DNA of 64,000 bases from Geobacter sp. FeAm09 (GTDB lineage Bacteria > Desulfobacterota > Desulfuromonadia > Geobacterales > Pseudopelobacteraceae), in assembly GCF_008330225.1 (NCBI RefSeq), contig NZ_CP042466.1, positions 2,180,501 through 2,244,500 of the forward strand, given 5' to 3'. A program made the translations under genes and the position numbers. A model generated the notes under the pieces. That model was not told where the DNA came from, did not search any database, and saw only the letters and a program-made list of their open reading frames with translations. Positions 1-64,000 of this stretch are shown in pieces (positions within the stretch are counted from its first letter, which is position 1; each line of letters opens with the position of its first letter).

Positions 1-2678
1 AAGCTCGCCTGCGACATCCCGGCCCTATCGGGTCCCCCGGCCAGGGTCGTCCTGAACGGCACGGTCCGGCTCCCCGTAAAGGGGCAATCCCTGCTGGAAA
101 TGGAAGTCAACGGCGACGCGGATATCAAACAGGCCGAGATCGGCCGTTTCTGGCCCTACTTCGGGAGTCATATCCCCTTCGCCAACCCGGGTGGGCGCCT
201 GGACGTCGCCACCAGCCTCAAGGGCAAGCCCCGGGAGTTCGCCGCCAAGGGAAAAATCCGCGTCAACAACGCCGCCGTGACCTGGCCGACCATTTTCCAC
301 GCCACCGTGGCGCCCCGTTTCCTCCAGGCCGAGTATGACCTGAAACTCACCGGCAAGCTGCTGGATATCAAGACCATCGACCTGAGTACCGACGGCTTCA
401 GGATCAAGGGAAGCGTCCAACTGTACGATTATGCGGGCAAAGATCCGCGCATCGTCGCCAAGGCGGCCACTCCCGGCACCTTCCGCTATGAGGATGTGAG
501 GACCTACGTTCCCTATGGCATCATTCCGGCCGACACCAGCGACTACATCGAGAACAAGATCAAGTCCGGGGTCTTCAAGCTGGATACCGGCGTGCTGGAC
601 GGACGGATCAGCCAGATCGCCCACATGGAACGGGGGGATAATTACAACACCCTGCTGATCCGCGGGCCGGTGGAAAAGGCCGTTCTCAGCTACGGACCCA
701 AGGCGCCAACGTTCAACAACATCAAGGGGACCATCGAGCTGAAAGGGAAGAATTTCAACCTGATCGGCATGACCGGTTCCTTCGGCACGTCACCGTTCAA
801 GCTGCAGGGGTCCATCACGGAGTACAATACCGACAAGCAGAGCGACTACCCGGTCCGCATGGAGATCACCCCCCGCTCCCCCGAGGTCGCCTGGCTGGCC
901 AGGATCGTCGGGGCGAACAAGCTTGAATTCAGCGGCAACTCCAACCTGGTCCTGACCGGCAGCGGCCGTTTTTCGACCTACCGGCTGGACGGCGAATGGG
1001 AGTTGAAGCAGGCCGCCTACAGCTTTCCCGGCGCCATCCGCAAACCCGCGGGCACGGCGAACCACCTGGCCTTCAGTTCGATCCTGCCGCCGGGCGAGAT
1101 CAAGCTGAACAGCGTGACCTACACCCTGCCCCCCTCACCCTCTCCGCAAACGCCCTGCTGCGGTACGGCGACAAGCCCCATCTCGGTTTCGAAATTCAAA
1201 CCAACCCGTTCTGGCTGAGCGAAGCGCTGCCCATCATGCCCATGTGGCAGCAGTATCGCCCGCGGGGGAGGGTCCAGGCCCATATCCGCGGCAGCGGCAA
1301 TCCCGAAGACTTCTCGGCCATGGATTACTCCGGCAGCATCGCCCTGAACACCTTTTCCTTCCTGCCGGACCCGAAACTGAAACCGGTCACCGGCATCAGC
1401 AGCACCATCACCTTCCAGGGGAACAGCCTGGAAACCGGCAGCATGAGCGCGCGCTACGGCGATTCGCTCCTCAATCTGCGCGGCCGGGTCAAGAGCCTGA
1501 AGAACGCCGAAGCCGAGTTAACCCTGGCGTCGCCCCAGTTCTTCCTGCGGGACATCAACCTCGCCCCCCCGCCCCCGGCCAAGGCCAATGCCAGCATCCG
1601 CCGTCTGCATGCCGTGCTGGCCGTCCGGGACGGCAGGTACACCATCAACCGTCTGTCCGGACTTTTCAACGCGTCCAATTTCAGCGTCAGCGGCGACTAT
1701 ACCGCGGGCGCCGCGCCGACGGCCAACCTGGCGCTCAGTTCCTCCAACCTGGACCTGAACGACCTGCTCCTGCTCGCCAGGCTCTCGGACCAGGGCAGCG
1801 CGGATAACCATACGCCGTCGCGGCTGAACCTGAACCTCAAGCTGGCCGCCGAGTCCGGGAAATACGACAAAGTGCTCTTTTCCCGGTTGAACGCCACGCT
1901 GCACCAGGAAAACGGCATCCTCTACCTCCAGGGCATGGAGGCGGGGGTGTACAACGGCAGGGTGACCGCAAAGGGCCGCATAGCGCCGGGCAACGGCCAG
2001 GAGCGGCGCTACGACCTGAATGTCGGCGTCGAACGGGTCAATGCGGAGCACCTTCTCCAGGCGCTGGACGTGACCCGGGAGGTCACCGGCACCCTGAACC
2101 TCTCCGGCGACCTGACCGCCCGGGGAGCGACCCTGGCGGACCTCAAGAAAACCGCCCTGGGCAACGTGAAGCTGCGGCTGGAAAAAGGCACCCTGCGCAG
2201 ATTCAACGTGCTTTCCAAGATGTTCTCGATTCTCAACGTGTCCCAACTGCTTAAATTCCAGCTCCCGGACATGGTGGCGGACGGCATGCCGTACAACAAC
2301 ATCCACGGCAGCTTTGCCTTCAGCGATGGCACCATCGCGACCCAGAACCTCTTCATCAACAGCGACGCCATGAACATCTCGGTCATCGGCAAGGCGGACA
2401 TGGTCAGGGAGGAGCTCAATTTCACCATCGGCGTCCAGCCGCTCCAGACCGTGGACAAGATCGTCAACCGCATCCCGGTGGTGGGCTGGCTGTTGACCGG
2501 CAAGGGCAAATCGGTGGTAACGGCCTATTTCGAGGCCAAGGGCAAATGGTCCGACCCCCAGGTGAGCGCCATTCCGGTCAAATCCATGACCAAGGGAGCC
2601 CTGAATATCTTCAAGCGGGTCTTCGAGTTGCCGGTGAAGCTGTTCACGGATACGGGAGAGGTGATTCTGGGACAATGA
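1..2678 (+). CDS. AsmA-like outer-membrane biogenesis protein, 5' partial, frameshifted
   Basis: The C-terminal 892 or so residues of a large protein that is already open at base 1. The long runs of alternating beta-strand sequence and the C-terminal block (about 2030-2678) match the AsmA_2/DUF3971 (YhdP/TamB-like) type: envelope proteins that span the periplasm and are linked to lipid transport and outer-membrane homeostasis. The reading frame shifts by -1 at the six-C run 1129-1134. Adding one C gives a continuous protein through Tyr-Thr-Leu-Pro-Pro-Leu-Thr-Leu-Ser. Stop is at 2676-2678, convergent with lpxC. The break is probably a sequencing error, since neighbouring genes show the same defect. 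The family assignment rests on overall pattern rather than on catalytic motifs. Confidence 0.75.
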
Positions 2679-2749
2679 CGGACTGCCGGAAACAGGCTGC
2701 GGGGCCTACCGCCTGGCACGCCCCTGCACGCACAACGGGGGAGAAGGTC

Positions 2750-3577
2750 TCAGTAGATGGTGTAATTGGCGGGGTCTGAAAAGAGTTCCTTCAGCAGCAT
2801 GTTGTTGAGGTAATGCCCGGTCTTGTTGGCCTCGACCTTGCCGAGGATGCGGTAGCCGCTGGTATACAGATCGCCGATCAGGTCGAGGATCTTGTGATTG
2901 ACCAGCTCCTTCTTGTAGCGCAGGCCGTGGGGGTTGACCACGTCGTCCTCTCCGATGATCACCGCATTGTCCAGCGACCCGCCTTTAGCCAGGCCGGCCT
3001 TCTGGATGGCCTCGATCTCCTCCAGCATGGTGAAGGTGCGCGAGTTGATGATGGCAAAGGCGTTTTCCACGTCCGTGACCCGTTTCTTCTGCTTTCCCAC
3101 TGGCGCCCGGAATTCGATGGACATGGTGATATCTAGGGTGTTGAGGGGCTTTATCTTGACATAGGCGTCCTTGTGCCGGACTTCCACCGGGCGTTGTACC
3201 TTCAGATAGACGCCGTTTTCGGGGAACTCGTAGACGCCCCCCTTCCACATGCCCTGGTAGAACTCCCAGGCCGAGCCGTCCATGATGGGCACCTCGGGAC
3301 CGTCGATGTACACCAGGCAGTTGGTGATGCCGGAAAAGTAAAAGGCCGCCATCAGGTGCTCGATGGTTGAAACCGAGGCCCCTTCCCGGGCGATCAGGGT
3401 CGAGAGGCGCGTGTCGGCCACCATGTCGTAGCGGGCCGGAATCATCTGGCCGTTGAAGACAAAGGCAATGCCGAACTCGCGGCGGGGAAGGAATTCCAGG
3501 TTGACCGGCTTGCCGGTATGCAGCCCGATGCCGGAGATTTTGAAAATACGGTTGATGGTGGTCTGACGTTTGATCAT
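2750..3577 (-). CDS. lpxC: UDP-3-O-acyl-N-acetylglucosamine deacetylase LpxC
   Basis: Zn-dependent cytoplasmic deacetylase that commits UDP-acyl-GlcNAc to lipid A synthesis. The protein is 275 residues, slightly short for the family (about 300). Zinc ligands are visible: His74 in STIEHLMAA, then His228 and Asp232 in NHKILDLIGDL. Catalytic His255 lies in KTGHYLNN. The N-terminal TINRIFKISGIGLHTGKPV stretch is typical of the family. ATG at 3577 follows a weak GGGAAAG site. It lies 75 bp downstream of cysE on the same strand, so the two may be cotranscribed. It is not in a cell-division cluster, where many proteobacterial lpxC genes sit. Confidence 0.95.
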   Translation of the reverse strand: MIKRQTTINRIFKISGIGLHTGKPVNLEFLPRREFGIAFVFNGQMIPARYDMVADTRLSTLIAREGASVSTIEHLMAAFYFSGITNCLVYIDGPEVPIMDGSAWEFYQGMWKGGVYEFPENGVYLKVQRPVEVRHKDAYVKIKPLNTLDITMSIEFRAPVGKQKKRVTDVENAFAIINSRTFTMLEEIEAIQKAGLAKGGSLDNAVIIGEDDVVNPHGLRYKKELVNHKILDLIGDLYTSGYRILGKVEANKTGHYLNNMLLKELFSDPANYTIY

Positions 3578-3652
3578 TTAATGTAGCTTTCCCAAATGTG
3601 ATTACCCGGCTGCCGCGGCTTTGCGCCCCCCCCGTCGGCGGGGCACGGCGGA

Positions 3653-4327
3653 TCAGCCGTTGATTTTCTTTTTCAGCGCCTCGTGCTCCTCGGCCAGGGT
3701 GGCGTACTTCTTCTCCAGCTCGCGGATCTGATCGAACAGGCAGGAGATGGCCTTGGCCTCCGGGTCGGGCAGTTGTCCGTGCTGCAGGTCGGGACGCGGG
3801 TCTTCCTTCTTTTCCTGGGCCATGACCACCCGGCCCGGGATGCCGACCACAGTGGCGTTTTCCGGCACTTCCTTGACCACCACCGAGTTGGAGCCGATCT
3901 TGGCCCCCTTGCCCACGGTGAACGGCCCCAGCACCTTGGCCCCCGAACCGATCACCACGTTGTCCCCCAGGGTCGGATGACGCTTCACCTTGTCCCAAGT
4001 GACGCCGCCCAGGGTCACGCCGTGGTAGAGGGTCACGTTGTCGCCGATCTCGGCCGTTTCCCCGATCACCACCCCCATGCCGTGGTCGATGAAGAACTTG
4101 CGGCCGATCTTGGCCCCCGGATGGATCTCGATGCCGGTCAGGAACCGGCCGATGTGGGAGATGAAGCGCCCCAGGAAGAACAGCTCGTTGACCCAGAACC
4201 AGTGGGCAATGCGATATATCCAGAGGGCATGCAGGCCGGGATAGCAGAAGACGATCTCCAGGGCATTGCGGGCGGCCGGATCGCGCTCAAAGACGGAATT
4301 GATGTCCTCGCGCAGGTTCTTGAACAT
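3653..4327 (-). CDS. cysE: Serine O-acetyltransferase CysE/EpsC
   Basis: Transfers acetyl from acetyl-CoA to L-serine, the first step of cysteine synthesis, in the cytoplasm. The 224-residue protein has the helical N-terminal SATase domain (1-60), then a left-handed beta-helix of hexapeptide repeats (68-165). Active-site signatures are [13 protein letters not shown] (80-92) and [10 protein letters not shown] (101-110). A charged C-terminal coiled coil (about 195-220) is usual for the short EpsC type. The start was set at 4327 because GGGAG stands just upstream; an in-frame ATG at 4345 would add six residues. It is divergent from fumarase and followed by lpxC on the same strand. Confidence 0.95.
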
Positions 4328-4429
4328 GGTGAAACTCCCGTGCAAACGGTTGAAAATGGTGGTACAGGATTAACATAGCCCCACCAAATCTGTCAATTTT
4401 TATCGCCGGTTTCAGCGTAAACTTAGCTC

Positions 4430-4458
4430 TCGACAAAGGTCGCGCTTTTCACTAAGAT
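4430..4458 (+). promoter_or_regulatory. Candidate sigma-70 promoter for fumarase
   Basis: TCGACA (4430-4435) and TAAGAT (4453-4458) are separated by 17 bp in the cysE-fumA divergent intergenic region, about 95 bp upstream of the fumarase ATG. Judged only by similarity to the consensus. Confidence 0.35.
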
Positions 4459-4552
4459 GCGCCCATTGCGTCTTGTATACAAAACAATTCCGACCCGGCA
4501 CCTACTCACATAACCAAAGCCGAATTTCCGGCACCGAAAGGAGAAGCAGCCC

Positions 4553-6178
4553 ATGTCAACCAAACCGTTCGTCTATCAGGAGCCCTTCCCGCTTGCCACG
4601 GATCAGACCCCCTACCGCAAGATCGAGGGGAGCGAAAAGTACGTCGAATTGGCCGAGTTTGCCGGCAAGCAGGTCATCCGGGTCTGTCCCGAGGCGCTCA
4701 CCATCCTGGCCAACGAGTCCATGCGGGACGTTTCGTTCCTGCTGCGCCCCGCGCACAACGAGCAGGTGGCCAAGATCCTCTCCGATCCCGAGGCCTCCCA
4801 GAACGACAAAGGGGTCGCCATGGCGTTCCTGCGCAACGCCGAGATCTCCGCCCAGTTCGAGCTCCCGGTCTGTCAGGACACCGGTACCGCCACGGTCGTC
4901 GCCAAGAAGGGACAGCAGGTCTGGACCGGCGTCAAGGACGAGGAATGGATCGCCAAGGGGGTCTACAAGACCTACACCGAAGAAAACCTGCGCTATTCCC
5001 AGACCGTGCCCCTGGACATGTACAAGGAGACCAACACCGGCACCAATCTGCCGGCCCAGATCGACATTGCGGCCACGGACGGCGATTATTACAAGTTCCT
5101 CTTCATGGCCAAGGGTGGCGGCTCGGCCAACAAGACCATGCTGTTCCAGGAGACCAAGGCCCTCCTGACCCCGGGCAAACTGGAAAAGTTCCTGGTGGAG
5201 AAGATGAAATACCTGGGCACCGCCGCCTGCCCCCCCTACCACATCGCCTTCGTCATCGGCGGCACCAGCGCCGACGCCTGCATGAAGACCGTCAAACTGG
5301 CCACGGCCAAGGAACTGGACGGCCTCCCCACCCAGGGGAACGAGCACGGCCAGGCCTTCCGCGATCTGGAACTGGAGGCGAAACTCCTTGAGGCGGCTCA
5401 GAAGCTGGGCATCGGCGCCCAGTTCGGCGGCAAATACTTCGCCCACGACGTGCGGGTCATCCGCCTCCCGCGCCACGGCGCCTCCTGTCCGGTGGGCATG
5501 GCGGTTTCCTGCTCGGCCGACCGCAACATCAAGGCCAAGATCACCAAGGACGGCCTGTTCGTGGAGGAGATGGACCGCAACCCCGGCCGCCTGATCCCCG
5601 AACAGTACCGGGGCAAGCACAGCCACGGCGTGAAGATCGACCTGAACAAGCCCATGCCGGAGATTCTGGCCGAGTTGACCAAACACCCGGTCTCCACCCC
5701 GCTGCTTTTGACCGGCACCATCGTGGTGGGCCGCGACATCGCCCACGCCAAGTTCAAGGAGATCATGGACAGCGGAAAGCCGCTGCCCGAGTATCTGCTG
5801 AAGCACCCCATCTACTACGCCGGCCCGGCCAAGACCCCGGCGGGCAAGCCCTCCGGCTCCTTCGGACCCACCACCGCCGGCCGCATGGACTCCTACGTGG
5901 ACGAACTGCAGAGCAAGGGAGGCTCCCTGATCATGATCGCCAAGGGGAACCGCAGCCAGCAGGTTACCGACGCCTGCAAGAAATACGGCGGCTTCTATCT
6001 CGGCTCCATCGGCGGCCCGGCCGCGATCCTGGCCGAGGAGAACATCAAGAAGGTGGAGTGCATCGACTTCCCGGAACTGGGGATGGAAGCGGTGTGGAAG
6101 ATCGAGGTAGAGGACTTCCCGGCGTTCATCCTGGTGGACGACAAAGGGAACGACTTCTTCAAACAACTCGGCCTGTAA
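4553..6178 (+). CDS. fumA: Class I fumarate hydratase, [4Fe-4S] type
   Basis: Reversible hydration of fumarate to L-malate in the TCA cycle; oxygen-sensitive iron-sulfur enzyme of the cytoplasm. The 541-residue length fits the fused single-chain FumA/FumB form. Cluster cysteines are recognisable as Cys107 (PVCQDTGTA), Cys226 (GTAACPPYH) and Cys320 (AVSCSADRN), matching the spacing in E. coli FumA with an offset of two. The C-terminal beta domain carries [26 protein letters not shown] lies 9 bp before the ATG. The gene is monocistronic: its own promoter region lies upstream and a strong hairpin lies downstream. Confidence 0.96.
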
Positions 6179-6201
6179 GTTTCATCCGATACGATGACAA
6201 A

Positions 6202-6240
6202 CCGAATGGCCACGGGACACCGTGGCCATTCGGCGTTTTG
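6202..6240 (+). terminator. Intrinsic terminator after fumarase
   Basis: Perfect 14-bp stem CCGAATGGCCACGG (6202-6215) / CCGTGGCCATTCGG (6220-6233) with a GACA loop, followed by CGTTTTG. It lies 23 bp after the fumarase stop. The rest of 6241-6412 holds no gene that I can support. Confidence 0.8.
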
Positions 6241-6412
6241 GTGTTCAGGTTTTTACGGCTCAAGCGCAATGGCTAGACTGAAATCGCGATAGTCCGGGCT
6301 TGGTCTTGTGTTTCGTCAATGTGTGGACCTGATACCGTTGTTACACACAATTTCTTCAAATTTGTCCCGCGTCAAGGGCCGCCCCCCTGCCTTCTCCCCG
6401 GAGATTGTAGCT

Positions 6413-6898
6413 TCAACCACGGCGCGCCGCTTCTATGGCAGCAATGTCGATCCTTTTCATCTGCATCATCGCATCGAATGCGCGCTTGGCGGCAGCGGGA
6501 TCGGGATCGGTTATCGCTCTCGTCAGGGCCATCGGCGTAATCTGCCAGGAGAGGCCCCATTTATCCCTGCACCAGCCGCAGGCACTCTCCTCACCGCCGT
6601 TGCCGACGATGGCGTTCCAGTAACGATCCGTTTCGGCCTGGTCAACGGTTGCGACCTGAAACGAGAATGCCCAGTTGTGCTTGACCTCGGGTCCGCCATT
6701 GAGCCCGAGGCAGGGAATTCCCATCACGGTAAACTCGACCGTCAACACATCCCCCTTCTTTCCGGACGGATAGTCCCCCGGTGCGAGGTGCACCGCGCCA
6801 ACGGATGAATCGGGAAAGGTCCTGGCGTAAAATCGCGCCGCATCCTCGGCGTCGCGGTCGTACCAAAGGCAAATCGTGTTCTTTGCTTGCTGCGCCAT
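6413..6898 (-). CDS. VOC-family (PhnB / 3-demethylubiquinone methyltransferase-like) protein
   Basis: A 161-residue protein of the glyoxalase/vicinal-oxygen-chelate fold, PhnB-like subgroup. The N-terminal ITFxLWYD-type strand (here NTICLWYDRDAEDAARFY), the central FTVMGIPCLGLNGGP, and the C-terminal WGLSWQITP are hallmarks of that group. Members are often annotated as 3-demethylubiquinone-9 3-methyltransferase, but few have a proven activity. No enzyme function should be assumed. The last 20 residues form a basic helix. The gene is preceded by GGAGAAGTGTGAC. It lies 64 bp upstream of the PEBP gene's stop on the same strand. Confidence 0.85.
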   Translation of the reverse strand: MAQQAKNTICLWYDRDAEDAARFYARTFPDSSVGAVHLAPGDYPSGKKGDVLTVEFTVMGIPCLGLNGGPEVKHNWAFSFQVATVDQAETDRYWNAIVGNGGEESACGWCRDKWGLSWQITPMALTRAITDPDPAAAKRAFDAMMQMKRIDIAAIEAARRG

Positions 6899-6961
6899 GT
6901 CACACTTCTCCTTCGCGATGTCTTGATTGAGGTGACCTGAATTTCTCCGTTGGTACCAGCT

Positions 6962-7483
6962 TCACCGGCGCTTATACGTCCCCATCAGCTCCCCCTTGGC
7001 CAGGACATGCCCCTGCATGGCCCGTTCAAGCTCACCCTTGGTGGTGGAGTTGCCGAGATGCAGCACGGTATCCAGCGCATAAACCCGGAAGAAGTAGCGA
7101 TGGGTCCCGGTCGGCGGACAGGGACCGCCGTAGCCGGTGCGGTGCCAGTCGTTCTTCCCCTCGCTGGCCTGGGACGGCAGAGCGTGCGCGGGGATCTCCC
7201 GCGTCTGGGGCGGGATGTTCCACACCACCCAGTGCACCCAGGTCCCCATGGGGGCATCCGGGTCGTCCATGACCAGCGCCAGGCTCCGGGTGGCCGGCGG
7301 CACCTTGCCAATGACGAGAGCGGGGCTGGTATCCTCCCCGTCGCAGGTGTGGCGGGCCGGTATGGCCTCCCCCTGGTTGAAACCCGGGCTCGAAACGGTC
7401 AACGTTTCCATCCTGTGTCCCCCCTTTCCCTGGGCGTCGGCGCACAGCACGATCCCCAGCGCCGCCGGCAGCAGTGCCGCCAT
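6962..7483 (-). CDS. PEBP / Raf-kinase-inhibitor-like protein (YbhB/YbcL family)
   Basis: Phosphatidylethanolamine-binding-protein fold, shown by DDPDAPMGTWVHWVVWNIP and the C-terminal GTHRYFFRVYALD. In bacteria the ligand and role are mostly unknown. The start is uncertain. ATG 7483 gives 173 residues with a possible signal peptide (MAALLPAALGIVLCADAQG). An internal ATG at 7411 has the best ribosome site (AAAGGGGGG) and would give a 149-residue cytoplasmic YbhB-type protein. A GTG at 7519 overlaps the upstream stop as GTGA. It sits directly downstream of the adenosine-specific kinase and may be translationally coupled to it. Confidence 0.85.
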   Translation of the reverse strand: MAALLPAALGIVLCADAQGKGGHRMETLTVSSPGFNQGEAIPARHTCDGEDTSPALVIGKVPPATRSLALVMDDPDAPMGTWVHWVVWNIPPQTREIPAHALPSQASEGKNDWHRTGYGGPCPPTGTHRYFFRVYALDTVLHLGNSTTKGELERAMQGHVLAKGELMGTYKRR

Positions 7484-7515
7484 CAGGCGCGCCGTCCCGT
7501 AGCCACGCCCTTCCC

Positions 7516-8004
7516 TCACAGTTTGTAGCCGATCGTGCGCAACAGGCTGTGGCGCTGCTGGCGCTCGTCGTCCGACTCCACCCCCTTGGGGGCAAACCCG
7601 TCGATCACACCCAGGATGCCCCACCCCTGCATGGTGGAGGCGACGATCACCTGGAGCGGGTTGGCCGTGGCGCAGTAGACGCAGCAGACCTCCGGGCAGT
7701 TTTTCACCTGGTTGAGGATGTTGATGGGATAGGCGTCCCGCAGCAGGATGCAGAAGACATGGCCGGCGCCGATGGCCTTCAGGACGGTCGTACACGCCTT
7801 GATCAGCCCGCTGTCGTTCCCCTCGGTACGGATCAGGCAGGGGCCGGACGCCTCGCTGAAGGCAACGCCGAAGCGGGCCTGGGGTACCGTGCCGGCAATG
7901 ATCTCGTACAAATCCTCGGCGGTCTTGATGAAGTGGGTCTGGCCGAGGATGATGTTGCACCCTTCGGGATAGTCGATCTTGACGTTGTGGATCTCCAATT
8001 GCAT
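7516..8004 (-). CDS. Adenosine-specific kinase (PF04008/DUF355)
   Basis: A 162-residue cytoplasmic protein of the small family named adenosine-specific kinase, structurally characterised in archaea and Thermotoga. Features used: the start MQLEIHNVKIDYPEGCNIILGQTHFI split over the first strands, the GVAFSEASGPCLIR and EGNDSG segments, the CCVYCATANPLQVIVA strand, and GxIDGFAPKGVE near the end. Length matches the family. The physiological substrate in Geobacter is not established. It is probably in an operon with the PEBP gene, whose possible GTG start overlaps its stop. The upstream kinase gene ends 90 bp before it. Confidence 0.88.
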   Translation of the reverse strand: MQLEIHNVKIDYPEGCNIILGQTHFIKTAEDLYEIIAGTVPQARFGVAFSEASGPCLIRTEGNDSGLIKACTTVLKAIGAGHVFCILLRDAYPINILNQVKNCPEVCCVYCATANPLQVIVASTMQGWGILGVIDGFAPKGVESDDERQQRHSLLRTIGYKL

Positions 8005-8094
8005 GCCCCCTCCTCCGCACCCGGCTGTTTCGGGCGCTTCGCTTGGCCGCGGCGCCGCAATCGGGACAGCCGTGGTGAATGTTCTCTGCTTCCC

Positions 8095-10479
8095 CTACCG
8101 GTCCAGGATCTCGCGCACCTTCCGCAGCAGTTCCAGCGGTTGGACCGGCTTCATGATGAGTTCGATCCCCTCGTCGATCACCCCGCGATTCCGGATGAAA
8201 TCCGCCGTGTAACCGCTGGCGTAGCAAACCTTCATGTCCGGTTGCAGGCGCCTGATCTCCGCAACGGCCTCCTGGCCGCTTTTTCTGGGCATGATGACAT
8301 CCATCAGAACCAGATGAATCTTGCCACGGTTTGTCGTGAACTTCTCGACCGCCTCCTGGCCATCCTCCGCCAGGATCACCTGGTAACCGTACCTGGTCAG
8401 GATGTTTTCCATGAGGCCGCGCACGTCCACCTCGTCCTCGGCGATGAGGATCGTTTCCGTCCCGACTTCGGGAGCCGCCGGCTCCGCCGCTTCCTGCTGC
8501 GGTCCCGGCCCCTGCCCGCTCACGGGGATATAGATCCTGAAGGTGGTGCCCTGTCCCGGTTCGCTGTAAACATTGATGAAACCGTTATGCTGCTTGACGA
8601 TCCCGTACACGATGGCCATGCCGAGGCCGGTTCCCCTGCCCTCTTCCTTGGTGGTAAAGAACGGCTCGAAGATCCTCTTGCGGGTCGGCTCGTCCATGCC
8701 GCAGCCGGAATCGGAGACCGCGATGCAGGCATAACGGCCCGGCTCGCCGTACCCATGAGCATGGAGAAAGGCGTCGCCAACATCCCGGATGCCCGTTTCG
8801 ATGCTCAAGAGCCCCCCCTTTTGCATGGCGTCCCGGGCATTGGTTGCCAGGTTGATCAAAACCTGCTCGATCTGGGCGCTGTCCACGCAAACGGTGATCG
8901 CGGGGCCGTCGCAGAGAGTTCTGAGCTGGATGTCCTCGCCGATGACCCGGACGAGGAACTTCTGCACATGCTGTACGATGTCGTTGAGATTGGCCGGCCT
9001 GAAGTCCATGACCTCCTTGCGGCCGAAGGTGAGCAGCCCACGAGTCAACTGGGCCGCCTTCTCGGAAGAGGCGACGATCTGCTCGACCTCGTCCCGCTGG
9101 CGCTCATCCAGTTTCGGGTCCATCTGCAACAGGTTGCAGTACCCCATGATAACCGTGAGCACGTTGTTGAAGTCGTGGGCCACCCCGCCCGCAAGCTGCC
9201 CGATGGCCTCCATTTTCTGGGCCTGGCGGAGCTGTTCTTCCATGGTCCGCTGCTCGGTCATGTCGTGGGCCAGCGAGAGCAGGCAATGGCGGCCATCAAC
9301 GGTGATGAGCTCGCCATAGTAGATGCAGGTGAGGTATTTCTCGCCCTTGGAACGCAGATGCAGCTCCACGCCCGAGGTGCGCCCCTTGTCCCGCAACTCG
9401 GTCAACAGCATCTGCCGTTGTTCCGGCGTGATCCAGCCGAGTTCAAGCGACGTGCTGCCCACGGCTTCCTGGCGGCTGAAACCGGAGATCTCGACGAATT
9501 TCTTGTTCACATCCAGGAAACGGCCATCCTCCACCGTGCTGATCGTCATGATGATGGGGGCATTGTCGAAGGACTTGGCAAACTTTTCCTCGCTGAGGCG
9601 CACCGCTTCCTCGATCTGCCTCCGTTCGGCAATCTCCTCCTCCAGAACCATCGCCTGTTCCTGAAGGGTTTCCTGGGCCATCTCCCGCTCTTCGATCTCG
9701 TGCTCCAACGTTACGGTCTGTTCGTAAAGCTCCGTGGTCGTGCGCCCCAGCCTGCGGGTCCCGAAGCCGATCCCCACCAGCCCCAGCAACCAGATGACGG
9801 CATGGTTGATATACACCCCCCGCATCTCCACGCGCATCAGCGCGTAGATCGGCTCCAGCGGGACGGATACGCTCAGTCCGCCCCGCACCTCCCCTTCGCG
9901 ATACCCTTGGGGCGCATGGCACTTGAGACAGGGCTTTTCGGCAAAGAGCGACTTCATGTAACGATAGTACGGCTTGCCGTCGATGTACTCAACCTGGCCC
10001 ACCTCGGTGACGCCCCGCTCAAATGCCGTCAGCGCCCCCTTCTCCCAAGGGTCGGGGGCGTTCCCGCCCCTGATCGGCTTGAGACTGGTGATATGGCCGC
10101 GGCCGGTTCCTTGGTATTCCTGGGCCATTTCAAATACTTGGCGCGTCATGTAGGCCGGATTCATCAGGGTCAGCCGTTTGCCGGAGGGGGTGGTTATATC
10201 CCGCTCGGGGATGTGGGCCAGATAGGGATTAGGCTGGGTGGATTCCGTTGCCGGAACGTACACGCCGCCATGGCGGGACGCCCAGCGGCGATAGAGGAGA
10301 TCCTTCTCGAAGAAGGCCCGGCTCTGCATCTTGCCGAGCAGCAACGCCTCCTCCCGGTGCTGCCGGTGATCCCAGAACAGCGAGTATGCCAAAAGCACTG
10401 TCCAGACCAGCGCAATGATGGCGCCGAAACGTCGTATGCGGTTTCCGGGGGTAGATCCGCTGGATGCTCCCTGTTGCAT
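8095..10479 (-). CDS. Hybrid sensor histidine kinase with periplasmic heme-binding DUF3365 domain
   Basis: 794 residues. TM1 (about 18-36), then a periplasmic Tll0287-like/DUF3365 domain (40-220) containing one c-heme motif CLKCH (184-188), TM2 (223-242), a charged coiled coil (250-300) and a PAS domain (about 300-415). HisKA follows with phospho-acceptor His435 (GGVAHDFNN), a HATPase with Asn547 and the GCGMD and [11 protein letters not shown] boxes, and a C-terminal receiver with Asp727 and Lys777. Heme attachment suggests redox, oxygen, NO or CO sensing; this is inference. The receiver probably takes phosphate from His435, and no output domain is present. GGGGAGG precedes the ATG. No adjacent response-regulator gene is seen. 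Confidence 0.93.
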
Positions 10480-10747
10480 ATGCCTCCCCTGTGCCTCGGC
10501 ACAGCCAATATGCTGAAAAACTTCTTATAATCCTACCACCGATTCCCGGACATTCAATCGCTCGCGCTCGGCAAATAATCGACACGCGCGACGGTCAGGC
10601 CGCGCGCGACACCGCCGCTGATGGCGGCAAAGATGCCTAACGGCGCGAAACAACTGAAAACAACGCCATGCCCCTCTTTGTCTGGAATACCGTATCGCAT
10701 CCGTGGTACTATCTCGCAGCAGTCCGATTTTTCGCCACGGAGCAACC
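10480..10747. other. Divergent intergenic region, no gene seen
   Basis: 268 bp between the divergent heme-sensor kinase and yaiI. It presumably holds both promoters, but I see no convincing boxes, hairpins or repeats. Confidence 0.5.
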
Positions 10748-11212
10748 ATGCGCATATGGATCGACGCCGACGCCTGCCCTCGGGTCATCAAGGAAATCGT
10801 CTTCAGGGCCTCGGAACGCCTGGAAATTCCGGTCAGCCTGGTGGCCAATACCAGCCTTGCGAAACATCATTCCCGCCTGATCGACTCGGTGGTGGTGAGC
10901 GAGGGCTTTGACGTTGCCGACGACTACATTGCCGAGCATGCCGCCCCGCAAGACGTGATCATAACCGCCGACATCCCCTTGGCGGCCCGGATCGTCGCCA
11001 AAGGCGCAGTGGGGCTCGACCCGCGGGGAGAACTCTATACCGAGGAGAATGTGGGAGAGCGTCTTTCCCTGCGCGACCTGATGATGGAGCTGCGCGATGC
11101 GGGCATGGTGCAGGGAGGGCCGGCCCAGTTCGGGGCGACGGACCGCCAGCGCTTCGCCTCTTCCCTGGACACGCTGCTGACCCGGATGGTCAAGGGAAGG
11201 AAGCATGTCTAA
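10748..11212 (+). CDS. yaiI: YaiI/YqxD family protein (UPF0178, DUF188)
   Basis: A 154-residue protein with the family start [21 protein letters not shown] split across its first strand and helix, the central [22 protein letters not shown] and the C-terminal [14 protein letters not shown]. It is a PIN-like fold predicted to be a nuclease, without proven activity. The start at 10748 is preferred over an in-frame ATG 45 bp earlier because GGAG stands 7 bp before it and the family begins with this strand. A terminator follows, so it is probably transcribed alone. Confidence 0.9.
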
Positions 11213-11280
11213 GTGGCGCAGGAGCAATTAACGATTGCCGTCAGGGCGGTAAAGATGCTATAAATACCAATCACCTGAGC

Positions 11281-11307
11281 CACAGGGATCACCCCTGTGG
11301 TTTTTTA
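11281..11307 (+). terminator. Intrinsic terminator after yaiI
   Basis: Stem CCACAGGG (11281-11288) / CCCTGTGG (11294-11301), loop ATCAC, then six T. Textbook form, placed between yaiI and the ABC-F gene. Confidence 0.9.
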
Positions 11308-11331
11308 TTTGTTCGAAAGGAACCGATACAC

Positions 11332-12968
11332 ATGATTACCGCTTCAAATGTCGCCCTCTCCTACGGCAAACGCGTCCTGTTCAAGGATGTGAACATCAAA
11401 TTCACGCCGGGCAACTGTTACGGCCTGATCGGGGCCAACGGCGCCGGCAAGTCCACCTTCCTCAAGATCCTCTCGGGGGAGATCACCCCGGACAGCGGGG
11501 AGATCTCCCTCGGACCACGGGAACGGTTGGCGGTGCTGCGCCAGGACCATTTCGCCTTTGACGAGGAGACGGTATTCAATACCGTCATCAGGGGACATGA
11601 GCAGCTTTACCGGGTCATGGTCGAGCGTGAGGCGATTTACGCCAAGGCCGACTTCAGCGAGGAGGACGGCGTCCGCTCTGCCGAACTGGAGGCAGATTTT
11701 GCCGAGATGAACGGCTACGAGGCCGAGTCGGAGGCCGCGGTGCTGCTGAACGGCCTGGGCATTCCCGAGGAGTTGCGCAGCAAGAAGATGAAGGAGCTGG
11801 AAGGGGGCGACAAGGTGCGCGTGCTGCTGGCCCAGGCCCTGTTCGGCAATCCTGACGTGCTGCTGCTGGACGAACCGACCAACAACCTGGACCTGAAGTC
11901 CATCTCCTGGCTGGAGGACTTCCTCTTCCGCTTCCCCAACACGGTTATCGTGGTATCCCACGACCGCCACTTCCTCAATCAGGTGTGCACCCATACCGCA
12001 GACATCGACTTCAGCCGCATCCAGGTCTACGTGGGCAACTACGACTTCTGGTACCACGCCAGCCAGTTGAACCTGAAGCAGCGCCAGAACGAGAACCGCA
12101 AGGTGTCGGAGAAGGCCGAGGAGTTGAAGGCCTTTATCCAGCGTTTCTCGTCCAACGCCTCCAAGGCCAAGCAGGCCACCTCGCGCAAGAAGCTCCTGGA
12201 CAAGCTGACCCTGGAGGAGATGCCGGTGTCGTCGCGCAAGTACCCCCACGTCATGTTCAAGCCGGAGCGCCCCTGCGGCGACATCATCCTGGAAATAACC
12301 GGTCTCACCAAGGAGATCGACGGGGTCAAGGTTCTGGACAACCTGGACCTGATCGTGCGCAAGAACGACAAGATCGCTTTTGTGGGGGGCAACGGCCTGG
12401 CCCGCACCACCCTGTTCCAGATCCTGGCCGGAGAACTGGAGCCGGACAGCGGCTCGTTCCGCTGGGGGGTGACCATCACCAACGCCTATTTCCCCAAGGA
12501 GAACGCCGGCTATTTCGACAAGGACCTGAGCCTGATCGACTGGCTGGGGCAGTATTCCCCCCCACCGAGGGTGAGACCTTTGCCCGCGGCTTCCTGGGGA
12601 GAATGCTCTTCTCCGGCGACGAGGCGATGAAGAAGACCTCGGTGCTCTCCGGCGGCGAGCGGGTGCGCTGCATGCTCTCCCGCATGATGCTCTCCGGCGC
12701 CAACGTGCTGATCCTGGACGAGCCGACCAACCACCTGGACCTGGAGTCGATCACCGCCCTGAACGACGGGCTGATCGCCTACCCGGAGGTGGTGCTGTTC
12801 GCCTCCCACGACCACGAGTTCGTCTCCACCATCGCCAACCGGATCGTCGAGATCACCCCCGGCGGCGTGATCGACCGGGTCATGGCGTTCGACGAGTACC
12901 TGGAGAGCGACGACGTGAACCGGGAACGGGACGAGCTGTACCACGGCCATGCGGAGCTGACCCTGTAA
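11332..12968 (+). CDS. ABC-F ATPase (YbiT/YkpA type), frameshifted
   Basis: Soluble ribosome-associated ABC-F protein with two nucleotide-binding domains. NBD1: Walker A GANGAGKST (34-42), signature LEGGDKVRV, Walker B LLLDEPTNNLD. The basic linker (about 265-292) carries the YbiT-type SSNASKAKQATSRKK. NBD2: GGNGLARTT (352-360), then LSGGERVRC and ILDEPTNHLDLES. The frame slips by -1 at the seven-C run 12557-12563; one added C gives a 545-residue protein reading QYSPPTEGETFARG. NBD2 Walker A has Arg358 where Lys is expected, which is worth checking. ATG follows AAAGGAA and the yaiI terminator. The frameshift is likely an assembly artefact. Confidence 0.88.
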
Positions 12969-13000
12969 GGATCACGTTATCCGTCCCCCTCCCAACCCGT

Positions 13001-13036
13001 GAAACGCCCCGCCGGCATCCGCCGACGGGGCGTTTC
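13001..13036 (+). terminator. Hairpin after the ABC-F gene
   Basis: GAAACGCCCCG (13001-13011) pairs with CGGGGCGTTTC (13026-13036). The stem is strong but there is no proper T run, so termination could be partial. Confidence 0.6.
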
Positions 13037-13170
13037 CATGCCTGCACAAAAATACATTTGCATCCCAAACGGATCATGGCAATATACACTGGACGATCAC
13101 GTCATAAGCGCCATGCGGACGGCGCGATGATCGGTAGGGCGAGAAGACTATCCACACGAACGGGGACACC

Positions 13171-14391
13171 ATGCGAGACAACGACGACCTGGAACAACCA
13201 GAGGAAGAAGAGACCGAAGGCGAGAGCTTTGCCGAACTGTTCGAGCGGAGCGCACGGCAGCAGAGCGCCTGGCTGGAGCCGGGGCAGAAAATAACGGCGC
13301 GGGTCTTGAAGGTCGGCACGGAATGGATTTTCATCGATACCGGCCAAAAGGGCGAAGGCGTCGTGGATGCGAAGGAGCTGCAGGACCTGGACGGCCATGT
13401 CACCGTTGCGCCAGGCGACAGTATCGCCGCCTACTTCCTCTCGTCGAGCCACGGCGAGATGCGCTTCACCACCAGGATCGGCGGCGGGGCATCGGGCAAC
13501 GCCCACCTGGAAGAGGCTTTCCAGAGCGGCGTTCCGGTGGAAGGGGTGGTGGAGAAGGAGATCAAGGGGGGGTACGAGATCAAGCTGGCCGGCTCGGCCC
13601 GCGCCTTCTGTCCCTTCTCCCAGATCGCCCTGCGCCGCATCGACGACCCGGCCGCCCTTATCGGCACCCGCCTGCCGTTCCGTATCACCGCCTACGGTGA
13701 AAAGGGACGCAACATCGTGGTCTCCCGCCGCGTCCTGCTGGAAGAGGAGCAGCGCCGGCTCAGGGAAGAGGTCCAGGCCGGCATCAGCGAGGGTATGACG
13801 GTCGGCGGCACGGTCACCTCCCTGAAGGAGTATGGCGCCTTTGTGGATATCGGCGGCCTGGAGGGGCTGCTCCCCATCTCCGAGATCGGCTGGAGCAGGA
13901 TCAAGGAAGTGGGCGAGGTGCTGAGCGTCGGCCAGCAGATCAAGGTGGTGGTCAAGAGTATCGACCGGGAGAAGGAGCGCATCTCCCTGAGCCTCAAGGA
14001 CACCCTGGCCGACCCGTGGGACCTGGCGGTGCAGACCTATCCCGAGGGTTCCTTCCATACCGGCGTCGTTTCCCGCCTGGCCCCGTTCGGCGCCTTCATC
14101 ACCCTGGCCGACGGCATCGACGGACTGATTCACATCTCGAAGCTGGGAGGCGGCAAGCGCATCAACCACCCGCGCGAAGCGCTCAAGGAGGGCGAAACCG
14201 TCGAGGTCAAGGTGGAGAGTGTGGACCGCACCGAACGGCGCATCTCCCTGAGCCTGGCCGGTGCGGCCCGGGCCGCCGAAGAGGAGGAGGCCACCCTGGC
14301 CGACTTCCGCCGCCAGGCGGACGCGGCGCCCAAGGGGATGGGGACCCTGGGAGACCTGCTGCGGGCCAAGACCCAAAAGAAGGGGAAATAG
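13171..14391 (+). CDS. S1 RNA-binding-domain protein (short ribosomal-protein-S1-like)
   Basis: 406 residues with an acidic N-terminus and about four S1 OB-fold repeats (roughly 36-105, 117-185, 207-277 and 291-366). The third and fourth are classical: GTVTSLKEYGAFVDIGGLEGLLPISEI and GVVSRLAPFGAFITLADGIDGLIHISKL in split form, each ending RISLSL. It is shorter than canonical RpsA (about 550 or more residues, six repeats), so it is more likely a paralogue acting in RNA binding or translation. GGGGAC lies before the ATG. The C-terminus is basic (KTQKKGK). It is monocistronic with a terminator behind it. Confidence 0.88.
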   Translation: MRDNDDLEQPEEEETEGESFAELFERSARQQSAWLEPGQKITARVLKVGTEWIFIDTGQKGEGVVDAKELQDLDGHVTVAPGDSIAAYFLSSSHGEMRFTTRIGGGASGNAHLEEAFQSGVPVEGVVEKEIKGGYEIKLAGSARAFCPFSQIALRRIDDPAALIGTRLPFRITAYGEKGRNIVVSRRVLLEEEQRRLREEVQAGISEGMTVGGTVTSLKEYGAFVDIGGLEGLLPISEIGWSRIKEVGEVLSVGQQIKVVVKSIDREKERISLSLKDTLADPWDLAVQTYPEGSFHTGVVSRLAPFGAFITLADGIDGLIHISKLGGGKRINHPREALKEGETVEVKVESVDRTERRISLSLAGAARAAEEEEATLADFRRQADAAPKGMGTLGDLLRAKTQKKGK

Positions 14392-14426
14392 CCCCCTCTC
14401 CCTTCCCACCGATACTCCGTAGCACG

Positions 14427-14474
14427 CAGGGCAAGGAACGACGGCAGGCACGTTTCCTTGCCCTGTCTGTTTTT
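14427..14474 (+). terminator. Intrinsic terminator after the S1-domain gene
   Basis: Perfect 12-bp stem CAGGGCAAGGAA (14427-14438) / TTCCTTGCCCTG (14454-14465), followed by TCTGTTTTT. Confidence 0.88.
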
Positions 14475-14538
14475 CACCGCCCGCCGCAAATCCCCACATT
14501 GATCCGCAAGGCGCCGACCGGCCGGGGCAAAAAAAGCG

Positions 14539-14567
14539 TTGACAGGATGACCGGAATCATATAGTTT
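14539..14567 (+). promoter_or_regulatory. Promoter of the marR-yceI operon
   Basis: A perfect TTGACA at 14539-14544. The -10 element is less sharp: TATAGT (14560-14565, 15-bp spacer) or TAGTTT (14562-14567, 17-bp spacer). Either overlaps the palindrome at 14564-14577, so bound regulator would block polymerase. Confidence 0.65.
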
Positions 14568-14577
14568 AATATTAAAC
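14564..14577. promoter_or_regulatory. Palindromic operator, probable MarR autoregulation site
   Basis: GTTTAATATTAAAC is a perfect 14-bp palindrome overlapping the -10 region, 34 bp before the marR ATG. MarR proteins typically bind AT-rich palindromes of this size in their own promoter. Confidence 0.65.
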
Positions 14578-14611
14578 AATATGACATTAACCAATTAACC
14601 GGAAAGATCCC

Positions 14612-15058
14612 ATGAAACCGACCGACACCACAACCTACCGCGCCCTGAACACCTACACCAAGCTGATGCGCGCCGCAGAATCGGTGACCGGCCGCGTGGG
14701 GCGCACCATGGCGGCCGCCGATCTGACCATCAGCCAGTTCGGGGTGCTGGAGGCGCTGCTGCATAAAGGCCCCCTCTGCCAGCGGGACATCGCGGCCAAG
14801 ATCCTCAAGAGCACCGGCAATATCACCCTGGTCATCGACAACCTGGAAAAAAGGGCATTGGTACGGCGCGAGCGCACCAGCGAAGATCGGCGCTACCTGA
14901 CCATCCAGCTCACCGACCAAGGGCTGGGGTTGATCCGCGAGGTCTTTGCCAGGGTCGAGGCGGCCATTGTGGCGGAAATGAAGGCCCTTACCAACGATGA
15001 GCAGGAGGCCCTGGGCATCCTGTGCAAGAAACTCGGCTTACGGGAAAGGAGGGGCTAA
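14612..15058 (+). CDS. MarR-family transcriptional regulator
   Basis: 148 residues with a central winged helix-turn-helix: LTISQFGVLEALLHKGPLCQ, then a recognition helix near STGNITLVIDNLEKRALV, and a wing with the family motif RTSEDRRYLTIQLT. It is dimeric and generally released from DNA by a small phenolic or oxidative signal; the ligand here is unknown. The palindrome over its promoter implies self-repression. The next gene, a YceI protein, starts 85 bp downstream with no terminator between, so it is the likely target. GGAAAGATCCC precedes the ATG. Confidence 0.93.
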   Translation: MKPTDTTTYRALNTYTKLMRAAESVTGRVGRTMAAADLTISQFGVLEALLHKGPLCQRDIAAKILKSTGNITLVIDNLEKRALVRRERTSEDRRYLTIQLTDQGLGLIREVFARVEAAIVAEMKALTNDEQEALGILCKKLGLRERRG

Positions 15059-15143
15059 AGGCGGTACCGCAAAAAAAATTACCCTGATAGTTCGATATTC
15101 AATCACATCATTTCAAATCAATTGCAGCGAAAGGAGCATCACC

Positions 15144-15737
15144 ATGAAACGCATCATCACCACACTCAGCACGATCGTCGCCCTGGCCCTGCCCGGCCTT
15201 GCATCCGCCTCCAGCTGGACCATCGACCAGGACCACTCCAATGTCGGTTTCAAGGTCAAGCACCTGATGGTAAGCAACGTCAAAGGCGAGTTTCGCACCT
15301 TCAACGGGACCCTGGAGATCGACGACAAGGACGTGACCAAGTCAAAGGTTTCCGTCAACATCGAAACCCCCTCCATCACCACCGGGGTCACCAAACGTGA
15401 CGACCACCTGAAAAGCCCCGACTTCTTCGACGTGACCAAATACCCGACCATGACCTTCGCTTCCAAAAAGGTCAAAAAGGCCGGCAACAACAAGCTGAAA
15501 GTCTACGGCGACCTTACCCTGCACGGCATAACCCGGGAAGTGGTTCTTGACGTGGAAGGCCCCACCAAGGCCTACAAAGATCCCTGGGGCAACACCAAAC
15601 GCGGCGCAACCGCAACCACCAGGATCAACCGCAAGGACTTCGGCCTGACCTGGAACAAAACCATAGAAGCGGGCGGCGTGATGGTCGGCGATGAGGTAAC
15701 CATCTCCCTGGAAGTGGAATTGCTGCAGAAAAAATAG
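15144..15737 (+). CDS. yceI: Secreted YceI-family (polyisoprenoid-binding-like) protein
   Basis: 197 residues with a clear Sec signal peptide (MKRIITTLSTIVALALPGLA, cleavage near ASA-SS), then the YceI lipocalin-like barrel: WTIDQDHSNVGFKVKHLMVS, VTKRDDHLKSPDFFDVTKYP, GDLTLHGITREVVLDV and the C-terminal GDEVTISLEVELLQK. YceI proteins bind isoprenoid or amphiphilic chains in the periplasm and are often stress-induced. AAAGGAG lies 8 bp before the ATG. It is probably cotranscribed with the MarR gene, giving a plausible stress-responsive pair. Confidence 0.94.
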   Translation: MKRIITTLSTIVALALPGLASASSWTIDQDHSNVGFKVKHLMVSNVKGEFRTFNGTLEIDDKDVTKSKVSVNIETPSITTGVTKRDDHLKSPDFFDVTKYPTMTFASKKVKKAGNNKLKVYGDLTLHGITREVVLDVEGPTKAYKDPWGNTKRGATATTRINRKDFGLTWNKTIEAGGVMVGDEVTISLEVELLQKK

Positions 15738-15775
15738 CGTCGGGCCTGCTGTACGGCTCGACACGGCATCGCCAT

Positions 15776-15830
15776 CCCCTGGGGGCCGGAGGACCGGTTC
15801 GGCTTCCCGGCGCTCCGGTCCCCCGGGGGG
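15776..15830 (+). terminator. Long GC-rich hairpin between yceI and the dioxygenase gene
   Basis: CCCCTGGGGGCCGGAG (15776-15791) pairs with CTCCGGTCCCCCGGGG near 15813-15828, allowing a G-U pair and one bulge. There is no T run. The 3' arm contains the G run that would be the ribosome site for an ATG at 15835, so it may act on translation as well as on readthrough. Confidence 0.5.
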
Positions 15831-15849
15831 ATGCATGAGGAAAACGACC

Positions 15850-16626
15850 ATGAAACCTGCACTACCGACACTGTTCATCTCCCACGGGGCGCCGACCCTG
15901 CTCATAGACCCGGTACCGACCCGCGACTTCCTGGCCACGCTGGGCGCCGACATGCCACGGCCGCAGGGGATCGTCTGCATCTCGGCCCACTGGACCACCC
16001 GTGCCCCCCTGACGACCCATACGGCGCAGCCGGACCTGATCTACGACTTCGGCGGTTTTCCCGATGAACTCTACCGCATGACCTACCCGGCGCCGGGCAA
16101 CCCGTCACTTGCCGAACGCGTCACCCAACTCCTGGAGAATCGCGGCATCGAGACGGGCCGGGACATGGCCCGGGGACTCGACCATGGGGCCTGGGTGCCG
16201 CTCAAGCTGATGTATCCCCACGCGGATATCCCGGTGGTCCAACTGTCGGTGCAACCGCACCTGGGCCCGGCCCACCATGCGGCCATCGGCGCGGCCCTCC
16301 GCCCCTTGCGGGAGGAGGGGGTGCTGATCCTGGCCAGCGGCTCGGCGACCCACAATCTCAGGGATTTTTTCGGACGGGCACTCGACGCGCCGCCGCCACA
16401 GTACGTCAAGGAGTTCGATGACTGGCTCTGCCGGGCCGTGGAGGCCGACGACCGGGACTCGCTGCTGGAGTACCGGGACAGGGGGCCGAACGCCCTGGCC
16501 AACCACCCGACGCCGGAACACTTCCTGCCGCTGTTCGTCGCCATGGGGGCCGGAGGCCAGGGACGGGTCCTGCACAGGGCCTTCACCTACGGGGTCATCT
16601 CCATGGGCGCCTTTGCCTGGGAATGA
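15850..16626 (+). CDS. Class III extradiol ring-cleavage dioxygenase (YgiD/DOPA-dioxygenase type)
   Basis: 258 residues of the LigB-like family related to plant 4,5-DOPA dioxygenase and E. coli YgiD. The metal-site histidines are visible: His12 (FISHGAPT), His47 (ISAHWTT), His112 (LDHGAWVPLKLMYP) and His168 (SGSATHNL). The family opens an aromatic catechol ring with O2; the substrate here is unknown. O2 use is notable in a lineage usually considered anaerobic or microaerobic. The start at 15850 follows GAGG. An ATG at 15835 is possible, but its ribosome site lies in a hairpin. It is convergent with the chemoreceptor gene. Confidence 0.9.
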   Translation: MKPALPTLFISHGAPTLLIDPVPTRDFLATLGADMPRPQGIVCISAHWTTRAPLTTHTAQPDLIYDFGGFPDELYRMTYPAPGNPSLAERVTQLLENRGIETGRDMARGLDHGAWVPLKLMYPHADIPVVQLSVQPHLGPAHHAAIGAALRPLREEGVLILASGSATHNLRDFFGRALDAPPPQYVKEFDDWLCRAVEADDRDSLLEYRDRGPNALANHPTPEHFLPLFVAMGAGGQGRVLHRAFTYGVISMGAFAWE

Positions 16627-16665
16627 GGGCTGAGAGGGGGCCCGGGGCGGGGTAACACCGCTTCT

Positions 16666-18279
16666 TCATCCCAAGGTGCTGATCCTTACCACGTTGATGT
16701 CGGCGCCCAGGACCCCCAGCAGCCGCCCCCCGTTGTCCCGGAGCGGCACCGCGATGGTGCAGCAGAACGCCCCGGTCGCCGCCGACCGGTACAACTCCGA
16801 AATAAAGGTATTCCCGCTCTCTTTCACCCCCCTGAACCAGGGACGGTTCTCCCATGTCTTGCCACAAGCCTCCGCGCCGTAAGCGGGATCGCCGGCCGCC
16901 AGGCTGTCGGCGGCAACGTTCGCGGTAACCTGACGTCCCGCCGCATCGGTGATATAGAAAAGCTCCACAAAGGGGTTGCGGCGGATGGCCTCGCGCAGTT
17001 CGCGCTCCTGCCGGCTGCGCTCCATGGAACGAAGCGCCTCGCCCGCCGCGATCCTCTCCACCGCCTCGGCGGCGCTGTAGTGGGCCGTGAGGCGGAAGGC
17101 CCCCAGCAGGAGCAGCAGGTTGTCGGTGATGGAGCCGATGGCGGCGACCTCGTCCATGACCTTGGTGGATACGGATGAGAGCGCCCCCGCCATGTGCGAG
17201 GTTGTCTCAATGGAGGCCGAGACCTGGGCCGTGGTGACGCTCTGCTGCTCCACGGCCGTCGCGATCCGGGTCACCTGGTCCTTGACCTGTTCAAAGGAGT
17301 CGGTAATGGTGTGCAGCGACTCCTCCACCTCCCCGATCCTGGCGCGGGCATTCATCACCTCCTGGGAGGCGTCCTTCATGGCTGCCCCGGTCTTGTGGGA
17401 CTCGCGCTGCACGGCCGAGATTTTTTCCGCGATCCGGGCCGTGGCGTCAATGGTGCGCGCCGCCAGGTTGCGCACCTCGTCCGCCACCACGGCGAATCCC
17501 CTGCCATGCTCCCCGGACCGCGCCGCCTCAATGGACGCATTGAGCGCCAGCAGATTGGTTTGATCGGCAATGTCGTTGATCACCGAAACGATATTCCCGA
17601 TCTCCACGACGCTCCTGTTCAGCGCCCCTACCCCTCCCGCCAACTCTTCCGTTGCCGTGCCAACCCTGGCCGCCGCTTCCACGGCGCGCCCGGCCGTTTC
17701 CTTGCCGCGGTTCACGATTTCCCTGGCACTCATGGAAGTGTCGGCCGCCAGGGAGGCGTTCCGGGCGATGCCCGCGATAGTCTGGGACATTTCCTCGGCC
17801 GCGGTGGCGATGGCGTGCGCCTCGCACTGCTGCTGGCCGGCGCTGGCGGTGCATTGTTCGGCAGCCCCCTGCAGGTTGACGGTCGATGAAAAAAGCCGTC
17901 CCGAGGCGGCAATGATCTTTATCAGCGTCTGGTCCAGGAACCCGGACATTTCATTCAGGGAATGCGCCAGGCTTCCGGCCTCACCTGCAACCGTTCCAGG
18001 AGCGGCGGCACGGATATGCCCCTGGGTGATGGCCGCCACCTGTGCACCATGCCCCTCGAGCGTTCGCTCCAGGCGGCCGGCAAGGAGCACCATCACCGCC
18101 GTGAGTCCGGCCAGCCAGGCGACGATCCAGGCAAGGGCCGTCATCAGCAGAGATCCCATCGCCTGGGAGGGGACGCTGCCGGACAACCGCAGGGCGCAGT
18201 GGGTGGTGAGACCGGCGATAAATAGGATATTCAGGGAAACAACCGGGAAGATGATGCGGAGTTTCAAACGGTGCGTCAT
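16666..18279 (-). CDS. Methyl-accepting chemotaxis protein with C-terminal PDC/Cache-like sensor
   Basis: 537 residues. TM1 (about 10-32) and TM2 (about 44-68) are separated by only a dozen periplasmic residues, so there is no external ligand domain. After a HAMP-like linker, the MCP signalling helix contains the conserved hairpin [21 protein letters not shown] and [15 protein letters not shown]. After the signalling domain comes a PDC/Cache-like domain (roughly the last 130 residues: [62 protein letters not shown]). Sensing would therefore be cytoplasmic. The start at 18279 follows AAGGAG; an ATG 60 bp upstream lacks such a site. Confidence 0.92.
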
Positions 18280-18590
18280 TGCAGCTTCTCCTTCGTTGGG
18301 GAAGAATGGGTGCCCATGAATTTGCAACATCAGGACCAAACGGGAAACCTCCCGGAATCGCGTTGGATTGCCCGTTCAGGGCGCATCCATGCTGCCCCAT
18401 TACCGGGCACGGCGACCAAATTGTGTGCAGGGTCATGGGCCGAAGACGCAAAACGGGCCGCTTTCCGGGAAAGCGGCCCGCCCTTGTCGGTGACTGGTGC
18501 GTGGTTATGGTTTCAGGATGCCCGGATTGCGGCTTTGTCGCCCTTGCCGGGGATTTCCCGGGGGCGGTGCTTCCAGGTGGCGGATCCGCT
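18280..18590. other. Intergenic region between the cytochrome and chemoreceptor genes
   Basis: 311 bp with no supportable gene. It holds the cytochrome terminator (18455-18479) and the presumed chemoreceptor promoter. Confidence 0.5.
18455..18479 (-). terminator. Intrinsic terminator after the 18.6-kb cytochrome gene
   Basis: Stem GGGCCGCTTT (18455-18464) / AAAGCGGCCC (18470-18479), loop CCGGG. On the minus strand it is followed by GTTTTG. Confidence 0.7.
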
Positions 18591-18911
18591 CTAGTTTGCC
18601 GTGGTGGGGACGATGGTTTTCAGATAGGAGACGAGAGAAGCCAGGTCGGGAGATTTGGACGGGAGGGCCTTCCCCTTGAGCGCTTTCACGATGCACCGGT
18701 TTACAACCTTTGCAAGCTTTTCGGGGTCGGAAGCAGCGGACTTTTCCAACCCTTTGCCTCCGGGATGGCAACTGGCGCAACTTTTGCCGTTGGTCCCCAG
18801 GGCAACGCTGTTGAACAGCTCCTTGCCCCGCTCGGGGGAAGGCGAAACGGCAGCCATCACGCAACTTGCCGATAGCGCCAACAGGGCGGGAATTGCCAAG
18901 GTCGTCTTCAT
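18591..18911 (-). CDS. Small periplasmic monoheme cytochrome c
   Basis: 106 residues: a signal peptide (MKTTLAIPALLALSASCVMA, cleavage near AMA-AV) and one CASCH heme motif (45-49) near the N-terminus. The C-terminal helix LASLVSYLKTIVP is typical of class I cytochromes. A distal Met ligand is not obvious in the short loop. It is probably a soluble periplasmic electron carrier. AAGGAGG stands 6 bp before the ATG. It is divergent from another small cytochrome gene across a 206-bp gap, so the two may share a regulatory region. Confidence 0.9.
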   Translation of the reverse strand: MKTTLAIPALLALSASCVMAAVSPSPERGKELFNSVALGTNGKSCASCHPGGKGLEKSAASDPEKLAKVVNRCIVKALKGKALPSKSPDLASLVSYLKTIVPTTAN

Positions 18912-19117
18912 GGTATTCCTCCTTGAACGAGATGGACTCATATCAAGAGATGCTACCCGTGAACTCGGAATTGTCAAATTGCCTTGCCAACGACCGTCAG
19001 AACGGCGGAAAACATCCCTGCGAAGGCGCCGGGGCAGCGGTATACACATTTGCCGCAGGCGCAGGTTTGGAATAGAGTGTGAAAAATCAGTATTATCTGC
19101 CGAAAAGGAGATGCACC

Positions 19118-19486
19118 ATGCGACGCACCCATGCCCTGATTTTACTTGCTGCACTGTTTGCCCTGACCGCAACCACGGCCTGCACCAAGAACGACGCCAA
19201 CAGGCCGGTGGAAAAATCCTCCGAGCAGACGGCAGCTCCTGCACAGAAACTGACCGGGGAACAACTCTTCAAAAGCAAATGCGCCCAATGCCACAAGATC
19301 AAGGATCAGGGCGGCGTGGTCGGCCCCGACCTGACGGCCATCGCCTCCCGGAAGGATGCCGCCAGCCTCCAGGATTTCATCAAGGACCCCAAAAAGCAGA
19401 ACCCCTCTACCGCCATGCCGTCATTCGCCGATCTGCCGGCCGACGACATCAAGGCTATTGCCGACTACCTGGGCAGCCTCAAGTAG
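19118..19486 (+). CDS. Monoheme cytochrome c lipoprotein
   Basis: 122 residues. The N-terminus MRRTHALILLAALFALTATT ends in a lipobox-like TTAC, predicting lipid attachment at Cys. A charged linker follows, then a class I cytochrome fold with CAQCH heme attachment, GGVVGPDLTAIASR, a likely Met ligand in NPSTAMPSFADL and a final helix DIKAIADYLGSL. Likely role: periplasmic membrane-anchored electron transfer. AAAAGGAG precedes the ATG. A very long perfect hairpin lies just downstream. Confidence 0.9.
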   Translation: MRRTHALILLAALFALTATTACTKNDANRPVEKSSEQTAAPAQKLTGEQLFKSKCAQCHKIKDQGGVVGPDLTAIASRKDAASLQDFIKDPKKQNPSTAMPSFADLPADDIKAIADYLGSLK

Positions 19487-19503
19487 TCCCATCCTTTTGC
19501 ATA

Positions 19504-19553
19504 CCCGACACGACAAAGGGCTAGCCGTCAAGCTAGCCCTTTGTCGTGTCGGG
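19504..19553. terminator. 22-bp perfect hairpin between convergent genes
   Basis: Arms 19504-19525 and 19532-19553 are perfect inverted copies (starting CCCGACACGACAAAGGG) around a 6-nt loop. It sits between the cytochrome gene (stop 19486) and the convergent DUF4124 gene (stop 19580). No strong T run on either side, so it acts either as a bidirectional terminator or as an mRNA-end stabiliser. Confidence 0.7.
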
Positions 19554-19579
19554 ACACGTATCCAGTAACGCCTCCCCGG

Positions 19580-19963
19580 CTATTCATCATCCGAGCGAAT
19601 CTTGCGCTTTACCCGCGGCTGGATCTGAACGTTCTGCGCCGGCGCCGCTCCGGCCGGAGCGACGGTCGGTTGGGAAGCTGGGTTCGGCGGGGCGGCCTGG
19701 GGGGACGCCGGCTTGTCCTGGGGTTGGGCCGGCGGCTGCGCCGGCGCGGCCTGCTGAACCGGTGGCGGCGTGGTGGCCGGCGCCGCTGCTCCAGCCTGCA
19801 CCGCCTCTATATGCAGGGGCTTGGCCCTGGCCTTGTAACGCGCGGGAATCTCATACTCCTTGTTGGTATAGTGGGCTATCCCCCGCCTGTCGGTCCAGGT
19901 ATAGACATCGGCCTGGGCGCTGGATGCTGCCACCAGCAACATAACCGCCAGCAATTGCTTCAT
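19580..19963 (-). CDS. DUF4124 secreted protein with Pro/Ala-rich tail
   Basis: 127 residues: a signal peptide (MKQLLAVMLLVAASSAQA), then a DUF4124 domain (VYTWTDRRGIAHYTNKEYEIP, a WTDxxGxxHYT pattern), then a low-complexity tail rich in Pro, Ala and Gln (about 55-112) and a short basic-acidic end. DUF4124 domains are periplasmic and of unknown function. Two further DUF4124 genes occur in this window (54.7 and 63.0 kb). The rhomboid gene lies upstream on the same strand. Confidence 0.85.
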   Translation of the reverse strand: MKQLLAVMLLVAASSAQADVYTWTDRRGIAHYTNKEYEIPARYKARAKPLHIEAVQAGAAAPATTPPPVQQAAPAQPPAQPQDKPASPQAAPPNPASQPTVAPAGAAPAQNVQIQPRVKRKIRSDDE

Positions 19964-20011
19964 GGTTCCTGTTCCTTCTTTCTTACTCCGTTATATGCCC
20001 CGCGTCACGGC

Positions 20012-20845
20012 TCAATGGCCTATCCCGAGGGCGACCAGCAAAAAAATCCTCCAGCCGAGCATGGCCACCGTGGCGCCGGCGCACAGCAGGGCCAGAAGCC
20101 GATGCACGGCATTCTCCTCCGTACGCTCCTCATACCCCAGAAGCAGACCCAGGACGATCCCGCCGATTATGCCGCCGCCATGGGCCCAGTTATTGATGCC
20201 GGGCATGAGGAAACCGAAGAGCACCAACCCGAACACCCAGCCGCTTACCTCCCGAAAGACCATGGCCCCATAGGTGCCGCCACGGCTGCGGCCATAGTAG
20301 AGCAGCGACCCAATGAGACTGCAGATGGCCCCCGAGGCGCCGATGGTGAAAGGGACCCCGGCCACGTAGGAAACCAGGTAGCCGCAGACCCCACCCAGGG
20401 TATAGATGACGAACATGCGGCTCGGCCCGTACTCCTGGGTGACCCAGGGGGCGATCTGGCGCAACGCCATCAGGTTGAAGACCAGGTGCAGGATGCCGCC
20501 GTGCAGGTAGTTGGCGGTGAGCACCGTCCAGTACCAGTGATACCTGTCGATGGGCACCGTGCCGCTCGCTCCCAGCAGCAGCAGGCTCGTCTGGTCCGGG
20601 CTGAGGAAGCCCAGCAGCCCGGCGGCGTTCCCGCTCCCCATGCCGAGGATGAGGGAGAAGGCATAGATAACGATGGTGACGGTGATGACGGCCTTCACCA
20701 GCCAGGCCCCGTCAAAACCGCCCCGAACCCAGGCCGTGGGCCGCCACCAGGCGCTGGAACGTTGCGCCCCGCACCAGGAACAGACGGATTCTTCGCTGCC
20801 GATCAGTTGGCGGCAGCGGGGGCAGAGCATTGCCTTTTGCGTCAT
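20012..20845 (-). CDS. Rhomboid-family intramembrane serine protease with N-terminal zinc ribbon
   Basis: 277 residues. The N-terminal zinc ribbon has Cys8, Cys11, Cys22 and Cys25 (LCPRC and CSWC). About seven membrane helices follow. Catalytic elements are visible: NYLHGGILHLVFNLMAL (the HxxxN region), the nucleophile Ser in FTIGASGAICSL, and His in INNWAHGGGIIGG. It cleaves membrane-spanning substrates; the substrate is unknown. The ATG at 20845 follows GGAG. An in-frame TTG at 20887 would overlap the upstream pyrophosphatase stop but has no ribosome site. It is probably cotranscribed with the pyrophosphatase. Confidence 0.92.
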   Translation of the reverse strand: MTQKAMLCPRCRQLIGSEESVCSWCGAQRSSAWWRPTAWVRGGFDGAWLVKAVITVTIVIYAFSLILGMGSGNAAGLLGFLSPDQTSLLLLGASGTVPIDRYHWYWTVLTANYLHGGILHLVFNLMALRQIAPWVTQEYGPSRMFVIYTLGGVCGYLVSYVAGVPFTIGASGAICSLIGSLLYYGRSRGGTYGAMVFREVSGWVFGLVLFGFLMPGINNWAHGGGIIGGIVLGLLLGYEERTEENAVHRLLALLCAGATVAMLGWRIFLLVALGIGH

Positions 20846-20879
20846 TACGGTAACTCCATTGATGATGTTATTGCCCGTT

Positions 20880-22529
20880 TCAGCCAAGCGCCCCCAGCAC
20901 CTTCAACAGGTGGGGCACCATCTGCTTCTTGCGGGACATGACCCCCTTCAATTCATACAGGCGGGGCTCCAGCTGGGGATAGCCCATGATATGGGCCAGT
21001 TCGTTTTTCCCCTCCACCAGGAACAGCGTGCTTTCGGTGTAGATGTCGGTCACCATGAGGCCCGCCATGTGCAGCCCCTCCTCTTCCTTGACCTGCTTGA
21101 GCACCTGGCGCAGATTGTCCTTGATCTCGTAGAACTCATCGAAGCCGACCACCTCCACTTGGCCGACGCCGAAGAGGGTATCATGGGCCGTGAAGTGCTT
21201 GAAGTCGGAGCGGACGGCCTTTTCCAGAGATCCATAGGCACTGAAGCCGCTGCACGAGGAGAAGATGTCCCTGCCGAAGGCCACGTGGTCCAGGCCGGCC
21301 CGCTCTTCCAGCCAGGCCACCATTTCCCGGTCCCGGTCGGTGGTAGTGGGAGATTTGAGGATGACCGTATCGGACATGATGCCGGCCAGGAGCAGGGCGG
21401 CGATGGGCGCTTCCGGTTCCACCCCCCGTTCCCGGTAGAGGGTCGCGACCACCGTGCAGGTGCTCCCCACCGGGGCCGTCATGAACGTAATCGGCTGGTT
21501 GCTGGGGGGATTGCCCAGCTTGTGGTGGTCGATCACCTCCAGGATCTCCACCGTTTCGGCCCCCGGTACCGCCTGTCCCAGCTCGTTGTGATCCACCAGG
21601 ATCAGGGCATAGGGGAAGGAGGCCAGGAGCGACGACTTGGTGGCAACCCCGGCGATGGAGCCGTCCTCTTCCACGGCCACCACCGCAGGCTCGCCCGAGT
21701 GGAGCAGCTTGAGGCGCAGATGCTCCAGCGGCTCGCCGACGCCGATCCGCTCGAATCCCGGTTCGACAAAGCGGGCCAGGGGAGTGGAGAGGCGGGCCAG
21801 CCACGCCGCCGTGGCGGTGTCGTGGGGCGTCGAAAGGATCGCGACGCCGGCCTCCCGTCCCCGGGCGACCAGATCGTCCCCCACCGCCAGTCCGCCGGTC
21901 ACCACCAGAATCCGCACCCCCCTGTCGATGGCCGACTGCTGGATCGAGGGGCGGTCGCCGGTCATGACCAGCATGGTCGCCGGGTCATAGCCGGCAATCC
22001 TGGAGAGGAAGGATTCCTCTTCCATGGCGCCGATGAAGAGATGGAGATGTTCCAGCTCGCCCGACGGGGCCCCGCACAGGAAGGTCGCATCCAGACTGCC
22101 GGCCAGGGCGGCAAGCGAGCTGTCCACGCCCCGTTTGCGGTCGGAACCGGCCACCAGATACTTTTCCGAAAGCTTGAGCAGCGAGACGATGCCGATGGGG
22201 GCATTCGCCCCATCCACCACCGGCAGTACCCGGATGCTGTGGCGATGGAACAGCGCCAGGGCATCCTTGAGCGGCATCTCCGCACCGGCGGTGACCGGCT
22301 GGCGTTTGATGACGTCGCGCACCTTGGGGTGGATATCGGCCAGATAGAGCGGCAACTCGATGCCGAGCCGGCCAAGGATATAGACGGTCTGGGGATTGGG
22401 CGAGCCGGCCATGGCGGCCTTGACATTGTCGTGGCCGAGGCGCTTCTTCAACTCGGTGTAGCCGATGGCCGCAGCTATGGAATCGGTATCGGGGTTCTTG
22501 TGCCCGATGACGTATATCTGTTTGTTCAT
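20880..22529 (-). CDS. ppaC: Manganese-dependent (family II) inorganic pyrophosphatase with CBS and DRTGG domains
   Basis: 549 residues. A DHH phosphoesterase domain begins at YVIGHKNPDTDS (His9, Asp13 and Asp15 as metal ligands). It is interrupted after about residue 70 by a CBS pair and a DRTGG domain, as in clostridial regulatory PPases. The DHH part resumes with LVDHNE and VIDHHKLGN. DHHA2 forms the C-terminus, ending in SRKKQMVPHLLK with the substrate-binding SRKKQ motif. It hydrolyses PPi; the CBS region normally senses adenine nucleotides. Start 22529 follows CAGGAG. A gene order with rhomboid downstream suggests an operon. Confidence 0.95.
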   Translation of the reverse strand: MNKQIYVIGHKNPDTDSIAAAIGYTELKKRLGHDNVKAAMAGSPNPQTVYILGRLGIELPLYLADIHPKVRDVIKRQPVTAGAEMPLKDALALFHRHSIRVLPVVDGANAPIGIVSLLKLSEKYLVAGSDRKRGVDSSLAALAGSLDATFLCGAPSGELEHLHLFIGAMEEESFLSRIAGYDPATMLVMTGDRPSIQQSAIDRGVRILVVTGGLAVGDDLVARGREAGVAILSTPHDTATAAWLARLSTPLARFVEPGFERIGVGEPLEHLRLKLLHSGEPAVVAVEEDGSIAGVATKSSLLASFPYALILVDHNELGQAVPGAETVEILEVIDHHKLGNPPSNQPITFMTAPVGSTCTVVATLYRERGVEPEAPIAALLLAGIMSDTVILKSPTTTDRDREMVAWLEERAGLDHVAFGRDIFSSCSGFSAYGSLEKAVRSDFKHFTAHDTLFGVGQVEVVGFDEFYEIKDNLRQVLKQVKEEEGLHMAGLMVTDIYTESTLFLVEGKNELAHIMGYPQLEPRLYELKGVMSRKKQMVPHLLKVLGALG

Positions 22530-22698
22530 GATTGCTCCTGCGTGTTTTTGTGGGGCCAGTATAGGGGTGGCCGGCGACATTGTCAAACAGCCCCGCAGCT
22601 CCCATGCCGGCAGAGCGCCGCATGGCGGATTTACATTGGCGCAAATTCGTGCTACATGTCCATTTTACGATATGTTACGAGCCCCAAAAGGAGCCGCC

Positions 22699-23118
22699 AT
22701 GAAAACTGCGTTGCGCATACTGCTCGGACTGATTCTTCTGACGGCCTCACTGGCAAAACTGAGCAACATGTCGGGCTTCGTGGCGGTGCTGCACTCGTAT
22801 CGCATCTTCCCCCCGGGACTGCACTGGCCGGCGGCAATCGTGGTCAGCGGCTCCGAACTGGCGGTCGGTTCGTGGCTCTGGTGGGGCCGCCGCCTGCGGC
22901 AGGCGGCCTGGACGTCGTCGGCGTTGCACGGCGTCTATGCCTGTTTCGCCGCATTCATGCTCCTGCGCAACGTGCCGATTCTCAACTGCGGCTGTTTCGG
23001 CTCCTACCTTGCCCGCCCCCTTTCCTGGATGACGGTGGGGCAGAACCTGGTACTGGTGGCCCTGTCCCTGCTGCTGGTCCGGCTCGCCCGCCCGACCGCA
23101 TCGTTATATATCCGCTGA
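22699..23118 (+). CDS. MauE/DoxX-like membrane protein
   Basis: 139 residues with four predicted membrane helices. The N-terminus KTALRILLGLILLTASLAKL and the cysteine motif NCGCFGSYL match the MauE/DoxX-like group (PF07291), thought to help in redox or disulfide handling in the envelope. AAAAGGAG lies before the ATG. No partner gene (for example a thioredoxin-like one) is adjacent, so its role is open. Confidence 0.8.
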   Translation: MKTALRILLGLILLTASLAKLSNMSGFVAVLHSYRIFPPGLHWPAAIVVSGSELAVGSWLWWGRRLRQAAWTSSALHGVYACFAAFMLLRNVPILNCGCFGSYLARPLSWMTVGQNLVLVALSLLLVRLARPTASLYIR

Positions 23119-23257
23119 GCAGCACCGGCACGCCAGGAAGCACCGCATGCCCGGCCAGACACCGGCAGCGAGAGGTTTCCGGTTGTAACTCCCCGTCATT
23201 ACGGTACAATGAAACCGAACCGAGCTGTCCGATCACGCATCAACCAAGGAGGATATC

Positions 23258-23761
23258 ATGGGGTCAAGAGCACGTGAAATCATCGGCATGGATGTGGATG
23301 AACTCATCGATCTGTTACGGCGGGCCTTTTGCGATGAGTGGTTTGCCTATCATCAGTACTGGCTGGGCGCCAAGCTGGTGAAAGGCCCCATGAAGGACGC
23401 GGTCGGGGCCGAACTGCTCCAGCACGCCACCGAGGAGCTGCTGCACGCCGACATGGTGGCCCTGCGAATCATCCAGCTCGGCGGAACCCCGGTCACCAAG
23501 CCGGAAGACTGGTACAAACTGTCCAACTGCGGCTACGACGCCCCGGACGATCCCTTCGTCAAGACCATCCTCGACCAGAACATCAAGGGCGAACAGTGCG
23601 CCATCGGCGTCTATAGCCGGCTGCTGGAGATGACCAAGGACAAGGACCCCATCACCCACAACATGGTGTTGCAGATCCTCCAGCAGGAGATCGAACACGA
23701 GGAAGACCTGCAGGCGCTCATGGAGGATTTCGAATTGATGATGAGGGCCTTCAAGGGGTAA
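23258..23761 (+). CDS. Ferritin-like (DPSL/bacterioferritin-like) protein
   Basis: 167 residues, four-helix bundle. Di-iron ligands can be placed at Glu27, Glu60 and His63 (EELLH), Glu112, and Glu144 and His147 (EIEH). The length and the Cys91/Cys114 pair suggest the Dps-like (DPSL) group used in H2O2-dependent iron oxidation and storage, or a related di-iron oxidase. AAGGAGG precedes the ATG. It is 40 bp upstream of a TPR-like gene on the same strand. Confidence 0.88.
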   Translation: MGSRAREIIGMDVDELIDLLRRAFCDEWFAYHQYWLGAKLVKGPMKDAVGAELLQHATEELLHADMVALRIIQLGGTPVTKPEDWYKLSNCGYDAPDDPFVKTILDQNIKGEQCAIGVYSRLLEMTKDKDPITHNMVLQILQQEIEHEEDLQALMEDFELMMRAFKG

Positions 23762-23801
23762 GAGGACCACATCCCCATCAATAATCCACCGGGAGTTCCG
23801 C

Positions 23802-24245
23802 ATGGCCGATAGTGATGCGCGCAAGGAATTCGACAACGGCCTAGCCCTGTTCAAGGCCGGCAATATCCTGAGGGCGCTGGGGCATTTCGAAAAATCCATG
23901 GCGGCGCAGCCGACTCCCCTCTGCGCCTCATATTACGCCTATTGCATGGCCAAGGAACGGGGCCATGTCACCAGAGGGGTGGCCCTGTGCCGCGAGTCAT
24001 TGGCACAGGAACCGGACAACCCGGCCCATTATCTGAACCTGGCCCGCATTCACCTCCTGGGGCCGGACAAGGAGGCCGCCCTCACGGTTCTCAGGGAGGG
24101 GATGCAGCACGCCCATGATCCGGAGCTGGCGGCGCTGCTGGAAGCGGTCGGCATGCGCAAACCGCCGGTCATGTCGTTCTTGCGGCGCGACAACCCCATC
24201 AACAAATTCCTCGGCATCCTGCTGACGAAACTCGGCATGCGCTAG
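23802..24245 (+). CDS. Tetratricopeptide-repeat-like protein
   Basis: 147 residues with helix-turn-helix pairs of TPR character: ARKEFDNGLALFKAGNILRA, then LCRESLAQEPDNPAHYLNLARIHLLGPDKEAALTVL in two turns. The C-terminal basic helix contains NKFLGILLTKLGMR. No signal peptide, so likely a cytoplasmic interaction module of unknown partner. It is close behind the ferritin-like gene, possibly in one transcript. Confidence 0.75.
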   Translation: MADSDARKEFDNGLALFKAGNILRALGHFEKSMAAQPTPLCASYYAYCMAKERGHVTRGVALCRESLAQEPDNPAHYLNLARIHLLGPDKEAALTVLREGMQHAHDPELAALLEAVGMRKPPVMSFLRRDNPINKFLGILLTKLGMR

Positions 24246-24316
24246 CTTCCCGTGCGGCCAGTCATGGGACGCCCGGCAGAATGCCGTTGAACGGGGTGGC
24301 GCCACGGGAGGAACCG

Positions 24317-26386
24317 ATGCTTCTCCATACCATCACGATCTTCCTCGGTTCGTTCCTCCTGTTCCAGCTCCAGCCGCTGGTCGGCCGTTCCATCCTTCCC
24401 TGGTTCGGCGGCGGGCCGGCCGTCTGGGCGACCTGCATGGTCTTCTTCCAGGCCGGGCTTCTGGCCGGTTACTCCTATGCCCACGGCGTCTCGACCCTGA
24501 ACCGGACGCGGCAGGCCTGCGTCCATGGCGGACTCCTGATCGCCTCACTCATCCTGCTGCCGCTCTCCCCTGCCGCAGAGGTCTGGAAACCTGTCCCGGG
24601 AAGCCCCCCGGCGCCGACGATCCTTTCGCTCCTGGCGACCACGGTCGGCGTGCCGTATCTCGCCCTCTGCGCCTCCGCGCCCCTCGTCCAGCACTGGTTC
24701 CTGCAGGATTTCCCGCAGCGTTCGCCCTACCGTCTCTACTCGTTCTCCAACATCGCGTCCCTGCTGGCCCTGGCCAGTTACCCGTTCGTCGTCGAGCCCC
24801 TGCTCTCCCTCCGGCATCAGGCCCTTGTCTGGAGCTGGGGATTCGGCCTCTACTGCCTGGCCTGCGCCGCCTGCGTCCTGCGGCCGGTACTGTTCGGCAC
24901 GCCTCGCACCGCCACGGCTCAGGAAGACCCGCCGCAGGAGCGGAGGGGGGATGCGGCCGGGCCGGCGATCTCCGGCGGCGACCTGCTCTTCTGGCTGCTG
25001 CTCTCGGCCTGCGGCTCGGCCCTGCTCCTGGCCACAACGAACCAGCTCTGCCAGGAGGTAGCGGTGATCCCCTTTCTCTGGATTGCCCCCCTCGCCCTCT
25101 ACCTGCTCAGTTTCGTCATCTGCTTCCGCAACGACCAGAGCTACGACCGGGTCCTGTGGGGTATCCTCCTGCCCGGCTTTCTGGTTCCCGCCTGTTCGGT
25201 CTTCGTTTTGGGGGCCAGGGTATCGTTGCCGCTGCAGATCATCGTCTATCTGGCCGCGCTGTTCGCCGGCTGCATGGTCTGCCACGGCGAGTTGGTGCGC
25301 TCCCGCCCCCACCCTACCCGCCTGACGGCCTTTTACCTGGCACTGTCGGCAGGCGGGGCCCTGGGCGGCATGTTCGTCGCACTGGCCGCTCCGGCCCTGT
25401 TCACCAACTTCTGGGAGTATCCGGTCGCGTGGTGGGCCACCTGCCTCACCGTCGTTGCCGTCTGGCATCGCAGCGGCCTCTTCCGCCGCGCCCCGAACTG
25501 GCTGCTGCCGCTCGCCGGCTGCGGCATCGCCCTGCTTGTCATTACCACGGCACGGCCGCTGCTGAGCTATATGCCCTATACCGACATGGTTGCCCGCAAT
25601 TTTTACGGGGTCCTGCGGGTGATACGACACCAGGAGAGCTCCGGCGAAATGCGTACCTTGATGCATGGCGCCATCACCCACGGCATCCAGTTCGTGGAAC
25701 CGGGAAGACGCCGTCGCGCCACCTCCTACTACGGCCCCGAGAGCGGCATCGGGCTTGCCCTGCTCCACCATCCGCGCCGCATCAGCCACCTGCCGCTACG
25801 GGTCGGCGTGATCGGTCTCGGGACCGGTTCCATTGCGGTATATGGACTTCAGGGCGACCTGTTCCGCTTTTATGAGATCAACCCGGCGGTCATCGCCATT
25901 GCCCGTGAACGGTTTTCCTACCTTGCCGATTCCGCCGCCCGCATCGAGACGGCGACCGGCGACGCGCGGCTGACGCTGGAAACTGAGCTGGCATCGGGCC
26001 GGCAACAGCGGTTCGACATCATGGTGGTGGACGCCTTCAGCAGCGACGCCATCCCGATCCATCTTCTGACCCGGGAATGCTTCGCCGTGTATGGCCGCCA
26101 CCTGCGCCCCGACGGCATCATCGCCATCAATGCCACCAACCGGTTCCTCGACCTCGCCCCCCTCATCAGGACCGAGGGAGAGCTGGAAGGCTTCCGGGTG
26201 GCACCCGTCAGCTCGCCGGCCGACAGCCCGAACGGCATCTTCAAAGCCGACTGGATCCTGCTCACCCGGAACACGATCTTCATCAACGACACTACACTGC
26301 GGAACAGGCTCGCGCCCTTGCCGCCGGCGGCGGCCCGGCTCTGGACCGACGATTACGCCAGCCTGTGGCCCCTGGTGAAGTTTTAA
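24317..26386 (+). CDS. Fused membrane-transporter / spermidine-synthase-like protein
   Basis: 689 residues. The first 470 or so hold about 11-12 hydrophobic helices (an MFS-like or SpeE-associated membrane part). A soluble spermidine-synthase-like methyltransferase-fold domain follows: RVGVIGLGTGSIAVYG (nucleotide-binding glycine loop), YEINPAVIAIAR, TGDARLTLE, and FDIMVVDAFSSDAIPIHLLT. Such fusions are common in Geobacter and other Desulfuromonadia. Substrate and direction are not known, and aminopropyl transfer is not proven. The start at 24317 follows GGGAGG; an earlier in-frame ATG (24281) lacks one. Confidence 0.88.
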   Translation: MLLHTITIFLGSFLLFQLQPLVGRSILPWFGGGPAVWATCMVFFQAGLLAGYSYAHGVSTLNRTRQACVHGGLLIASLILLPLSPAAEVWKPVPGSPPAPTILSLLATTVGVPYLALCASAPLVQHWFLQDFPQRSPYRLYSFSNIASLLALASYPFVVEPLLSLRHQALVWSWGFGLYCLACAACVLRPVLFGTPRTATAQEDPPQERRGDAAGPAISGGDLLFWLLLSACGSALLLATTNQLCQEVAVIPFLWIAPLALYLLSFVICFRNDQSYDRVLWGILLPGFLVPACSVFVLGARVSLPLQIIVYLAALFAGCMVCHGELVRSRPHPTRLTAFYLALSAGGALGGMFVALAAPALFTNFWEYPVAWWATCLTVVAVWHRSGLFRRAPNWLLPLAGCGIALLVITTARPLLSYMPYTDMVARNFYGVLRVIRHQESSGEMRTLMHGAITHGIQFVEPGRRRRATSYYGPESGIGLALLHHPRRISHLPLRVGVIGLGTGSIAVYGLQGDLFRFYEINPAVIAIARERFSYLADSAARIETATGDARLTLETELASGRQQRFDIMVVDAFSSDAIPIHLLTRECFAVYGRHLRPDGIIAINATNRFLDLAPLIRTEGELEGFRVAPVSSPADSPNGIFKADWILLTRNTIFINDTTLRNRLAPLPPAAARLWTDDYASLWPLVKF

Positions 26387-26438
26387 CAGCGGCTGGAGGA
26401 AAACCGGGCACCAGGCGCCCGAACCCGGCACCAATCGT

Positions 26439-26687
26439 TCAGCAGCCTGTTGGCACACTGCCCGCCACGAGTGCGCCGATGGGGCAACTCGCGACACAGG
26501 CGCCACAACCGGTGCAGCGTTCCGCCGACACGATGCGGGCCGCCTTGCGGTAGCCCTGCGGCTCGAGGGTTACCAGGCGCAGCAGGCAGGCCGACACGCA
26601 CCGGCCGCAGCCGGAGCAGCGATCGGCTGCCACGCGGGGTACTGGCGGGGCGGGGTTTAGAACAGCCCCAGATCGAGCTGTTTCCAT
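26439..26687 (-). CDS. Small 2x[4Fe-4S] ferredoxin
   Basis: 82 residues with two complete cluster motifs: CSGCGRCVSAC, then CTGCGACVASCP about 22 residues later. This gives eight cysteines for two [4Fe-4S] clusters, a low-potential electron carrier in the cytoplasm. The ATG at 26687 has no clear ribosome site and lies inside the 3' end of the upstream Cys-rich gene, so translation may be coupled. The N-terminal 20 residues outside the domain are of low conservation character, and the true start may differ. Confidence 0.75.
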   Translation of the reverse strand: METARSGAVLNPAPPVPRVAADRCSGCGRCVSACLLRLVTLEPQGYRKAARIVSAERCTGCGACVASCPIGALVAGSVPTGC

Positions 26688-26839
26688 GTAAATTCGGGTT
26701 TTCGGGTGGTGCGGCTGAAGGGGTAGTAGCGGGGACACTTGGCGACAACGGCATTTGCCGCCTGCTTGCACGTGCGGCGGCACGAGCCGCACAGGCGATT
26801 GGGAGATGCCGGTTTCATTTCCTTGTTCCGGGGGGACAT
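26657..26839 (-). CDS. Small cysteine-rich protein of unknown function
   Basis: 60 residues, basic, with five Cys: CGSC, CKQ and KCPRYYPF spaced as a small zinc- or cluster-binding knuckle. GAGGG stands 5 bp before the ATG at 26839. The stop lies 30 bp inside the ferredoxin gene in another frame, so the two overlap. I do not recognise a family. The overlap and shared Cys-rich nature suggest that the pair works together in metal or redox chemistry. Confidence 0.55.
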   Translation of the reverse strand: MSPRNKEMKPASPNRLCGSCRRTCKQAANAVVAKCPRYYPFSRTTRKPEFTWKQLDLGLF

Positions 26840-26897
26840 GGTTACCCTCATGGGCCGGGGGGCGGCGTGACGCGCCGCTCCCCCGGTTCAGTCATTT

Positions 26898-27968
26898 TCA
26901 GGCTACGAAACGTACCCAGTCGAACTCGTCGGCAATCTTGCCGGTCTGGATGCCGGTCAGGGTGTCATACAGCTTCTGGGTCAGACGCCCCACGCCCTGC
27001 CCAACCGAGACGCACTCATCCTTGTAGCAGAGTTTGCCCACCGGCGTGATAACCGCTGCCGTGCCACTGCCGAAAGCCTCGGTGATCTTGCCGTTCCTGA
27101 AATCGGCCATCAGTTCGTTCACGTCGATGGGGCGTTCCTCCACCGTGCATCCCAGGGTCGTGGCCAGTTTGAGCACCGAGTCGCGGGTGACGCCGGCAAG
27201 GATCGAACCGGAGAGGGGGGCGGTGACGATGTGGTTGCCGTAGGCGAAGAACATATTCATGGCCCCCACCTCCTCGATATAGCGCCGTTCGCGGCCGTCC
27301 AGCCAGAGCACCTGGTCGAAGCCCTTCTTCTTGGCATCGAGCCCGGCCTTCAACGAACTGGCATAATTGCCGCCGGTCTTGGCCTCGCCGGTGCCGCCGG
27401 GTGTGGCGCGCACATACTTGTCTTCCACCAGGATGCTGACCGGGTTGAATCCGGCCGCATAATAGGCACCCACCGGCGACAGGATGACATAGAAATAGTA
27501 ATGGTCGGAGGTTTTCACCCCCAGCACCGGTTCGACCGCGATCATGGCGGGACGAATATAGAGGGAGGTCCCGGATGCGGTGGGAATCCAGTCGCGCTCC
27601 AGGGACACCAGCTTCTCGATGCCGTTCAAAAAGAGTTCCTCGGGAACCTCGGGCATGCAGAGGCGCTCCGCGGAGGTTTGAAAACGCCGGGCGTTCATCT
27701 CGGGACGGAACAGGGCGATCCTGCCGTCCTCCCACTTATAGGCCTTGAGCCCTTCGAAAATCTCCTGAGCATAGTGGAGCACCAGACAGGCCGGATCGAG
27801 CATGAACGGCTCGTACGGCTTGATACGGGCGTCATGCCACCCCTTGCCTGCGCTCCATTCGGCCAGAAACATCCGGTCGGTAAATATCTTGCCAAAGCCG
27901 AGATGGGACTCGTCATTGAACTTTGCCTTCATTTTATCAGCGGACAGCGGTAGTACTGAAATATCCAT
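26898..27968 (-). CDS. ilvE: Branched-chain amino acid aminotransferase (class IV, PLP)
   Basis: 356 residues, long BCAT type. Transfers amino groups between glutamate and the 2-oxo acids of Val, Leu and Ile. The PLP lysine is Lys197 in GTGEAKTGGNYASS. Other marks are FEGLKAYKWEDGRIALFRP, YIRPAMIAVEPVLGV, EEVGAMNMFFAYG and EAFGSGTAAVITPVG. The start at 27968 follows GGGAGGCG; upstream in-frame ATGs lack this. A short palindrome lies 24 bp upstream. The gene appears to be transcribed alone. Confidence 0.95.
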   Translation of the reverse strand: MDISVLPLSADKMKAKFNDESHLGFGKIFTDRMFLAEWSAGKGWHDARIKPYEPFMLDPACLVLHYAQEIFEGLKAYKWEDGRIALFRPEMNARRFQTSAERLCMPEVPEELFLNGIEKLVSLERDWIPTASGTSLYIRPAMIAVEPVLGVKTSDHYYFYVILSPVGAYYAAGFNPVSILVEDKYVRATPGGTGEAKTGGNYASSLKAGLDAKKKGFDQVLWLDGRERRYIEEVGAMNMFFAYGNHIVTAPLSGSILAGVTRDSVLKLATTLGCTVEERPIDVNELMADFRNGKITEAFGSGTAAVITPVGKLCYKDECVSVGQGVGRLTQKLYDTLTGIQTGKIADEFDWVRFVA

Positions 27969-27991
27969 GAAGCGCCTCCCGAAAAGATGCC

Positions 27992-28004
27992 ATGACAATG
28001 TCAT
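27992..28004. promoter_or_regulatory. Short perfect palindrome upstream of ilvE
   Basis: ATGACA-A-TGTCAT, 24 bp before the ilvE start, in an AT-rich stretch suited to a promoter. It could be an operator; no regulator is identified. Confidence 0.4.
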
Positions 28005-28171
28005 AGTAATAATTTGTCTAGAAACTATATCAATTTTCCATAGCGCTTTCAACCCTAGTTTTGATGATGTAAAAAGGATAAAAATAAGGCATATTGTACA
28101 CCGTGCGCGCCGGCTGCGGCATTCGCACCCGCGGGGACCTTCAATCGTACGGAAAAGAGGGAGGCTTTGTC

Positions 28172-28939
28172 ATGAAGAGATTGCTGTCAGTAGCGGCCTG
28201 CATCGGGCTCATGCCCCTGTTTGCAGCGACGCAGTCCTTTGGAGAGGCCGTCAAGGATTATACCGATCCCACCACCGGCATCAGGTTTGTCCGCGTCGCC
28301 GGCGGCTGCTTCAAGATGGGCGACACCTTTGGCGACGGCGCCGGCAACGAGAAGCCGCCCCACGATGTCTGCGTCGCCGATTTCAGCATCGCAAAGCAGG
28401 AAACGACCCAGGACCAGTGGAAAAAGGTGATGGGGACCGCTCCGTCGTTTTTCAAGACCTGCGGCGATGATTGCCCGGTGGAGAACGTGAGTTGGAACGA
28501 TGTGCAGGAGTTCATCGCCAAGCTCAACAAACAAAGCGGCAAGGAGTACCGCCTCCCCACCGAGGCCGAATGGGAGTATGCCTGCCGCAGCGGCGGCAAG
28601 AGCGAAAAATTCTGCGGCGGCAACGATGTGGAGGCCGTGGCGTGGTACTTCGGCACCGCGGCCGACCGTCCCCAACGCGTGGCCAGGAAGCGCCCCAACG
28701 GGCTGGGAATCTACGACATGAGCGGCAATGTGTGGGAATGGGTCAGCGATTGGTATGACGACAAGTTTTCCAGCATCAAGGACAATCCCCAGGGGCCGTC
28801 GAGCGGCGCAAACCGCGTTATCCGGGGTGGCGGGTGGTTCATGCTCCCCAAGAATGTCCGGGCCTCGGTGCGCAGCTCCCTGCCGCCGGAGCTGCATACC
28901 TACGACGTGGGGTTCCGTTTGGTCGTGACGGCCCCCTGA
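28172..28939 (+). CDS. Secreted formylglycine-generating-enzyme-like (FGE-sulfatase) protein
   Basis: 255 residues: a signal peptide (about 1-25) and one SUMF1/FGE domain, with VAGGCFKMGDTFGDG, VENVSWNDVQEFIAKLN, YRLPTEAEWEYACRSGG, YDMSGNVWEWVSDWY and RVIRGGGWFM. Many bacterial members are not true sulfatase activators but bind or modify other targets, and no sulfatase is nearby. GGGAGG precedes the ATG. It is divergent from ilvE. Confidence 0.9.
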   Translation: MKRLLSVAACIGLMPLFAATQSFGEAVKDYTDPTTGIRFVRVAGGCFKMGDTFGDGAGNEKPPHDVCVADFSIAKQETTQDQWKKVMGTAPSFFKTCGDDCPVENVSWNDVQEFIAKLNKQSGKEYRLPTEAEWEYACRSGGKSEKFCGGNDVEAVAWYFGTAADRPQRVARKRPNGLGIYDMSGNVWEWVSDWYDDKFSSIKDNPQGPSSGANRVIRGGGWFMLPKNVRASVRSSLPPELHTYDVGFRLVVTAP

Positions 28940-28964
28940 TCGGGGGGAGGCAGGGGGCGGCTTC

Positions 28965-29510
28965 TCACTCCTTTTTGTAGCCGAAACGCTCCCGGCAGTG
29001 GATGCAGTTCTTATAATCGGAGCAGGGTTTGAGCAGGGAGATGAGAATCAGGTAGAGCAACATGATTTCCTGGACCACGAGGCTGATATGGTTCAGGTAG
29101 TAGGTGCGGTAGTAGCCGGGTATGGTAAAGACCATGAACTGGTTGATCTTGCAGATGATCTCCAACTGCCGCAGCCACGGGGCAAGCCATATCAGGCCGA
29201 ATGCCACGGCGATCAGGCTCCCCAGCCATTTCTTGATCACCCACCGGCAGGCAAATAACTGCAGTTTTTTGCTGAAGCAGAGGAATACCCCGCTCAAAAC
29301 GCTGACGATCACCGATGGCCCGATCAGGTAATTGTCCAGGTAGTGGATGCCCAGGTTGAAGGCGTTCAACTCCGCGGTGCTGCCGGATTCATGGTTGAGA
29401 TAGAGCAGGACCCCGATGCAGACGACCGCCCCGAACCAGATGCAGGATGAAATGATGTGCGCGAACTTGAGTACGACACTGACGGTATTGTATTCCTGAA
29501 GTTCGCGCAT
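28965..29510 (-). CDS. Four-helix integral membrane protein (DUF2269/CopD-like)
   Basis: 181 residues with four to five hydrophobic helices and conserved-looking His17 (LKFAHIISSCIWFGAVV) in helix 1, as in CopD/DUF2269-like proteins where such residues bind heme or metal. The C-terminus has CxxC-type cysteines (NCIHCRERFGYKKE). GGGGAGG lies before the ATG. It is downstream of the cytochrome operon terminator and so is transcribed separately. The family assignment is tentative. Confidence 0.7.
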   Translation of the reverse strand: MRELQEYNTVSVVLKFAHIISSCIWFGAVVCIGVLLYLNHESGSTAELNAFNLGIHYLDNYLIGPSVIVSVLSGVFLCFSKKLQLFACRWVIKKWLGSLIAVAFGLIWLAPWLRQLEIICKINQFMVFTIPGYYRTYYLNHISLVVQEIMLLYLILISLLKPCSDYKNCIHCRERFGYKKE

Positions 29511-29649
29511 GACTTAGTACCTCCCCGCCCGATACGCTTCATCTCGCTCCGTATACTATAATCCGATGTAAACAAATTGCACATACTGTATACAATGCAT
29601 TTCCGAAACGGCCGCACCAGAGCGCTCCGCCGGGCACCGCGGCATCCAT

Positions 29650-29684
29650 AAAAAAGCCCGGCAGCGCTTGGAGCGGCTGCCGGG
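29650..29684 (-). terminator. Intrinsic terminator of the cytochrome operon
   Basis: Stem CCCGGCAG (29657-29664) / CTGCCGGG (29677-29684), with further pairing inside. On the minus strand it is followed by C and six T. It lies 80 bp after the last cytochrome gene. Confidence 0.85.
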
Positions 29685-29764
29685 ACATTGCCGGGGCTTT
29701 GCGGCCGCCCCCGCAAGCCACTCCGAATGGTTCCGGGGCTGCTGCGGGGACGGCATCAAGAGGA

Positions 29765-30361
29765 TTACTTGAAATCGGGATGGCAGGTCGTGCAGCCGGG
29801 ACCGCTCAGGAAGGCCCCTTTCAGGTCGGTCCCGTGGCATACGGCTGTTGCGCAGGAGCTTGCGGGATACGTCCCGATGTAACCCGCATGAAGTGAAATG
29901 ATGTCCTTGTTCCACTCCTGGGGGTGCGCCGAGGTCGGTCCCCCCAGATGGCAACTCGAACACGAGGGACCGCTTCCGGCAACCCCGTTCAGGTCGGTGC
30001 CGTGGCAGGATGCTACGGCACAGCTTGTGGAGCCGTTCTCTTTCACGAACTGGCTGTGCAGGGCATAGGCGTATTGGCCCCATTTGAGGGGGTGAACCTG
30101 CTGCTGGTTCCCCAGATGGCACGTGGTGCAGGCCACCCGGGAGATGCCGCCGCTCAAATCGTCTCCATGGCACTCGGTGCAGGCATAGCCGTGATCCTGC
30201 ACCGCGATGGTGTGGCCCGTGGGGAGCCATGCGGGGTCGGAATGCTTGCCGGTGCTCGGATTGAGATCGGCCTGTGAGTTTCTGTCGCCGCAGCCGGAGA
30301 GCGGGAAGACAAGCAGCGACAGCAGTACAAGCGCCAAAGACGTTGTTCTTATCTGTGACAT
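29765..30361 (-). CDS. Six-heme c-type cytochrome lipoprotein
   Basis: 198 residues. Signal peptide with lipobox LSGC. Six heme motifs: CTECH, CTTCH, CAVASCH, CSSCH, CATAVCH and CTTCH. The third and fifth are the rarer CX4CH form. Likely an outer-membrane or periplasmic electron carrier of the conduit. The ATG at 30361 lies within the last 13 bases of the 5-heme gene, so the two are translationally coupled. GAGGGG stands before it. Last gene of the operon. Confidence 0.9.
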   Translation of the reverse strand: MSQIRTTSLALVLLSLLVFPLSGCGDRNSQADLNPSTGKHSDPAWLPTGHTIAVQDHGYACTECHGDDLSGGISRVACTTCHLGNQQQVHPLKWGQYAYALHSQFVKENGSTSCAVASCHGTDLNGVAGSGPSCSSCHLGGPTSAHPQEWNKDIISLHAGYIGTYPASSCATAVCHGTDLKGAFLSGPGCTTCHPDFK

Positions 30362-30786
30362 GTTTTGCACCCCTCGTTGTTTTGTCTGCCGTGGCATTTG
30401 ACGCAGGAAGCCGGGTCAACCTTGCCGTCGATCTTGTGCTGGCTCAGGTAGTCGCCACGGTGCGGCAGTGAACGCTCGGGCGAATCCTTGAACTTGTCGC
30501 TCGGCTTGATCTCTTCCTTGTGGGCATGACAGTCGGCGCAGAAGGACTCCTGGTGGCAGGAAGCGCAAGCGAATTTGGAGCCTGCGTAGATTTTGTGCTT
30601 GGCCATGAAGTCCGGGGCCTTGTGATTGAGGGCTCCCCAACTGTCCGCATGGCATTCGGTGCAGTCGGGCATGCCGGTCACCGCTTCGGGGTGCACCCGG
30701 GCGACGCTGGCGGTATTGGCGCAGGCATAGAGGATGCTCATCGTGAGACCAAGCGCCGGGATCAGTATCAGGTTGCTATTTTTCAC
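30349..30786 (-). CDS. Five-heme c-type cytochrome lipoprotein
   Basis: 145 residues from a GTG start at 30786 (GGGAGGG upstream). The N-terminus KNSNLILIPALGLTMSILYAC has a lipobox ending in Cys. Heme motifs: CTECH, CASCH, CADCH, CVKCH and CKTCH. The ADCHAHKEEIKPSDKF segment resembles small multiheme cytochromes of the c7/cytochrome-b561-shuttle kind. The start overlaps the end of the beta-barrel gene by 11 bases and its stop overlaps the next start, showing tight coupling across the operon. Confidence 0.9.
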   Translation of the reverse strand: MKNSNLILIPALGLTMSILYACANTASVARVHPEAVTGMPDCTECHADSWGALNHKAPDFMAKHKIYAGSKFACASCHQESFCADCHAHKEEIKPSDKFKDSPERSLPHRGDYLSQHKIDGKVDPASCVKCHGRQNNEGCKTCHR

Positions 30787-32122
30787 TCTTGGCCCTCCCT
30801 TCGGCGACACGCTTGGAGTCGAAGACATAGGTTAGCTTGACAAGCCCTTTCACTTCGTTGTCGAAGTCGGGATTGCGCGAGTAGTCGATATCGGCGCCCA
30901 CTTTCAGACTTTCGTTGATCTCATGCGATGCCGCGACGGCCACCGTCAGGGCGTTTCGCACGTTGTTCATGCTCAGGGTGCTGTCGTAGTTCAGGTCGAT
31001 GACATCCAGCGCCAGGTCCGTCTTGCCCAGCGTTTTCGAGGCGAATACCCGGTATTCCCAGTATTTCAGTTTATCCACCTTGCCATCCATGCGGTAGACG
31101 GAGAAACCGGCCGCCAGGGAGCGGGGCCGGGAGTAGGACAACTTTCCGCCATAATAGTCGGCGCCCTGGGCGATTTCGTAGTTGTGGTGCTTGTAGTCGG
31201 CCGCAATGGTGAAATTCTTGACCGGGGTGTAGGCCAGGCCGCCCCCCAGGGTCATGACCTGCTCGTTGGGGTCGATGAGCCGGTTGGTAAAACTCAGGGC
31301 GCTGGTGGTGACCCGGTAGAAGTAGTCTTTGTAGTTGATGTTGCCGAGGTTGCCGTACAGGCGCAGGTTGTCCAGGGGGACGCAGGAGATGGCATAGGCA
31401 TGCTCCATCCACCCGTTGGTCAACGAATTGTAGGAGGAACGTCCCGTGATGTCGAGCTGTTTGACCGGGTGCAACCAGAGGTCGATCCCCTCTTCCTCGC
31501 GATAGCGGCTGCTGTCGGCAAACGATTTGAGAGCGCTGACGCCCACGCTGTAGTACGCAGGCATGCTGTGGACGATCCGCCCCCCGAAGAGCAGATCGTC
31601 GGCCTTGAAGCTCGGCTCGGTGACAACCGGCGAACCGATAAAAGCCGCAGCGCTGAACCCGGCCGCAAAGTCATTGCGCAGGTACAGACCGTCGAGCCGC
31701 TCCGTGGCCACGCCTTCGGCCACGAACTGGCGGCCGGCGTTGATCTGGAAGTTGTTTCTGGCGCCTTGGTAACTCAGGTAGCCGTATTGCACGTCTGCGT
31801 CGGCATAGCGGTCCCGCGCCGATTTGTCGCCCAGGTCCCCCCGCAGCCAGCCGCCGACATGGAGCGAGGTCCTGCCGCCATCCTTATCCGTATCGGCAAC
31901 CGAAAGGCGCAGGTATTCGTAGGCCGGGTAGACATTCCTGCTGTCCCGGAAATCCGTTTTTCCCATGCGGAGAAAGGTAGTGGATTCGGCTGAAACAACC
32001 GTCGAGTCCGCACAAACAGGTGCCGAGACGAACAGGGTGCATGCAGCGGCAATGCCTCCAGCCATTCTCAGGGTTTGGCGGGAGATCGCCCATGGCGGCC
32101 TCCTCGAGTCATGGCTTTTCAA
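30776..32122 (-). CDS. Outer-membrane beta-barrel porin of the cytochrome conduit
   Basis: 448 residues. The start is a TTG at 32122, chosen because AAAGGAGGGC lies directly before it and no ATG has a site. After a long signal peptide (cleavage near VCADS), the rest is alternating amphipathic strands with many aromatic ends, ending FDNEVKGLVKLTYVFDSK. No heme motif. The pattern and context match the porin part of porin-cytochrome (Pcc/Ext) electron conduits, where the barrel wraps multiheme proteins in the outer membrane. Function is inferred from context. Confidence 0.8.
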   Translation of the reverse strand: MKSHDSRRPPWAISRQTLRMAGGIAAACTLFVSAPVCADSTVVSAESTTFLRMGKTDFRDSRNVYPAYEYLRLSVADTDKDGGRTSLHVGGWLRGDLGDKSARDRYADADVQYGYLSYQGARNNFQINAGRQFVAEGVATERLDGLYLRNDFAAGFSAAAFIGSPVVTEPSFKADDLLFGGRIVHSMPAYYSVGVSALKSFADSSRYREEEGIDLWLHPVKQLDITGRSSYNSLTNGWMEHAYAISCVPLDNLRLYGNLGNINYKDYFYRVTTSALSFTNRLIDPNEQVMTLGGGLAYTPVKNFTIAADYKHHNYEIAQGADYYGGKLSYSRPRSLAAGFSVYRMDGKVDKLKYWEYRVFASKTLGKTDLALDVIDLNYDSTLSMNNVRNALTVAVAASHEINESLKVGADIDYSRNPDFDNEVKGLVKLTYVFDSKRVAEGRAKSEK

Positions 32123-32135
32123 GATGCCCTCCTTT

Positions 32136-33002
32136 CTAAAATCTCTCGATTTTTGCATCCCGCTTCAATTGCTCTTCAAATTTCGTATATTCATCCATGA
32201 CCCTCTGGTCCCTGAGTCGGTTCATAATGGTGCCGGCCATGCTGGTGTAATCGGCCTTGGGGTTCCTGCGCGCCTCAAACAGCTTGAAGAGGTAGAAACC
32301 GGTGCCCCTCATGGAGACGATGTCGCTCACCTCTCCCGGTTTCAGCTTGTAGACGCCTTCGACAAAATCGATGGGTATCTGATCCCAGGTGGCATAGCCC
32401 ATGTCCCACGGTTTTTCATGCCCCGGCACACGCGGGTTCCCCGGGCCGGCCATTGCGGCCGCCACCGACTCGAACGTTGCGCCGGCGCGGATCTTCTTCA
32501 GCGCTTCATCCGCCGCTTCCCTGGTGCCGAAGGTCAGCATGCCGAGATGGAGGTCGGTGGTAATCCTGCTTTCGTTCTTGGTGTAATAGGTTTTCACATC
32601 CTCGCTGGTGATGTTTACCTTGGACGCGATCTGGGTATTGAAGACCCGGCGGGTCATCTCGATCCGCTTCATGTTGGCCACCTGGCGTTCCAGCTTGTCT
32701 ATCTGCGCCCGATAGCCCGGGTCCTTGTCGAGTCCCAGCTTGATCCCCTGCTGGTAGAGCAGTTCCTCCTTGATGACATCGTCCAGAGTCCGGTCCGGCT
32801 GCTGGCCGTTGGTCATGCCATGGGTCTTGCTCATTTTGAAGGCGAGATCCATCTCGGTGATGGGAACGCCGTTGACCTTGGCGAGCACCTTCGGTTGCTG
32901 TTCCTGACCCGCCTGAGGAGACTGTTTCGCTTGTTCCTTGCAACCGGCCGTGCACAAAAGCACACAAGCGGCTGCAACCACGCCACAACGGTAAATACGC
33001 AT
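32136..33002 (-). CDS. PpiC/SurA-type peptidyl-prolyl isomerase lipoprotein
   Basis: 288 residues. Lipobox CTAGC after MRIYRCGVVAAACVLL. A helical SurA_N-like region (VLAKVNGVPITEMDLAFKMSK and on) is followed by a parvulin (rotamase) domain around residues 160-260, with LHLGMLTFGTREAADEALKKI, PWDMGYATWDQIP and EVSDIVSMRGTGFYLFKLFEAR. Such chaperones help outer-membrane proteins and multiheme cytochromes fold in the periplasm. It lies between the 9-heme gene and the barrel gene (13 bp away), so it is likely a dedicated chaperone of the conduit. Confidence 0.9.
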   Translation of the reverse strand: MRIYRCGVVAAACVLLCTAGCKEQAKQSPQAGQEQQPKVLAKVNGVPITEMDLAFKMSKTHGMTNGQQPDRTLDDVIKEELLYQQGIKLGLDKDPGYRAQIDKLERQVANMKRIEMTRRVFNTQIASKVNITSEDVKTYYTKNESRITTDLHLGMLTFGTREAADEALKKIRAGATFESVAAAMAGPGNPRVPGHEKPWDMGYATWDQIPIDFVEGVYKLKPGEVSDIVSMRGTGFYLFKLFEARRNPKADYTSMAGTIMNRLRDQRVMDEYTKFEEQLKRDAKIERF

Positions 33003-33098
33003 GAACTGATCCTTCCTGAAGTGATAACGGGCGGTACATCCGTTGAGATCTTGAAAACCGGCGGGCCGGTCAGGGCCCGCCGGGTGGGACAATCCCGG

Positions 33099-35807
33099 TT
33101 ACGGCGTCCAGGTGCCTACGTGGGCGTAGGTCTGGTCGAGCAACTGGAAGGCAAAGCTTGGGTTGTGGACGCCACGGCTGGCATCGTCCTGTACCAGCAC
33201 GGTGTTCCAGAGCGCCTTGGCGATGATGCCGTTGACGCCTGCCGCCGTGACGGTGGCGTTGGCGTTGACGCCGGAACCGTCGGCGCCGGCCAGGTAGCCG
33301 GTACAGTTGAAGTTGACGCCGTCACCGGAATCGACGCACCCCTGCACCAGGGCATTGTTGTTATTCGGATCGGCCAGGAAGGCATCCCGGCTGCCGGTGC
33401 CGATAAACCACCTGCGGGTTACGCCGCCGCTGGTGACATCGACCTGGCCGGACCTGTTGGCGACCAGCACGGCGCTGCCCGTCGGAGCGGCGGTGTTCTG
33501 CTTGATCTGCAGAATGGCGTAGCCAATGGCGGTCTTGATGGCCAGCAACTTGGCGTCAAAGGTCGTCTGGACGGACTCGGCGCTATAGGCGGTGTGGCAC
33601 TTGTTGCAGACGTCGGTGGTGGCTTTGAAATCATGGCGCGTCTGGCCTGCTTCGGACAGGGTCAGATCCAGGGTGGTCAGCTCCATGTGGCAGGTGACGC
33701 AGGTATCCGCGATGTAGGAGTGCTTGGAGCGGGTGGACGGGCTGTTGTAGGTGGTGCTGCCCAGCCAGTAGCCGTTACGGCCCATCAGCACGTCGCCCTG
33801 GCAGGCCTCGTGGGGCGCGCCGTAGCTGGCAAGGGTACCGAATTTCGCATCGCCATCCTCATGCAGATACGGAGCGCCGCTGGAGATGCCCTGGCGGCTG
33901 TTGTGGCAGGCGATGCAGAGCGCACCCTTGCCGACGCCGTTGGCGGCAAAGCCGCTGGGAAGCATATAGGTGCTGCTGGAGTCGGGCCCGACCGTGGCCA
34001 GGTTGGCCGAGTTGACGTCCTGGTAGGTGTTGCCGAGTTCGGCTGCCAGGGATTTGCCTTCGCTGTGCGTGTTGTGGCAGGCGGCACAACTGATCGGCTC
34101 CGCATTGTAGATGTTCAGGCTGGCCGGGAGCACGGTCAGGTTCCTGTTGCCGTTGGCGGTGGGCAGGATCGCCCGGTACGCCTTGAATCCCTGGGCGGTG
34201 TGGCAGCAGGCGCAGCCGGCGGACAGGGTCCCGTCGGCATTCGAGTTGAAGGTGACCGTGGCCAGGCTGGCGTGGCCGCTGGTCTTCCACTGGGAGAAGC
34301 GGCCGTGCTTGGGCGCCCGGGCATGGCAGGTGGCGCAGACATTGGCCGAGAAACTGACGCGCGAGTTGACGGAAATATTGGCGGTATCGGTCGTCACCTG
34401 GTGCTGGCCGCTGTTGGCCTGCGGCCCGTGACAGTTCTCGCACTGGATGCCGGCCAGGGCCGCGGATTTCGGGTTGCTCTTCCAGAAGTCGGCTTCGGCG
34501 TTCAGATCGCCCTGGAGGCTGGCGAAACTGGTGAGTTTCTCCGCGGCGGCGGCATCCACGAAACCGTTGGAGCCGGCGGCACCGTTGCCCACGGTGTGAC
34601 AGGGGGTGCAGGTCATGGCGTAGTGGCCGTCGGGCAGCGGCTCCATGATGCCGGAATAGAGGACCTCTTTGTGGCCGGTTTGCAGCCAGGGGGTAATCTT
34701 GGTGTTGTGACAACCGTTACAGCCCGCATCGGGTGTGGCGACGCCGGACATCATGCCCACATAGGTGCCGGCATAGACCGTCAGCACGGGGGTGCTCCCG
34801 CCGTTGGCGGTTTCATAGACCGTGTACGTACCGGCGGTCGTAGGGGTGAAGTCGGGATAGGCGGTGGTGGCGTCATTGACGGTCACCGCGCCGCTGGGTC
34901 CGGTAACGGACCAGTTCCATGCGGATTTCTGCGGGAAGACATAGGCCCCGTTGTTTTTGAACGGGAACTGCCCCTGAAGAACGACCGGCTGATTGATCGG
35001 CACGTTCCGCAGACCCGTGGAGGGGGCGGCCGGAATCTTGGCGGCTACGGAGACGGTGGCGGTATAGGACTTGCCGCCGACGGTTGCGGTCACTTTGAGT
35101 TTCGTGGTGTTGCCCTGGGACATGGCCTGTTCATAGGAGAAGGGGACCACCTGGTACCGGTCGATGTTCACGGCAGGCTCGTCCGGATTGACCTTGTACA
35201 GCGGGGTGGCGCTCTCCACCAGGTTTTTCTTGAAAGCGGCCGCAGATGCCAGGGTCACGGTCGGGGTGGCGGAGTTGGCGTCGGAAAAGGTGACGGCCGG
35301 GCCGGAGACCACGCTCCAGGTGTAGGTCGGGGCGGCCGTGGCAAGGGCCGGATCGAACTTGAAGACCTTGGCGGCCAGGGCGATCTGGCTGCCGGGCAGA
35401 ACCGGGCTCGTCGTATCGGTCCTGGCGGCGGTTACCGTGGCCGGGCCGGTCGGATTGAGGGTTACGTTCACGGTGGTGGTCTTGGCCGGAACCGCTTCGA
35501 TGCTCTGGGAATAGCTGTTGTAACCGGTGGCCGCGAATGAAAAGGTGCGGGTGCCGGAAGCGAGCGTCATGGTATAGGCGCCGGCGGCGTCGGTGGTGGC
35601 GGTAACGGAATCGGTGCCCACCGTGGTCGCTACGGTGGCCCCGGCAACGTTGTTGCCGTAGGTATCGACGACCTTGCCGCTGACGGTGCCGAATGCGTTC
35701 GCGTTCGATCCGTTGTCGCCCGAGCAGCCGGACAGTACGGCTACGAGCAATAACGTGGAACAAAGAGCCAGATACTTCATCAACTTCTGCATGCGATTAC
35801 TCCTCAT
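33099..35807 (-). CDS. Large nine-heme c-type cytochrome lipoprotein with N-terminal carbohydrate/Ig-like domains
   Basis: 902 residues. Signal peptide with lipobox LSGC (Cys28). Residues about 40-115 form a carboxypeptidase-regulatory-like fold (GTVSGKVVDTYGNNVAGATV, DAAGAYTMTLASGTRTF); further Ig-like beta domains extend to about 390. Then nine heme motifs: CNGCH, CTPCH, CENCH, CATCH, CACCH, CAACH, CIACH, CVTCH and CNKCH. It is probably exposed at the outer membrane for electron transfer to metals or electrodes. First gene of the operon. AAAGGAG precedes the ATG; a second ATG (35792) also has a good site. Confidence 0.92.
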   Translation of the reverse strand: MRSNRMQKLMKYLALCSTLLLVAVLSGCSGDNGSNANAFGTVSGKVVDTYGNNVAGATVATTVGTDSVTATTDAAGAYTMTLASGTRTFSFAATGYNSYSQSIEAVPAKTTTVNVTLNPTGPATVTAARTDTTSPVLPGSQIALAAKVFKFDPALATAAPTYTWSVVSGPAVTFSDANSATPTVTLASAAAFKKNLVESATPLYKVNPDEPAVNIDRYQVVPFSYEQAMSQGNTTKLKVTATVGGKSYTATVSVAAKIPAAPSTGLRNVPINQPVVLQGQFPFKNNGAYVFPQKSAWNWSVTGPSGAVTVNDATTAYPDFTPTTAGTYTVYETANGGSTPVLTVYAGTYVGMMSGVATPDAGCNGCHNTKITPWLQTGHKEVLYSGIMEPLPDGHYAMTCTPCHTVGNGAAGSNGFVDAAAAEKLTSFASLQGDLNAEADFWKSNPKSAALAGIQCENCHGPQANSGQHQVTTDTANISVNSRVSFSANVCATCHARAPKHGRFSQWKTSGHASLATVTFNSNADGTLSAGCACCHTAQGFKAYRAILPTANGNRNLTVLPASLNIYNAEPISCAACHNTHSEGKSLAAELGNTYQDVNSANLATVGPDSSSTYMLPSGFAANGVGKGALCIACHNSRQGISSGAPYLHEDGDAKFGTLASYGAPHEACQGDVLMGRNGYWLGSTTYNSPSTRSKHSYIADTCVTCHMELTTLDLTLSEAGQTRHDFKATTDVCNKCHTAYSAESVQTTFDAKLLAIKTAIGYAILQIKQNTAAPTGSAVLVANRSGQVDVTSGGVTRRWFIGTGSRDAFLADPNNNNALVQGCVDSGDGVNFNCTGYLAGADGSGVNANATVTAAGVNGIIAKALWNTVLVQDDASRGVHNPSFAFQLLDQTYAHVGTWTP

Positions 35808-36168
35808 CTCTTTCTCCTTTCGATGATGGTACGTGCTCCGCGACTCATGAATAACTTGAATGCGGACGTGCGACAGCCCCTCCCTCCTTTCCCGATGTTT
35901 GACCCACCAGAATGCAGCATGACGGAAGTACCGCGTGTTCATGACCAGCTTCCCCGGCTGACCGCTCGGGATACGAGAGGGGGAAACGCATGTACCGAAG
36001 CCTCACCGCCGATGGCAGAGATGGATGCGTCGAATGCTTTCCCGTTGACGAACCGGCGTACCGACCGAAGGGAATGACAGAAACGGAAAATCCGAATTGT
36101 GGGAGTTTAATCGAAGCGGATGGGGATTTCTTTTGAGTTGTTGCTGTATTTTGTCGAGAATTTGCGGT
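35808..36168. other. Leader and promoter region of the cytochrome operon
   Basis: 361 bp between the AraC gene stop and the 9-heme gene start, both minus strand. I see no supportable gene, no clear -35/-10 pair and no recognised riboswitch. I looked for the c-di-GMP (GEMM) core seen upstream of many Geobacter cytochromes and did not find it. Confidence 0.45.
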
Positions 36169-37053
36169 TTAACGCTTGAATTTTTTCGGAGTTACCCCGA
36201 CCATTTTGTGAAATACCGTTGTAAAGTGGCTTTGGCTTTGAAAGCCGAGTTCAAGGGCAATATCGGCAATGGGCAGGTCCGTGGTAGTCAGAAGTTTCTC
36301 GGCATGCTCGATCTTCAGCTTCAAAACGAACTGATGGGGGGACAAATGCGTTGCATTTTTGAATTGGCGGGAGAAGTGGAATGGCGTAAGGCAGGCCACA
36401 TCGGCAATTTCGTTCAATGACAGGTTTTTATTCAAATGCGCCTTGATGTATTCCGTGACGCGATTCAAACGACTGGTACTGAGGCTGCCTTGCTCGGCTT
36501 TCATGCCGTCAGAGGCGGTGGCTATATCAAATATGCGGCCCATAAAAGCCAATGCCAGTGACTGGCCGTATAACCGGCCGTATGGCGATCCCGCTTCAAA
36601 ATCCGCTCGAAGGGCCATGGCAAGATAAAGTATCGAATTATCGACAAGTCCGTAATGGGCATTGTGTTGCAACCGGTTGCTGTTGACGTTGTATTGCGTC
36701 GTCTTCTCGATGAATCTCTGGTCGAACGTGACCAGGATGATTTTTTGTTCGACACGTGCTCGTACTTTTTCCGTCACCCCTTGCGGGCACAGGTTAAACA
36801 TCCCCTGCCTCATTACCTGACAGTGAAACGAATCCCTTTTCCAATACTGGATTTCCGATGCCGGGTCCAGGTGAATCGGGACGTACCAATCGGGGTACAT
36901 CTCTTCGGTTTCATGCGGCTTTATATTAAGAGCCGCAACATTGAACCCATCCGATTCCCGGCAAAAACTTGCAATGCCCGGGGCAACGTCTATAAACTGC
37001 ATGTCGTCACGAGTCCCGGTAATATTGTATATGGCACCGCCACCAGTCAACAT
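36169..37053 (-). CDS. AraC-family transcriptional regulator
   Basis: 294 residues. N-terminal ligand-binding or cupin-like half (1-190), then a C-terminal pair of helix-turn-helix motifs (198-294): LSLNEIADVACLTPFHFSRQFK, IADIALELGFQSQSHFTTVFHK, ending VGVTPKKFKR. Start 37053 follows GAGGGGGG. Base composition is lower in GC than in its neighbours. It is upstream of the cytochrome operon in the same direction and is a natural candidate regulator of it, though no binding site is seen. Confidence 0.92.
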   Translation of the reverse strand: MLTGGGAIYNITGTRDDMQFIDVAPGIASFCRESDGFNVAALNIKPHETEEMYPDWYVPIHLDPASEIQYWKRDSFHCQVMRQGMFNLCPQGVTEKVRARVEQKIILVTFDQRFIEKTTQYNVNSNRLQHNAHYGLVDNSILYLAMALRADFEAGSPYGRLYGQSLALAFMGRIFDIATASDGMKAEQGSLSTSRLNRVTEYIKAHLNKNLSLNEIADVACLTPFHFSRQFKNATHLSPHQFVLKLKIEHAEKLLTTTDLPIADIALELGFQSQSHFTTVFHKMVGVTPKKFKR

Positions 37054-37883
37054 ACGCCCCCCTCGAATATACGTTACCTTTTGCCGTAACTAATTTTACG
37101 CATTGCATAATCGGGCTCGTCCCGATTTCAACTCAGGATCATGACGGGAAGAGCACCCTCGAAAACAGTGTCCCGGGCGTTTCGTTCAGATCAGGAATCA
37201 GCGAAATGCGCTGGTGAGTCAGGAGAGACAAAAAGCAAAAGAGAGTCGTCAGGGAAGGCAGGACCAAGAGCGGCCAATAGATAAACAAGTTCATCTGCAA
37301 ATAGTCATACACAGGGGAGGTTCCTCGATAAGAAGATGTAATCTCTCTGCCCAACGTGTAATCAACAGTCATTCTAAGGACATACGATGCCAACACGAGG
37401 GCATCACTACATAAGTATATGAATTTATTTGTCTTATCTTCCAGTTGTTGACAGCAGCACCTTATGTTGCCATAAATCGCAACAAATCAGTCAAACCACT
37501 TAAAATAATAAAAATTTCAGCTATTTGTTTAGCAACAACATGAGATATTTTACACGCACGTTTGCAAACGTCAAACTCTTTTTTCCATTATTTTTACACA
37601 ATTCATGAAAATAGACCTGAATATTCCGCATAAACTAATGAGAACAACATATTAGGCAACTATCTGAAAAAGCGTTAAAAACCGTAAACAGCACACCCCC
37701 GGCAGGTAAAGTCGCAGAAGCGGCAATGGGAAAACAGTGGCGGCACTTTTCTGGAAAACATGATCGTCAAGGTGGGAAAATTGTTCAGGCATCGTTCACG
37801 GCCAGATGCGGGCTATTACGTTCCTTGCCCGCATTGCGACAGGAGACCATCGACACCGAAGACGCAGCCAGGAGAAGAGGCCC
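37054..37883. other. 830-bp region without a supportable gene
   Basis: Between the AraC gene (promoter side) and the 3' end of the histidine kinase. 37420-37690 is markedly AT-rich. A weak 85-codon minus-strand frame (37139-37396, GTG start, two hydrophobic stretches) has no ribosome site and I do not call it. It may be the scar of a lost gene. Confidence 0.45.
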
Positions 37884-39724
37884 TCAGGAGGCGGGTTGTG
37901 CCGTCACAGCAGGTGCGGATGCCCGCGAGGTGCGGCACGCGGGCATCTCGATCCTGAATTCGGCGCCATCGGCAAGATTTCGGGCCAGCAACCGGCCCCC
38001 CATGTTCTTTTCCGCAATGACCTTGGACATGTAAAGGCCGATTCCCGTACCCTTGCCCGGTTCCTTGGTCGTAAAGTACGGGTCGAACACCTTGGGGAGC
38101 ACATCGGCAGCTATGCCGCCGGCGTTATCCGCAATGGTTGCAACCGCAAGGCCGTTATCGCAGAAAACACGTATGGTAATGCGCGGCTTGGGGATCTTTC
38201 GCTCCAGCAGCACGTCTTTTGCGTTGTTGATGACATTGATCAGCATCTGGGAGTATTCATTGGGGTATCCCACGATGCAGACATTCGGCTCCGCATTGAA
38301 TGCGACCGTGATGCCGTAGTTCCGAAGGGCCGGCGACATGAATTTGACCGTCCTTTCGATGACCTTGTTGACGATAAATTCGCTCTTCTCCTTATCCGGC
38401 CGGAAAAAGTGGCGAAAATCGTCGATCGTGCTGGACATGAACAGGATCACATCCATGGCCACCTTGACCTCATGGTTCAGGATCTCCGGGTTAAGTTCGC
38501 CATTTTCCGACATTTCCTGAAGATTCTGAATGATCAGGCCCACATTGTTCAGCGGCTGCCGCCACTGGTGCGAGATATTGCTGATCATTTCCCCCATTGC
38601 GGCAAAGCGCCCCTGCTGGATGAGCATCTGGTCCTTCTCGCGGATCTCCTTCAGTGTCGTGGCGATGTGATCCTCGAGAGAACGATTGATCTCCTCAAGC
38701 TGCTGCTGCTTGACCGCCAGGTTCACCTCCGCCAGATGCCGCTCGGCAATCTCCTCTTCCAGCAGGGCGGCCTGTTCCCGAAGGGTCTTCTGAGCCCGCT
38801 CCAGCTTGGCCATGCTTTCCGTAAGCCGCACATTGAGACGCTTGATCGAATAGTACCGCCACCCGCCCATCAGCAGGACCACCACGGCAAGTGCCGCACC
38901 GATGACTCCGGCAGTCCGCCTGGCATTCCAGTATGGCTCCGGCGTCCCCCACCACTTTCGATACAGCTCCCGGTATTCGGGCGAGCCGACAAATCCCGTT
39001 ATAGCCTTGTTGAGGCGGGCCGCCAGGACCACATCCCCCCTGCGCAGCGCCATGGCCCGCTTCCCGTCGATCACCGGCTCGCCGACGCTTTTGATCTTGT
39101 CCCCCACGCCCGCCTCATTGGCAAGCTTCATAATGTTCGGCGTCGCCGTCAGGACTGCGTCGATCTGGCCCGAAAGAAGCTCGAAGATCAGCGAATGCAG
39201 GTTGGGATAGGTCATGATGGTTATGGCGGGAACCCCCTGAGGTAGTGCTCCCCGACGCTCTCCTTGATCACGCCGATCTTGAGGCCGGGAATAATGCCGT
39301 AAAAGCGCGATTCGTGGCTGCGGACCGTCAGATACACCGGCACCGATTCCACCGGCTCCGTGAAGGTGAACAATTTGCTCCGCGCATCGTCAATGAGAAG
39401 GTTCGGAATCAGGTCCGCCTTGCCGCTCAGAACGAGATGCTGGACCTCGTCCCACTGTTGCCCGAAGACATAGACCACCTTCAGGCCGGCCCGGCGGGCG
39501 ACCTCGTTCATGACGTCAACGGCAAAACCGACCGGTTTTCCGGTCTGGCGGTCCTGGGAATAGGTCGGCGGGAAATCGGGGGGGATTGCGGCAACGATCG
39601 TATCCGCCCCCCCAGGGGAAGACGGCGGATCCGCGGCGCGAGCGATAATGGCCATGCCGAACGCCAGGGCCACGAGCACGAGCATGAGTGCACGGTTATT
39701 CATCCGGTTCACTGTCGCCTGCAT
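37884..39724 (-). CDS. Sensor histidine kinase with periplasmic SBP_bac_3 domain, frameshifted
   Basis: About 613 residues once repaired. Signal peptide (ending near IIARAA), a periplasmic amino-acid-binding-type domain (SBP_bac_3: DFPPTYSQDRQTGKPVGFAVDVMNEVAR in split form), a membrane helix (TAGVIGAALAVVVLLMGG), a coiled coil, a histidine box NISHQWRQPLNN, and a HATPase with DNAGGI and GTGIGLYMSK. The frame breaks at the five-C run 39233-39237; one more base restores LRGVPAITIMTYPN. Similar in layout to BvgS/EvgS-type ligand sensors. No receiver domain. Divergent from a lone solute-binding protein gene. ATG 39724 follows GAGG. Confidence 0.85.
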
Positions 39725-39914
39725 GAAGGCGTCCTCAGGGAGTAGACTCAACAGCTACGGTGTTTACGCTTTATACCTTGCGGTGGCCGGATTGCAAGGG
39801 AGGATGCGGCGATTTTTCCCATAAAGAATACAATACCGTAGAGATTGTGTGATATTATGAGCGAAAGATTTTTAGAACCTGAGGGGAAACAAAACGGAGA
39901 GCGGGCGGTGGGGC

Positions 39915-40725
39915 GTGAAAAGAGGTGAATGGCTGATCGCATATCTGCTTATGGCGGGCACGATTCCACCCCTGACGGCGGTCGATGCGGGGGCGGCCGA
40001 ACAGCCTCGTTGCGAAACAATCGTCTACTCGACCAACCCCCAGTACCCCCCTACCACTGGGCCGTGGGGGATGACCGCTTTGACGGTGCCAGCATGGAAT
40101 TGCTACCGATGGTCGTTCCTCCGGGCATCCCCCTGAAGCCTGCCGTTTACCCGTGGAAGCGCGCCCTGTTCCTTGCGGAACAGGGCAAAATCGATCTTAT
40201 GGTCAGCCTGCGGATCACGCCGGAACGCTCCGCCTATCTCAAGTTTACGACCCATCGCGCCTTTCCCAACCCGATTGTGGTCTTCGTCCGCAAAGACCGT
40301 CCCTTTCACTATGCCTCCCGGGCAGACCTCAAGGCGTACCGGGGCGGCATCAGTTTCGGAGACACGTTCGGCGGGGGTTCGACGAGTACTGGCGCAAAGA
40401 GTTGCAGATCGAGGAAGCCCCCACCATGGTGGAAAACTTTCGAAAGCTGGCTGCCGGCCGTATCGACTATTTCATAACCAGCTACTACCTTGGGCAGGCC
40501 TACCTGGCGAGCCAGGAAAACGGGCATGAGATCATCGCCCTGGCGCCCGCCATTTCCAAGCAGAATATCCATTTCGGCTTCAGCCGGAACTCGGCCTGCG
40601 CCTCCCTGGTCGATTACGTCAGTCACCGCCTCGAGGAACTCGACCGCAAAGGGGTGCCCGAGCGGTTGTTGAAGAAACACCTCCGCCGGTTCAACGAGCA
40701 GTCTCACGGCCTCTTCAAACGCTGA
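39915..40725 (+). CDS. Periplasmic solute-binding protein (SBP_bac_3), two frameshifts
   Basis: About 270 residues after repair. GTG start with GGTGGGG upstream; signal peptide ending near AGAAE. Class: ABC-transporter-type amino-acid-binding fold (LLPMVVPPGIPLKPAVYPWKRAL, LRITPERSAYLKFT, RIDYFITSYYLG). The frame slips -1 twice: at six C (40046-40051) and at five G (40373-40377). One added base at each gives a continuous protein through YPPYHWAVGDD and FGGGFDEYWRK. No transporter genes adjoin it. It may feed the divergent SBP-type histidine kinase, or simply be a paralogue of its sensor. Confidence 0.75.
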
Positions 40726-40791
40726 TTCCCCTCGATGCTCCACGAGCATGGCGCCGGGATCGGCACGGCTTGTGCGCCGGCCCCGGCCGTT

Positions 40792-41487
40792 TCATCCAAT
40801 GAGTTTGGCGATGCCAAACGCCGCCGCTGCGGCGATTCCTCCCACAAGGACCGTCTGCCAGGCGCTCCGCAGCGGGCGGCTCGTGGTGAAGTGTCCCTTG
40901 ACGAAACCAAACACGAACAGGGCCAGCAGCGTGAAGACAACGGACCCGGCCAGGGCCGCCTGCACGGAGTTCAAGAAGAAATAGGGGGCCAGCGGCACCA
41001 GCCCCCCGGCGACATACGAGAGGGCAATGGTCAGGGCGCTGCTTCGGGCCCTGCGGGGGTCCGGCTCTTCAAGCCCCAATTCGAATTTCATCATAAAGTC
41101 GACCCAGCGGGCGCGGTCGGAACGGATCGCCCCCACAACGGTCGCCACCGTATCCTCCGGGAGTCCGTACGCGCGGAAAACCTGGGCGACCTCCTCCGCC
41201 TCGCTCTCGGGGACCTCGTGCGTCTCGCGCTCTTCCCGGGCCAATTCGGCCGCAAAATGCTCCGCATCGGTCCGGGCCGCCAGGTATCCTCCCAGCCCCA
41301 TGGCAATCGCGCCCGCCGCGATCTCGGCGAGTCCCGCGATTATGATGAGACCCGTGGAATCGACGGCCCCCGACAACCCCGCCGCAAGGGCGAACGGAAC
41401 CGTCAAGCCGTCCGACATGCCGATGACAATGTCGCGCACCGTGTCGGACGCGGTAAAATGTTTTTCGCTGTGGACCGTCAGTGGCAT
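40792..41487 (-). CDS. CCC1/VIT1-family membrane transporter
   Basis: 231 residues, about five membrane helices. The family start is seen in DTVRDIVIGMSDGLTVPFALAAGLSG, then GLAEIAAGAIAMGLGGYLAARTD. A long acidic cytoplasmic loop (about 78-130, many Glu) matches the metal-binding helical domain of VIT1. The C-terminal helices contain PLAPYF. The family moves Fe2+ or Mn2+ out of the cytosol. No strong ribosome site precedes the ATG. It is alone between divergent or unrelated genes. Confidence 0.9.
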   Translation of the reverse strand: MPLTVHSEKHFTASDTVRDIVIGMSDGLTVPFALAAGLSGAVDSTGLIIIAGLAEIAAGAIAMGLGGYLAARTDAEHFAAELAREERETHEVPESEAEEVAQVFRAYGLPEDTVATVVGAIRSDRARWVDFMMKFELGLEEPDPRRARSSALTIALSYVAGGLVPLAPYFFLNSVQAALAGSVVFTLLALFVFGFVKGHFTTSRPLRSAWQTVLVGGIAAAAAFGIAKLIG

Positions 41488-41574
41488 CCTGTACCCGCAA
41501 TCATCCTGTAGACTGCAATCACATTTCCAGCCAAACCCGGGAGCGGCCGAAACGCCGTGGCCAGCGACGAGCGG

Positions 41575-42048
41575 TCATTTCCGCCGTGACCGCAACAGGA
41601 CGTAGGCCAGGTATCCCACGACCCCCAGGTTCACCGTCAACACGGTAACCTTGGGCCACGTCGCCCCGCGCATGACCTCAAACAGTTCGACGGGTATGTA
41701 CATCCCGCCGGTCAGCAGCCCGAACCACTCCGCCCACGGCATGCGCTTCCACAGGCCGAACGCCTCCACAAAACGCACAATGGCGTAACACAAGGCAGAA
41801 ACGGCCAGCCCCCAGAGCTGCAGGTCCGTCACATGGGTAGCCGCATCGATGAAGATCTTCGGGTAGTGGCGGGCGGGGTTGATATGCAGGTGCCGGACGA
41901 GCTGTTCAGCGGCATGATGGACGTCTTCGTGGATAAACGCCAGTATCCCCAGGCCGGTCAGGAGGACGATGACCCCCTTGGCCCCCTCGAAGAGCGCCAC
42001 GACCCGCAGTCCGCCAAGCCGTGCCGGTATTTCGGTTGCATTGTGCAT
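41575..42048 (-). CDS. DUF2127 integral membrane protein
   Basis: 157 residues with four hydrophobic segments: VVALFEGAKGVIVLLTGLGIL, the central LQLWGLAVSALCYAIVRFVEAFGLW, EWFGLLTGGMYIPVELFEV and a last helix VTVLTVNLGVVGYLAYVLL. The ARxxE-type FEGAKG start and RxxEAxGLW motif fit DUF2127, of unknown function. The ATG at 42048 has no clear ribosome site. Confidence 0.75.
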   Translation of the reverse strand: MHNATEIPARLGGLRVVALFEGAKGVIVLLTGLGILAFIHEDVHHAAEQLVRHLHINPARHYPKIFIDAATHVTDLQLWGLAVSALCYAIVRFVEAFGLWKRMPWAEWFGLLTGGMYIPVELFEVMRGATWPKVTVLTVNLGVVGYLAYVLLRSRRK

Positions 42049-42170
42049 GTAGTTTTTACGGGTTCGGCGGGCATGCCGGCAGGGCCGCCGCAGTGCCGCC
42101 GGTCGAATGAAAACAAGAAAAAACCGGGTGGGTCCCGGTTCGCGGTCACGCCCTCCGCAGGGCATCCCCC

Positions 42171-42362
42171 TCACGAGCGGCGTTTCTGTCCCGGCTTGCC
42201 CTGTTTCTGCTCTTTCAGCAACTGCCGCCAGAGCTTGGTCATCACCGCCTCGCAGCGTTCCCTGTCGGAAATCCGCAACCTCTGGGTGCACACGACCGTG
42301 CCGTCCACGTTGACGATGCGCTCCAGAGTGTTGTCGTTAGCCCAGATGATGATGTTCTGCAT
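42171..42362 (-). CDS. Small hypothetical protein
   Basis: 63 residues: an N-terminal beta-like half (QNIIIWANDNTLERIVNVDG) and a basic helical C-terminus. A good ribosome site GGGAGGG lies 4-5 bp before the ATG, which supports translation. No family recognised. Confidence 0.55.
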   Translation of the reverse strand: MQNIIIWANDNTLERIVNVDGTVVCTQRLRISDRERCEAVMTKLWRQLLKEQKQGKPGQKRRS

Positions 42363-42608
42363 TTGTCCCTCCCACGCGAGGGTATTCACGGCAAGCCTCC
42401 TGATCATTGTAAAAAAATAATAGAAAAGCGTCATTAGTCAAGCAACGTATACACGGAGCCGCCCCGGAGACAATCCGGCCGCCTTGATGGCCGCGAACGC
42501 ATCCGCCCGGGCAGTCCCCTCCGCCGGAAAAACAAAAACCCACTGCCGGAGAAACCAGCAGGGGTCGATTACGATTACACAAGGCGGTTGCCGCCGCACA
42601 GCGGGGCG

Positions 42609-42824
42609 CTAGATGGCCGAGTTCGACTCGTTCATCTCATAGGGGTCGTAAGCCGCGGCCTCAAGGGCAGAGGGGCCCATTTCATCCTTGAGGCTCTTGA
42701 TCGCGTCGTAGGCTTTCAGGATCAGGGAGCCCACATCCGGGGATTGTCGGGCCTCATAGGCACGCTTCAGCGTGTCCAGTGCGGAATCGGCCAGTACGGC
42801 AGACGTGGTATAGGAACCGGGCAT
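42609..42824 (-). CDS. Small hypothetical protein
   Basis: 71 residues, mostly helical and acidic at the end (PYEMNESNSAI), no signal peptide. GGAGG stands 8 bp before the ATG. No family recognised. Confidence 0.6.
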   Translation of the reverse strand: MPGSYTTSAVLADSALDTLKRAYEARQSPDVGSLILKAYDAIKSLKDEMGPSALEAAAYDPYEMNESNSAI

Positions 42825-43181
42825 ACGTTTTCCTCCATGTGCGCTAAATTGGGTATCTTCAAACGGCTATCGCACCGTTTCGCATCAAATGGCCTGGAAA
42901 CAACAAAAAAGCCCGCTCGTTTGCCGCGGGCTTTGTACTGCGCTGTACCGTCCCGGCCGCCAGGCGCCTTCCCTCTTCCAGGTCGGACGGCGCGTGGCGT
43001 AAACAGTATATTCGGGTTTTAAAACAGTGGTTCCCCGACAAACGGCGTTGCCGGGGCGTCCGCCTGATTGTTTGCTATCGGAAATATACGAGCATAAATC
43101 ATTTGTGTAAATAGAAAAGACACCGTTTCCACACGTGCCCTGATGGCGCGGCACCATTTTCCCACGTCACAAGCCGTGCAA
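42825..43181. other. Intergenic region with an orphan terminator
   Basis: 357 bp between the helicase gene stop and the small gene. The only structure I see is the terminator at 42905-42934; the frames on either strand have no ribosome site or family content. Confidence 0.45.
42905..42934 (-). terminator. Intrinsic terminator on the minus strand
   Basis: On the minus strand, AAAGCCCGC (42934-42926) pairs with GCGGGCTTT (42916-42908), followed by more T. It lies about 250 bp downstream of the helicase stop, so it ends either a long 3' UTR or a small RNA. Confidence 0.75.
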
Positions 43182-45641
43182 TCACCCCTCCCCCACCGGC
43201 TCATCCGAGTCCGGGCCGTGGGGCGAAGCGGGCGGTACCGCCGTCGGTTCCCCGGCCCCGCTCCCCCAGAAATCGGCGACCTCACGCAAAATGCTGCCCG
43301 ACACGGCCTCTCCGGTATCCGCAGTAAACCAGTCGGCCGGCATCGCCTGACTGAAAGCCGGCTCCAGGAATCGCCCGTCCATCAGGACGACAAGCCCCCG
43401 GTCCGTTTCGGAGCGGATGACCCTGCCGGCGGCCTGGACCGCCTTGGCCATGGCCGGTATGGTGTAGGCATAGTCGAAGCCGGCCGCGTACTTTTGCTGG
43501 TAATAGGCCCGCATCTGCTCCCGCTCCAGATCGTAGGTGGGCAGCGGCGGTCCAACCACAAAGGCCCCGATGACCATCTCCCCCGCATAGTCCATCCCCT
43601 CGGAAAAGGAGCCCCCCTGCACGGCAAAGACGATCGTCGGCGTACTTTGGCTGCGGAGATTCTCCACGACCGCCGCTATGCCGCTCGCCCTCATCCCCCG
43701 CTCCTGGCGCACGACAGCGAAGCCCGCCGGAGGCTCGAAGAGGGAGGCGACCCGCTCCAGAAACTCGAAGCTCGGCAGAAAGACGAAATAGTTGCCCCGG
43801 CGTAGCGCCGTTATCCGCCGGACCGCCTCGGCGATCCTGGCGTAATTGCGCTCGCGGCGGCTGTAACGGGTGGATATCTGGGGGATGATCAGGAGTTTGC
43901 GCCGTTCCTTCGGAAACGGGCTGGCAAATTCCGCCGTCCGCACCCGCTCCCGGTTCAGGCCGGAAAGGCGCACATAATAGTCAAAGGGTTTCAGGGTCGC
44001 AGAAAACCCCACCACCTGCTCGTAGTCGCCGTAGCAATCCTCCAGCATCGCCGAGGCGTCGCAACAGGTTATCTTCACCAGGCCGCCGCTTGCCTGGGGA
44101 TGGAAGGTGGTGAAGAACTCCTGCCGCTCGGGCCGGCTGACGAACTCCAGGGCCTCCGTGAACTCGCCCCAGTAGTGGCAGAGCCGCAGGATCACGTCCT
44201 GGTTGGGGATCTCCACGCCCGAATCCAGGTAGCGGGAGAGGAAGGCGCCGAGCCGGGCGTGCCGGGGGTAGAACAGCTCCGTGGGGGGCTCGATCCGCTG
44301 CGGACGGGTGCCCTGGGGCGGACGGCAGGCCGCAACGGCCTGGAGGCAACCGTCCAGGAGCGCCTCCGCCTCGTGGCGAAAGGGCGGGGGCAGCGCCCGT
44401 ATCTCGCCGCGCATCTGTTCCAGCACGGCGGACGAAAGTGCCGGCGAATAGTACTCCATGGCCCGCGCCGGCAGGTTGTGGGCTTCGTCGATCACCAGGT
44501 TGGGCCTGCCGGTCTGGTCCACGCCCATGTCCGCCACGCGGCCCAACGCCGAGCGCGGGGCAAACACGTAGTTGTAATCGCAGATGATGATGTCCGCCTC
44601 GCGGGCGCTGTCCAGCTGCAGCTCAAAGGGGCAGACCCGGTAGCGCTCCCCCAGGTTGCGGAACGTGCGCGCCGTAAGCCTCCTCTTCCGCGCCAGGAGC
44701 TGGAGCAGCCCCTGCCCATGGACCTTGCCGTAATAGTCCCGGGCATACTCGCAGGAGGCGGGATTGCACACCGGCTCGTTCATGAAGCAGATCTTTCCCT
44801 TGGCGGTGATGGAGAGGGATTTCAGTTTGGCCCCGGCCTCCTGAAAACGGGTGACGGCGTCCTCGGCCACGGAGTGCTGGCTGTTCTTCGGCGTGACGTA
44901 CACGACCCGCTGCCCCCGCCCCAGGGCTTCCTTCATCACGGGATAGAGAACGCCGACGGTCTTCCCCAGGCCCGTGGGGGCCTGGATGAGCATGGGGCGT
45001 TTCTCCGCCATGAACCGCTCGATGGTCGCCATGAGTTCGACCTGGCCGGGCCGGGGGCTGGCAAAGGGGAAAGTGAACGCGGAGGCGACCTTGCGCCGCC
45101 GGAGGGCGCGCTTCTCGGCCTGTTGCGCCTCTGCCGCCAGTTCGTCCAGGCGGCGCTCCAGCCACTGTTCGTACCGGATGGTATCGAGGACAAGATCCTG
45201 GTCAATCGAATCGCCGCTGCGGGTGGAGACCAGATGGAAGGAGAGCGCCGGCATGACGCGGTGTTCGCGCCAGTAGCAGTAGCCGTAGGTCAGCAGTTGC
45301 AGGCAGTAGGGATGATCCATGGGGCCGGCCGCCAGGTGCTGCGCCAGTTCCCGGATGTTGAAGGTGCTCTTGATCTCTTCGATCCTGGGCGCATCGTGGC
45401 GGAAGATCCCGTCCATCCGGCCATCGACCCGGAATGCGTACCCTCCCCTCTCGAAGAGGCCGCTGATTGCGACCTCGGCCTGATAGGCCGGGTCGGCCTG
45501 TGCCCGCTGCCTCTGCACCCTGGTGTGGATCTCCTGCCCCTCGGCCGCCTGGCGGCCGTAGCCCGAGTGGGTTTCGATGCTGCCGGAGCGCGGGGCGGGC
45601 AGGGCAAAATCCCGCAGCGGTATGGCGATCAGCTTCGTCAC
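43182..45641 (-). CDS. PD-(D/E)XK nuclease fused to XPD/DinG-type Fe-S helicase
   Basis: 819 residues. The N-terminus (about 30-160) is a Cas4/RecB-like nuclease: His39, Asp77 (RMDGIF), Glu89-x-Lys91 (EEIK) and the Gln115/Tyr119 motif (CLQLLTYGY). The helicase follows: Walker A APTGLGKT (221-228), Fe-S cysteines Cys285, Cys292, Cys297 and Cys337, DEAH (385-388), and C-terminal motifs GGSFSEGMDYAGE and QAAGRVIRSETDRG. It would unwind and cut DNA in repair or recombination. It overlaps the upstream topoisomerase gene by four bases, so the two are probably cotranslated. Confidence 0.9.
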   Translation of the reverse strand: MTKLIAIPLRDFALPAPRSGSIETHSGYGRQAAEGQEIHTRVQRQRAQADPAYQAEVAISGLFERGGYAFRVDGRMDGIFRHDAPRIEEIKSTFNIRELAQHLAAGPMDHPYCLQLLTYGYCYWREHRVMPALSFHLVSTRSGDSIDQDLVLDTIRYEQWLERRLDELAAEAQQAEKRALRRRKVASAFTFPFASPRPGQVELMATIERFMAEKRPMLIQAPTGLGKTVGVLYPVMKEALGRGQRVVYVTPKNSQHSVAEDAVTRFQEAGAKLKSLSITAKGKICFMNEPVCNPASCEYARDYYGKVHGQGLLQLLARKRRLTARTFRNLGERYRVCPFELQLDSAREADIIICDYNYVFAPRSALGRVADMGVDQTGRPNLVIDEAHNLPARAMEYYSPALSSAVLEQMRGEIRALPPPFRHEAEALLDGCLQAVAACRPPQGTRPQRIEPPTELFYPRHARLGAFLSRYLDSGVEIPNQDVILRLCHYWGEFTEALEFVSRPERQEFFTTFHPQASGGLVKITCCDASAMLEDCYGDYEQVVGFSATLKPFDYYVRLSGLNRERVRTAEFASPFPKERRKLLIIPQISTRYSRRERNYARIAEAVRRITALRRGNYFVFLPSFEFLERVASLFEPPAGFAVVRQERGMRASGIAAVVENLRSQSTPTIVFAVQGGSFSEGMDYAGEMVIGAFVVGPPLPTYDLEREQMRAYYQQKYAAGFDYAYTIPAMAKAVQAAGRVIRSETDRGLVVLMDGRFLEPAFSQAMPADWFTADTGEAVSGSILREVADFWGSGAGEPTAVPPASPHGPDSDEPVGEG

Positions 45642-47514
45642 TTTCCGCTACTCCCCCGGGCCTTTTTCCCGGCTGGGGCCTTGTCCTTGCCGGCATGGTC
45701 CTTGTCCGGCTTCCCCAGCAGCCCGTCGATGAACGCCGACATGGCCCGCGACGATTCCAGCGCCTCCCTGGGGACCTCCCGGTCCTGTTTTTTGGCCAGG
45801 TCCGTGCCGAATTTCAATTGCGCCGGGGACGGAGGATAGACGCCGCCGGGACCGGCAGCCGCCCGCTGGGCCGGCCGGGCAAACTTCATCTTGGCGTGCA
45901 CCCCCCTGGCAAAGGTGATCCAGGAGGCGTCGCCCCCCTCCACCCTGTCCAGGTACGACTCCATCTTTTTGGTGAGTTCCAGGTCGATTATCCAGGCATG
46001 GTCCTTTGCCAGGAAATCGAAGAGCCGTTCGGCCACGTCCGTGGCGTGGATCTTCCCCTTCTTGATCACGATGTAGTTCCTGGCCTTGATCGTCCCCATG
46101 ATCGAGGCATAGGTGGACGGCCTGCCGATGCCGTGCTTCTCCAGCGCCTTGACCAGGGTCGCCTCGGAATACCGCCCCGGCGGTTTGGTCTGTTTCTCGT
46201 CCAGCTTCTGGCCGGTCTTCTCCACCGTCTCGCCGTTCACCAGGGGGGGCAGTTTCTGGTTGTCGTCCTCGTCGTCCTTGTCCCCTTCCCTGACCTCGCT
46301 GTAGACCCTCAGAAAACCGTCGAACTTCATCACCCGGCCGGTGGCCCTGAACGGCTCCCCGGCACAACCGATCTCCACGGTCGTGGAGTCATAGACCGCC
46401 GCCGCCATCTGGGAGGCCACGGTGCGCCGGTAGATAAGGGTATAGAGCTTCTCGTGGTCCGCCCCCAGCCCCTCCTTGGAGACGATACCGTGGATGTCGC
46501 CGGTGGGGTGCATGTGGGTCGGCCGGATGGCCTCGTGGGCCTCGGCCTGGCTGTTCTTTGATTTATAGGTGTTGGGGGTCTTGGGCAGGTACGCCGGCCC
46601 CAGGGAGCGCCCCACATGGGCGCGGATATCGGCGATGAATTCGTCGGCGATGCGGACGGAATCGGTACGGTGGTAGCTGATCAGGCCCGCCTCGAAGAGC
46701 TGCTGGGCCAAGCGCATGGCCACCTCGGGGGAGATCTTGAGCTGCGAGGATGCCGCCGCCTGCATGTCCACGGTGGTAAAGGGGCCTTGGGGTTCTGCCG
46801 GGTCTCCTTGGTTTCCACCTTGAGGATCTCGGCGCTCCGGGCGGCGCTGACCGCCTGCAGTATGGCACAGGCCTTGGCCTTGTCCGCCAGGTTGCCCCCC
46901 CGGTGCCTGGCGGCGAAGGCGACCTCGTCCTTGCGCAGCAGGATGGAGACCACGTAGAAGGGCTCAGGGTTGAAGTTACGGATCTCCCGTTCCCGCTCCA
47001 CGCAGAGGCGGACCGCCGGGGCCTGCACCCGGCCCACCGAAAACCGCCCCTTGAGGGCGTTGCTGGCAATGGGGGAAAGGATATACCCCACGATCCGGTC
47101 CCCTACCCGACGCCCCAGAAAGGCATCGTACAGGCCGGAGTTGGTGTTCTCCCACGGGATCGACTTTTTCATGGCCTCGTCGATCCCCTTCTTGGTGATC
47201 TCGTGGATCTCCAGGCGGTGGATCGACTGGGCGACCGTGCGCACCTCGTCGAAGACATGGGTGCCGATGGCATACCCCTCGCGGTCCGGGTCGGTGGCGA
47301 TATACACGTCCTGTCCCTTGGCGGCCGCCCTGATTTGCCTGATCCGCTCCGCCTTGCCCTTGTCCGGGATGAACGTCGGCGCGTAGGTGTCCAGGTCCAC
47401 ACCCATGGCATCGGCCGGCAGGTCCTTGAAATGGCCGACGGTGGCCAGGATCTGGGCGTTGAGGTAGGATTTGATCTTCTTTATTTTGTTGGGGGACTCG
47501 ATGACGAGCAGCAT
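45638..47514 (-). CDS. Type IA DNA topoisomerase (TopA-like), frameshifted
   Basis: About 625 residues once repaired. Toprim domain at the start (LLVIESPNKIKKIKSYL; DPDREG at 75-80), then FSVGRVQAPAVRLCVERE and the active-site Tyr281 in LISYHRTDSVRIA, and GIGRPSTYASIMGTI. The frame breaks around 46778-46784 (four G); one base restores KAPFTTVDMQAA. It lacks the C-terminal zinc fingers of main TopA and ends in a Lys-rich tail, so it is more likely an accessory topoisomerase. It overlaps the nuclease-helicase gene by four bases. ATG 47514 has a weak AGG site. Confidence 0.88.
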
Positions 47515-47907
47515 GGCGAAAACCTGCACTATTTGGATTCCATGCCCCCTGCCGATGGGGGAGATGTTATCTATACCATATTTTGCCGCCCAGGTGCGAA
47601 TGCCATGAGGAGGCAGGACCGGGGAGCGCCCCAGCGCCCCCGGCCCGGAAACGAAATTTACCCAGGTCGCCGCCGGCCAAGGGCGACCTGGTATACAACA
47701 TAACTATGGACGGCGACTGCGATCCATGATAGAAACGTCACCTTCATTATTGGCGTATAATAATTATATATCGTCAATCAACGCCCAGATTTTGGGCTTT
47801 CGGCTTCCCCTGACGGGGACGGATGACCAATCGGGTGTATAATTACCCATGATGAATCCGGCCCACGGCGTCCCTGTCCATCAGATCGGAACAACAGGTA
47901 CAATGAA
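47515..47907. other. Divergent intergenic region upstream of the topoisomerase
   Basis: 393 bp. It contains a 10-bp perfect inverted repeat CCAGGTCGCC (47662-47671) / GGCGACCTGG (47682-47691) with a 10-nt loop and no T run. 47740-47780 is AT-rich and may carry promoters. No gene seen. Confidence 0.5.
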
Positions 47908-48168
47908 ATGACAATCAATGAACTGGTGGAACTGATCAGGCACATAGAGGAAGAGCACAACTTCTTCAACCGGAAACCGGGACGGCGGGTGGTGAAACGC
48001 ATAACCCCGCGCATCGACACCCGCCGGGCCGGCATGGTGGTGGCGGTGGAGTTGCAGGGGTATGGCTGGGAGACGGTCTTCGATTCCCGGAAGAGCCGGC
48101 AGGACGCGCCCTCTTCCCTGTTTGACACGATCATGACCTTTCTGGATACGTCGGAGGAGGAGAACTGA
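47908..48168 (+). CDS. Small hypothetical protein
   Basis: 86 residues. A helix (TINELVELIRHIEEEHNFFN) is followed by a basic strand region (RRVVKRITPRIDTRRAGMVVAVELQGYGW) and a short acidic helix. No signal peptide, no family recognised. AGG lies 8 bp before the ATG. A perfect terminator follows 98 bp after the stop. Confidence 0.6.
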   Translation: MTINELVELIRHIEEEHNFFNRKPGRRVVKRITPRIDTRRAGMVVAVELQGYGWETVFDSRKSRQDAPSSLFDTIMTFLDTSEEEN

Positions 48169-48265
48169 GGGAGCGAGGGTGCAGGGTGGTCGCAGCGTTG
48201 CTGCGGGATGGGTGAGGAACAGAAGGACTGGATAAACTTTTTTTGTATCGAAATGATACATACGA

Positions 48266-48298
48266 CGGCACTTGAACATGGTTCAAGTGCCGTTTTTT
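48266..48298 (+). terminator. Intrinsic terminator after the small gene
   Basis: Perfect 12-bp stem CGGCACTTGAAC (48266-48277) / GTTCAAGTGCCG (48281-48292), loop ATG, then six T. It marks the border between GC-rich core sequence and the AT-rich gene that follows. Confidence 0.9.
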
Positions 48299-48393
48299 AA
48301 TGTGAAAACGGGGGGATATGGCCGTTGGCGTTTTTATGTTAATTTTTTTAACATATTGAATTTACGTTGAATTATGGTTTTGCTTGGAGTAGA
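48293..48393 (+). repeat. Intergenic element A, similar to 54465-54594
   Basis: From a T run through a GATATGGC word, then GTTAATTTTTTTAAC (48338-48352), CATATTGAA and TGGAGTAGA (48385-48393). The same words occur in the same order at 54465-54594. It lies about 125-225 bp upstream of the repeat-protein gene, filling most of the gap 48169-48518 together with the terminator. Confidence 0.65.
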
Positions 48394-48518
48394 AGGGGGA
48401 AGGTCGGGGGTTTGGTTGTGGCAGCATTAGGCCAGAAGAATGGGTATGGTGTCCCTGTAATTCCTTCCGACACTAAAGCTTACGCACCCAATTAAAAATA
48501 CATTATATTGGAGTAATA

Positions 48519-49976
48519 ATGTCAAGCGAAGACGATTATGAAACTGAATCAAAACAACAACGTCTTGAATCAGTAAATGACTCAGACATTAACTCATCAA
48601 ATAACAATGATGACGCTCATAAAATGATAAATAAAACTGCAACTAGCAGAATTGCTAAAATCAACTCACTCGGAGAAGCAAGGTTTGGAACGGATTATCG
48701 GGACAAGCTAGGACTAGCTGGGATGTCATCAAAGATCGAAGCAATGGGTCTGACAGAGAACCATGCCCTCAAAGCTGCAAGGCTTGGGATGGATTATCAG
48801 GACAGGCTAGGACTAACTGGAATGTCATCAAAGATCGCAGCAATGGGTCTGACAGAGAACCATACCCTCAAAGCTGCAAGGCTTGGGATGGATATGCAGG
48901 ACAAACTAGGGCTGACTGGAATGTCATCAAAGAACGCAGCAATGGGTCTGACAGAGAACCATGCCCTCAAAGCTGCAAGGCTTGGGATGGATTATCAGGA
49001 CAGGCTTGGACTGACCGGAATGGCATCAAAGGTTGCTGCTATGGGGCTTACGAGTGGTCATACACTCAAGGCATCAATGCTTGGAATGGATATTCAAAAG
49101 AATCAGGGAATGTTAGGGTTAGCATCAAAAGTAGCTGCTATGGGACTAACTGAAAACTTTGCCCTTAAAGCATCAATGCTTGGAATGGATATTCAGAAGA
49201 ATTTGGGCCTTGTCGGGCTTGCATCAAAAATTGCAGCAATGGGGCTGACAGAAAACCATGCGCTCAAAACTGCAAGGCTTGGAATGGATTATAAGGACAA
49301 GTTTGGACTGGCCGGAATGGCATCAGAGGTTGCTGCAACGGGTCTACTTCACAAAACATTGGTAGGCATTAAAACTCCAATTTTCCAAACAATCGTAAGG
49401 GACATGCTGACGTCACCAGAGATTGAAAAAGCATTCTCACATTTGATAAATGAAAATGACTTTGACGTAACAGCGAAGAAGCTTTGCTTGGATAATTCCA
49501 ATATGGATTCAAAAATTTACGATACAAATCGGGTTAATTCCGCAGATATTACGCCTTTCGATCAGAACAAATCATTCCTTGAATGGTATGAAAGCTTAAA
49601 CCCTCTTAGTAAGCATGCAATAACGGCAGTATTTGCTATTCTTCTCAGCATTATCGCAAACCTCTTGACGCCCTTCGTTGAAAACCTCATTCATACTCAA
49701 AAGCACGAGACAAAAGAAATAATTAAAACAATTAAAAACAGCAATAATGAAAGTATAATTATTGACAAACAGTATCGCTTTGTTTCAGCAACAAGACTTT
49801 ACGTAAGAGAAAAACCGAAAATTGACTCTGCAATTATAGCTACGGCAACTTTAGGTAAAATTGTGAGTGTTGAACACAAGAAACAAGGTTGGGCGAAGAT
49901 TTCATATTTGGATGAGAACGAGGATATTGTTATTGGATGGGTTCTTCTTAGGTATGTATCTAAATTCAAGAGATAA
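48519..49976 (+). CDS. 33-residue tandem-repeat protein with membrane helix and C-terminal SH3 domain
   Basis: 485 residues, AT-rich with codon use unlike the core genes. An acidic, disordered N-terminus (1-45), then seven 33-residue units (about 54-284) of the pattern ARLGMDYQDRLGLTGMSSK + IAAMGLTENHALKA, then a soluble region (285-363), one membrane helix (366-389, AVFAILLSIIANLLTPFV), and a bacterial SH3-like domain (about 420-482: SATRLYVREKP, VSVEHKKQGWAKISY, IGWVLLRYV). No signal peptide, so topology is uncertain. GGAG precedes the ATG. I do not recognise the repeat family. Likely horizontally acquired. Confidence 0.85.
   Translation: MSSEDDYETESKQQRLESVNDSDINSSNNNDDAHKMINKTATSRIAKINSLGEARFGTDYRDKLGLAGMSSKIEAMGLTENHALKAARLGMDYQDRLGLTGMSSKIAAMGLTENHTLKAARLGMDMQDKLGLTGMSSKNAAMGLTENHALKAARLGMDYQDRLGLTGMASKVAAMGLTSGHTLKASMLGMDIQKNQGMLGLASKVAAMGLTENFALKASMLGMDIQKNLGLVGLASKIAAMGLTENHALKTARLGMDYKDKFGLAGMASEVAATGLLHKTLVGIKTPIFQTIVRDMLTSPEIEKAFSHLINENDFDVTAKKLCLDNSNMDSKIYDTNRVNSADITPFDQNKSFLEWYESLNPLSKHAITAVFAILLSIIANLLTPFVENLIHTQKHETKEIIKTIKNSNNESIIIDKQYRFVSATRLYVREKPKIDSAIIATATLGKIVSVEHKKQGWAKISYLDENEDIVIGWVLLRYVSKFKR
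48678..49370 (+). repeat. Seven in-frame 99-bp tandem repeats
   Basis: Units of 99 bp inside the coding region, the first four nearly identical in DNA, which indicates recent duplication or gene conversion. They encode the 33-residue repeat and are not a CRISPR array. Confidence 0.9.
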
Positions 49977-50075
49977 TAACGTTCAACCAAGCGCGCCAGC
50001 AGTCTGTATACTATATACAACCTAAGGGAACGTAGTTAAGTTTATCGACTTAACCGCTAAACCCGCCCTCCCCCA

Positions 50076-50309
50076 TCAAATACGCGCCCCCGAATCATGC
50101 AGCCCGACCACCCTGCCCGAGGCATAGGATTCCGAAGGGCAAACGTCCTGCCGGTGTTCCGCCACCCAGCGGGACACACCATCCGCGGTGAAGCTGCCGA
50201 TGGCGCAGAGCATCACGCATATCGAGCACGCCACCGCCCAGCGCTTATTGAGCATTCCGAACGTTGCCGCCAGACAGGCAACCGCCAGCAGGAAAATCTT
50301 ATAACTCAT
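50076..50309 (-). CDS. Small membrane protein, hypothetical
   Basis: 77 residues with two hydrophobic helices (SYKIFLLAVACLAATFGML; WAVACSICVMLCAIGSFTA) and a polar C-terminus containing one Cys. GAGAGG lies 7 bp before the ATG at 50309. No family recognised. Confidence 0.65.
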   Translation of the reverse strand: MSYKIFLLAVACLAATFGMLNKRWAVACSICVMLCAIGSFTADGVSRWVAEHRQDVCPSESYASGRVVGLHDSGARI

Positions 50310-50436
50310 CGCAGGACCTCTCCCGGTGTTAGTGAAAGCTTCAGTGGTCAATATATGAAAGCCGGCCGCCGGGGCGTATCGCATACACCCCGGCCATGCA
50401 CCTATTCAACCAGCCGGGCGAAACGTGCAGCATCAT

Positions 50437-50523
50437 TCAAAGCGGCATGAACAGCCCATCTGCGTTCGCAAGCGTAATGGCGGCGATGAACGTAATCGCC
50501 ATCACGATGACTATCGTTCTCAC
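50437..50523 (-). CDS. 28-residue hydrophobic small protein
   Basis: GTG start at 50521-50523 with a very strong site, GGAAAGGAG, 6 bp upstream. The peptide begins with RTIVIVMAITFIAAITLANADG and ends FMPL, so it is one membrane helix or a bare signal peptide with an ANA-like cleavage site. It is too short for certainty, but the ribosome site is better than that of many larger genes here. Confidence 0.45.
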   Translation of the reverse strand: MRTIVIVMAITFIAAITLANADGLFMPL

Positions 50524-50570
50524 GGTTGCTCCTTTCCCCGGCGTGACACGCAATCACGCCCTAGCGGGCC

Positions 50571-51095
50571 TTAACGCCTCTCCCCCTCGCGCCTGTCTTC
50601 GCGCCGCTCTTCCTTCCGTACCTCTTTCCGCACCTCCGGCCGGTGCACCTGCCCACGGTAATGGTCCCGGTCGCGGTCATAGCGCCTGAACTCCACCTCG
50701 CGGAACCGCCGGAACTCTTTCAGGCTGTGCCGGGCCAGGAGCGGCGGCATCACTCTCCGCTCCACCCGCACCAATGGCCCGCCGTAGTACGAGGTCCGGT
50801 ACCAGAAGCCATTGCTGAAGACATAATAGTCGCGGCCGATGTACGCCATATCGTAGGGCGTCCCGACGGCGACGTAATAGCCCAGATCCGGCACGAAAAC
50901 GAACTGGGGCGGCGTGTCCGGGAGCATCACCGGGGGCGGCGATGGCGGCGCCGGCCGGTAAACGGGCGCTGGCGGCGCCGGGGCGGGTACCCCGATGTCC
51001 ACATTGACGTTGAGCCCGGCCTGGGCGATGGAAGCGGTAGCGGCGACAAGCGCCCCCGCTACGAGGAGCGGCATGCGGTTCATGTATGTATTCAT
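50571..51095 (-). CDS. Secreted proline-rich protein with YXXW-type domain and charged tail
   Basis: 174 residues. Signal peptide (MPLLVAGALVAATASIAQA from Met8), a proline-rich linker (PAPAPPAPVYRPAPPSPPP), a folded part with FVPDLGYYVAVGTPYDMAYIG and DYYVFSNGFWYRTSYYGGP as in periplasmic YXWGXW-like proteins of unknown function, then a tail of alternating Arg/Glu (VRKEVRKEERREDRREGERR). CAAGGAG precedes the ATG at 51095. Transcribed away from the PEP-CTERM gene. Confidence 0.75.
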   Translation of the reverse strand: MNTYMNRMPLLVAGALVAATASIAQAGLNVNVDIGVPAPAPPAPVYRPAPPSPPPVMLPDTPPQFVFVPDLGYYVAVGTPYDMAYIGRDYYVFSNGFWYRTSYYGGPLVRVERRVMPPLLARHSLKEFRRFREVEFRRYDRDRDHYRGQVHRPEVRKEVRKEERREDRREGERR

Positions 51096-51433
51096 GGGTT
51101 CTCCTTGACGTGCAGGGATTGTTATATGGGGGTAGACGCAGGGAGGGGGCGTTGGGTTACACGTTTTCTGCCGTGGGGAGAATTTCGCGCGGAAGCCGGC
51201 CGGTAGCCGCCTGATCGAGGGGCTTGCCGTCCGCCCGAGCGGTGGCCCCCTCCTCGGGCCGCCGATGCCGTCGAAAAATTTGACACTCAACTGTTCAGAA
51301 AACCGACAAATCGGGCCCAACAGCGGCGGGAACCGGCACAACAGCTTGATTATTACAACAATTCACATATGGCACATATTGTGCTAAAACCTTGCAAGCA
51401 TTTTCATTTTTATAACAGAATCGGGAGCAATCG
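51096..51433. other. Divergent intergenic region upstream of the PEP-CTERM gene
   Basis: 338 bp with no gene. 51330-51430 is AT-rich and carries the sigma-54-like promoter at 51370-51385. I see no clear upstream activator palindrome. Confidence 0.5.
51370..51385 (+). promoter_or_regulatory. Sigma-54 (RpoN) promoter of the PEP-CTERM gene
   Basis: TGGCACATATTGTGCT matches the RpoN consensus TGGCAC-N5-TTGCW with one mismatch, keeps the invariant GG and GC ten bases apart, and lies 48 bp before the ATG. Sigma-54 promoters with the PrsK/PrsR system are known before PEP-CTERM genes in exosortase bacteria. Confidence 0.75.
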
Positions 51434-52045
51434 ATGAAAAAAGTACTGACGACACTGTTTGCTGCGCTGCTGATGAGCGCCGTGTCAGCCCAGGCGACCA
51501 CCTATTCTTTCAGCACCTCCAATTCGGCGGTAACCAGCATGGCCGACACCACGAACGTCATCTGGAATCTGAAGAGCACCCCCCTGGCCGCCGACCAAGT
51601 GATCACCAGCGCGACCCTCACCCTCTACGGTTTGCAGGATTGGGAGAAAAACGCTCTCGACAAACTCTATATCAGCCTCTACAACACGTCGTCGGGGAGC
51701 AACACCTTTACGACCAGTTCTGACCCCAGCGACACGACCAATTACTTTGCCGGCAACTCGAAAGCCTATCTCCTTGCCACGGCCAGCGGCGGCACCTACT
51801 ACCCCGGCCACAGCGGCACCCTGACCGTCACCTTTGACGCCAGTGCGCTGGCGGCACTGACGGCGGACCTCAAGGACGGCTACTTCGGCTTCGCCTTTGA
51901 TCCCGACTGCCACTGGTACGATTCCAGTATGGCGTTTACCTATACCACCGCCACCGCGCCGGTGCCCGAGCCGTCCACCGTCATCCTTCTGGGCGCGGGC
52001 ATGGCCGGCGTGGCCCTGCTGCGGAGAAGGAACCGCAAAGCCTAG
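51434..52045 (+). CDS. PEP-CTERM sorting-domain protein
   Basis: 203 residues: a signal peptide ([21 protein letters not shown]), a Ser/Thr-rich beta-sandwich body ([38 protein letters not shown]), and the C-terminal tripartite signal [20 protein letters not shown] + RRRNRK recognised by exosortase (EpsH/XrtA). After processing the protein would be released or attached at the surface with exopolysaccharide. No exosortase gene is in the window. GGGAG stands before the ATG; the promoter looks sigma-54 dependent. Confidence 0.93.
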
Positions 52046-52153
52046 GCAGCGCCGCTCCGGCGGCATGGTGGAACGTTGTATGGATGTGAATAGCCCTGTT
52101 ACCACCGTCGCTGGCAGGGTTTTCAATTGTGTCGAAACGGCACATCCAATGGC

Positions 52154-52182
52154 GCCCGGCAATGGTCCGGGCGTCTTTTTTG
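52154..52182 (+). terminator. Intrinsic terminator after the PEP-CTERM gene
   Basis: CGCCCGG (52154-52160) / CCGGGCG (52168-52174), loop CAATGGT, then TCTTTTTT. Confidence 0.85.
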
Positions 52183-52316
52183 TTAGTGGACTTGCAACAT
52201 TGATCCGGACGGGCACCGCAACAAGACCATCACCATGTTGTTATTTCAATACGTTTGGCACTAACATGGGTCAGATAAGACGCCCACCCTGAGTCAGTCT
52301 GTTATCCCCGTCACCC

Positions 52317-54199
52317 CTACATCGAACTCGTTCCCCAGATTATGATGCTTTTCCCCGAAGAATTCACGGCTACCCGCGGCACCGGAAAGACCATGTATCC
52401 GTCATAGGCCGCCCCCATGGTTGCAATCAGTTGTGATGCCCCCCAACCGGACGACAGGAGGTACTGGGCCGACCTCACGGTAACGGCTGCGGACTCTATC
52501 TGATACCAGACCAGGGTTGCGTTCCCCGATGGGTCCACGGCAATGTGCTGGTCATAGGTGTTGCCGATGTTCTCGCTGATCTCCGCAGGGGCGTCCCACA
52601 TTCCGCTCGCCGCGCTGTAATGGCTTGCGGCCACATACTGCCTTCCCTCGGTGTCCAACTGTTGCTCCCACGTTGCCAAGGCGTTCCCATGGGCGTCGAA
52701 CGCGACTTCCGGGGAATAGCACTCCCCTGTCACGCTGTTTGCAACGGTCTTCGGGGCTTCCCAGCTTCCCCCGGCCGGTTGCCGGCTGGCCCAGACATCG
52801 AAATACCCGGAGTTGTTGTTCTGGATCCATGCCGCGAGGAGATCTCCTACGGGGTCAATCGCCAGCGAGCCCTGGCCATAGATCGGGTTCGGGCTGCTGC
52901 TCACTTTCGTGCGGGTCGTAAAACCACCCGTCGTCGTTCCCGTCGCCACCCAGATGTCGCTTGCGTCGCCATTGCCGCCGATGCCGTCGGTTCTCTGAAA
53001 CTGGTTGTATATCACCGCAACCGCGCCGGCGTTGTTGGCAACCACCTTGTAGCCGTAGGCGCAGTTCGTGCCGGAGGAGAGCATCGCCGGTGCCGACCAA
53101 CTGTCGCCGGTCACGGAATACCGGCTGGCATAGACATCAAAGTGGCTGCTGACGGCGGCATCCGACTGGTTCCACATGATCACGGCATTCCCGGCCGCGT
53201 CAATGGCAACCGACGGCACCCCGGACGGGCCGGTGGCGCTCGATACGGCACTTGTCAGCTTTTTGGGGCTGCCCCATCCGGAACCGGCAACATAGCGGTT
53301 CACCCAGACGCTGTTGAGCTGATTGTCGGACTGCATCCACACCACAACGGCATTCCCGCTCCCGTCTATCGCCACTTTCGGCATCATGGCGAAACCGGTG
53401 GCCGTGCTGATCTGCGTTGCGGATTGTTCGGAATTCAGCCACCGGGCCTGGATCACGCTTGCGCCGTAGCCGGTCCCCGTATAGCTCCACCATACGGCAA
53501 GCCCGTCTCCGGCCTCGGAGACCTTGAGGTCCGGGTCCTGGGCCACGGCCGCTGCGTCATTTGCCCAATTCATGGCGGAAACGCTGTTGGCCAGTGCCGG
53601 CGATGCCGTGGCGCTGAACAGGGTCGCTCCCGAACTCCTGTCGGTTATCGACACGGTGCCCGAGACAGAGGCAACCGCCACATGGTCGAGCAGGCCGTCC
53701 ATGCCGGAGCCGTTCGCCGAGAATTTCCCGGAAATGGGGTCCATGTCGGCGCCGTAGCTCGCAAGAAGGGGCTTCAGGCTATTCCGGAGGTTCGCCGTTG
53801 CGGCCGGGAGGTTCGCTGCGATGGTGCTGAAGGTGGTCGGGCTCGGCGCCTGGTACGCGGCATCCAGATCCGTGCTGCTCGCTGCCGCCGCCACGATCAT
53901 CTGGGTCAAGGGGGTGATGTTCGCCGTGCCGGCGGCAGCGGCGAACGAATACATCGCCTTCCCTCCCCAGCTTGCCTTGAGCATGAACGGGGGTTTGAGT
54001 GCCGATACGTCGAATGAAAACGTCCCGTCCGTGGTTGCCATCGACAGCTCATGTCCTGTCGAATCCTTGAGAAAGATGGTTCCGGACACGGCGGCGCCCG
54101 TTGCGGTAACACCGGAAACCGTCATGGTGGAGCTTGACGACTGCCCCCGCTGCACCCCAACAACAGTAGACCGATGACCGCCAGTATCATGTTTCGCAT
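52317..54199 (-). CDS. Secreted beta-propeller-like lipoprotein, frameshifted
   Basis: About 627 residues once repaired. The start is an ATG at 54199 (GGGGG upstream) encoding the lipobox peptide MRNMILAVIGLLLLGC. The frame then slips at the five-G/C run 54144-54148, and one base restores CSGGQSSSSTMTVSG. An Ig-like N-terminal part (GTIFLKDSTGHELSMATTDG) and a helical region follow. From about residue 270 there are repeated units of the form VAIDxxGNAVVxWxQ, typical of BNR-like or beta-propeller surface proteins. Function unknown. The 5' end is in a 476-bp gap shared with element B. Confidence 0.75.
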
Positions 54200-54675
54200 A
54201 ATACCCCCATAATTTCCACATTTGGACGGGGTTCAGCACAAAGTGTACCGGCGACGGCACAAGACTTGATTTGTCGTTTGAATTAGCACAGTTGCATGAT
54301 AATACGCTAATGATATTACGGCCGCATGGACCGCTGGAGGGGACCTCATCCATGCACATTTTGCATATTAAGGGAGATGCCGCCTATTCGTGCTGACAAA
54401 AATTGTCAGTGGGTGGTGCATCAAAATGACACAACGAGAGGCGCCCGATGATGGTTGAGGTGGCTTTTTTGGTGTGATAATCGTGAGATATGGCAAGGCC
54501 GGTTTTATGTTAATTTTTTTAACACATTCCACAGAGCGGTAAAAAAATTAACATATTGAAATTGCAATTGAAATTGCTCTGATCGTGGAGTAGATATAGT
54601 GCAGGCTTGCGCTTGTCGGGGCGACACAAGCAGATTCCCCTCATGACAGCCGGATTTGACGGAAAGTAAGGTGCC
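54200..54675. other. Divergent intergenic region containing element B
   Basis: 476 bp between the lipoprotein gene and the DUF4124 gene. Apart from element B (54465-54594) and scattered AT-rich stretches, I see no gene. Confidence 0.5.
54465..54594 (+). repeat. Intergenic element B, similar to 48293-48393
   Basis: T run, GATATGGC, GTTAATTTTTTTAAC (54509-54523), then a second, inverted AT word (AAAAAAATTAACATATTGAA, 54541-54560), and TGGAGTAGA (54586-54594). It has the same order as element A with about 30 extra bases in the middle, and also lies 80-210 bp before a plus-strand gene. Confidence 0.65.
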
Positions 54676-55346
54676 ATGCGATCAATTCCATTTGCAATAT
54701 CATGGGTTGTAATATTGTTCGCCATGGCGCATGCCGAATATTACGCCTATACCGATGACCAAGGGAATGTGCATTACACGGATAATCCATCGTCTTTATC
54801 TGCCAAGGCGCTCAAACGCGCCAAGCGGGTCGATGTTGACATGAGCCCGGAGCCTCCCCCAGAGGTCCCGGCAGCAAGCGTGACGACATATCCCGATGCG
54901 AACAAACCGGCAAAGAAAGCCAAGAAGATGACAAAGGCCAAAAGATCTTCCGGCAACCGTCCCCCTAGTTCCCCCAGGAGCCCACACAGCAGCAACCATC
55001 ACAACCAAGCTCCATCTCGCCAATCAGCGAACCGGCCGACCCGGCACTGAGTACGCCGCTCAAAACAATCCGGCGTTTCAGAAGATCACTTGCAAGCGGG
55101 GATTACCCAACTGCCGCCAAATGTCTGCGGTATGCCGATGCCGGAGAAGTCCAGACGATCCTATCCCAGGTGCCCAAGGAGTTTGTCAGGTTGCTGGTTG
55201 AGGAGTTTTCTCCGGCAGTGGAGATCGCCCGTGACGATAACCATGCCCTCTACATGATCGGCGATCCCACAAAAGACAGCAAGGTTAGTGGACGCCACGA
55301 GATCGGTCTTGAACTGGTGGGGCAAAACTGGAAGATTTCGTTTTAA
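54676..55346 (+). CDS. DUF4124 secreted protein with C-terminal extension, frameshifted
   Basis: About 223 residues when repaired. Signal peptide (ending MAHA), DUF4124 domain (EYYAYTDDQGNVHYTDNPSSL), then a basic Lys-rich and Pro/Gln-rich linker. The frame that stops at 55050 shifts at the five-C run 54971-54975. One added C joins it to an open frame ending at 55346 that encodes a coherent globular part (SGDYPTAAKCLRYADAG, VPKEFVRLLVEEFSPAVEIA, ELVGQNWKISF). Without the repair, 300 bp of clearly protein-like sequence would have no start. The C-terminal part is of unknown family. Confidence 0.7.
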
Positions 55347-55464
55347 AATCTGATGCCGCCTATTGAGGTAAAGCCCGAGGGGCACCAACAACTTTTAAAG
55401 GGGGCGCGTTTATATTTTTCTTTTTGTGTAGAATGTAGACGCGACCCTTTTTGGGTACTTTGCC

Positions 55465-55872
55465 ATGGAGATGGTTATTGAGCTTGACGACAGCACCCAC
55501 CAGCAAGCGAAACGGATAGCCAGGGATGAATTTCTTGAAGCTGCCCTGGAAGCGGCACATGTTCCGATAGCAAGATTTCCGGTTAAGCGGGCATACACTT
55601 TACGAGAGCTTCAAGCCAAGCTTGGAGATTTTGTTGTTTCGGCACAGGAGCCGGATAAAAACAAGGCTGTCGATGTGGAGAGGGCAGAGCCTGAGCCGAT
55701 GATAATAAAGCCGGTGCTTCCGACAAGTAATGAGAAATGCTCCAAATGTGGAAGCGAAATGAAGATAAGAGAAAAGAAGTCTGGAGAAGAGACTGGGAAA
55801 AAGTTTTTAGTGTGTATCAAGTATCCTGAATGCCGAACTGTTGAGCCGTATGCCGAGGCCAGATGGTTTTAG
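55465..55872 (+). pseudogene. DUF2726 fragment with topoisomerase-type zinc ribbon
   Basis: 135 residues. It begins in the middle of a DUF2726 (restriction-like) fold: MVIELDDSTHQQAKRIARDEF, then a linker, and a C-terminal zf-C4_Topoisom ribbon (CSKCGSEMKIREKK, LVCIKYPECRTV). DUF2726 proteins normally have about 60-80 more residues before the ELDDxSH motif. Here the frame is closed by a stop at 55429, and the ATG at 55465 has no ribosome site. I read it as a 5'-truncated remnant. It is AT-rich, upstream of the P-loop ATPase, in the integrase-linked stretch. Confidence 0.65.
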
Positions 55873-56051
55873 GAGTAATAAGGCCCCGTGTTACTGGAAC
55901 GGGGAAAGATGCCTGCATTATAACAGCTATATAGTTGTATATGGGTTTAATAAAAAAAATATCAGGTTCCCATATACATGTAGATGGAACAACCTGACCG
56001 ATCTATAACGAGTTGGTCATTTAAGAATGTATTATAAATGGAGGTTTCGAT

Positions 56052-57494
56052 ATGGAAGGACTTAAGCTGAGTGATATTTATCTCGGAGTAAATGATGGGA
56101 AAAAAGAAGCCCGATATAAGGCTGATTTTGAAAAGTATTTTTTTGATTATAACAACCTCCATGAGCATGTTCTTGATCCTGCAGTTTTTTTAATACTGGG
56201 AAGAAAAGGTTCAGGCAAAACTATATTAGCTGAGTACATTAAAAAGACCTGTAGTGGACCAACATTTTTTATAGATATTCGATCATATAAAGATTTCAGG
56301 TTTCATGAACTAGTTCATTTAAAATCAGGTGACATTTCTCCGAACGAGTATTTTGCAATTTGGGAGTGGGTAATGTTGCTTGATTTAGCAAAAATCATAA
56401 TACAAGATGAAGGAATACCACAGTCTAATGAAAAAAGAAGACTTGATACTTTTTTTAAGGAAAACTATGCCTCTTTAACAATTGATGTAAAGAAAGTTAT
56501 CGAAATAACCAAGCAGCACAAAATTAAAGGCTCATTATTGAAGCAAGAAGCTGAATATGGTGGAGCAAGCAAACAAACAGAAGGTTCATATCTTCAATAT
56601 CTTGAAGACCTGCGCGAAGTAGTAATTACCCTACTTTCTACTTCACGCAGCGAGTACGCATTATTTTATGATGAACTTGATGACAGATTTAGAAATGAGG
56701 AATACTACAAAAATTCTATTATTAGCCTGCTAAAAGCCGCTGACAAAATAAATATGTTGTGCATTGACAATGGCTGTAAATGTAAAATATATGCACTTTT
56801 AAGAAGTGATATATTTTCAATTCTTAACGACCCAGATCTTAATAAAATAGTAAAGGTCAATGGATTAACAATAGACTGGGGAAACAAAGTTGATAAATCA
56901 TCACCATTATTTGAACTGATACTAACTAAAGCATCCAGATCAGTAAGTTCGCTAGAGTCACGTAGTTATGATGACAAATTCAAGATATTGTTCCCTCAAG
57001 ACATAAAGCGCGTTGAACCAGAGCGGTTTATACTTGAAAGAACTTTATTCCGCCCAAGAGATATAGTTACCTACCTTAATCTTATAATTAAAAAATATCC
57101 TACAACAAGCTATTTTGGTTTTAAAGGCTTTTTAGATTTAAGGAAATCATATTCAGAGTATCTTTTAAATGAAATCAGAAATGAAATGTGTGGACACATC
57201 TCAGATGACCAAATTGACACAGGGCTTCAGTTGTTAAAACAGTTCAATAGACATAATTTTAAATACACTGACATTAAGCTATATTGGGATAAGAATAAAG
57301 ATAAATACAAAGCTGTTGAGCTTGACAATATATTATCAATATTTTTTAAGTTCAATATCGTTGGCAACAAATGGTTTAAGGATGATCATAAGAAAAACTT
57401 CTACAGTTGGGCTCATAGAGATCCAAGATCTGAACTAGATTTTGATAAAGAAATAATTATCCATTTAGGATTAAGAGATGAACTGTCTGTTTAA
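56052..57494 (+). CDS. P-loop ATPase of the Sll1717 type
   Basis: 480 residues, very AT-rich. Walker A GRKGSGKT (50-57) in FLILGRKGSGKTILAEY, Walker B-like region YALFYDELDDRF, and a sensor-like LRSDIFSILND. The N-terminal LSDIYLGVNDGKKEA is a mark of the Sll1717 group of STAND/KAP-like NTPases. No transmembrane helix. Members often sit in mobile or defence islands, but a function is not established. GGAGG stands before the ATG. Flanked by a DUF2726 remnant and, convergently, an integrase. Confidence 0.8.
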   Translation: MEGLKLSDIYLGVNDGKKEARYKADFEKYFFDYNNLHEHVLDPAVFLILGRKGSGKTILAEYIKKTCSGPTFFIDIRSYKDFRFHELVHLKSGDISPNEYFAIWEWVMLLDLAKIIIQDEGIPQSNEKRRLDTFFKENYASLTIDVKKVIEITKQHKIKGSLLKQEAEYGGASKQTEGSYLQYLEDLREVVITLLSTSRSEYALFYDELDDRFRNEEYYKNSIISLLKAADKINMLCIDNGCKCKIYALLRSDIFSILNDPDLNKIVKVNGLTIDWGNKVDKSSPLFELILTKASRSVSSLESRSYDDKFKILFPQDIKRVEPERFILERTLFRPRDIVTYLNLIIKKYPTTSYFGFKGFLDLRKSYSEYLLNEIRNEMCGHISDDQIDTGLQLLKQFNRHNFKYTDIKLYWDKNKDKYKAVELDNILSIFFKFNIVGNKWFKDDHKKNFYSWAHRDPRSELDFDKEIIIHLGLRDELSV

Positions 57495-57684
57495 TTGCTA
57501 AGATCAGGGGGAATACGGCAGGGAATAGGTGTCGCGTCTGCGCATTGACAAAAAATGTCCCAACCAGCCGGTTGCACGCCGCCACGCCCGGAAAACCGAC
57601 CGGGCGAAGCGGGTGAACCGGGCACCCCGTTATAACGAAGTTAGCTCTTTCCAGTGCCCACTTTTGTTCGAACCGGGGAGCCAA

Positions 57685-58918
57685 TCAGACAGATCGTTTC
57701 AACGGTATTACCTTCGCCACGCTCTTCAACTCTTCAAGATAATCCGCCCATTGCTGCATCATTTTTTTGCGTTCGACAAGGTGAGCCGTGCGGTTGTAAG
57801 CTCTGCCGTTGGGATCTTTCACGGCATGTGCAAGTTGATGCTCGATGAAATCCGGTCGAACCTGCAGGACTTCATCAAGGATCGTCCTGGCCGTTGCTCT
57901 GAATCCGTGACCGGTCATTTCGTCGGAGGTATACCCCATGCGCCGGAGAGCGGCGTTTATGGCGTTGTTGGTCATGGGGCGGAGCGGTGAGCGGTGGCAT
58001 GGGAAAACATATCTGCCGTAGCCGGTCAGTGGGTGAAGATCTTTCAGGGTGGCGATTGCTTGGCGCGATAGAGGGACAATGTGGGGCTGCTTCATTTTCA
58101 TCTTTTCGGCCGGTATGTTCCATTGCTCGTTTTCAAAGTCGATTTCGGCCCATTTCCATTTGCCGGAGTTCTCCAGGACGAACAAAGAGCATGGGTGCCA
58201 GCTTGAGGGCGCACTTGACGTGAAAGGTGCCTTTAAAGCCGTCTATGGCCCGGAGAAGGTCGGCAACTTCTTTCGGGTCGGTAAGGGCGGCATGATGTTT
58301 TTCCCGGACCGGTGGCAATGCCCCCCTTAAATCGGCAGCAGAATCGCGCTCAGCGCGTCCGGTAGCCACGGCATAACGTAGGACCTGCCCGCAGATCGTT
58401 CTAACCCTGTGAGCCGTTTCCAGGGCTCCCCTACTCTCTACCCTTCTCAGTATCGCCAGAATGTCCACAGGCTTGATTTCGGCAACAGGCTTACCGCCGA
58501 GCCAGGGGAACACGTCGCGGGTCAATCTGTCCATGATCGTGGCGGCATGGCCGGGTGACCATTGACCGGAGAATTTGCTATGCCATTCGCGGGCAATTAT
58601 CTCGAAGCTGTTTTCAACCTCAGCGAGCGTAGATGCTTTTTGCGCTTTTTTCTGTTCTCCTGGATCAACACCATTGACCAAAAGCTTCCTAGCTTCATCT
58701 CGACGCTGGCGGGCATCGGCAAGGGACACGGCGGGGTACGCACCAAGAGCCAGCATTTTACGCTTGCCAGCAAAGCGATAATCGAGACGCCACAGCTTTC
58801 CGCCTGTAGGCGTGATCTGTAAGAAGAGGCCTGAACCATCCATAAGCCGGTAGTCACGTTCCTGAGGTTTGGCGTTTTTCACCTGGAGATCAGAGAGCGG
58901 TGCGATCCGTTTCGGCAT
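57685..58918 (-). CDS. int: P4-type tyrosine integrase, frameshifted
   Basis: About 410 residues if one base is removed. N-terminal DUF4102 arm-binding domain (LSDLQVKNAKPQERDYRLMDG), core-binding domain, and the catalytic domain with Arg (FVRPGELR), HGFRAT, EHQLAH and nucleophile Tyr in GRAYNRTAHLVE. The break at 58153-58155 is one extra A (minus strand) between Met-Glu and Trp-Ala, unlike the missing-G/C breaks elsewhere. AAAAAGGAG precedes the ATG. It lies 200 bp from the 3' end of ssrA, a classic target of such integrases. As read, the gene is broken. Confidence 0.88.
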
Positions 58919-59118
58919 GGCCTTTTCTCCTTTTTGGAGGTATCCGGTTTTCGTATGGAGGTATTTCACTTTGAGGATGCTCCATATAACCCCAAAAATA
59001 CCTCCAAAAATGTTGGCCACAAGCATATCAAAGCGAACTTTGCCGGACAACACAAAAAGAAAAGCCCCTGATTTCTCAAGGGCTTTTGGTCTTAGCCGGA
59101 CAATACCGGACTATGTTT

Positions 59119-59145
59119 TGGTGGAGGTGCCGGGAGTCGAACCCG
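59119..59145 (-). other. Probable integrase attachment site (3' end of ssrA)
   Basis: The TTCGACTC loop and CACCTCCACCA end of tmRNA face the integrase gene, so this end is one att junction. I searched by eye for a second copy of this sequence leftward and found none in the window, so the element's other end is unknown or eroded. Confidence 0.5.
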
Positions 59146-59473
59146 GGTCCGAAGAACCTACCATCTGAATTACTACACCGTTAGTCCGTTGCTCGATTTA
59201 ACCGGCCCGGTACGCAAAGGACAAAGCACCGTGCCGGCGGTCCCGTAAGTTTTCAGGTTGCGCTACGGGCGTTGCGCATCCCAATCCGGTAGTGAATGAC
59301 GTCCCCTTCTTACCACCGGCATCTCGGTCGGGGACGCCTGTTAAGCTGCGAGAGCTACAGGAGTGTTATAATTGTCGGCAATTAATGCCGTTGCAGGTTT
59401 ATTAAGGTCGGCCACCTGCCCCGACCCGGTGCAACCCAGATTTTCACTTCCCCGTCGAAACCTTTACACCCCC
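59119..59473 (-). ncRNA. ssrA: Transfer-messenger RNA (tmRNA)
   Basis: About 355 nt. The 5' GGGGGTG (59473-59467) pairs with the 3' CACCTCC before the encoded CCA (59121-59119). The 5' part has GTAAAGGTTTCGACGGGG and the 3' part GGGTTCGACTCCCG (T arm). The tag reading frame at 59379-59341 encodes ADNYNTPVALAA then TAA, ending in the usual Ala-Ala. It rescues stalled ribosomes together with SmpB, whose gene lies 50 bp upstream. Confidence 0.97.
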
Positions 59474-59524
59474 CTTTGAAAAATTTGTAGCCAAAACCAC
59501 GAAGCGGATTGTCGGACAACCGCC

Positions 59525-59983
59525 CTAGCCCCGGTTGCGGGCCTTCATGGCCTGCGACATCTCCCGCTGCGTATCCTTCTTTTTCAGATCCTCACGTTTA
59601 TCGTACAGTTTCTTACCTTTGGCAAGCCCTATCTCCACCTTGACCAGCCCGTCCTTGAAATAAAGCCGCAGGGGAACGACCGAATACCCCTGTTCCCTGA
59701 TCCTGCCGTACAGCCGCCCGATCTCCTTGCGATGCAGGAGGAGCTTGCGCTGGCGGTCCGGCTGGTGGTTCTGGCGGTTGCCGAAATCATAGGGCGCGAT
59801 GTGCAGGTTGTGCAGAAAGGCCTCGCCCTCGCGGATCAGCATGAAGGCGTCGGTCAGGTTGACGGTGCCGGCCCGCAGCGATTTTACCTCGGTCCCCTGA
59901 AGCACCATCCCGGCTTCCAGCTTTTCCTCGATAAAATATTCATGGTAGGCCTTCTTGTTGTTGCAGATCAGTTTCTCACCCAT
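59525..59983 (-). CDS. smpB: SsrA-binding protein SmpB
   Basis: 152 residues. Binds the tRNA-like part of tmRNA and brings it to stalled ribosomes. Family motifs: KLICNNKKAYHEYFIEEKLEAG, LQGTEVKSLRAGTVNLTDAF, ERQRKLLLHRKEI-type (here DRQRKLLLHRKEIG), and the basic C-terminal tail KKLYDKREDLKKKD. The start MGEKL at 59983 fits homologues; ATGs 9 and 12 bp further up are possible and none has a strong ribosome site. It is directly upstream of ssrA in the same direction, the common arrangement. Confidence 0.96.
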   Translation of the reverse strand: MGEKLICNNKKAYHEYFIEEKLEAGMVLQGTEVKSLRAGTVNLTDAFMLIREGEAFLHNLHIAPYDFGNRQNHQPDRQRKLLLHRKEIGRLYGRIREQGYSVVPLRLYFKDGLVKVEIGLAKGKKLYDKREDLKKKDTQREMSQAMKARNRG

Positions 59984-60089
59984 GTCGATCATCATAGCAA
60001 AATCGGCGCTGAAAGGGAAATCATATCCTGCGTCACGAAACGGCAATAATTCCGTAACGCTTTTTTCACCGGCAGGGGGGTTTTGCGTA

Positions 60090-60118
60090 TTGACAAACAA
60101 TTTCCTTTTGGATTATAT
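60090..60118 (+). promoter_or_regulatory. Sigma-70 promoter of the M-box operon
   Basis: Perfect TTGACA (60090-60095) and TTATAT (60113-60118) with a 17-bp spacer. Transcription would start around 60125, just before the riboswitch. Confidence 0.85.
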
Positions 60119-60126
60119 GGTTAAAG

Positions 60127-60275
60127 TTCCTCGTTAGCAGAGGCGTTTGCACAAACACAGGCTACTGCCCAAAAATGTCGAAAGACGCCAATGGGTAGAC
60201 CAGGTATTGTCGGCCTAAGGCTTTACCTAAGGTAGCTGGTCATTGACCTACGTTGTGCTCTGCCGAAAGTCAACC
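60127..60275 (+). ncRNA. M-box (ykoK leader) Mg2+ riboswitch
   Basis: The conserved M-box words occur in the right order: CCTCGTTAG (60129-60137) and GAGGC; then GGCTACTGCCC, AAAAATGTCGAAAGACGCC and AATGGGTAGACC; then AAGGTAGCTGG, TGACCTACG and CTCTGCCGAAAGTC. The middle block closely matches the known Bacillus M-box core. The RNA folds on binding several Mg2+ ions and exposes the downstream terminator. It lies directly between a good promoter and the terminator that precedes the mgtE-like gene. Confidence 0.93.
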
Positions 60276-60304
60276 AGTGGGGAAACGGTTACTTTGCGTG
60301 CGCC

Positions 60305-60337
60305 AAAGGCCCTTTCTTCCCTGAAAGGGCCTTTTTT
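60305..60337 (+). terminator. Riboswitch-controlled intrinsic terminator
   Basis: AAAGGCCCTTTC (60305-60316) pairs with GAAAGGGCCTTT (60323-60334), loop TTCCCT, ending in a T run. It lies 18 bp before the mgtE-like ATG, so it must be read through for expression. It is the expected M-box expression platform: terminator formed at high Mg2+. Confidence 0.9.
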
Positions 60338-60354
60338 ATTTCGGGGTGGCCATT

Positions 60355-61611
60355 ATGAACACGGAATACAGCGAAATATACCTGAGTGCCGTCATCGGCC
60401 GGTCGGTGATCAACAGCAGGGGCGAAGAGCTCGGGCTTCTCCGCGACCTGATCATGGTGCCGGGCGAGGTCTTCCCCGAGGTGTCGCACATCGTGATCAA
60501 GGGACGCAAGGGCAAGATGCTGCTCCCCTGGAGCGAGGTATCGCTGTTTACCCACGTGGTCATATCCTCCGCCGGCATCGCCCCCGGCCTGCGCCCCTAC
60601 GAGTACCGCGAGGCGGAGATCCTGGTGCGGCGCGACCTTTTGGACAAGCAGATCGTGGACGTGGACGGGGCCAAGGTGGTGCGCGTCAACGACATCAAGC
60701 TGGGCAAGCTCCACGACAAGCTGTGCATATTCTCCGTCGATATCGGCTTCCGCGGCCTCCTGCGCCGCCTGGGCTACGAACGGTTCGGCGAGAACGTGGC
60801 GCGGCTGATCAAGAAGGACATCCCCAACGCCGAGATCAGCTGGGAGTATGTCCAGCCGCTGGAGCCCCATTCGTCCAAGCTGGCCCTCAATATCGCCCGC
60901 AACCAGATGAACGAGATCCATCCGGCCGACCTGGCGGACATCATCGAGCAGATCCCGATCCAGAGCATCAAGACCGTGCTCGAAAGCATCGACCCGGAAA
61001 CCACCGGCGATACGCTCTACGAACTGGAACCGGAGATGCGCAGCGTGGTCATCAGCCAGATGGATGCCGAGCACGCCTCGGACATCCTGGAAGAGATGTC
61101 CCCGGACGATGCGGCCGACGTCCTCTCCGACCTGTCGGAAGAGACGGCCCAGCAATTGCTGGGGATGATGGACGACGAGGAGAAGGAAGAGATCGAGGAA
61201 CTGCTGGAGCACGAGGAAGACACGGCCGGCGGCTTCATGACCAGCGAATTCCTCACCCTGCCCCTGAACCACACGGTGGGCGCCGCCATCGCCGAGGTGC
61301 GCCGGCTCGCGGGGGAGATCGAAAACGTCAGCTATGCCTATCTCCTGGATGACGCCGAACATCTGGAGGGGGTGCTCAGCCTCCAGGATTTGCTCGCCTC
61401 CAAGGACGATGAACTCGTCGTGGATGTGATGGAAGACAACATCCGTAGCGTGAATGTGGGCGACGCCCCGGAGGAGATCCTGGAAACCCTCACCCGGTAC
61501 GACCTGACCGCGGTAGCGGTATTGGACGAGGAACAGCGCATGGTGGGCATCGTCACCGTTGACGACGTCCTGGCCCACTATCTGCCGCGCCTGGTGAAGA
61601 AGAGAGGATAG
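60355..61611 (+). CDS. Headless MgtE-like Mg2+ sensor: PRC-barrel + MgtE_N + CBS pair, no membrane domain
   Basis: 418 residues, soluble. Residues 1-165 contain one or two PRC-barrel-like units (IGRSVINSRGEELGLLRDLIM; VDGAKVVRVNDIKLGKLHD). Residues about 190-285 form an MgtE_N superhelix with repeats such as HPADLADIIEQIP, ASDILEEMSPDDAADVLSDL. Residues 290-410 are a CBS pair, including DTAGGFMTSEFLTL, GVLSLQDLLAS and GIVTVDDVLAHY. MgtE normally continues into five membrane helices; here the protein stops (KKRG) and an NRAMP-like transporter gene begins 11 bp later. Likely a Mg2+-sensing regulator acting in trans. The start follows GGGG; a GTG at 60346 is possible. Confidence 0.93.
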   Translation: MNTEYSEIYLSAVIGRSVINSRGEELGLLRDLIMVPGEVFPEVSHIVIKGRKGKMLLPWSEVSLFTHVVISSAGIAPGLRPYEYREAEILVRRDLLDKQIVDVDGAKVVRVNDIKLGKLHDKLCIFSVDIGFRGLLRRLGYERFGENVARLIKKDIPNAEISWEYVQPLEPHSSKLALNIARNQMNEIHPADLADIIEQIPIQSIKTVLESIDPETTGDTLYELEPEMRSVVISQMDAEHASDILEEMSPDDAADVLSDLSEETAQQLLGMMDDEEKEEIEELLEHEEDTAGGFMTSEFLTLPLNHTVGAAIAEVRRLAGEIENVSYAYLLDDAEHLEGVLSLQDLLASKDDELVVDVMEDNIRSVNVGDAPEEILETLTRYDLTAVAVLDEEQRMVGIVTVDDVLAHYLPRLVKKRG

Positions 61612-61622
61612 GAAGAAACGCC

Positions 61623-62921
61623 ATGTTCACCGGTATATCGCTGTTCAAATTCCTCAAGCCGCTCAAGAGCGTGACCCCCCGGAACATCATGCTGTTCCTG
61701 GCCATCCTCGGTCCCGGCATCATCACCGCCAATGTGGACAACGACGCCGGCGGCATCACGACCTATTCCCTGGCCGGGGCCAACTACGGCAACGACCTGC
61801 TCTGGACCATGCTCCCCACGACCATCGCCCTGGTGGTGGTCCAGGAGATGTGCGCCCGCATGGGCGCCGTGACCGGCAAGGGGCTCGCCGACCTGATCCG
61901 CGAGTCGTTCGGCGTCAAGGTCACCTTCTACGTGATGATCGCCCTGCTTTTGACCAACATGGGCAACTCCATCTCCGAATTTGCCGGCATCGCCGCCAGC
62001 CTCGAGATCTTCGGCATCAGCAAGTACCTGTCGGTCCCCATCAGCGCCGTGGTGGTCTGGCTGTTGATCGTCAAGGGGTCGTACAAGACCGTGGAGAAGG
62101 TGTTCCTGGTGGCCTGCATGGTCTATGTCGCCTACCCCATCGCCGCCGTCATGGCCGGCCCCAAATGGGACGTCATCATCAAGGCCAGCGTCACCCCCAC
62201 GTTCCGCTCCGACAGCGCCTTCACCATGACCCTGATCGGCCTGGTGGGCACCACCATCGCCCCCTGGATGCAGTTCTACCAGCAATCGGCCGTGGTGGAG
62301 AAGGGGATCACCGCGAAACAGTATGCCTTTACGCGGCTGGACGTCATCTTCGGCTGCATCATGGCCATCGTGGTCGCCTTTTTCATCGTGGTGGCCTGCG
62401 CCGCCACCATCAATGTCCAGGGGCTCAAGGTGGAGACCGCCGCCGACGCGGCCATGGCGCTCAAGCCGCTGGTGGGCCGCCACGCATCCACCCTGTTCGC
62501 CTTTGGCCTCTTCAATGCGTCCCTGTTCGCCGCCTGCATCCTGCCGCTCTCCACGGCCTTCTACATCTGCGAGGGCATGGGGTGGGAGTCGGGGGTGGAC
62601 AAGGATTTCGAGCGGGCGCCCCAGTTTTTCTGGCTCTTCACCGTGATCATCGTCATCAGCGCCGGCCTGATCCTGGCCCCCAACGCCCCGCTGCTCAAGA
62701 TCATGTTCATCTCCCAGGTGGTCAACGGCGCCATGCTGCCGTTCATCCTGATCTTCATGCAACTGCTGGTGAACGACCGCAAGCTCATGGGCAGTTTCGT
62801 CAACGGTCCCGTCTTCAACATCATCGCCTGGCTGACGGTGGCGATCATGATCGTCATGACCATCGTCATGACCCTGGACATGATCCTCCCCGGCGCGCTC
62901 AAGGGGCTTGTGACCTTTTAG
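61623..62921 (+). CDS. NRAMP-related Mg2+ transporter (NRMT-like)
   Basis: 432 residues, about 11 membrane helices of the NRAMP/SLC11 fold. In helix 1 the classical DPGN is DAGG (41-44, in NVDNDAGGITTY). In helix 6 the metal-selective Met of MPHN is Ala213 (TTIAPWMQFYQQS). Loss of the helix 1 Asn and helix 6 Met is known for NRAMP-related magnesium transporters, while Mn/Fe transporters keep them. With the M-box upstream this favours Mg2+ import. It is 11 bp behind the MgtE_N/CBS gene and in the same operon. GGAAGAAACGCC precedes the ATG. Confidence 0.9.
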   Translation: MFTGISLFKFLKPLKSVTPRNIMLFLAILGPGIITANVDNDAGGITTYSLAGANYGNDLLWTMLPTTIALVVVQEMCARMGAVTGKGLADLIRESFGVKVTFYVMIALLLTNMGNSISEFAGIAASLEIFGISKYLSVPISAVVVWLLIVKGSYKTVEKVFLVACMVYVAYPIAAVMAGPKWDVIIKASVTPTFRSDSAFTMTLIGLVGTTIAPWMQFYQQSAVVEKGITAKQYAFTRLDVIFGCIMAIVVAFFIVVACAATINVQGLKVETAADAAMALKPLVGRHASTLFAFGLFNASLFAACILPLSTAFYICEGMGWESGVDKDFERAPQFFWLFTVIIVISAGLILAPNAPLLKIMFISQVVNGAMLPFILIFMQLLVNDRKLMGSFVNGPVFNIIAWLTVAIMIVMTIVMTLDMILPGALKGLVTF

Positions 62922-62942
62922 CCCCGCGCCCGGCGTACACGG

Positions 62943-62976
62943 CAAAAGGCCCGCCGGATATCCGACGGGCCTTTTG
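62943..62976. terminator. Bidirectional terminator
   Basis: CAAAAGGCCCG (62943-62953) / CGGGCCTTTTG (62966-62976). A/T runs on both sides suit both the transporter gene (plus) and the convergent DUF4124 gene (minus). Confidence 0.85.
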
Positions 62977-62999
62977 GGTTTTCGCTCCCGGGGCAGGTG

Positions 63000-63530
63000 C
63001 TATTTTCTGTACTCGGCGGGCAGGCCGACCTTGTTGGCGGCGTCGTTCAACTCGTTGTACGCCTTGACGGCGTCGTTATAGCGCTTCTGCGTCGCCCGGA
63101 ACTCCTGGGGAAGCCCCTGGATACGCTCGCGGGAGATGCCGACCGGCTTCTTGACGAGCTCTTCCAGCTCCAACAGCTCCTTTTCGAGCTGCTTGACCTC
63201 GGCGTAACGCCCCTTGAACTCCTGCTGCCAGATTTCCGCCTTTTTCCCGCCATACTGGTCGTTGGCGGAGTCCTCCCCCGCACCACCCTTGCCCGCTTCC
63301 GGCAGCGCGGCCTGCTGTCCCGCGCCGGCGCCTTTCCCGCTGTCGGCCGCGGCCGGCTGGGCATCGATGTCCCCCAGCCTGCGCACCTTCTTGCGGTACT
63401 GCTTCGGCACGCTGTAGTAATCGTCGCTGAAGTTGACGGTGCCGCTCCTGTCGGTCCAGGAGTAGGTTTCCGCCATCGCCGGCAGCGACCACAGGAGCGT
63501 CACCGCCACAACCGTTACAATCCGTTTCAT
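63000..63530 (-). CDS. DUF4124 secreted protein with coiled coil
   Basis: 176 residues. Signal peptide (MKRIVTVVAVTLLWSLPAMA), DUF4124 domain (ETYSWTDRSGTVNFSDDYYSVP), a Gly/Ala-rich linker (about 55-85), then a charged coiled coil (EFKGRYAEVKQLEKELLELE) and a helical end. Third DUF4124 gene of the window. It ends 23 bp from the convergent terminator and lies downstream of the HIT gene on the same strand. Confidence 0.85.
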   Translation of the reverse strand: MKRIVTVVAVTLLWSLPAMAETYSWTDRSGTVNFSDDYYSVPKQYRKKVRRLGDIDAQPAAADSGKGAGAGQQAALPEAGKGGAGEDSANDQYGGKKAEIWQQEFKGRYAEVKQLEKELLELEELVKKPVGISRERIQGLPQEFRATQKRYNDAVKAYNELNDAANKVGLPAEYRK

Positions 63531-63549
63531 GATCTCAAATCCTCTCTCC

Positions 63550-63894
63550 TTACCCCGGAGGCCAGGTAAAATCACGTCCGGCCAGGAGGTGAAAATGGAT
63601 ATGGAATACCGATTGCCCCACCCCTTCGCCGTTGTTCTGCACCAGGCGGAAACCGGAATCGGCATATCCCTTCTGGCGGGCTATCTCCCCCGCCTTTCTC
63701 ATGATAAAGCCGACCAGGGCGTCGTCCTGCTCGGTCATGTCGAGACAGTTGACGAAATGCCGCTTCGGCAGCAGGAGGAGATGCAGGGGCGCCTTGGGGG
63801 CGATGTCTTCGATGACCAGAATCCGGTCGTCTTCAAACACCTTTTTCGACGGTATTTCACCGCTGATGATCTTGCAGAAGATGCACGCGTCCAT
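63550..63894 (-). CDS. hinT: HIT-family nucleotide hydrolase (HinT-like)
   Basis: 114 residues. N-terminal zinc site CIFCKIISGEIPS (Cys4, Cys7), APLHLLLLPKRH and the catalytic histidine triad SVFHIHFHLLAGR. Hydrolyses AMP-lysine or AMP-like phosphoramidates, acting on aminoacyl-AMP by-products. GGAGG stands before the ATG and overlaps the end of the upstream gene, suggesting cotranslation. Ends 20 bp upstream of the DUF4124 start. Confidence 0.93.
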   Translation of the reverse strand: MDACIFCKIISGEIPSKKVFEDDRILVIEDIAPKAPLHLLLLPKRHFVNCLDMTEQDDALVGFIMRKAGEIARQKGYADSGFRLVQNNGEGVGQSVFHIHFHLLAGRDFTWPPG

Positions 63895-63900
63895 GGTGGT

Positions 63901-64000
63901 TTATTCCTCCGGTAGTGCCAATAGAATCAAAAACTCCCGGTTGCCGTCCGCCCCCAGGATGGGTGAATCGCAGACCCCGCACACCCGGATGCCCAGATCC
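63901..64000 (-). CDS. C-terminal end of probable TlyA-type rRNA methyltransferase (partial)
   Basis: Only the last 32 codons are in the window: DLGIRVCGVCDSPILGADGN, then REFLILLALPEE and a TAA stop (63903-63901). The SPIxGxxGNxEFLL pattern is the usual end of TlyA 2'-O-methyltransferases (hemolysin A family). The stop lies 7 bp before the HIT gene ATG. Identification rests on this short piece. Confidence 0.5.
   Translation of the reverse strand, partial: DLGIRVCGVCDSPILGADGNREFLILLALPEE

What the first reader, a model, noticed from the sequence alone, without database searches (positions are those of the whole stretch)
60090..62921. M-box-controlled operon pairing a soluble MgtE sensor with an NRAMP-related transporter
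A strong promoter, a clear M-box Mg2+ riboswitch and its terminator precede two genes. The first encodes the MgtE_N and CBS gating domains plus PRC-barrel units but none of the MgtE membrane helices. The second is an NRAMP-fold transporter whose metal-site residues (DAGG in helix 1, Ala213 in helix 6) are those of Mg2+-selective members. In ordinary MgtE the sensor gates its own pore. Here the sensor seems to have been split off and re-used with an unrelated transporter, a two-component Mg2+ gate that I do not know as described.
Basis: partly seen in the sequence, partly recalled or inferred. Interest (0 to 1): 0.85.

Follow-up and report, generated by a model that had tools for sequence, protein, structure and literature searches.

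The report
Magnesium switch, sensor and transporter operon
A magnesium-sensing RNA switch controls two neighbouring bacterial genes, a magnesium importer and a free-standing copy of the sensor part of a different magnesium channel; the pairing was described in 2014, but this survey shows the two proteins nearly always occurring together even when their genes lie apart, which points to a sensor that controls a separate transporter.

Summary
The anatomy is confirmed. An M-box (RF00380, 146.7 bits, 60123-60288) and a 12-bp terminator precede a soluble protein (PRC-barrel, MgtE_N, CBS; no membrane helix; 60355-61611) and an NRAMP-related transporter (61623-62921) with the DxxG/TxxA site of Mg2+-transporting NRMTs. 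The claim that this pairing is undescribed is wrong: Shin et al. 2014 (PMC4072509, passages read) reported M-box operons joining an MgtE-cytosolic-domain homologue to NrmT, in Clostridia and Deltaproteobacteria, and proposed feedback regulation. This locus, in a Geobacteraceae genome, is a new member of that kind.

New here: in 395 genomes of the phylum, sensor and NRMT occur together in 94, NRMT alone in 2, sensor alone in 1, although unlinked in 13. MgtE membrane domains occur in 12 of 96 NRMT genomes against 214 of 299 others, uncorrected for kinship. Tested residues of three cytosolic Mg2+ sites of MgtE are kept in 123 of 123 sensors of the window's type. The most conserved stretch lies in the second PRC-like unit. 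Best reading: a detached MgtE gate, probably docked through PRC barrels, limits Mg2+ uptake by an unrelated transporter. Contact and gating are untested.

The parts
60090..60119 (+). promoter-like stretch, TTGACA - 18 nt - TATATG
   Evidence: read directly from the sequence; the consensus scan found no site under its rule, so weak
60123..60288 (+). M-box Mg2+ riboswitch aptamer
   Evidence: RF00380, 146.7 bits, gathering score 44, model 1-169 of 169
60305..60334 (+). intrinsic terminator hairpin followed by a U-rich tract
   Evidence: fold z -3.34
60355..61611 (+). gene for a soluble Mg2+ sensor homologue, 418 aa from ATG (GTG at 60346 possible)
   Evidence: a match in 59 of 97 genomes, the window's own included
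60373..60564 (+). first PRC-barrel unit (residues 7-70)
   Evidence: PF05239, 29.8 bits, cut-off 21.2; fold
60619..60774 (+). second PRC-like unit (residues 89-140), most conserved part of the sensor; peak at residues 94-113 (60634-60693)
   Evidence: conservation; tandem-PRC fold match to CdpB1/CdpB2; no Pfam hit alone
60916..61221 (+). MgtE_N domain (residues 188-289) with Mg-site residues D219, D251, D255
   Evidence: PF03448, 91.7 bits; site residues
61252..61578 (+). CBS pair (residues 300-408) with Mg-site residues D383, D404
61623..62921 (+). NRMT-type NRAMP-related Mg2+ transporter, 432 aa
   Evidence: PF01566 E 1e-101; EleNRMT nearest solved chain; tree
61743..61754 (+). helix 1 metal site D41-A-G-G44
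   Evidence: alignment to EleNRMT D55/G58
62250..62261 (+). helix 6 metal site T210-T-I-A213
   Evidence: alignment to EleNRMT T224

Best explanation
It is an M-box-controlled Mg2+ uptake operon of the NrmT kind. When cytoplasmic Mg2+ is low, the aptamer is loose, the terminator does not form and both genes are made (established for this riboswitch class; inferred here). The NRAMP-related protein imports Mg2+. The first protein is the cytosolic gate of an MgtE channel without its channel: it keeps residues of the Mg2+ sites between N domain and CBS pair, so it should still close up when cytoplasmic Mg2+ is high. It most likely docks on the cytoplasmic face of the transporter through its PRC barrels and slows uptake when Mg2+ is plentiful. 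Shown here: anatomy, family of both proteins, near-obligate co-occurrence, kept Mg2+-site residues, PRC conservation peak. Inferred: Mg2+ transport, Mg2+ binding by the sensor, contact with the transporter, and inhibition as the sign of the effect.
For: M-box and terminator. NRMT site and tree position. Sensor without TM. Sensor within 3 kb of an NRAMP in 69 of 70 sensor rows of 97 genomes, the one miss at a contig end, and an NRAMP in 75 of the 80 loci kept from a wide scan. In 395 phylum genomes, 94 have both, 2 NRMT only, 1 sensor only, 298 neither; sensor first 60, transporter first 8, convergent 13, unlinked 13, alone 1. Four of the unlinked pairs were fetched and lie inside contigs. The MgtE membrane domain is in 12 of 96 NRMT genomes and 214 of 299 others, as if the pair replaced MgtE. 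Residues matching T. thermophilus MgtE D91, D247 (Mg4) and D95 (Mg6) are kept in 123 of 123 type-1 sensors, and E59 (Mg7) as E or D in 123 of 123 (sites from PMC5882242, passages). The sensor fold's best solved matches are MgtE cytosolic domains (Z about 20). The best matches of the N-terminal part are PRC-barrel proteins: the four rows with E <= 0.001 are all CdpB1/CdpB2, and weaker rows include the reaction-centre H subunit, which caps a membrane complex (that role is recalled).
Against: No contact or gating was shown by any search. Shin et al. found transport by the C. acetobutylicum genes without the partner, and no gain when the A. capsulatum pair was co-expressed; that transporter looked like a Mn2+ carrier. 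The Mg5 residue D226 is N in 79 of 123 type-1 sensors, its partner D250 lay beyond the aligned segment and was not tested, and the ATP-site F227 is L in 122 of 123, so the switch cannot be identical to MgtE's. Type-2 sensors lost D91 (6 of 6) and D226 (6 of 6) yet stay paired. Four of 80 sensor loci have no NRAMP in the locus and do not stop at a contig end; one of those genomes (L152) showed only an MntH-like NRAMP. The exclusion of MgtE is not corrected for kinship: in the 97 relatives MgtE was found in only 2 (one over the cut-off), although 38 of the 97 have no sensor match. No fusion of sensor and transporter was found in what was examined.
Confidence: 0.6

Rival explanations
1. The sensor is a Mg2+ chaperone or buffer that takes Mg2+ from the importer and does not gate it.
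For: Shin et al. name chaperone activity as an alternative; acidic Mg-site residues are kept.
Against: Intracellular Mg2+ is kept at about 0.5-2 mM (abstract start), so a chaperone has little purpose; the residues kept are those that act between N domain and CBS pair in MgtE, which fits a switch.
Confidence: 0.1
2. The sensor acts elsewhere, for example on ribosome assembly or another target through its PRC barrels, as a general Mg2+-status protein that is merely co-regulated with the importer.
For: PRC barrels also occur in RimM, which appears among the weaker fold matches; sensors are unlinked from NRMT in 13 of 95 phylum rows.
Against: Co-occurrence with NRMT is nearly one to one (94 of 97 genomes that have either) even where unlinked; none of the 55 MgtE-type rows listed reaches into the PRC part.
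Confidence: 0.12
3. The sensor is an activator or stabiliser needed for assembly of the transporter, not an inhibitor.
For: Near-obligate pairing; second PRC unit more conserved than the Mg2+-binding part.
Against: C. acetobutylicum transporters worked without the partner, and A. capsulatum co-expression gave no gain.
Confidence: 0.15
4. The operon handles Mn2+ or another divalent metal, with the riboswitch kept from an older Mg2+ role.
For: A. capsulatum NrmT fully rescued a Mn2+ defect but only partly a Mg2+ defect although it has the MgtE-like partner; EleNRMT carries both Mg2+ and Mn2+ (abstract passage).
Against: Shin et al. suggest the M-box as a mark of Mg2+ specificity, and the A. capsulatum pair lacks it; site DxxG-TxxA and Trp215 in place of the proton-path His; a separate MntH-like gene is in the same genome.
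Confidence: 0.08

Closest known systems
M-box - MgtE-cytosolic-domain gene - NrmT operons of Shin et al. 2014 (PMC4072509)
   Same: Same riboswitch, same pair of genes, transporter of the same family, also reported for Deltaproteobacteria; feedback regulation proposed there
   Different: Geobacter is not named in the main text (term search; Fig. S5 not seen). PRC barrels, co-occurrence without linkage, the MgtE pattern and the reversed-order type 2 are not in the passages seen
EleNRMT (7qia), Mg2+/Mn2+ transporter, PMC8806188
   Same: Nearest solved chain, E 1.3e-123; DxxG-TxxA site, E119 and Q365 equivalents, Trp for His
   Different: The branch that joins the two is weak (83/61); whether its source organism has a sensor gene was not tested
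MgtE Mg2+ channel (T. thermophilus 2yvx, 2zy9)
   Same: MgtE_N plus CBS pair; tested Mg4, Mg6 and Mg7 residues kept
   Different: No membrane domain; ends soon after CBS2 where the plug helix would be; extra N-terminal PRC part
Tandem PRC-barrel proteins CdpB1/CdpB2 (8qzo) and, more weakly, reaction-centre H subunit
   Same: Fold of the N-terminal part, residues about 7-162
   Different: No MgtE or CBS part; other functions (recalled)

Membership tests
M-box riboswitch (RF00380) | covariance match over the gathering score, whole aptamer | tested here: met
   146.7 bits against 44
M-box riboswitch (RF00380) | intrinsic terminator between aptamer and first gene | tested here: met
   60305-60334
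M-box riboswitch (RF00380) | Mg2+-dependent termination | not testable with these tools
   needs transcription or reporter assays
NRMT / NrmT (NRAMP-related Mg2+ transporter) | DxxG in helix 1 and TxxA/T in helix 6 | tested here: met
   D41, G44, T210, A213; same pattern in 120 of 120 NRMT rows with letters at all four sites (window counted twice; 5 incomplete rows set aside); 5 MntH-type rows read D, N, A, M and 3 long NRAMPs (L062-L064) read D, A, A, S
NRMT / NrmT (NRAMP-related Mg2+ transporter) | separate from Mn/Fe NRAMPs in a tree | tested here: met
   split from the 8 MntH-type rows 100/100; join with EleNRMT only 83/61; long branches flagged
NRMT / NrmT (NRAMP-related Mg2+ transporter) | transports Mg2+ | not testable with these tools
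   needs transport assays
MgtE transporter (TIGR00400) | MgtE_N and CBS cytosolic domains | tested here: met
MgtE transporter (TIGR00400) | membrane domain PF01769 | tested here: not met
   no PF01769 match in the genome; no hydrophobic segment in the protein; protein ends soon after CBS2
PRC-barrel | first unit matches PF05239 | tested here: met
   29.8 bits, cut-off 21.2
PRC-barrel | second unit is also a PRC barrel | tested here: inconclusive
   tandem model matches CdpB1/CdpB2 over 134-139 columns, TM about 0.5; two PRC stretches in L136 and L172 at E up to 1; no Pfam hit for the window's unit alone; profile comparison of the two units probability 41

The most novel reading that the evidence does not exclude
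A true two-protein gated transporter: a diffusible MgtE-derived Mg2+ sensor that docks by tandem PRC barrels onto an unrelated LeuT-fold Mg2+ carrier and shuts it. The partnership survives gene separation, reversed order and absence of the riboswitch, and tends to stand where MgtE is missing. The same order also holds M-box-linked CorA proteins with an MgtE_N-like N-terminus (below the Pfam cut-off), which would make the MgtE gate a portable module used by several transporter folds.
Probability: 0.5. Interest if true: 0.7.

Novelty: new member of a known kind. Interest (0 to 1): 0.42.

Why it matters
Shin et al. left the function of the MgtE-like partner of NrmT transporters open in 2014, and the passages seen of two later papers on this family do not take it up. 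Near-obligate co-occurrence without linkage, kept Mg2+-site residues and a conserved PRC unit turn that into a direct test: does the sensor bind and close the transporter? If so, a channel gate has been moved, as a separate subunit, onto a carrier of another fold.

Tried and rejected
Fusion lead: three NRAMPs without a sensor nearby (L062-L064) have an N-terminal domain of about 170 residues, first thought to be PRC-like and so a fusion clue. Pfam found no family in that part, profile comparison gave probabilities of 2.7 and 0.4, and their metal site is not NRMT-like. Dropped.

Long open frames at L167 and L174 looked like fusions. In L167 a neighbouring gene lies in the same frame; L174 holds two tandem NRAMPs and a run of masked bases. 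No sensor-transporter fusion was seen among the loci examined.

Distance correlation of paired sensors and transporters (r 0.87, 115 pairs) was set aside, as shared ancestry alone gives this. No residue co-evolution was run: too few diverse pairs (sensor effective number about 55).

M-box at unlinked genes: none at L170, L171, L204 or L205, so control of those unlinked genes by an M-box is not supported.

Frame error after 61611: not supported. Papers: searches. Those joining MgtE with PRC-barrel and Nramp, MgtE_N with Nramp and PRC-barrel with CBS domain and magnesium transporter listed no paper. The library holds only part of the literature, so this is no proof of absence from print. Passages only were read, of PMC4072509, PMC8806188, PMC9606685, PMC5529423 and PMC5882242.

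A complex of sensor and transporter could not be predicted: the tool folds single chains.
Full report
What is there. The window holds, on the + strand, an M-box aptamer at 60123-60288 (RF00380, 146.7 bits, whole model), a 12-bp terminator at 60305-60334, a 418-residue soluble protein at 60355-61611 and a 432-residue NRAMP-family protein at 61623-62921.

The first protein. Pfam gives PRC (7-70), MgtE_N (188-289) and CBS (356-408). The NCBI mgtE model matches only over its cytosolic part and stays below the cut-off. No segment is hydrophobic enough to cross a membrane, the 11 bases between stop and next start leave no room for lost helices, and full-length type-1 relatives differ from it by only a few residues in length. 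A predicted model from 43 sequences (mean pLDDT 79.9, pTM 0.43) has two beta-rich units, the MgtE superhelix and a CBS pair. Its best solved matches are MgtE cytosolic domains: the eight MgtE rows at the top have Z 18.5 to 20.3 with rmsd about 10 A over 223-237 residues, so the arrangement of the domains differs or is unsure. The N-terminal part folded alone (38 sequences, pLDDT 84.5, pTM 0.81) has four Foldseek matches with E <= 0.001, all CdpB1/CdpB2; weaker rows are MTH1859, RimM and reaction-centre H subunits. These are PRC-barrel proteins (for the last two, by recall).

Mg2+ sites. With T. thermophilus MgtE numbering checked on I28, I84, I190 and I242 and site residues from PMC5882242 (passages), 129 different sensor sequences were compared (near-duplicates of one genome seen through two collections may remain). 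In 123 type-1 sensors D91, D95 and D247 are unchanged in all, and E59 is E (86) or D (37). D226 is N in 79, D in 40, K in 3, R in 1; the window has D. D250, E258 and D259 lie beyond the aligned segment; the sensors end soon after it, so the plug-helix sites cannot be present in the MgtE way. The ATP-site F227 is L in 122, and R187 is K (60), R (57), Q (5) or H (1). Six type-2 sensors have A or G for D91 and R or G for D226. The best conserved 20-residue stretch of the sensor is 94-113, in the second PRC-like unit (mean 3.92 bits; region means PRC2 3.31, MgtE_N 3.01, CBS 2.76 and 2.72, PRC1 2.37).

The transporter. The nearest solved chain is EleNRMT, E 1.3e-123. Residues D41, G44, T210, A213, E119, Q365 and W215 match the NRMT description in PMC8806188 (passages). 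A tree of 39 rows splits the 8 MntH-type rows, E. coli MntH and this genome's own included, from the other 31 with 100/100 support; the fork that holds EleNRMT with the window's group has only 83/61, and long branches are flagged. The genome also has one CorA match and no MgtE membrane domain.

Neighbours in other genomes. In 97 genomes (own and relatives) the sensor search gave 70 rows in 59 genomes. Of these rows (one gene split in two and one short fragment included), 69 have an NRAMP within 3 kb; the exception ends at a contig end. Order M-box-sensor-transporter: 43 rows; sensor-transporter with no M-box found: 19; M-box-transporter-sensor: 7, a second type about 33% identical to the window's sensor. 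Sixteen of the 19 M-box-less loci were rescanned and still had none; several are cut short by contig or locus ends. A wide scan kept the best 80 of at least 454 loci; the record titles name Geobacter and other Deltaproteobacteria, Nitrospirae, Chloroflexi, Armatimonadota and Bacillota among others. 75 have an NRAMP in the locus, 72 downstream on the same strand and 3 convergent. Of the 5 without, one is at a contig end; three of the other four genomes have an NRMT elsewhere (one a fragment at a contig end), and the fourth showed only an MntH-like protein. Of 18 loci scanned for RNA families that lie, by title, outside the window's order, one had an M-box (L176).

Co-occurrence. Over 395 genomes of the phylum at least 80% complete, NRMT (E <= 1e-45) was found in 96 and a PRC-bearing sensor (a listed row whose match starts in the PRC part) in 95; both in 94, NRMT only in 2, sensor only in 1, neither in 298. 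Sensor rows: 60 sensor-first, 8 transporter-first, 13 convergent, 13 unlinked, 1 alone. Four unlinked pairs were fetched and lie inside contigs, with unrelated-looking neighbours in those viewed; some other unlinked pairs touch contig ends (G269, G279, G293). The NRMT genomes carry 29 different family labels in the table (counted by eye). The MgtE membrane domain is in 12 of 96 NRMT genomes and 214 of 299 others, Fisher p 2e-25. These tests treat genomes as independent, which they are not: in the window's own order MgtE was found in 2 of 97 genomes (one over the cut-off) with or without the pair. The row list was cut at 150 rows, so weak sensors may be missed; of the 150, 95 are sensors and none of the 55 MgtE-type rows reaches into the PRC part.

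What is known. Shin et al. 2014 (PMC4072509; passages read) found M-boxes upstream of Nramp-related genes mostly in Clostridia and Deltaproteobacteria. Ca_c0685 of C. acetobutylicum fully rescued a Mg2+-transport-deficient strain and Ca_c3329 only at low millimolar Mg2+. The authors reported that most group members have a neighbouring gene homologous to the MgtE N-terminal cytoplasmic domain, and proposed feedback regulation or chaperoning. The partner was not required for transport; the A. capsulatum pair behaved as a Mn2+ system and co-expression did not help. So the finding's central novelty claim fails, and the locus is a new member of a known kind. Of later papers, PMC9606685 does not mention MgtE in its main text, and the five MgtE passages of PMC8806188 concern the channel or references.

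Mechanism. The near one-to-one pairing that survives separation, order changes and absence of the riboswitch argues that the two proteins work together and are not merely co-transcribed. Kept Mg2+-site residues argue for a Mg2+-driven shape change. Without the plug helix it cannot close a pore in the MgtE way; the conserved PRC unit is the likeliest contact surface, by analogy with the reaction-centre H subunit (recalled). Inhibition at high Mg2+ is the likeliest sign, because in MgtE the same domains close the channel (abstract start of PMC8104411) and because the partner is dispensable for transport. None of these last steps was tested.

Noticed in passing
L076 M-box 4686-4853 (-) with ORFs 4323-1258; L223; L227: In three genomes of the order, from three different family labels, an M-box stands upstream of an ABC transporter: in L076 a permease of about 580 residues with two BPD_transp_1 stretches and an ATPase with AAA_assoc_C; L223 and L227 have genes of like size and similar starts, not scanned by Pfam. 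A possible Mg2+-responsive ABC importer.
   Followed up: partly
L073 1956-3269, L074 1566-2846, L226 1722-3005: M-box-linked CorA of about 430 residues with an MgtE_N-like stretch before the CorA domain (20.8 and 18 bits in L073 and L074, below the 25.9 cut-off; profile comparison of three sequences probability 72). The MgtE gate may be grafted onto CorA.
   Followed up: partly
L075, L222, L225, L228: M-box upstream of what looks like a P-type ATPase (L075 matches the Mg2+-translocating model; the others judged by their starts), each followed by a similar gene of about 260 residues.
   Followed up: no
L066-L069, L077-L079: A second, reversed system (M-box, transporter, sensor) about 33% identical to the window's, also in two genomes of the window's own genus; its sensor lost two Mg2+-site residues.
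   Followed up: partly
L174, L177, L179: Chloroflexi-titled loci with one sensor followed by two tandem NRAMPs.
   Followed up: no
L129, L133, L137 and relatives: Some Nitrospirae sensor-linked transporters keep DxxG-TxxT but change the helix 3 Glu to Asn and the helix 10 Gln to Ser or Ala, a possible change of substrate.
   Followed up: no
window 57685-59473: A tmRNA gene (59119-59473, minus) beside what looks, by recall, like a phage-type integrase split over two frames (58133-59053 and 57685-58185).
   Followed up: no
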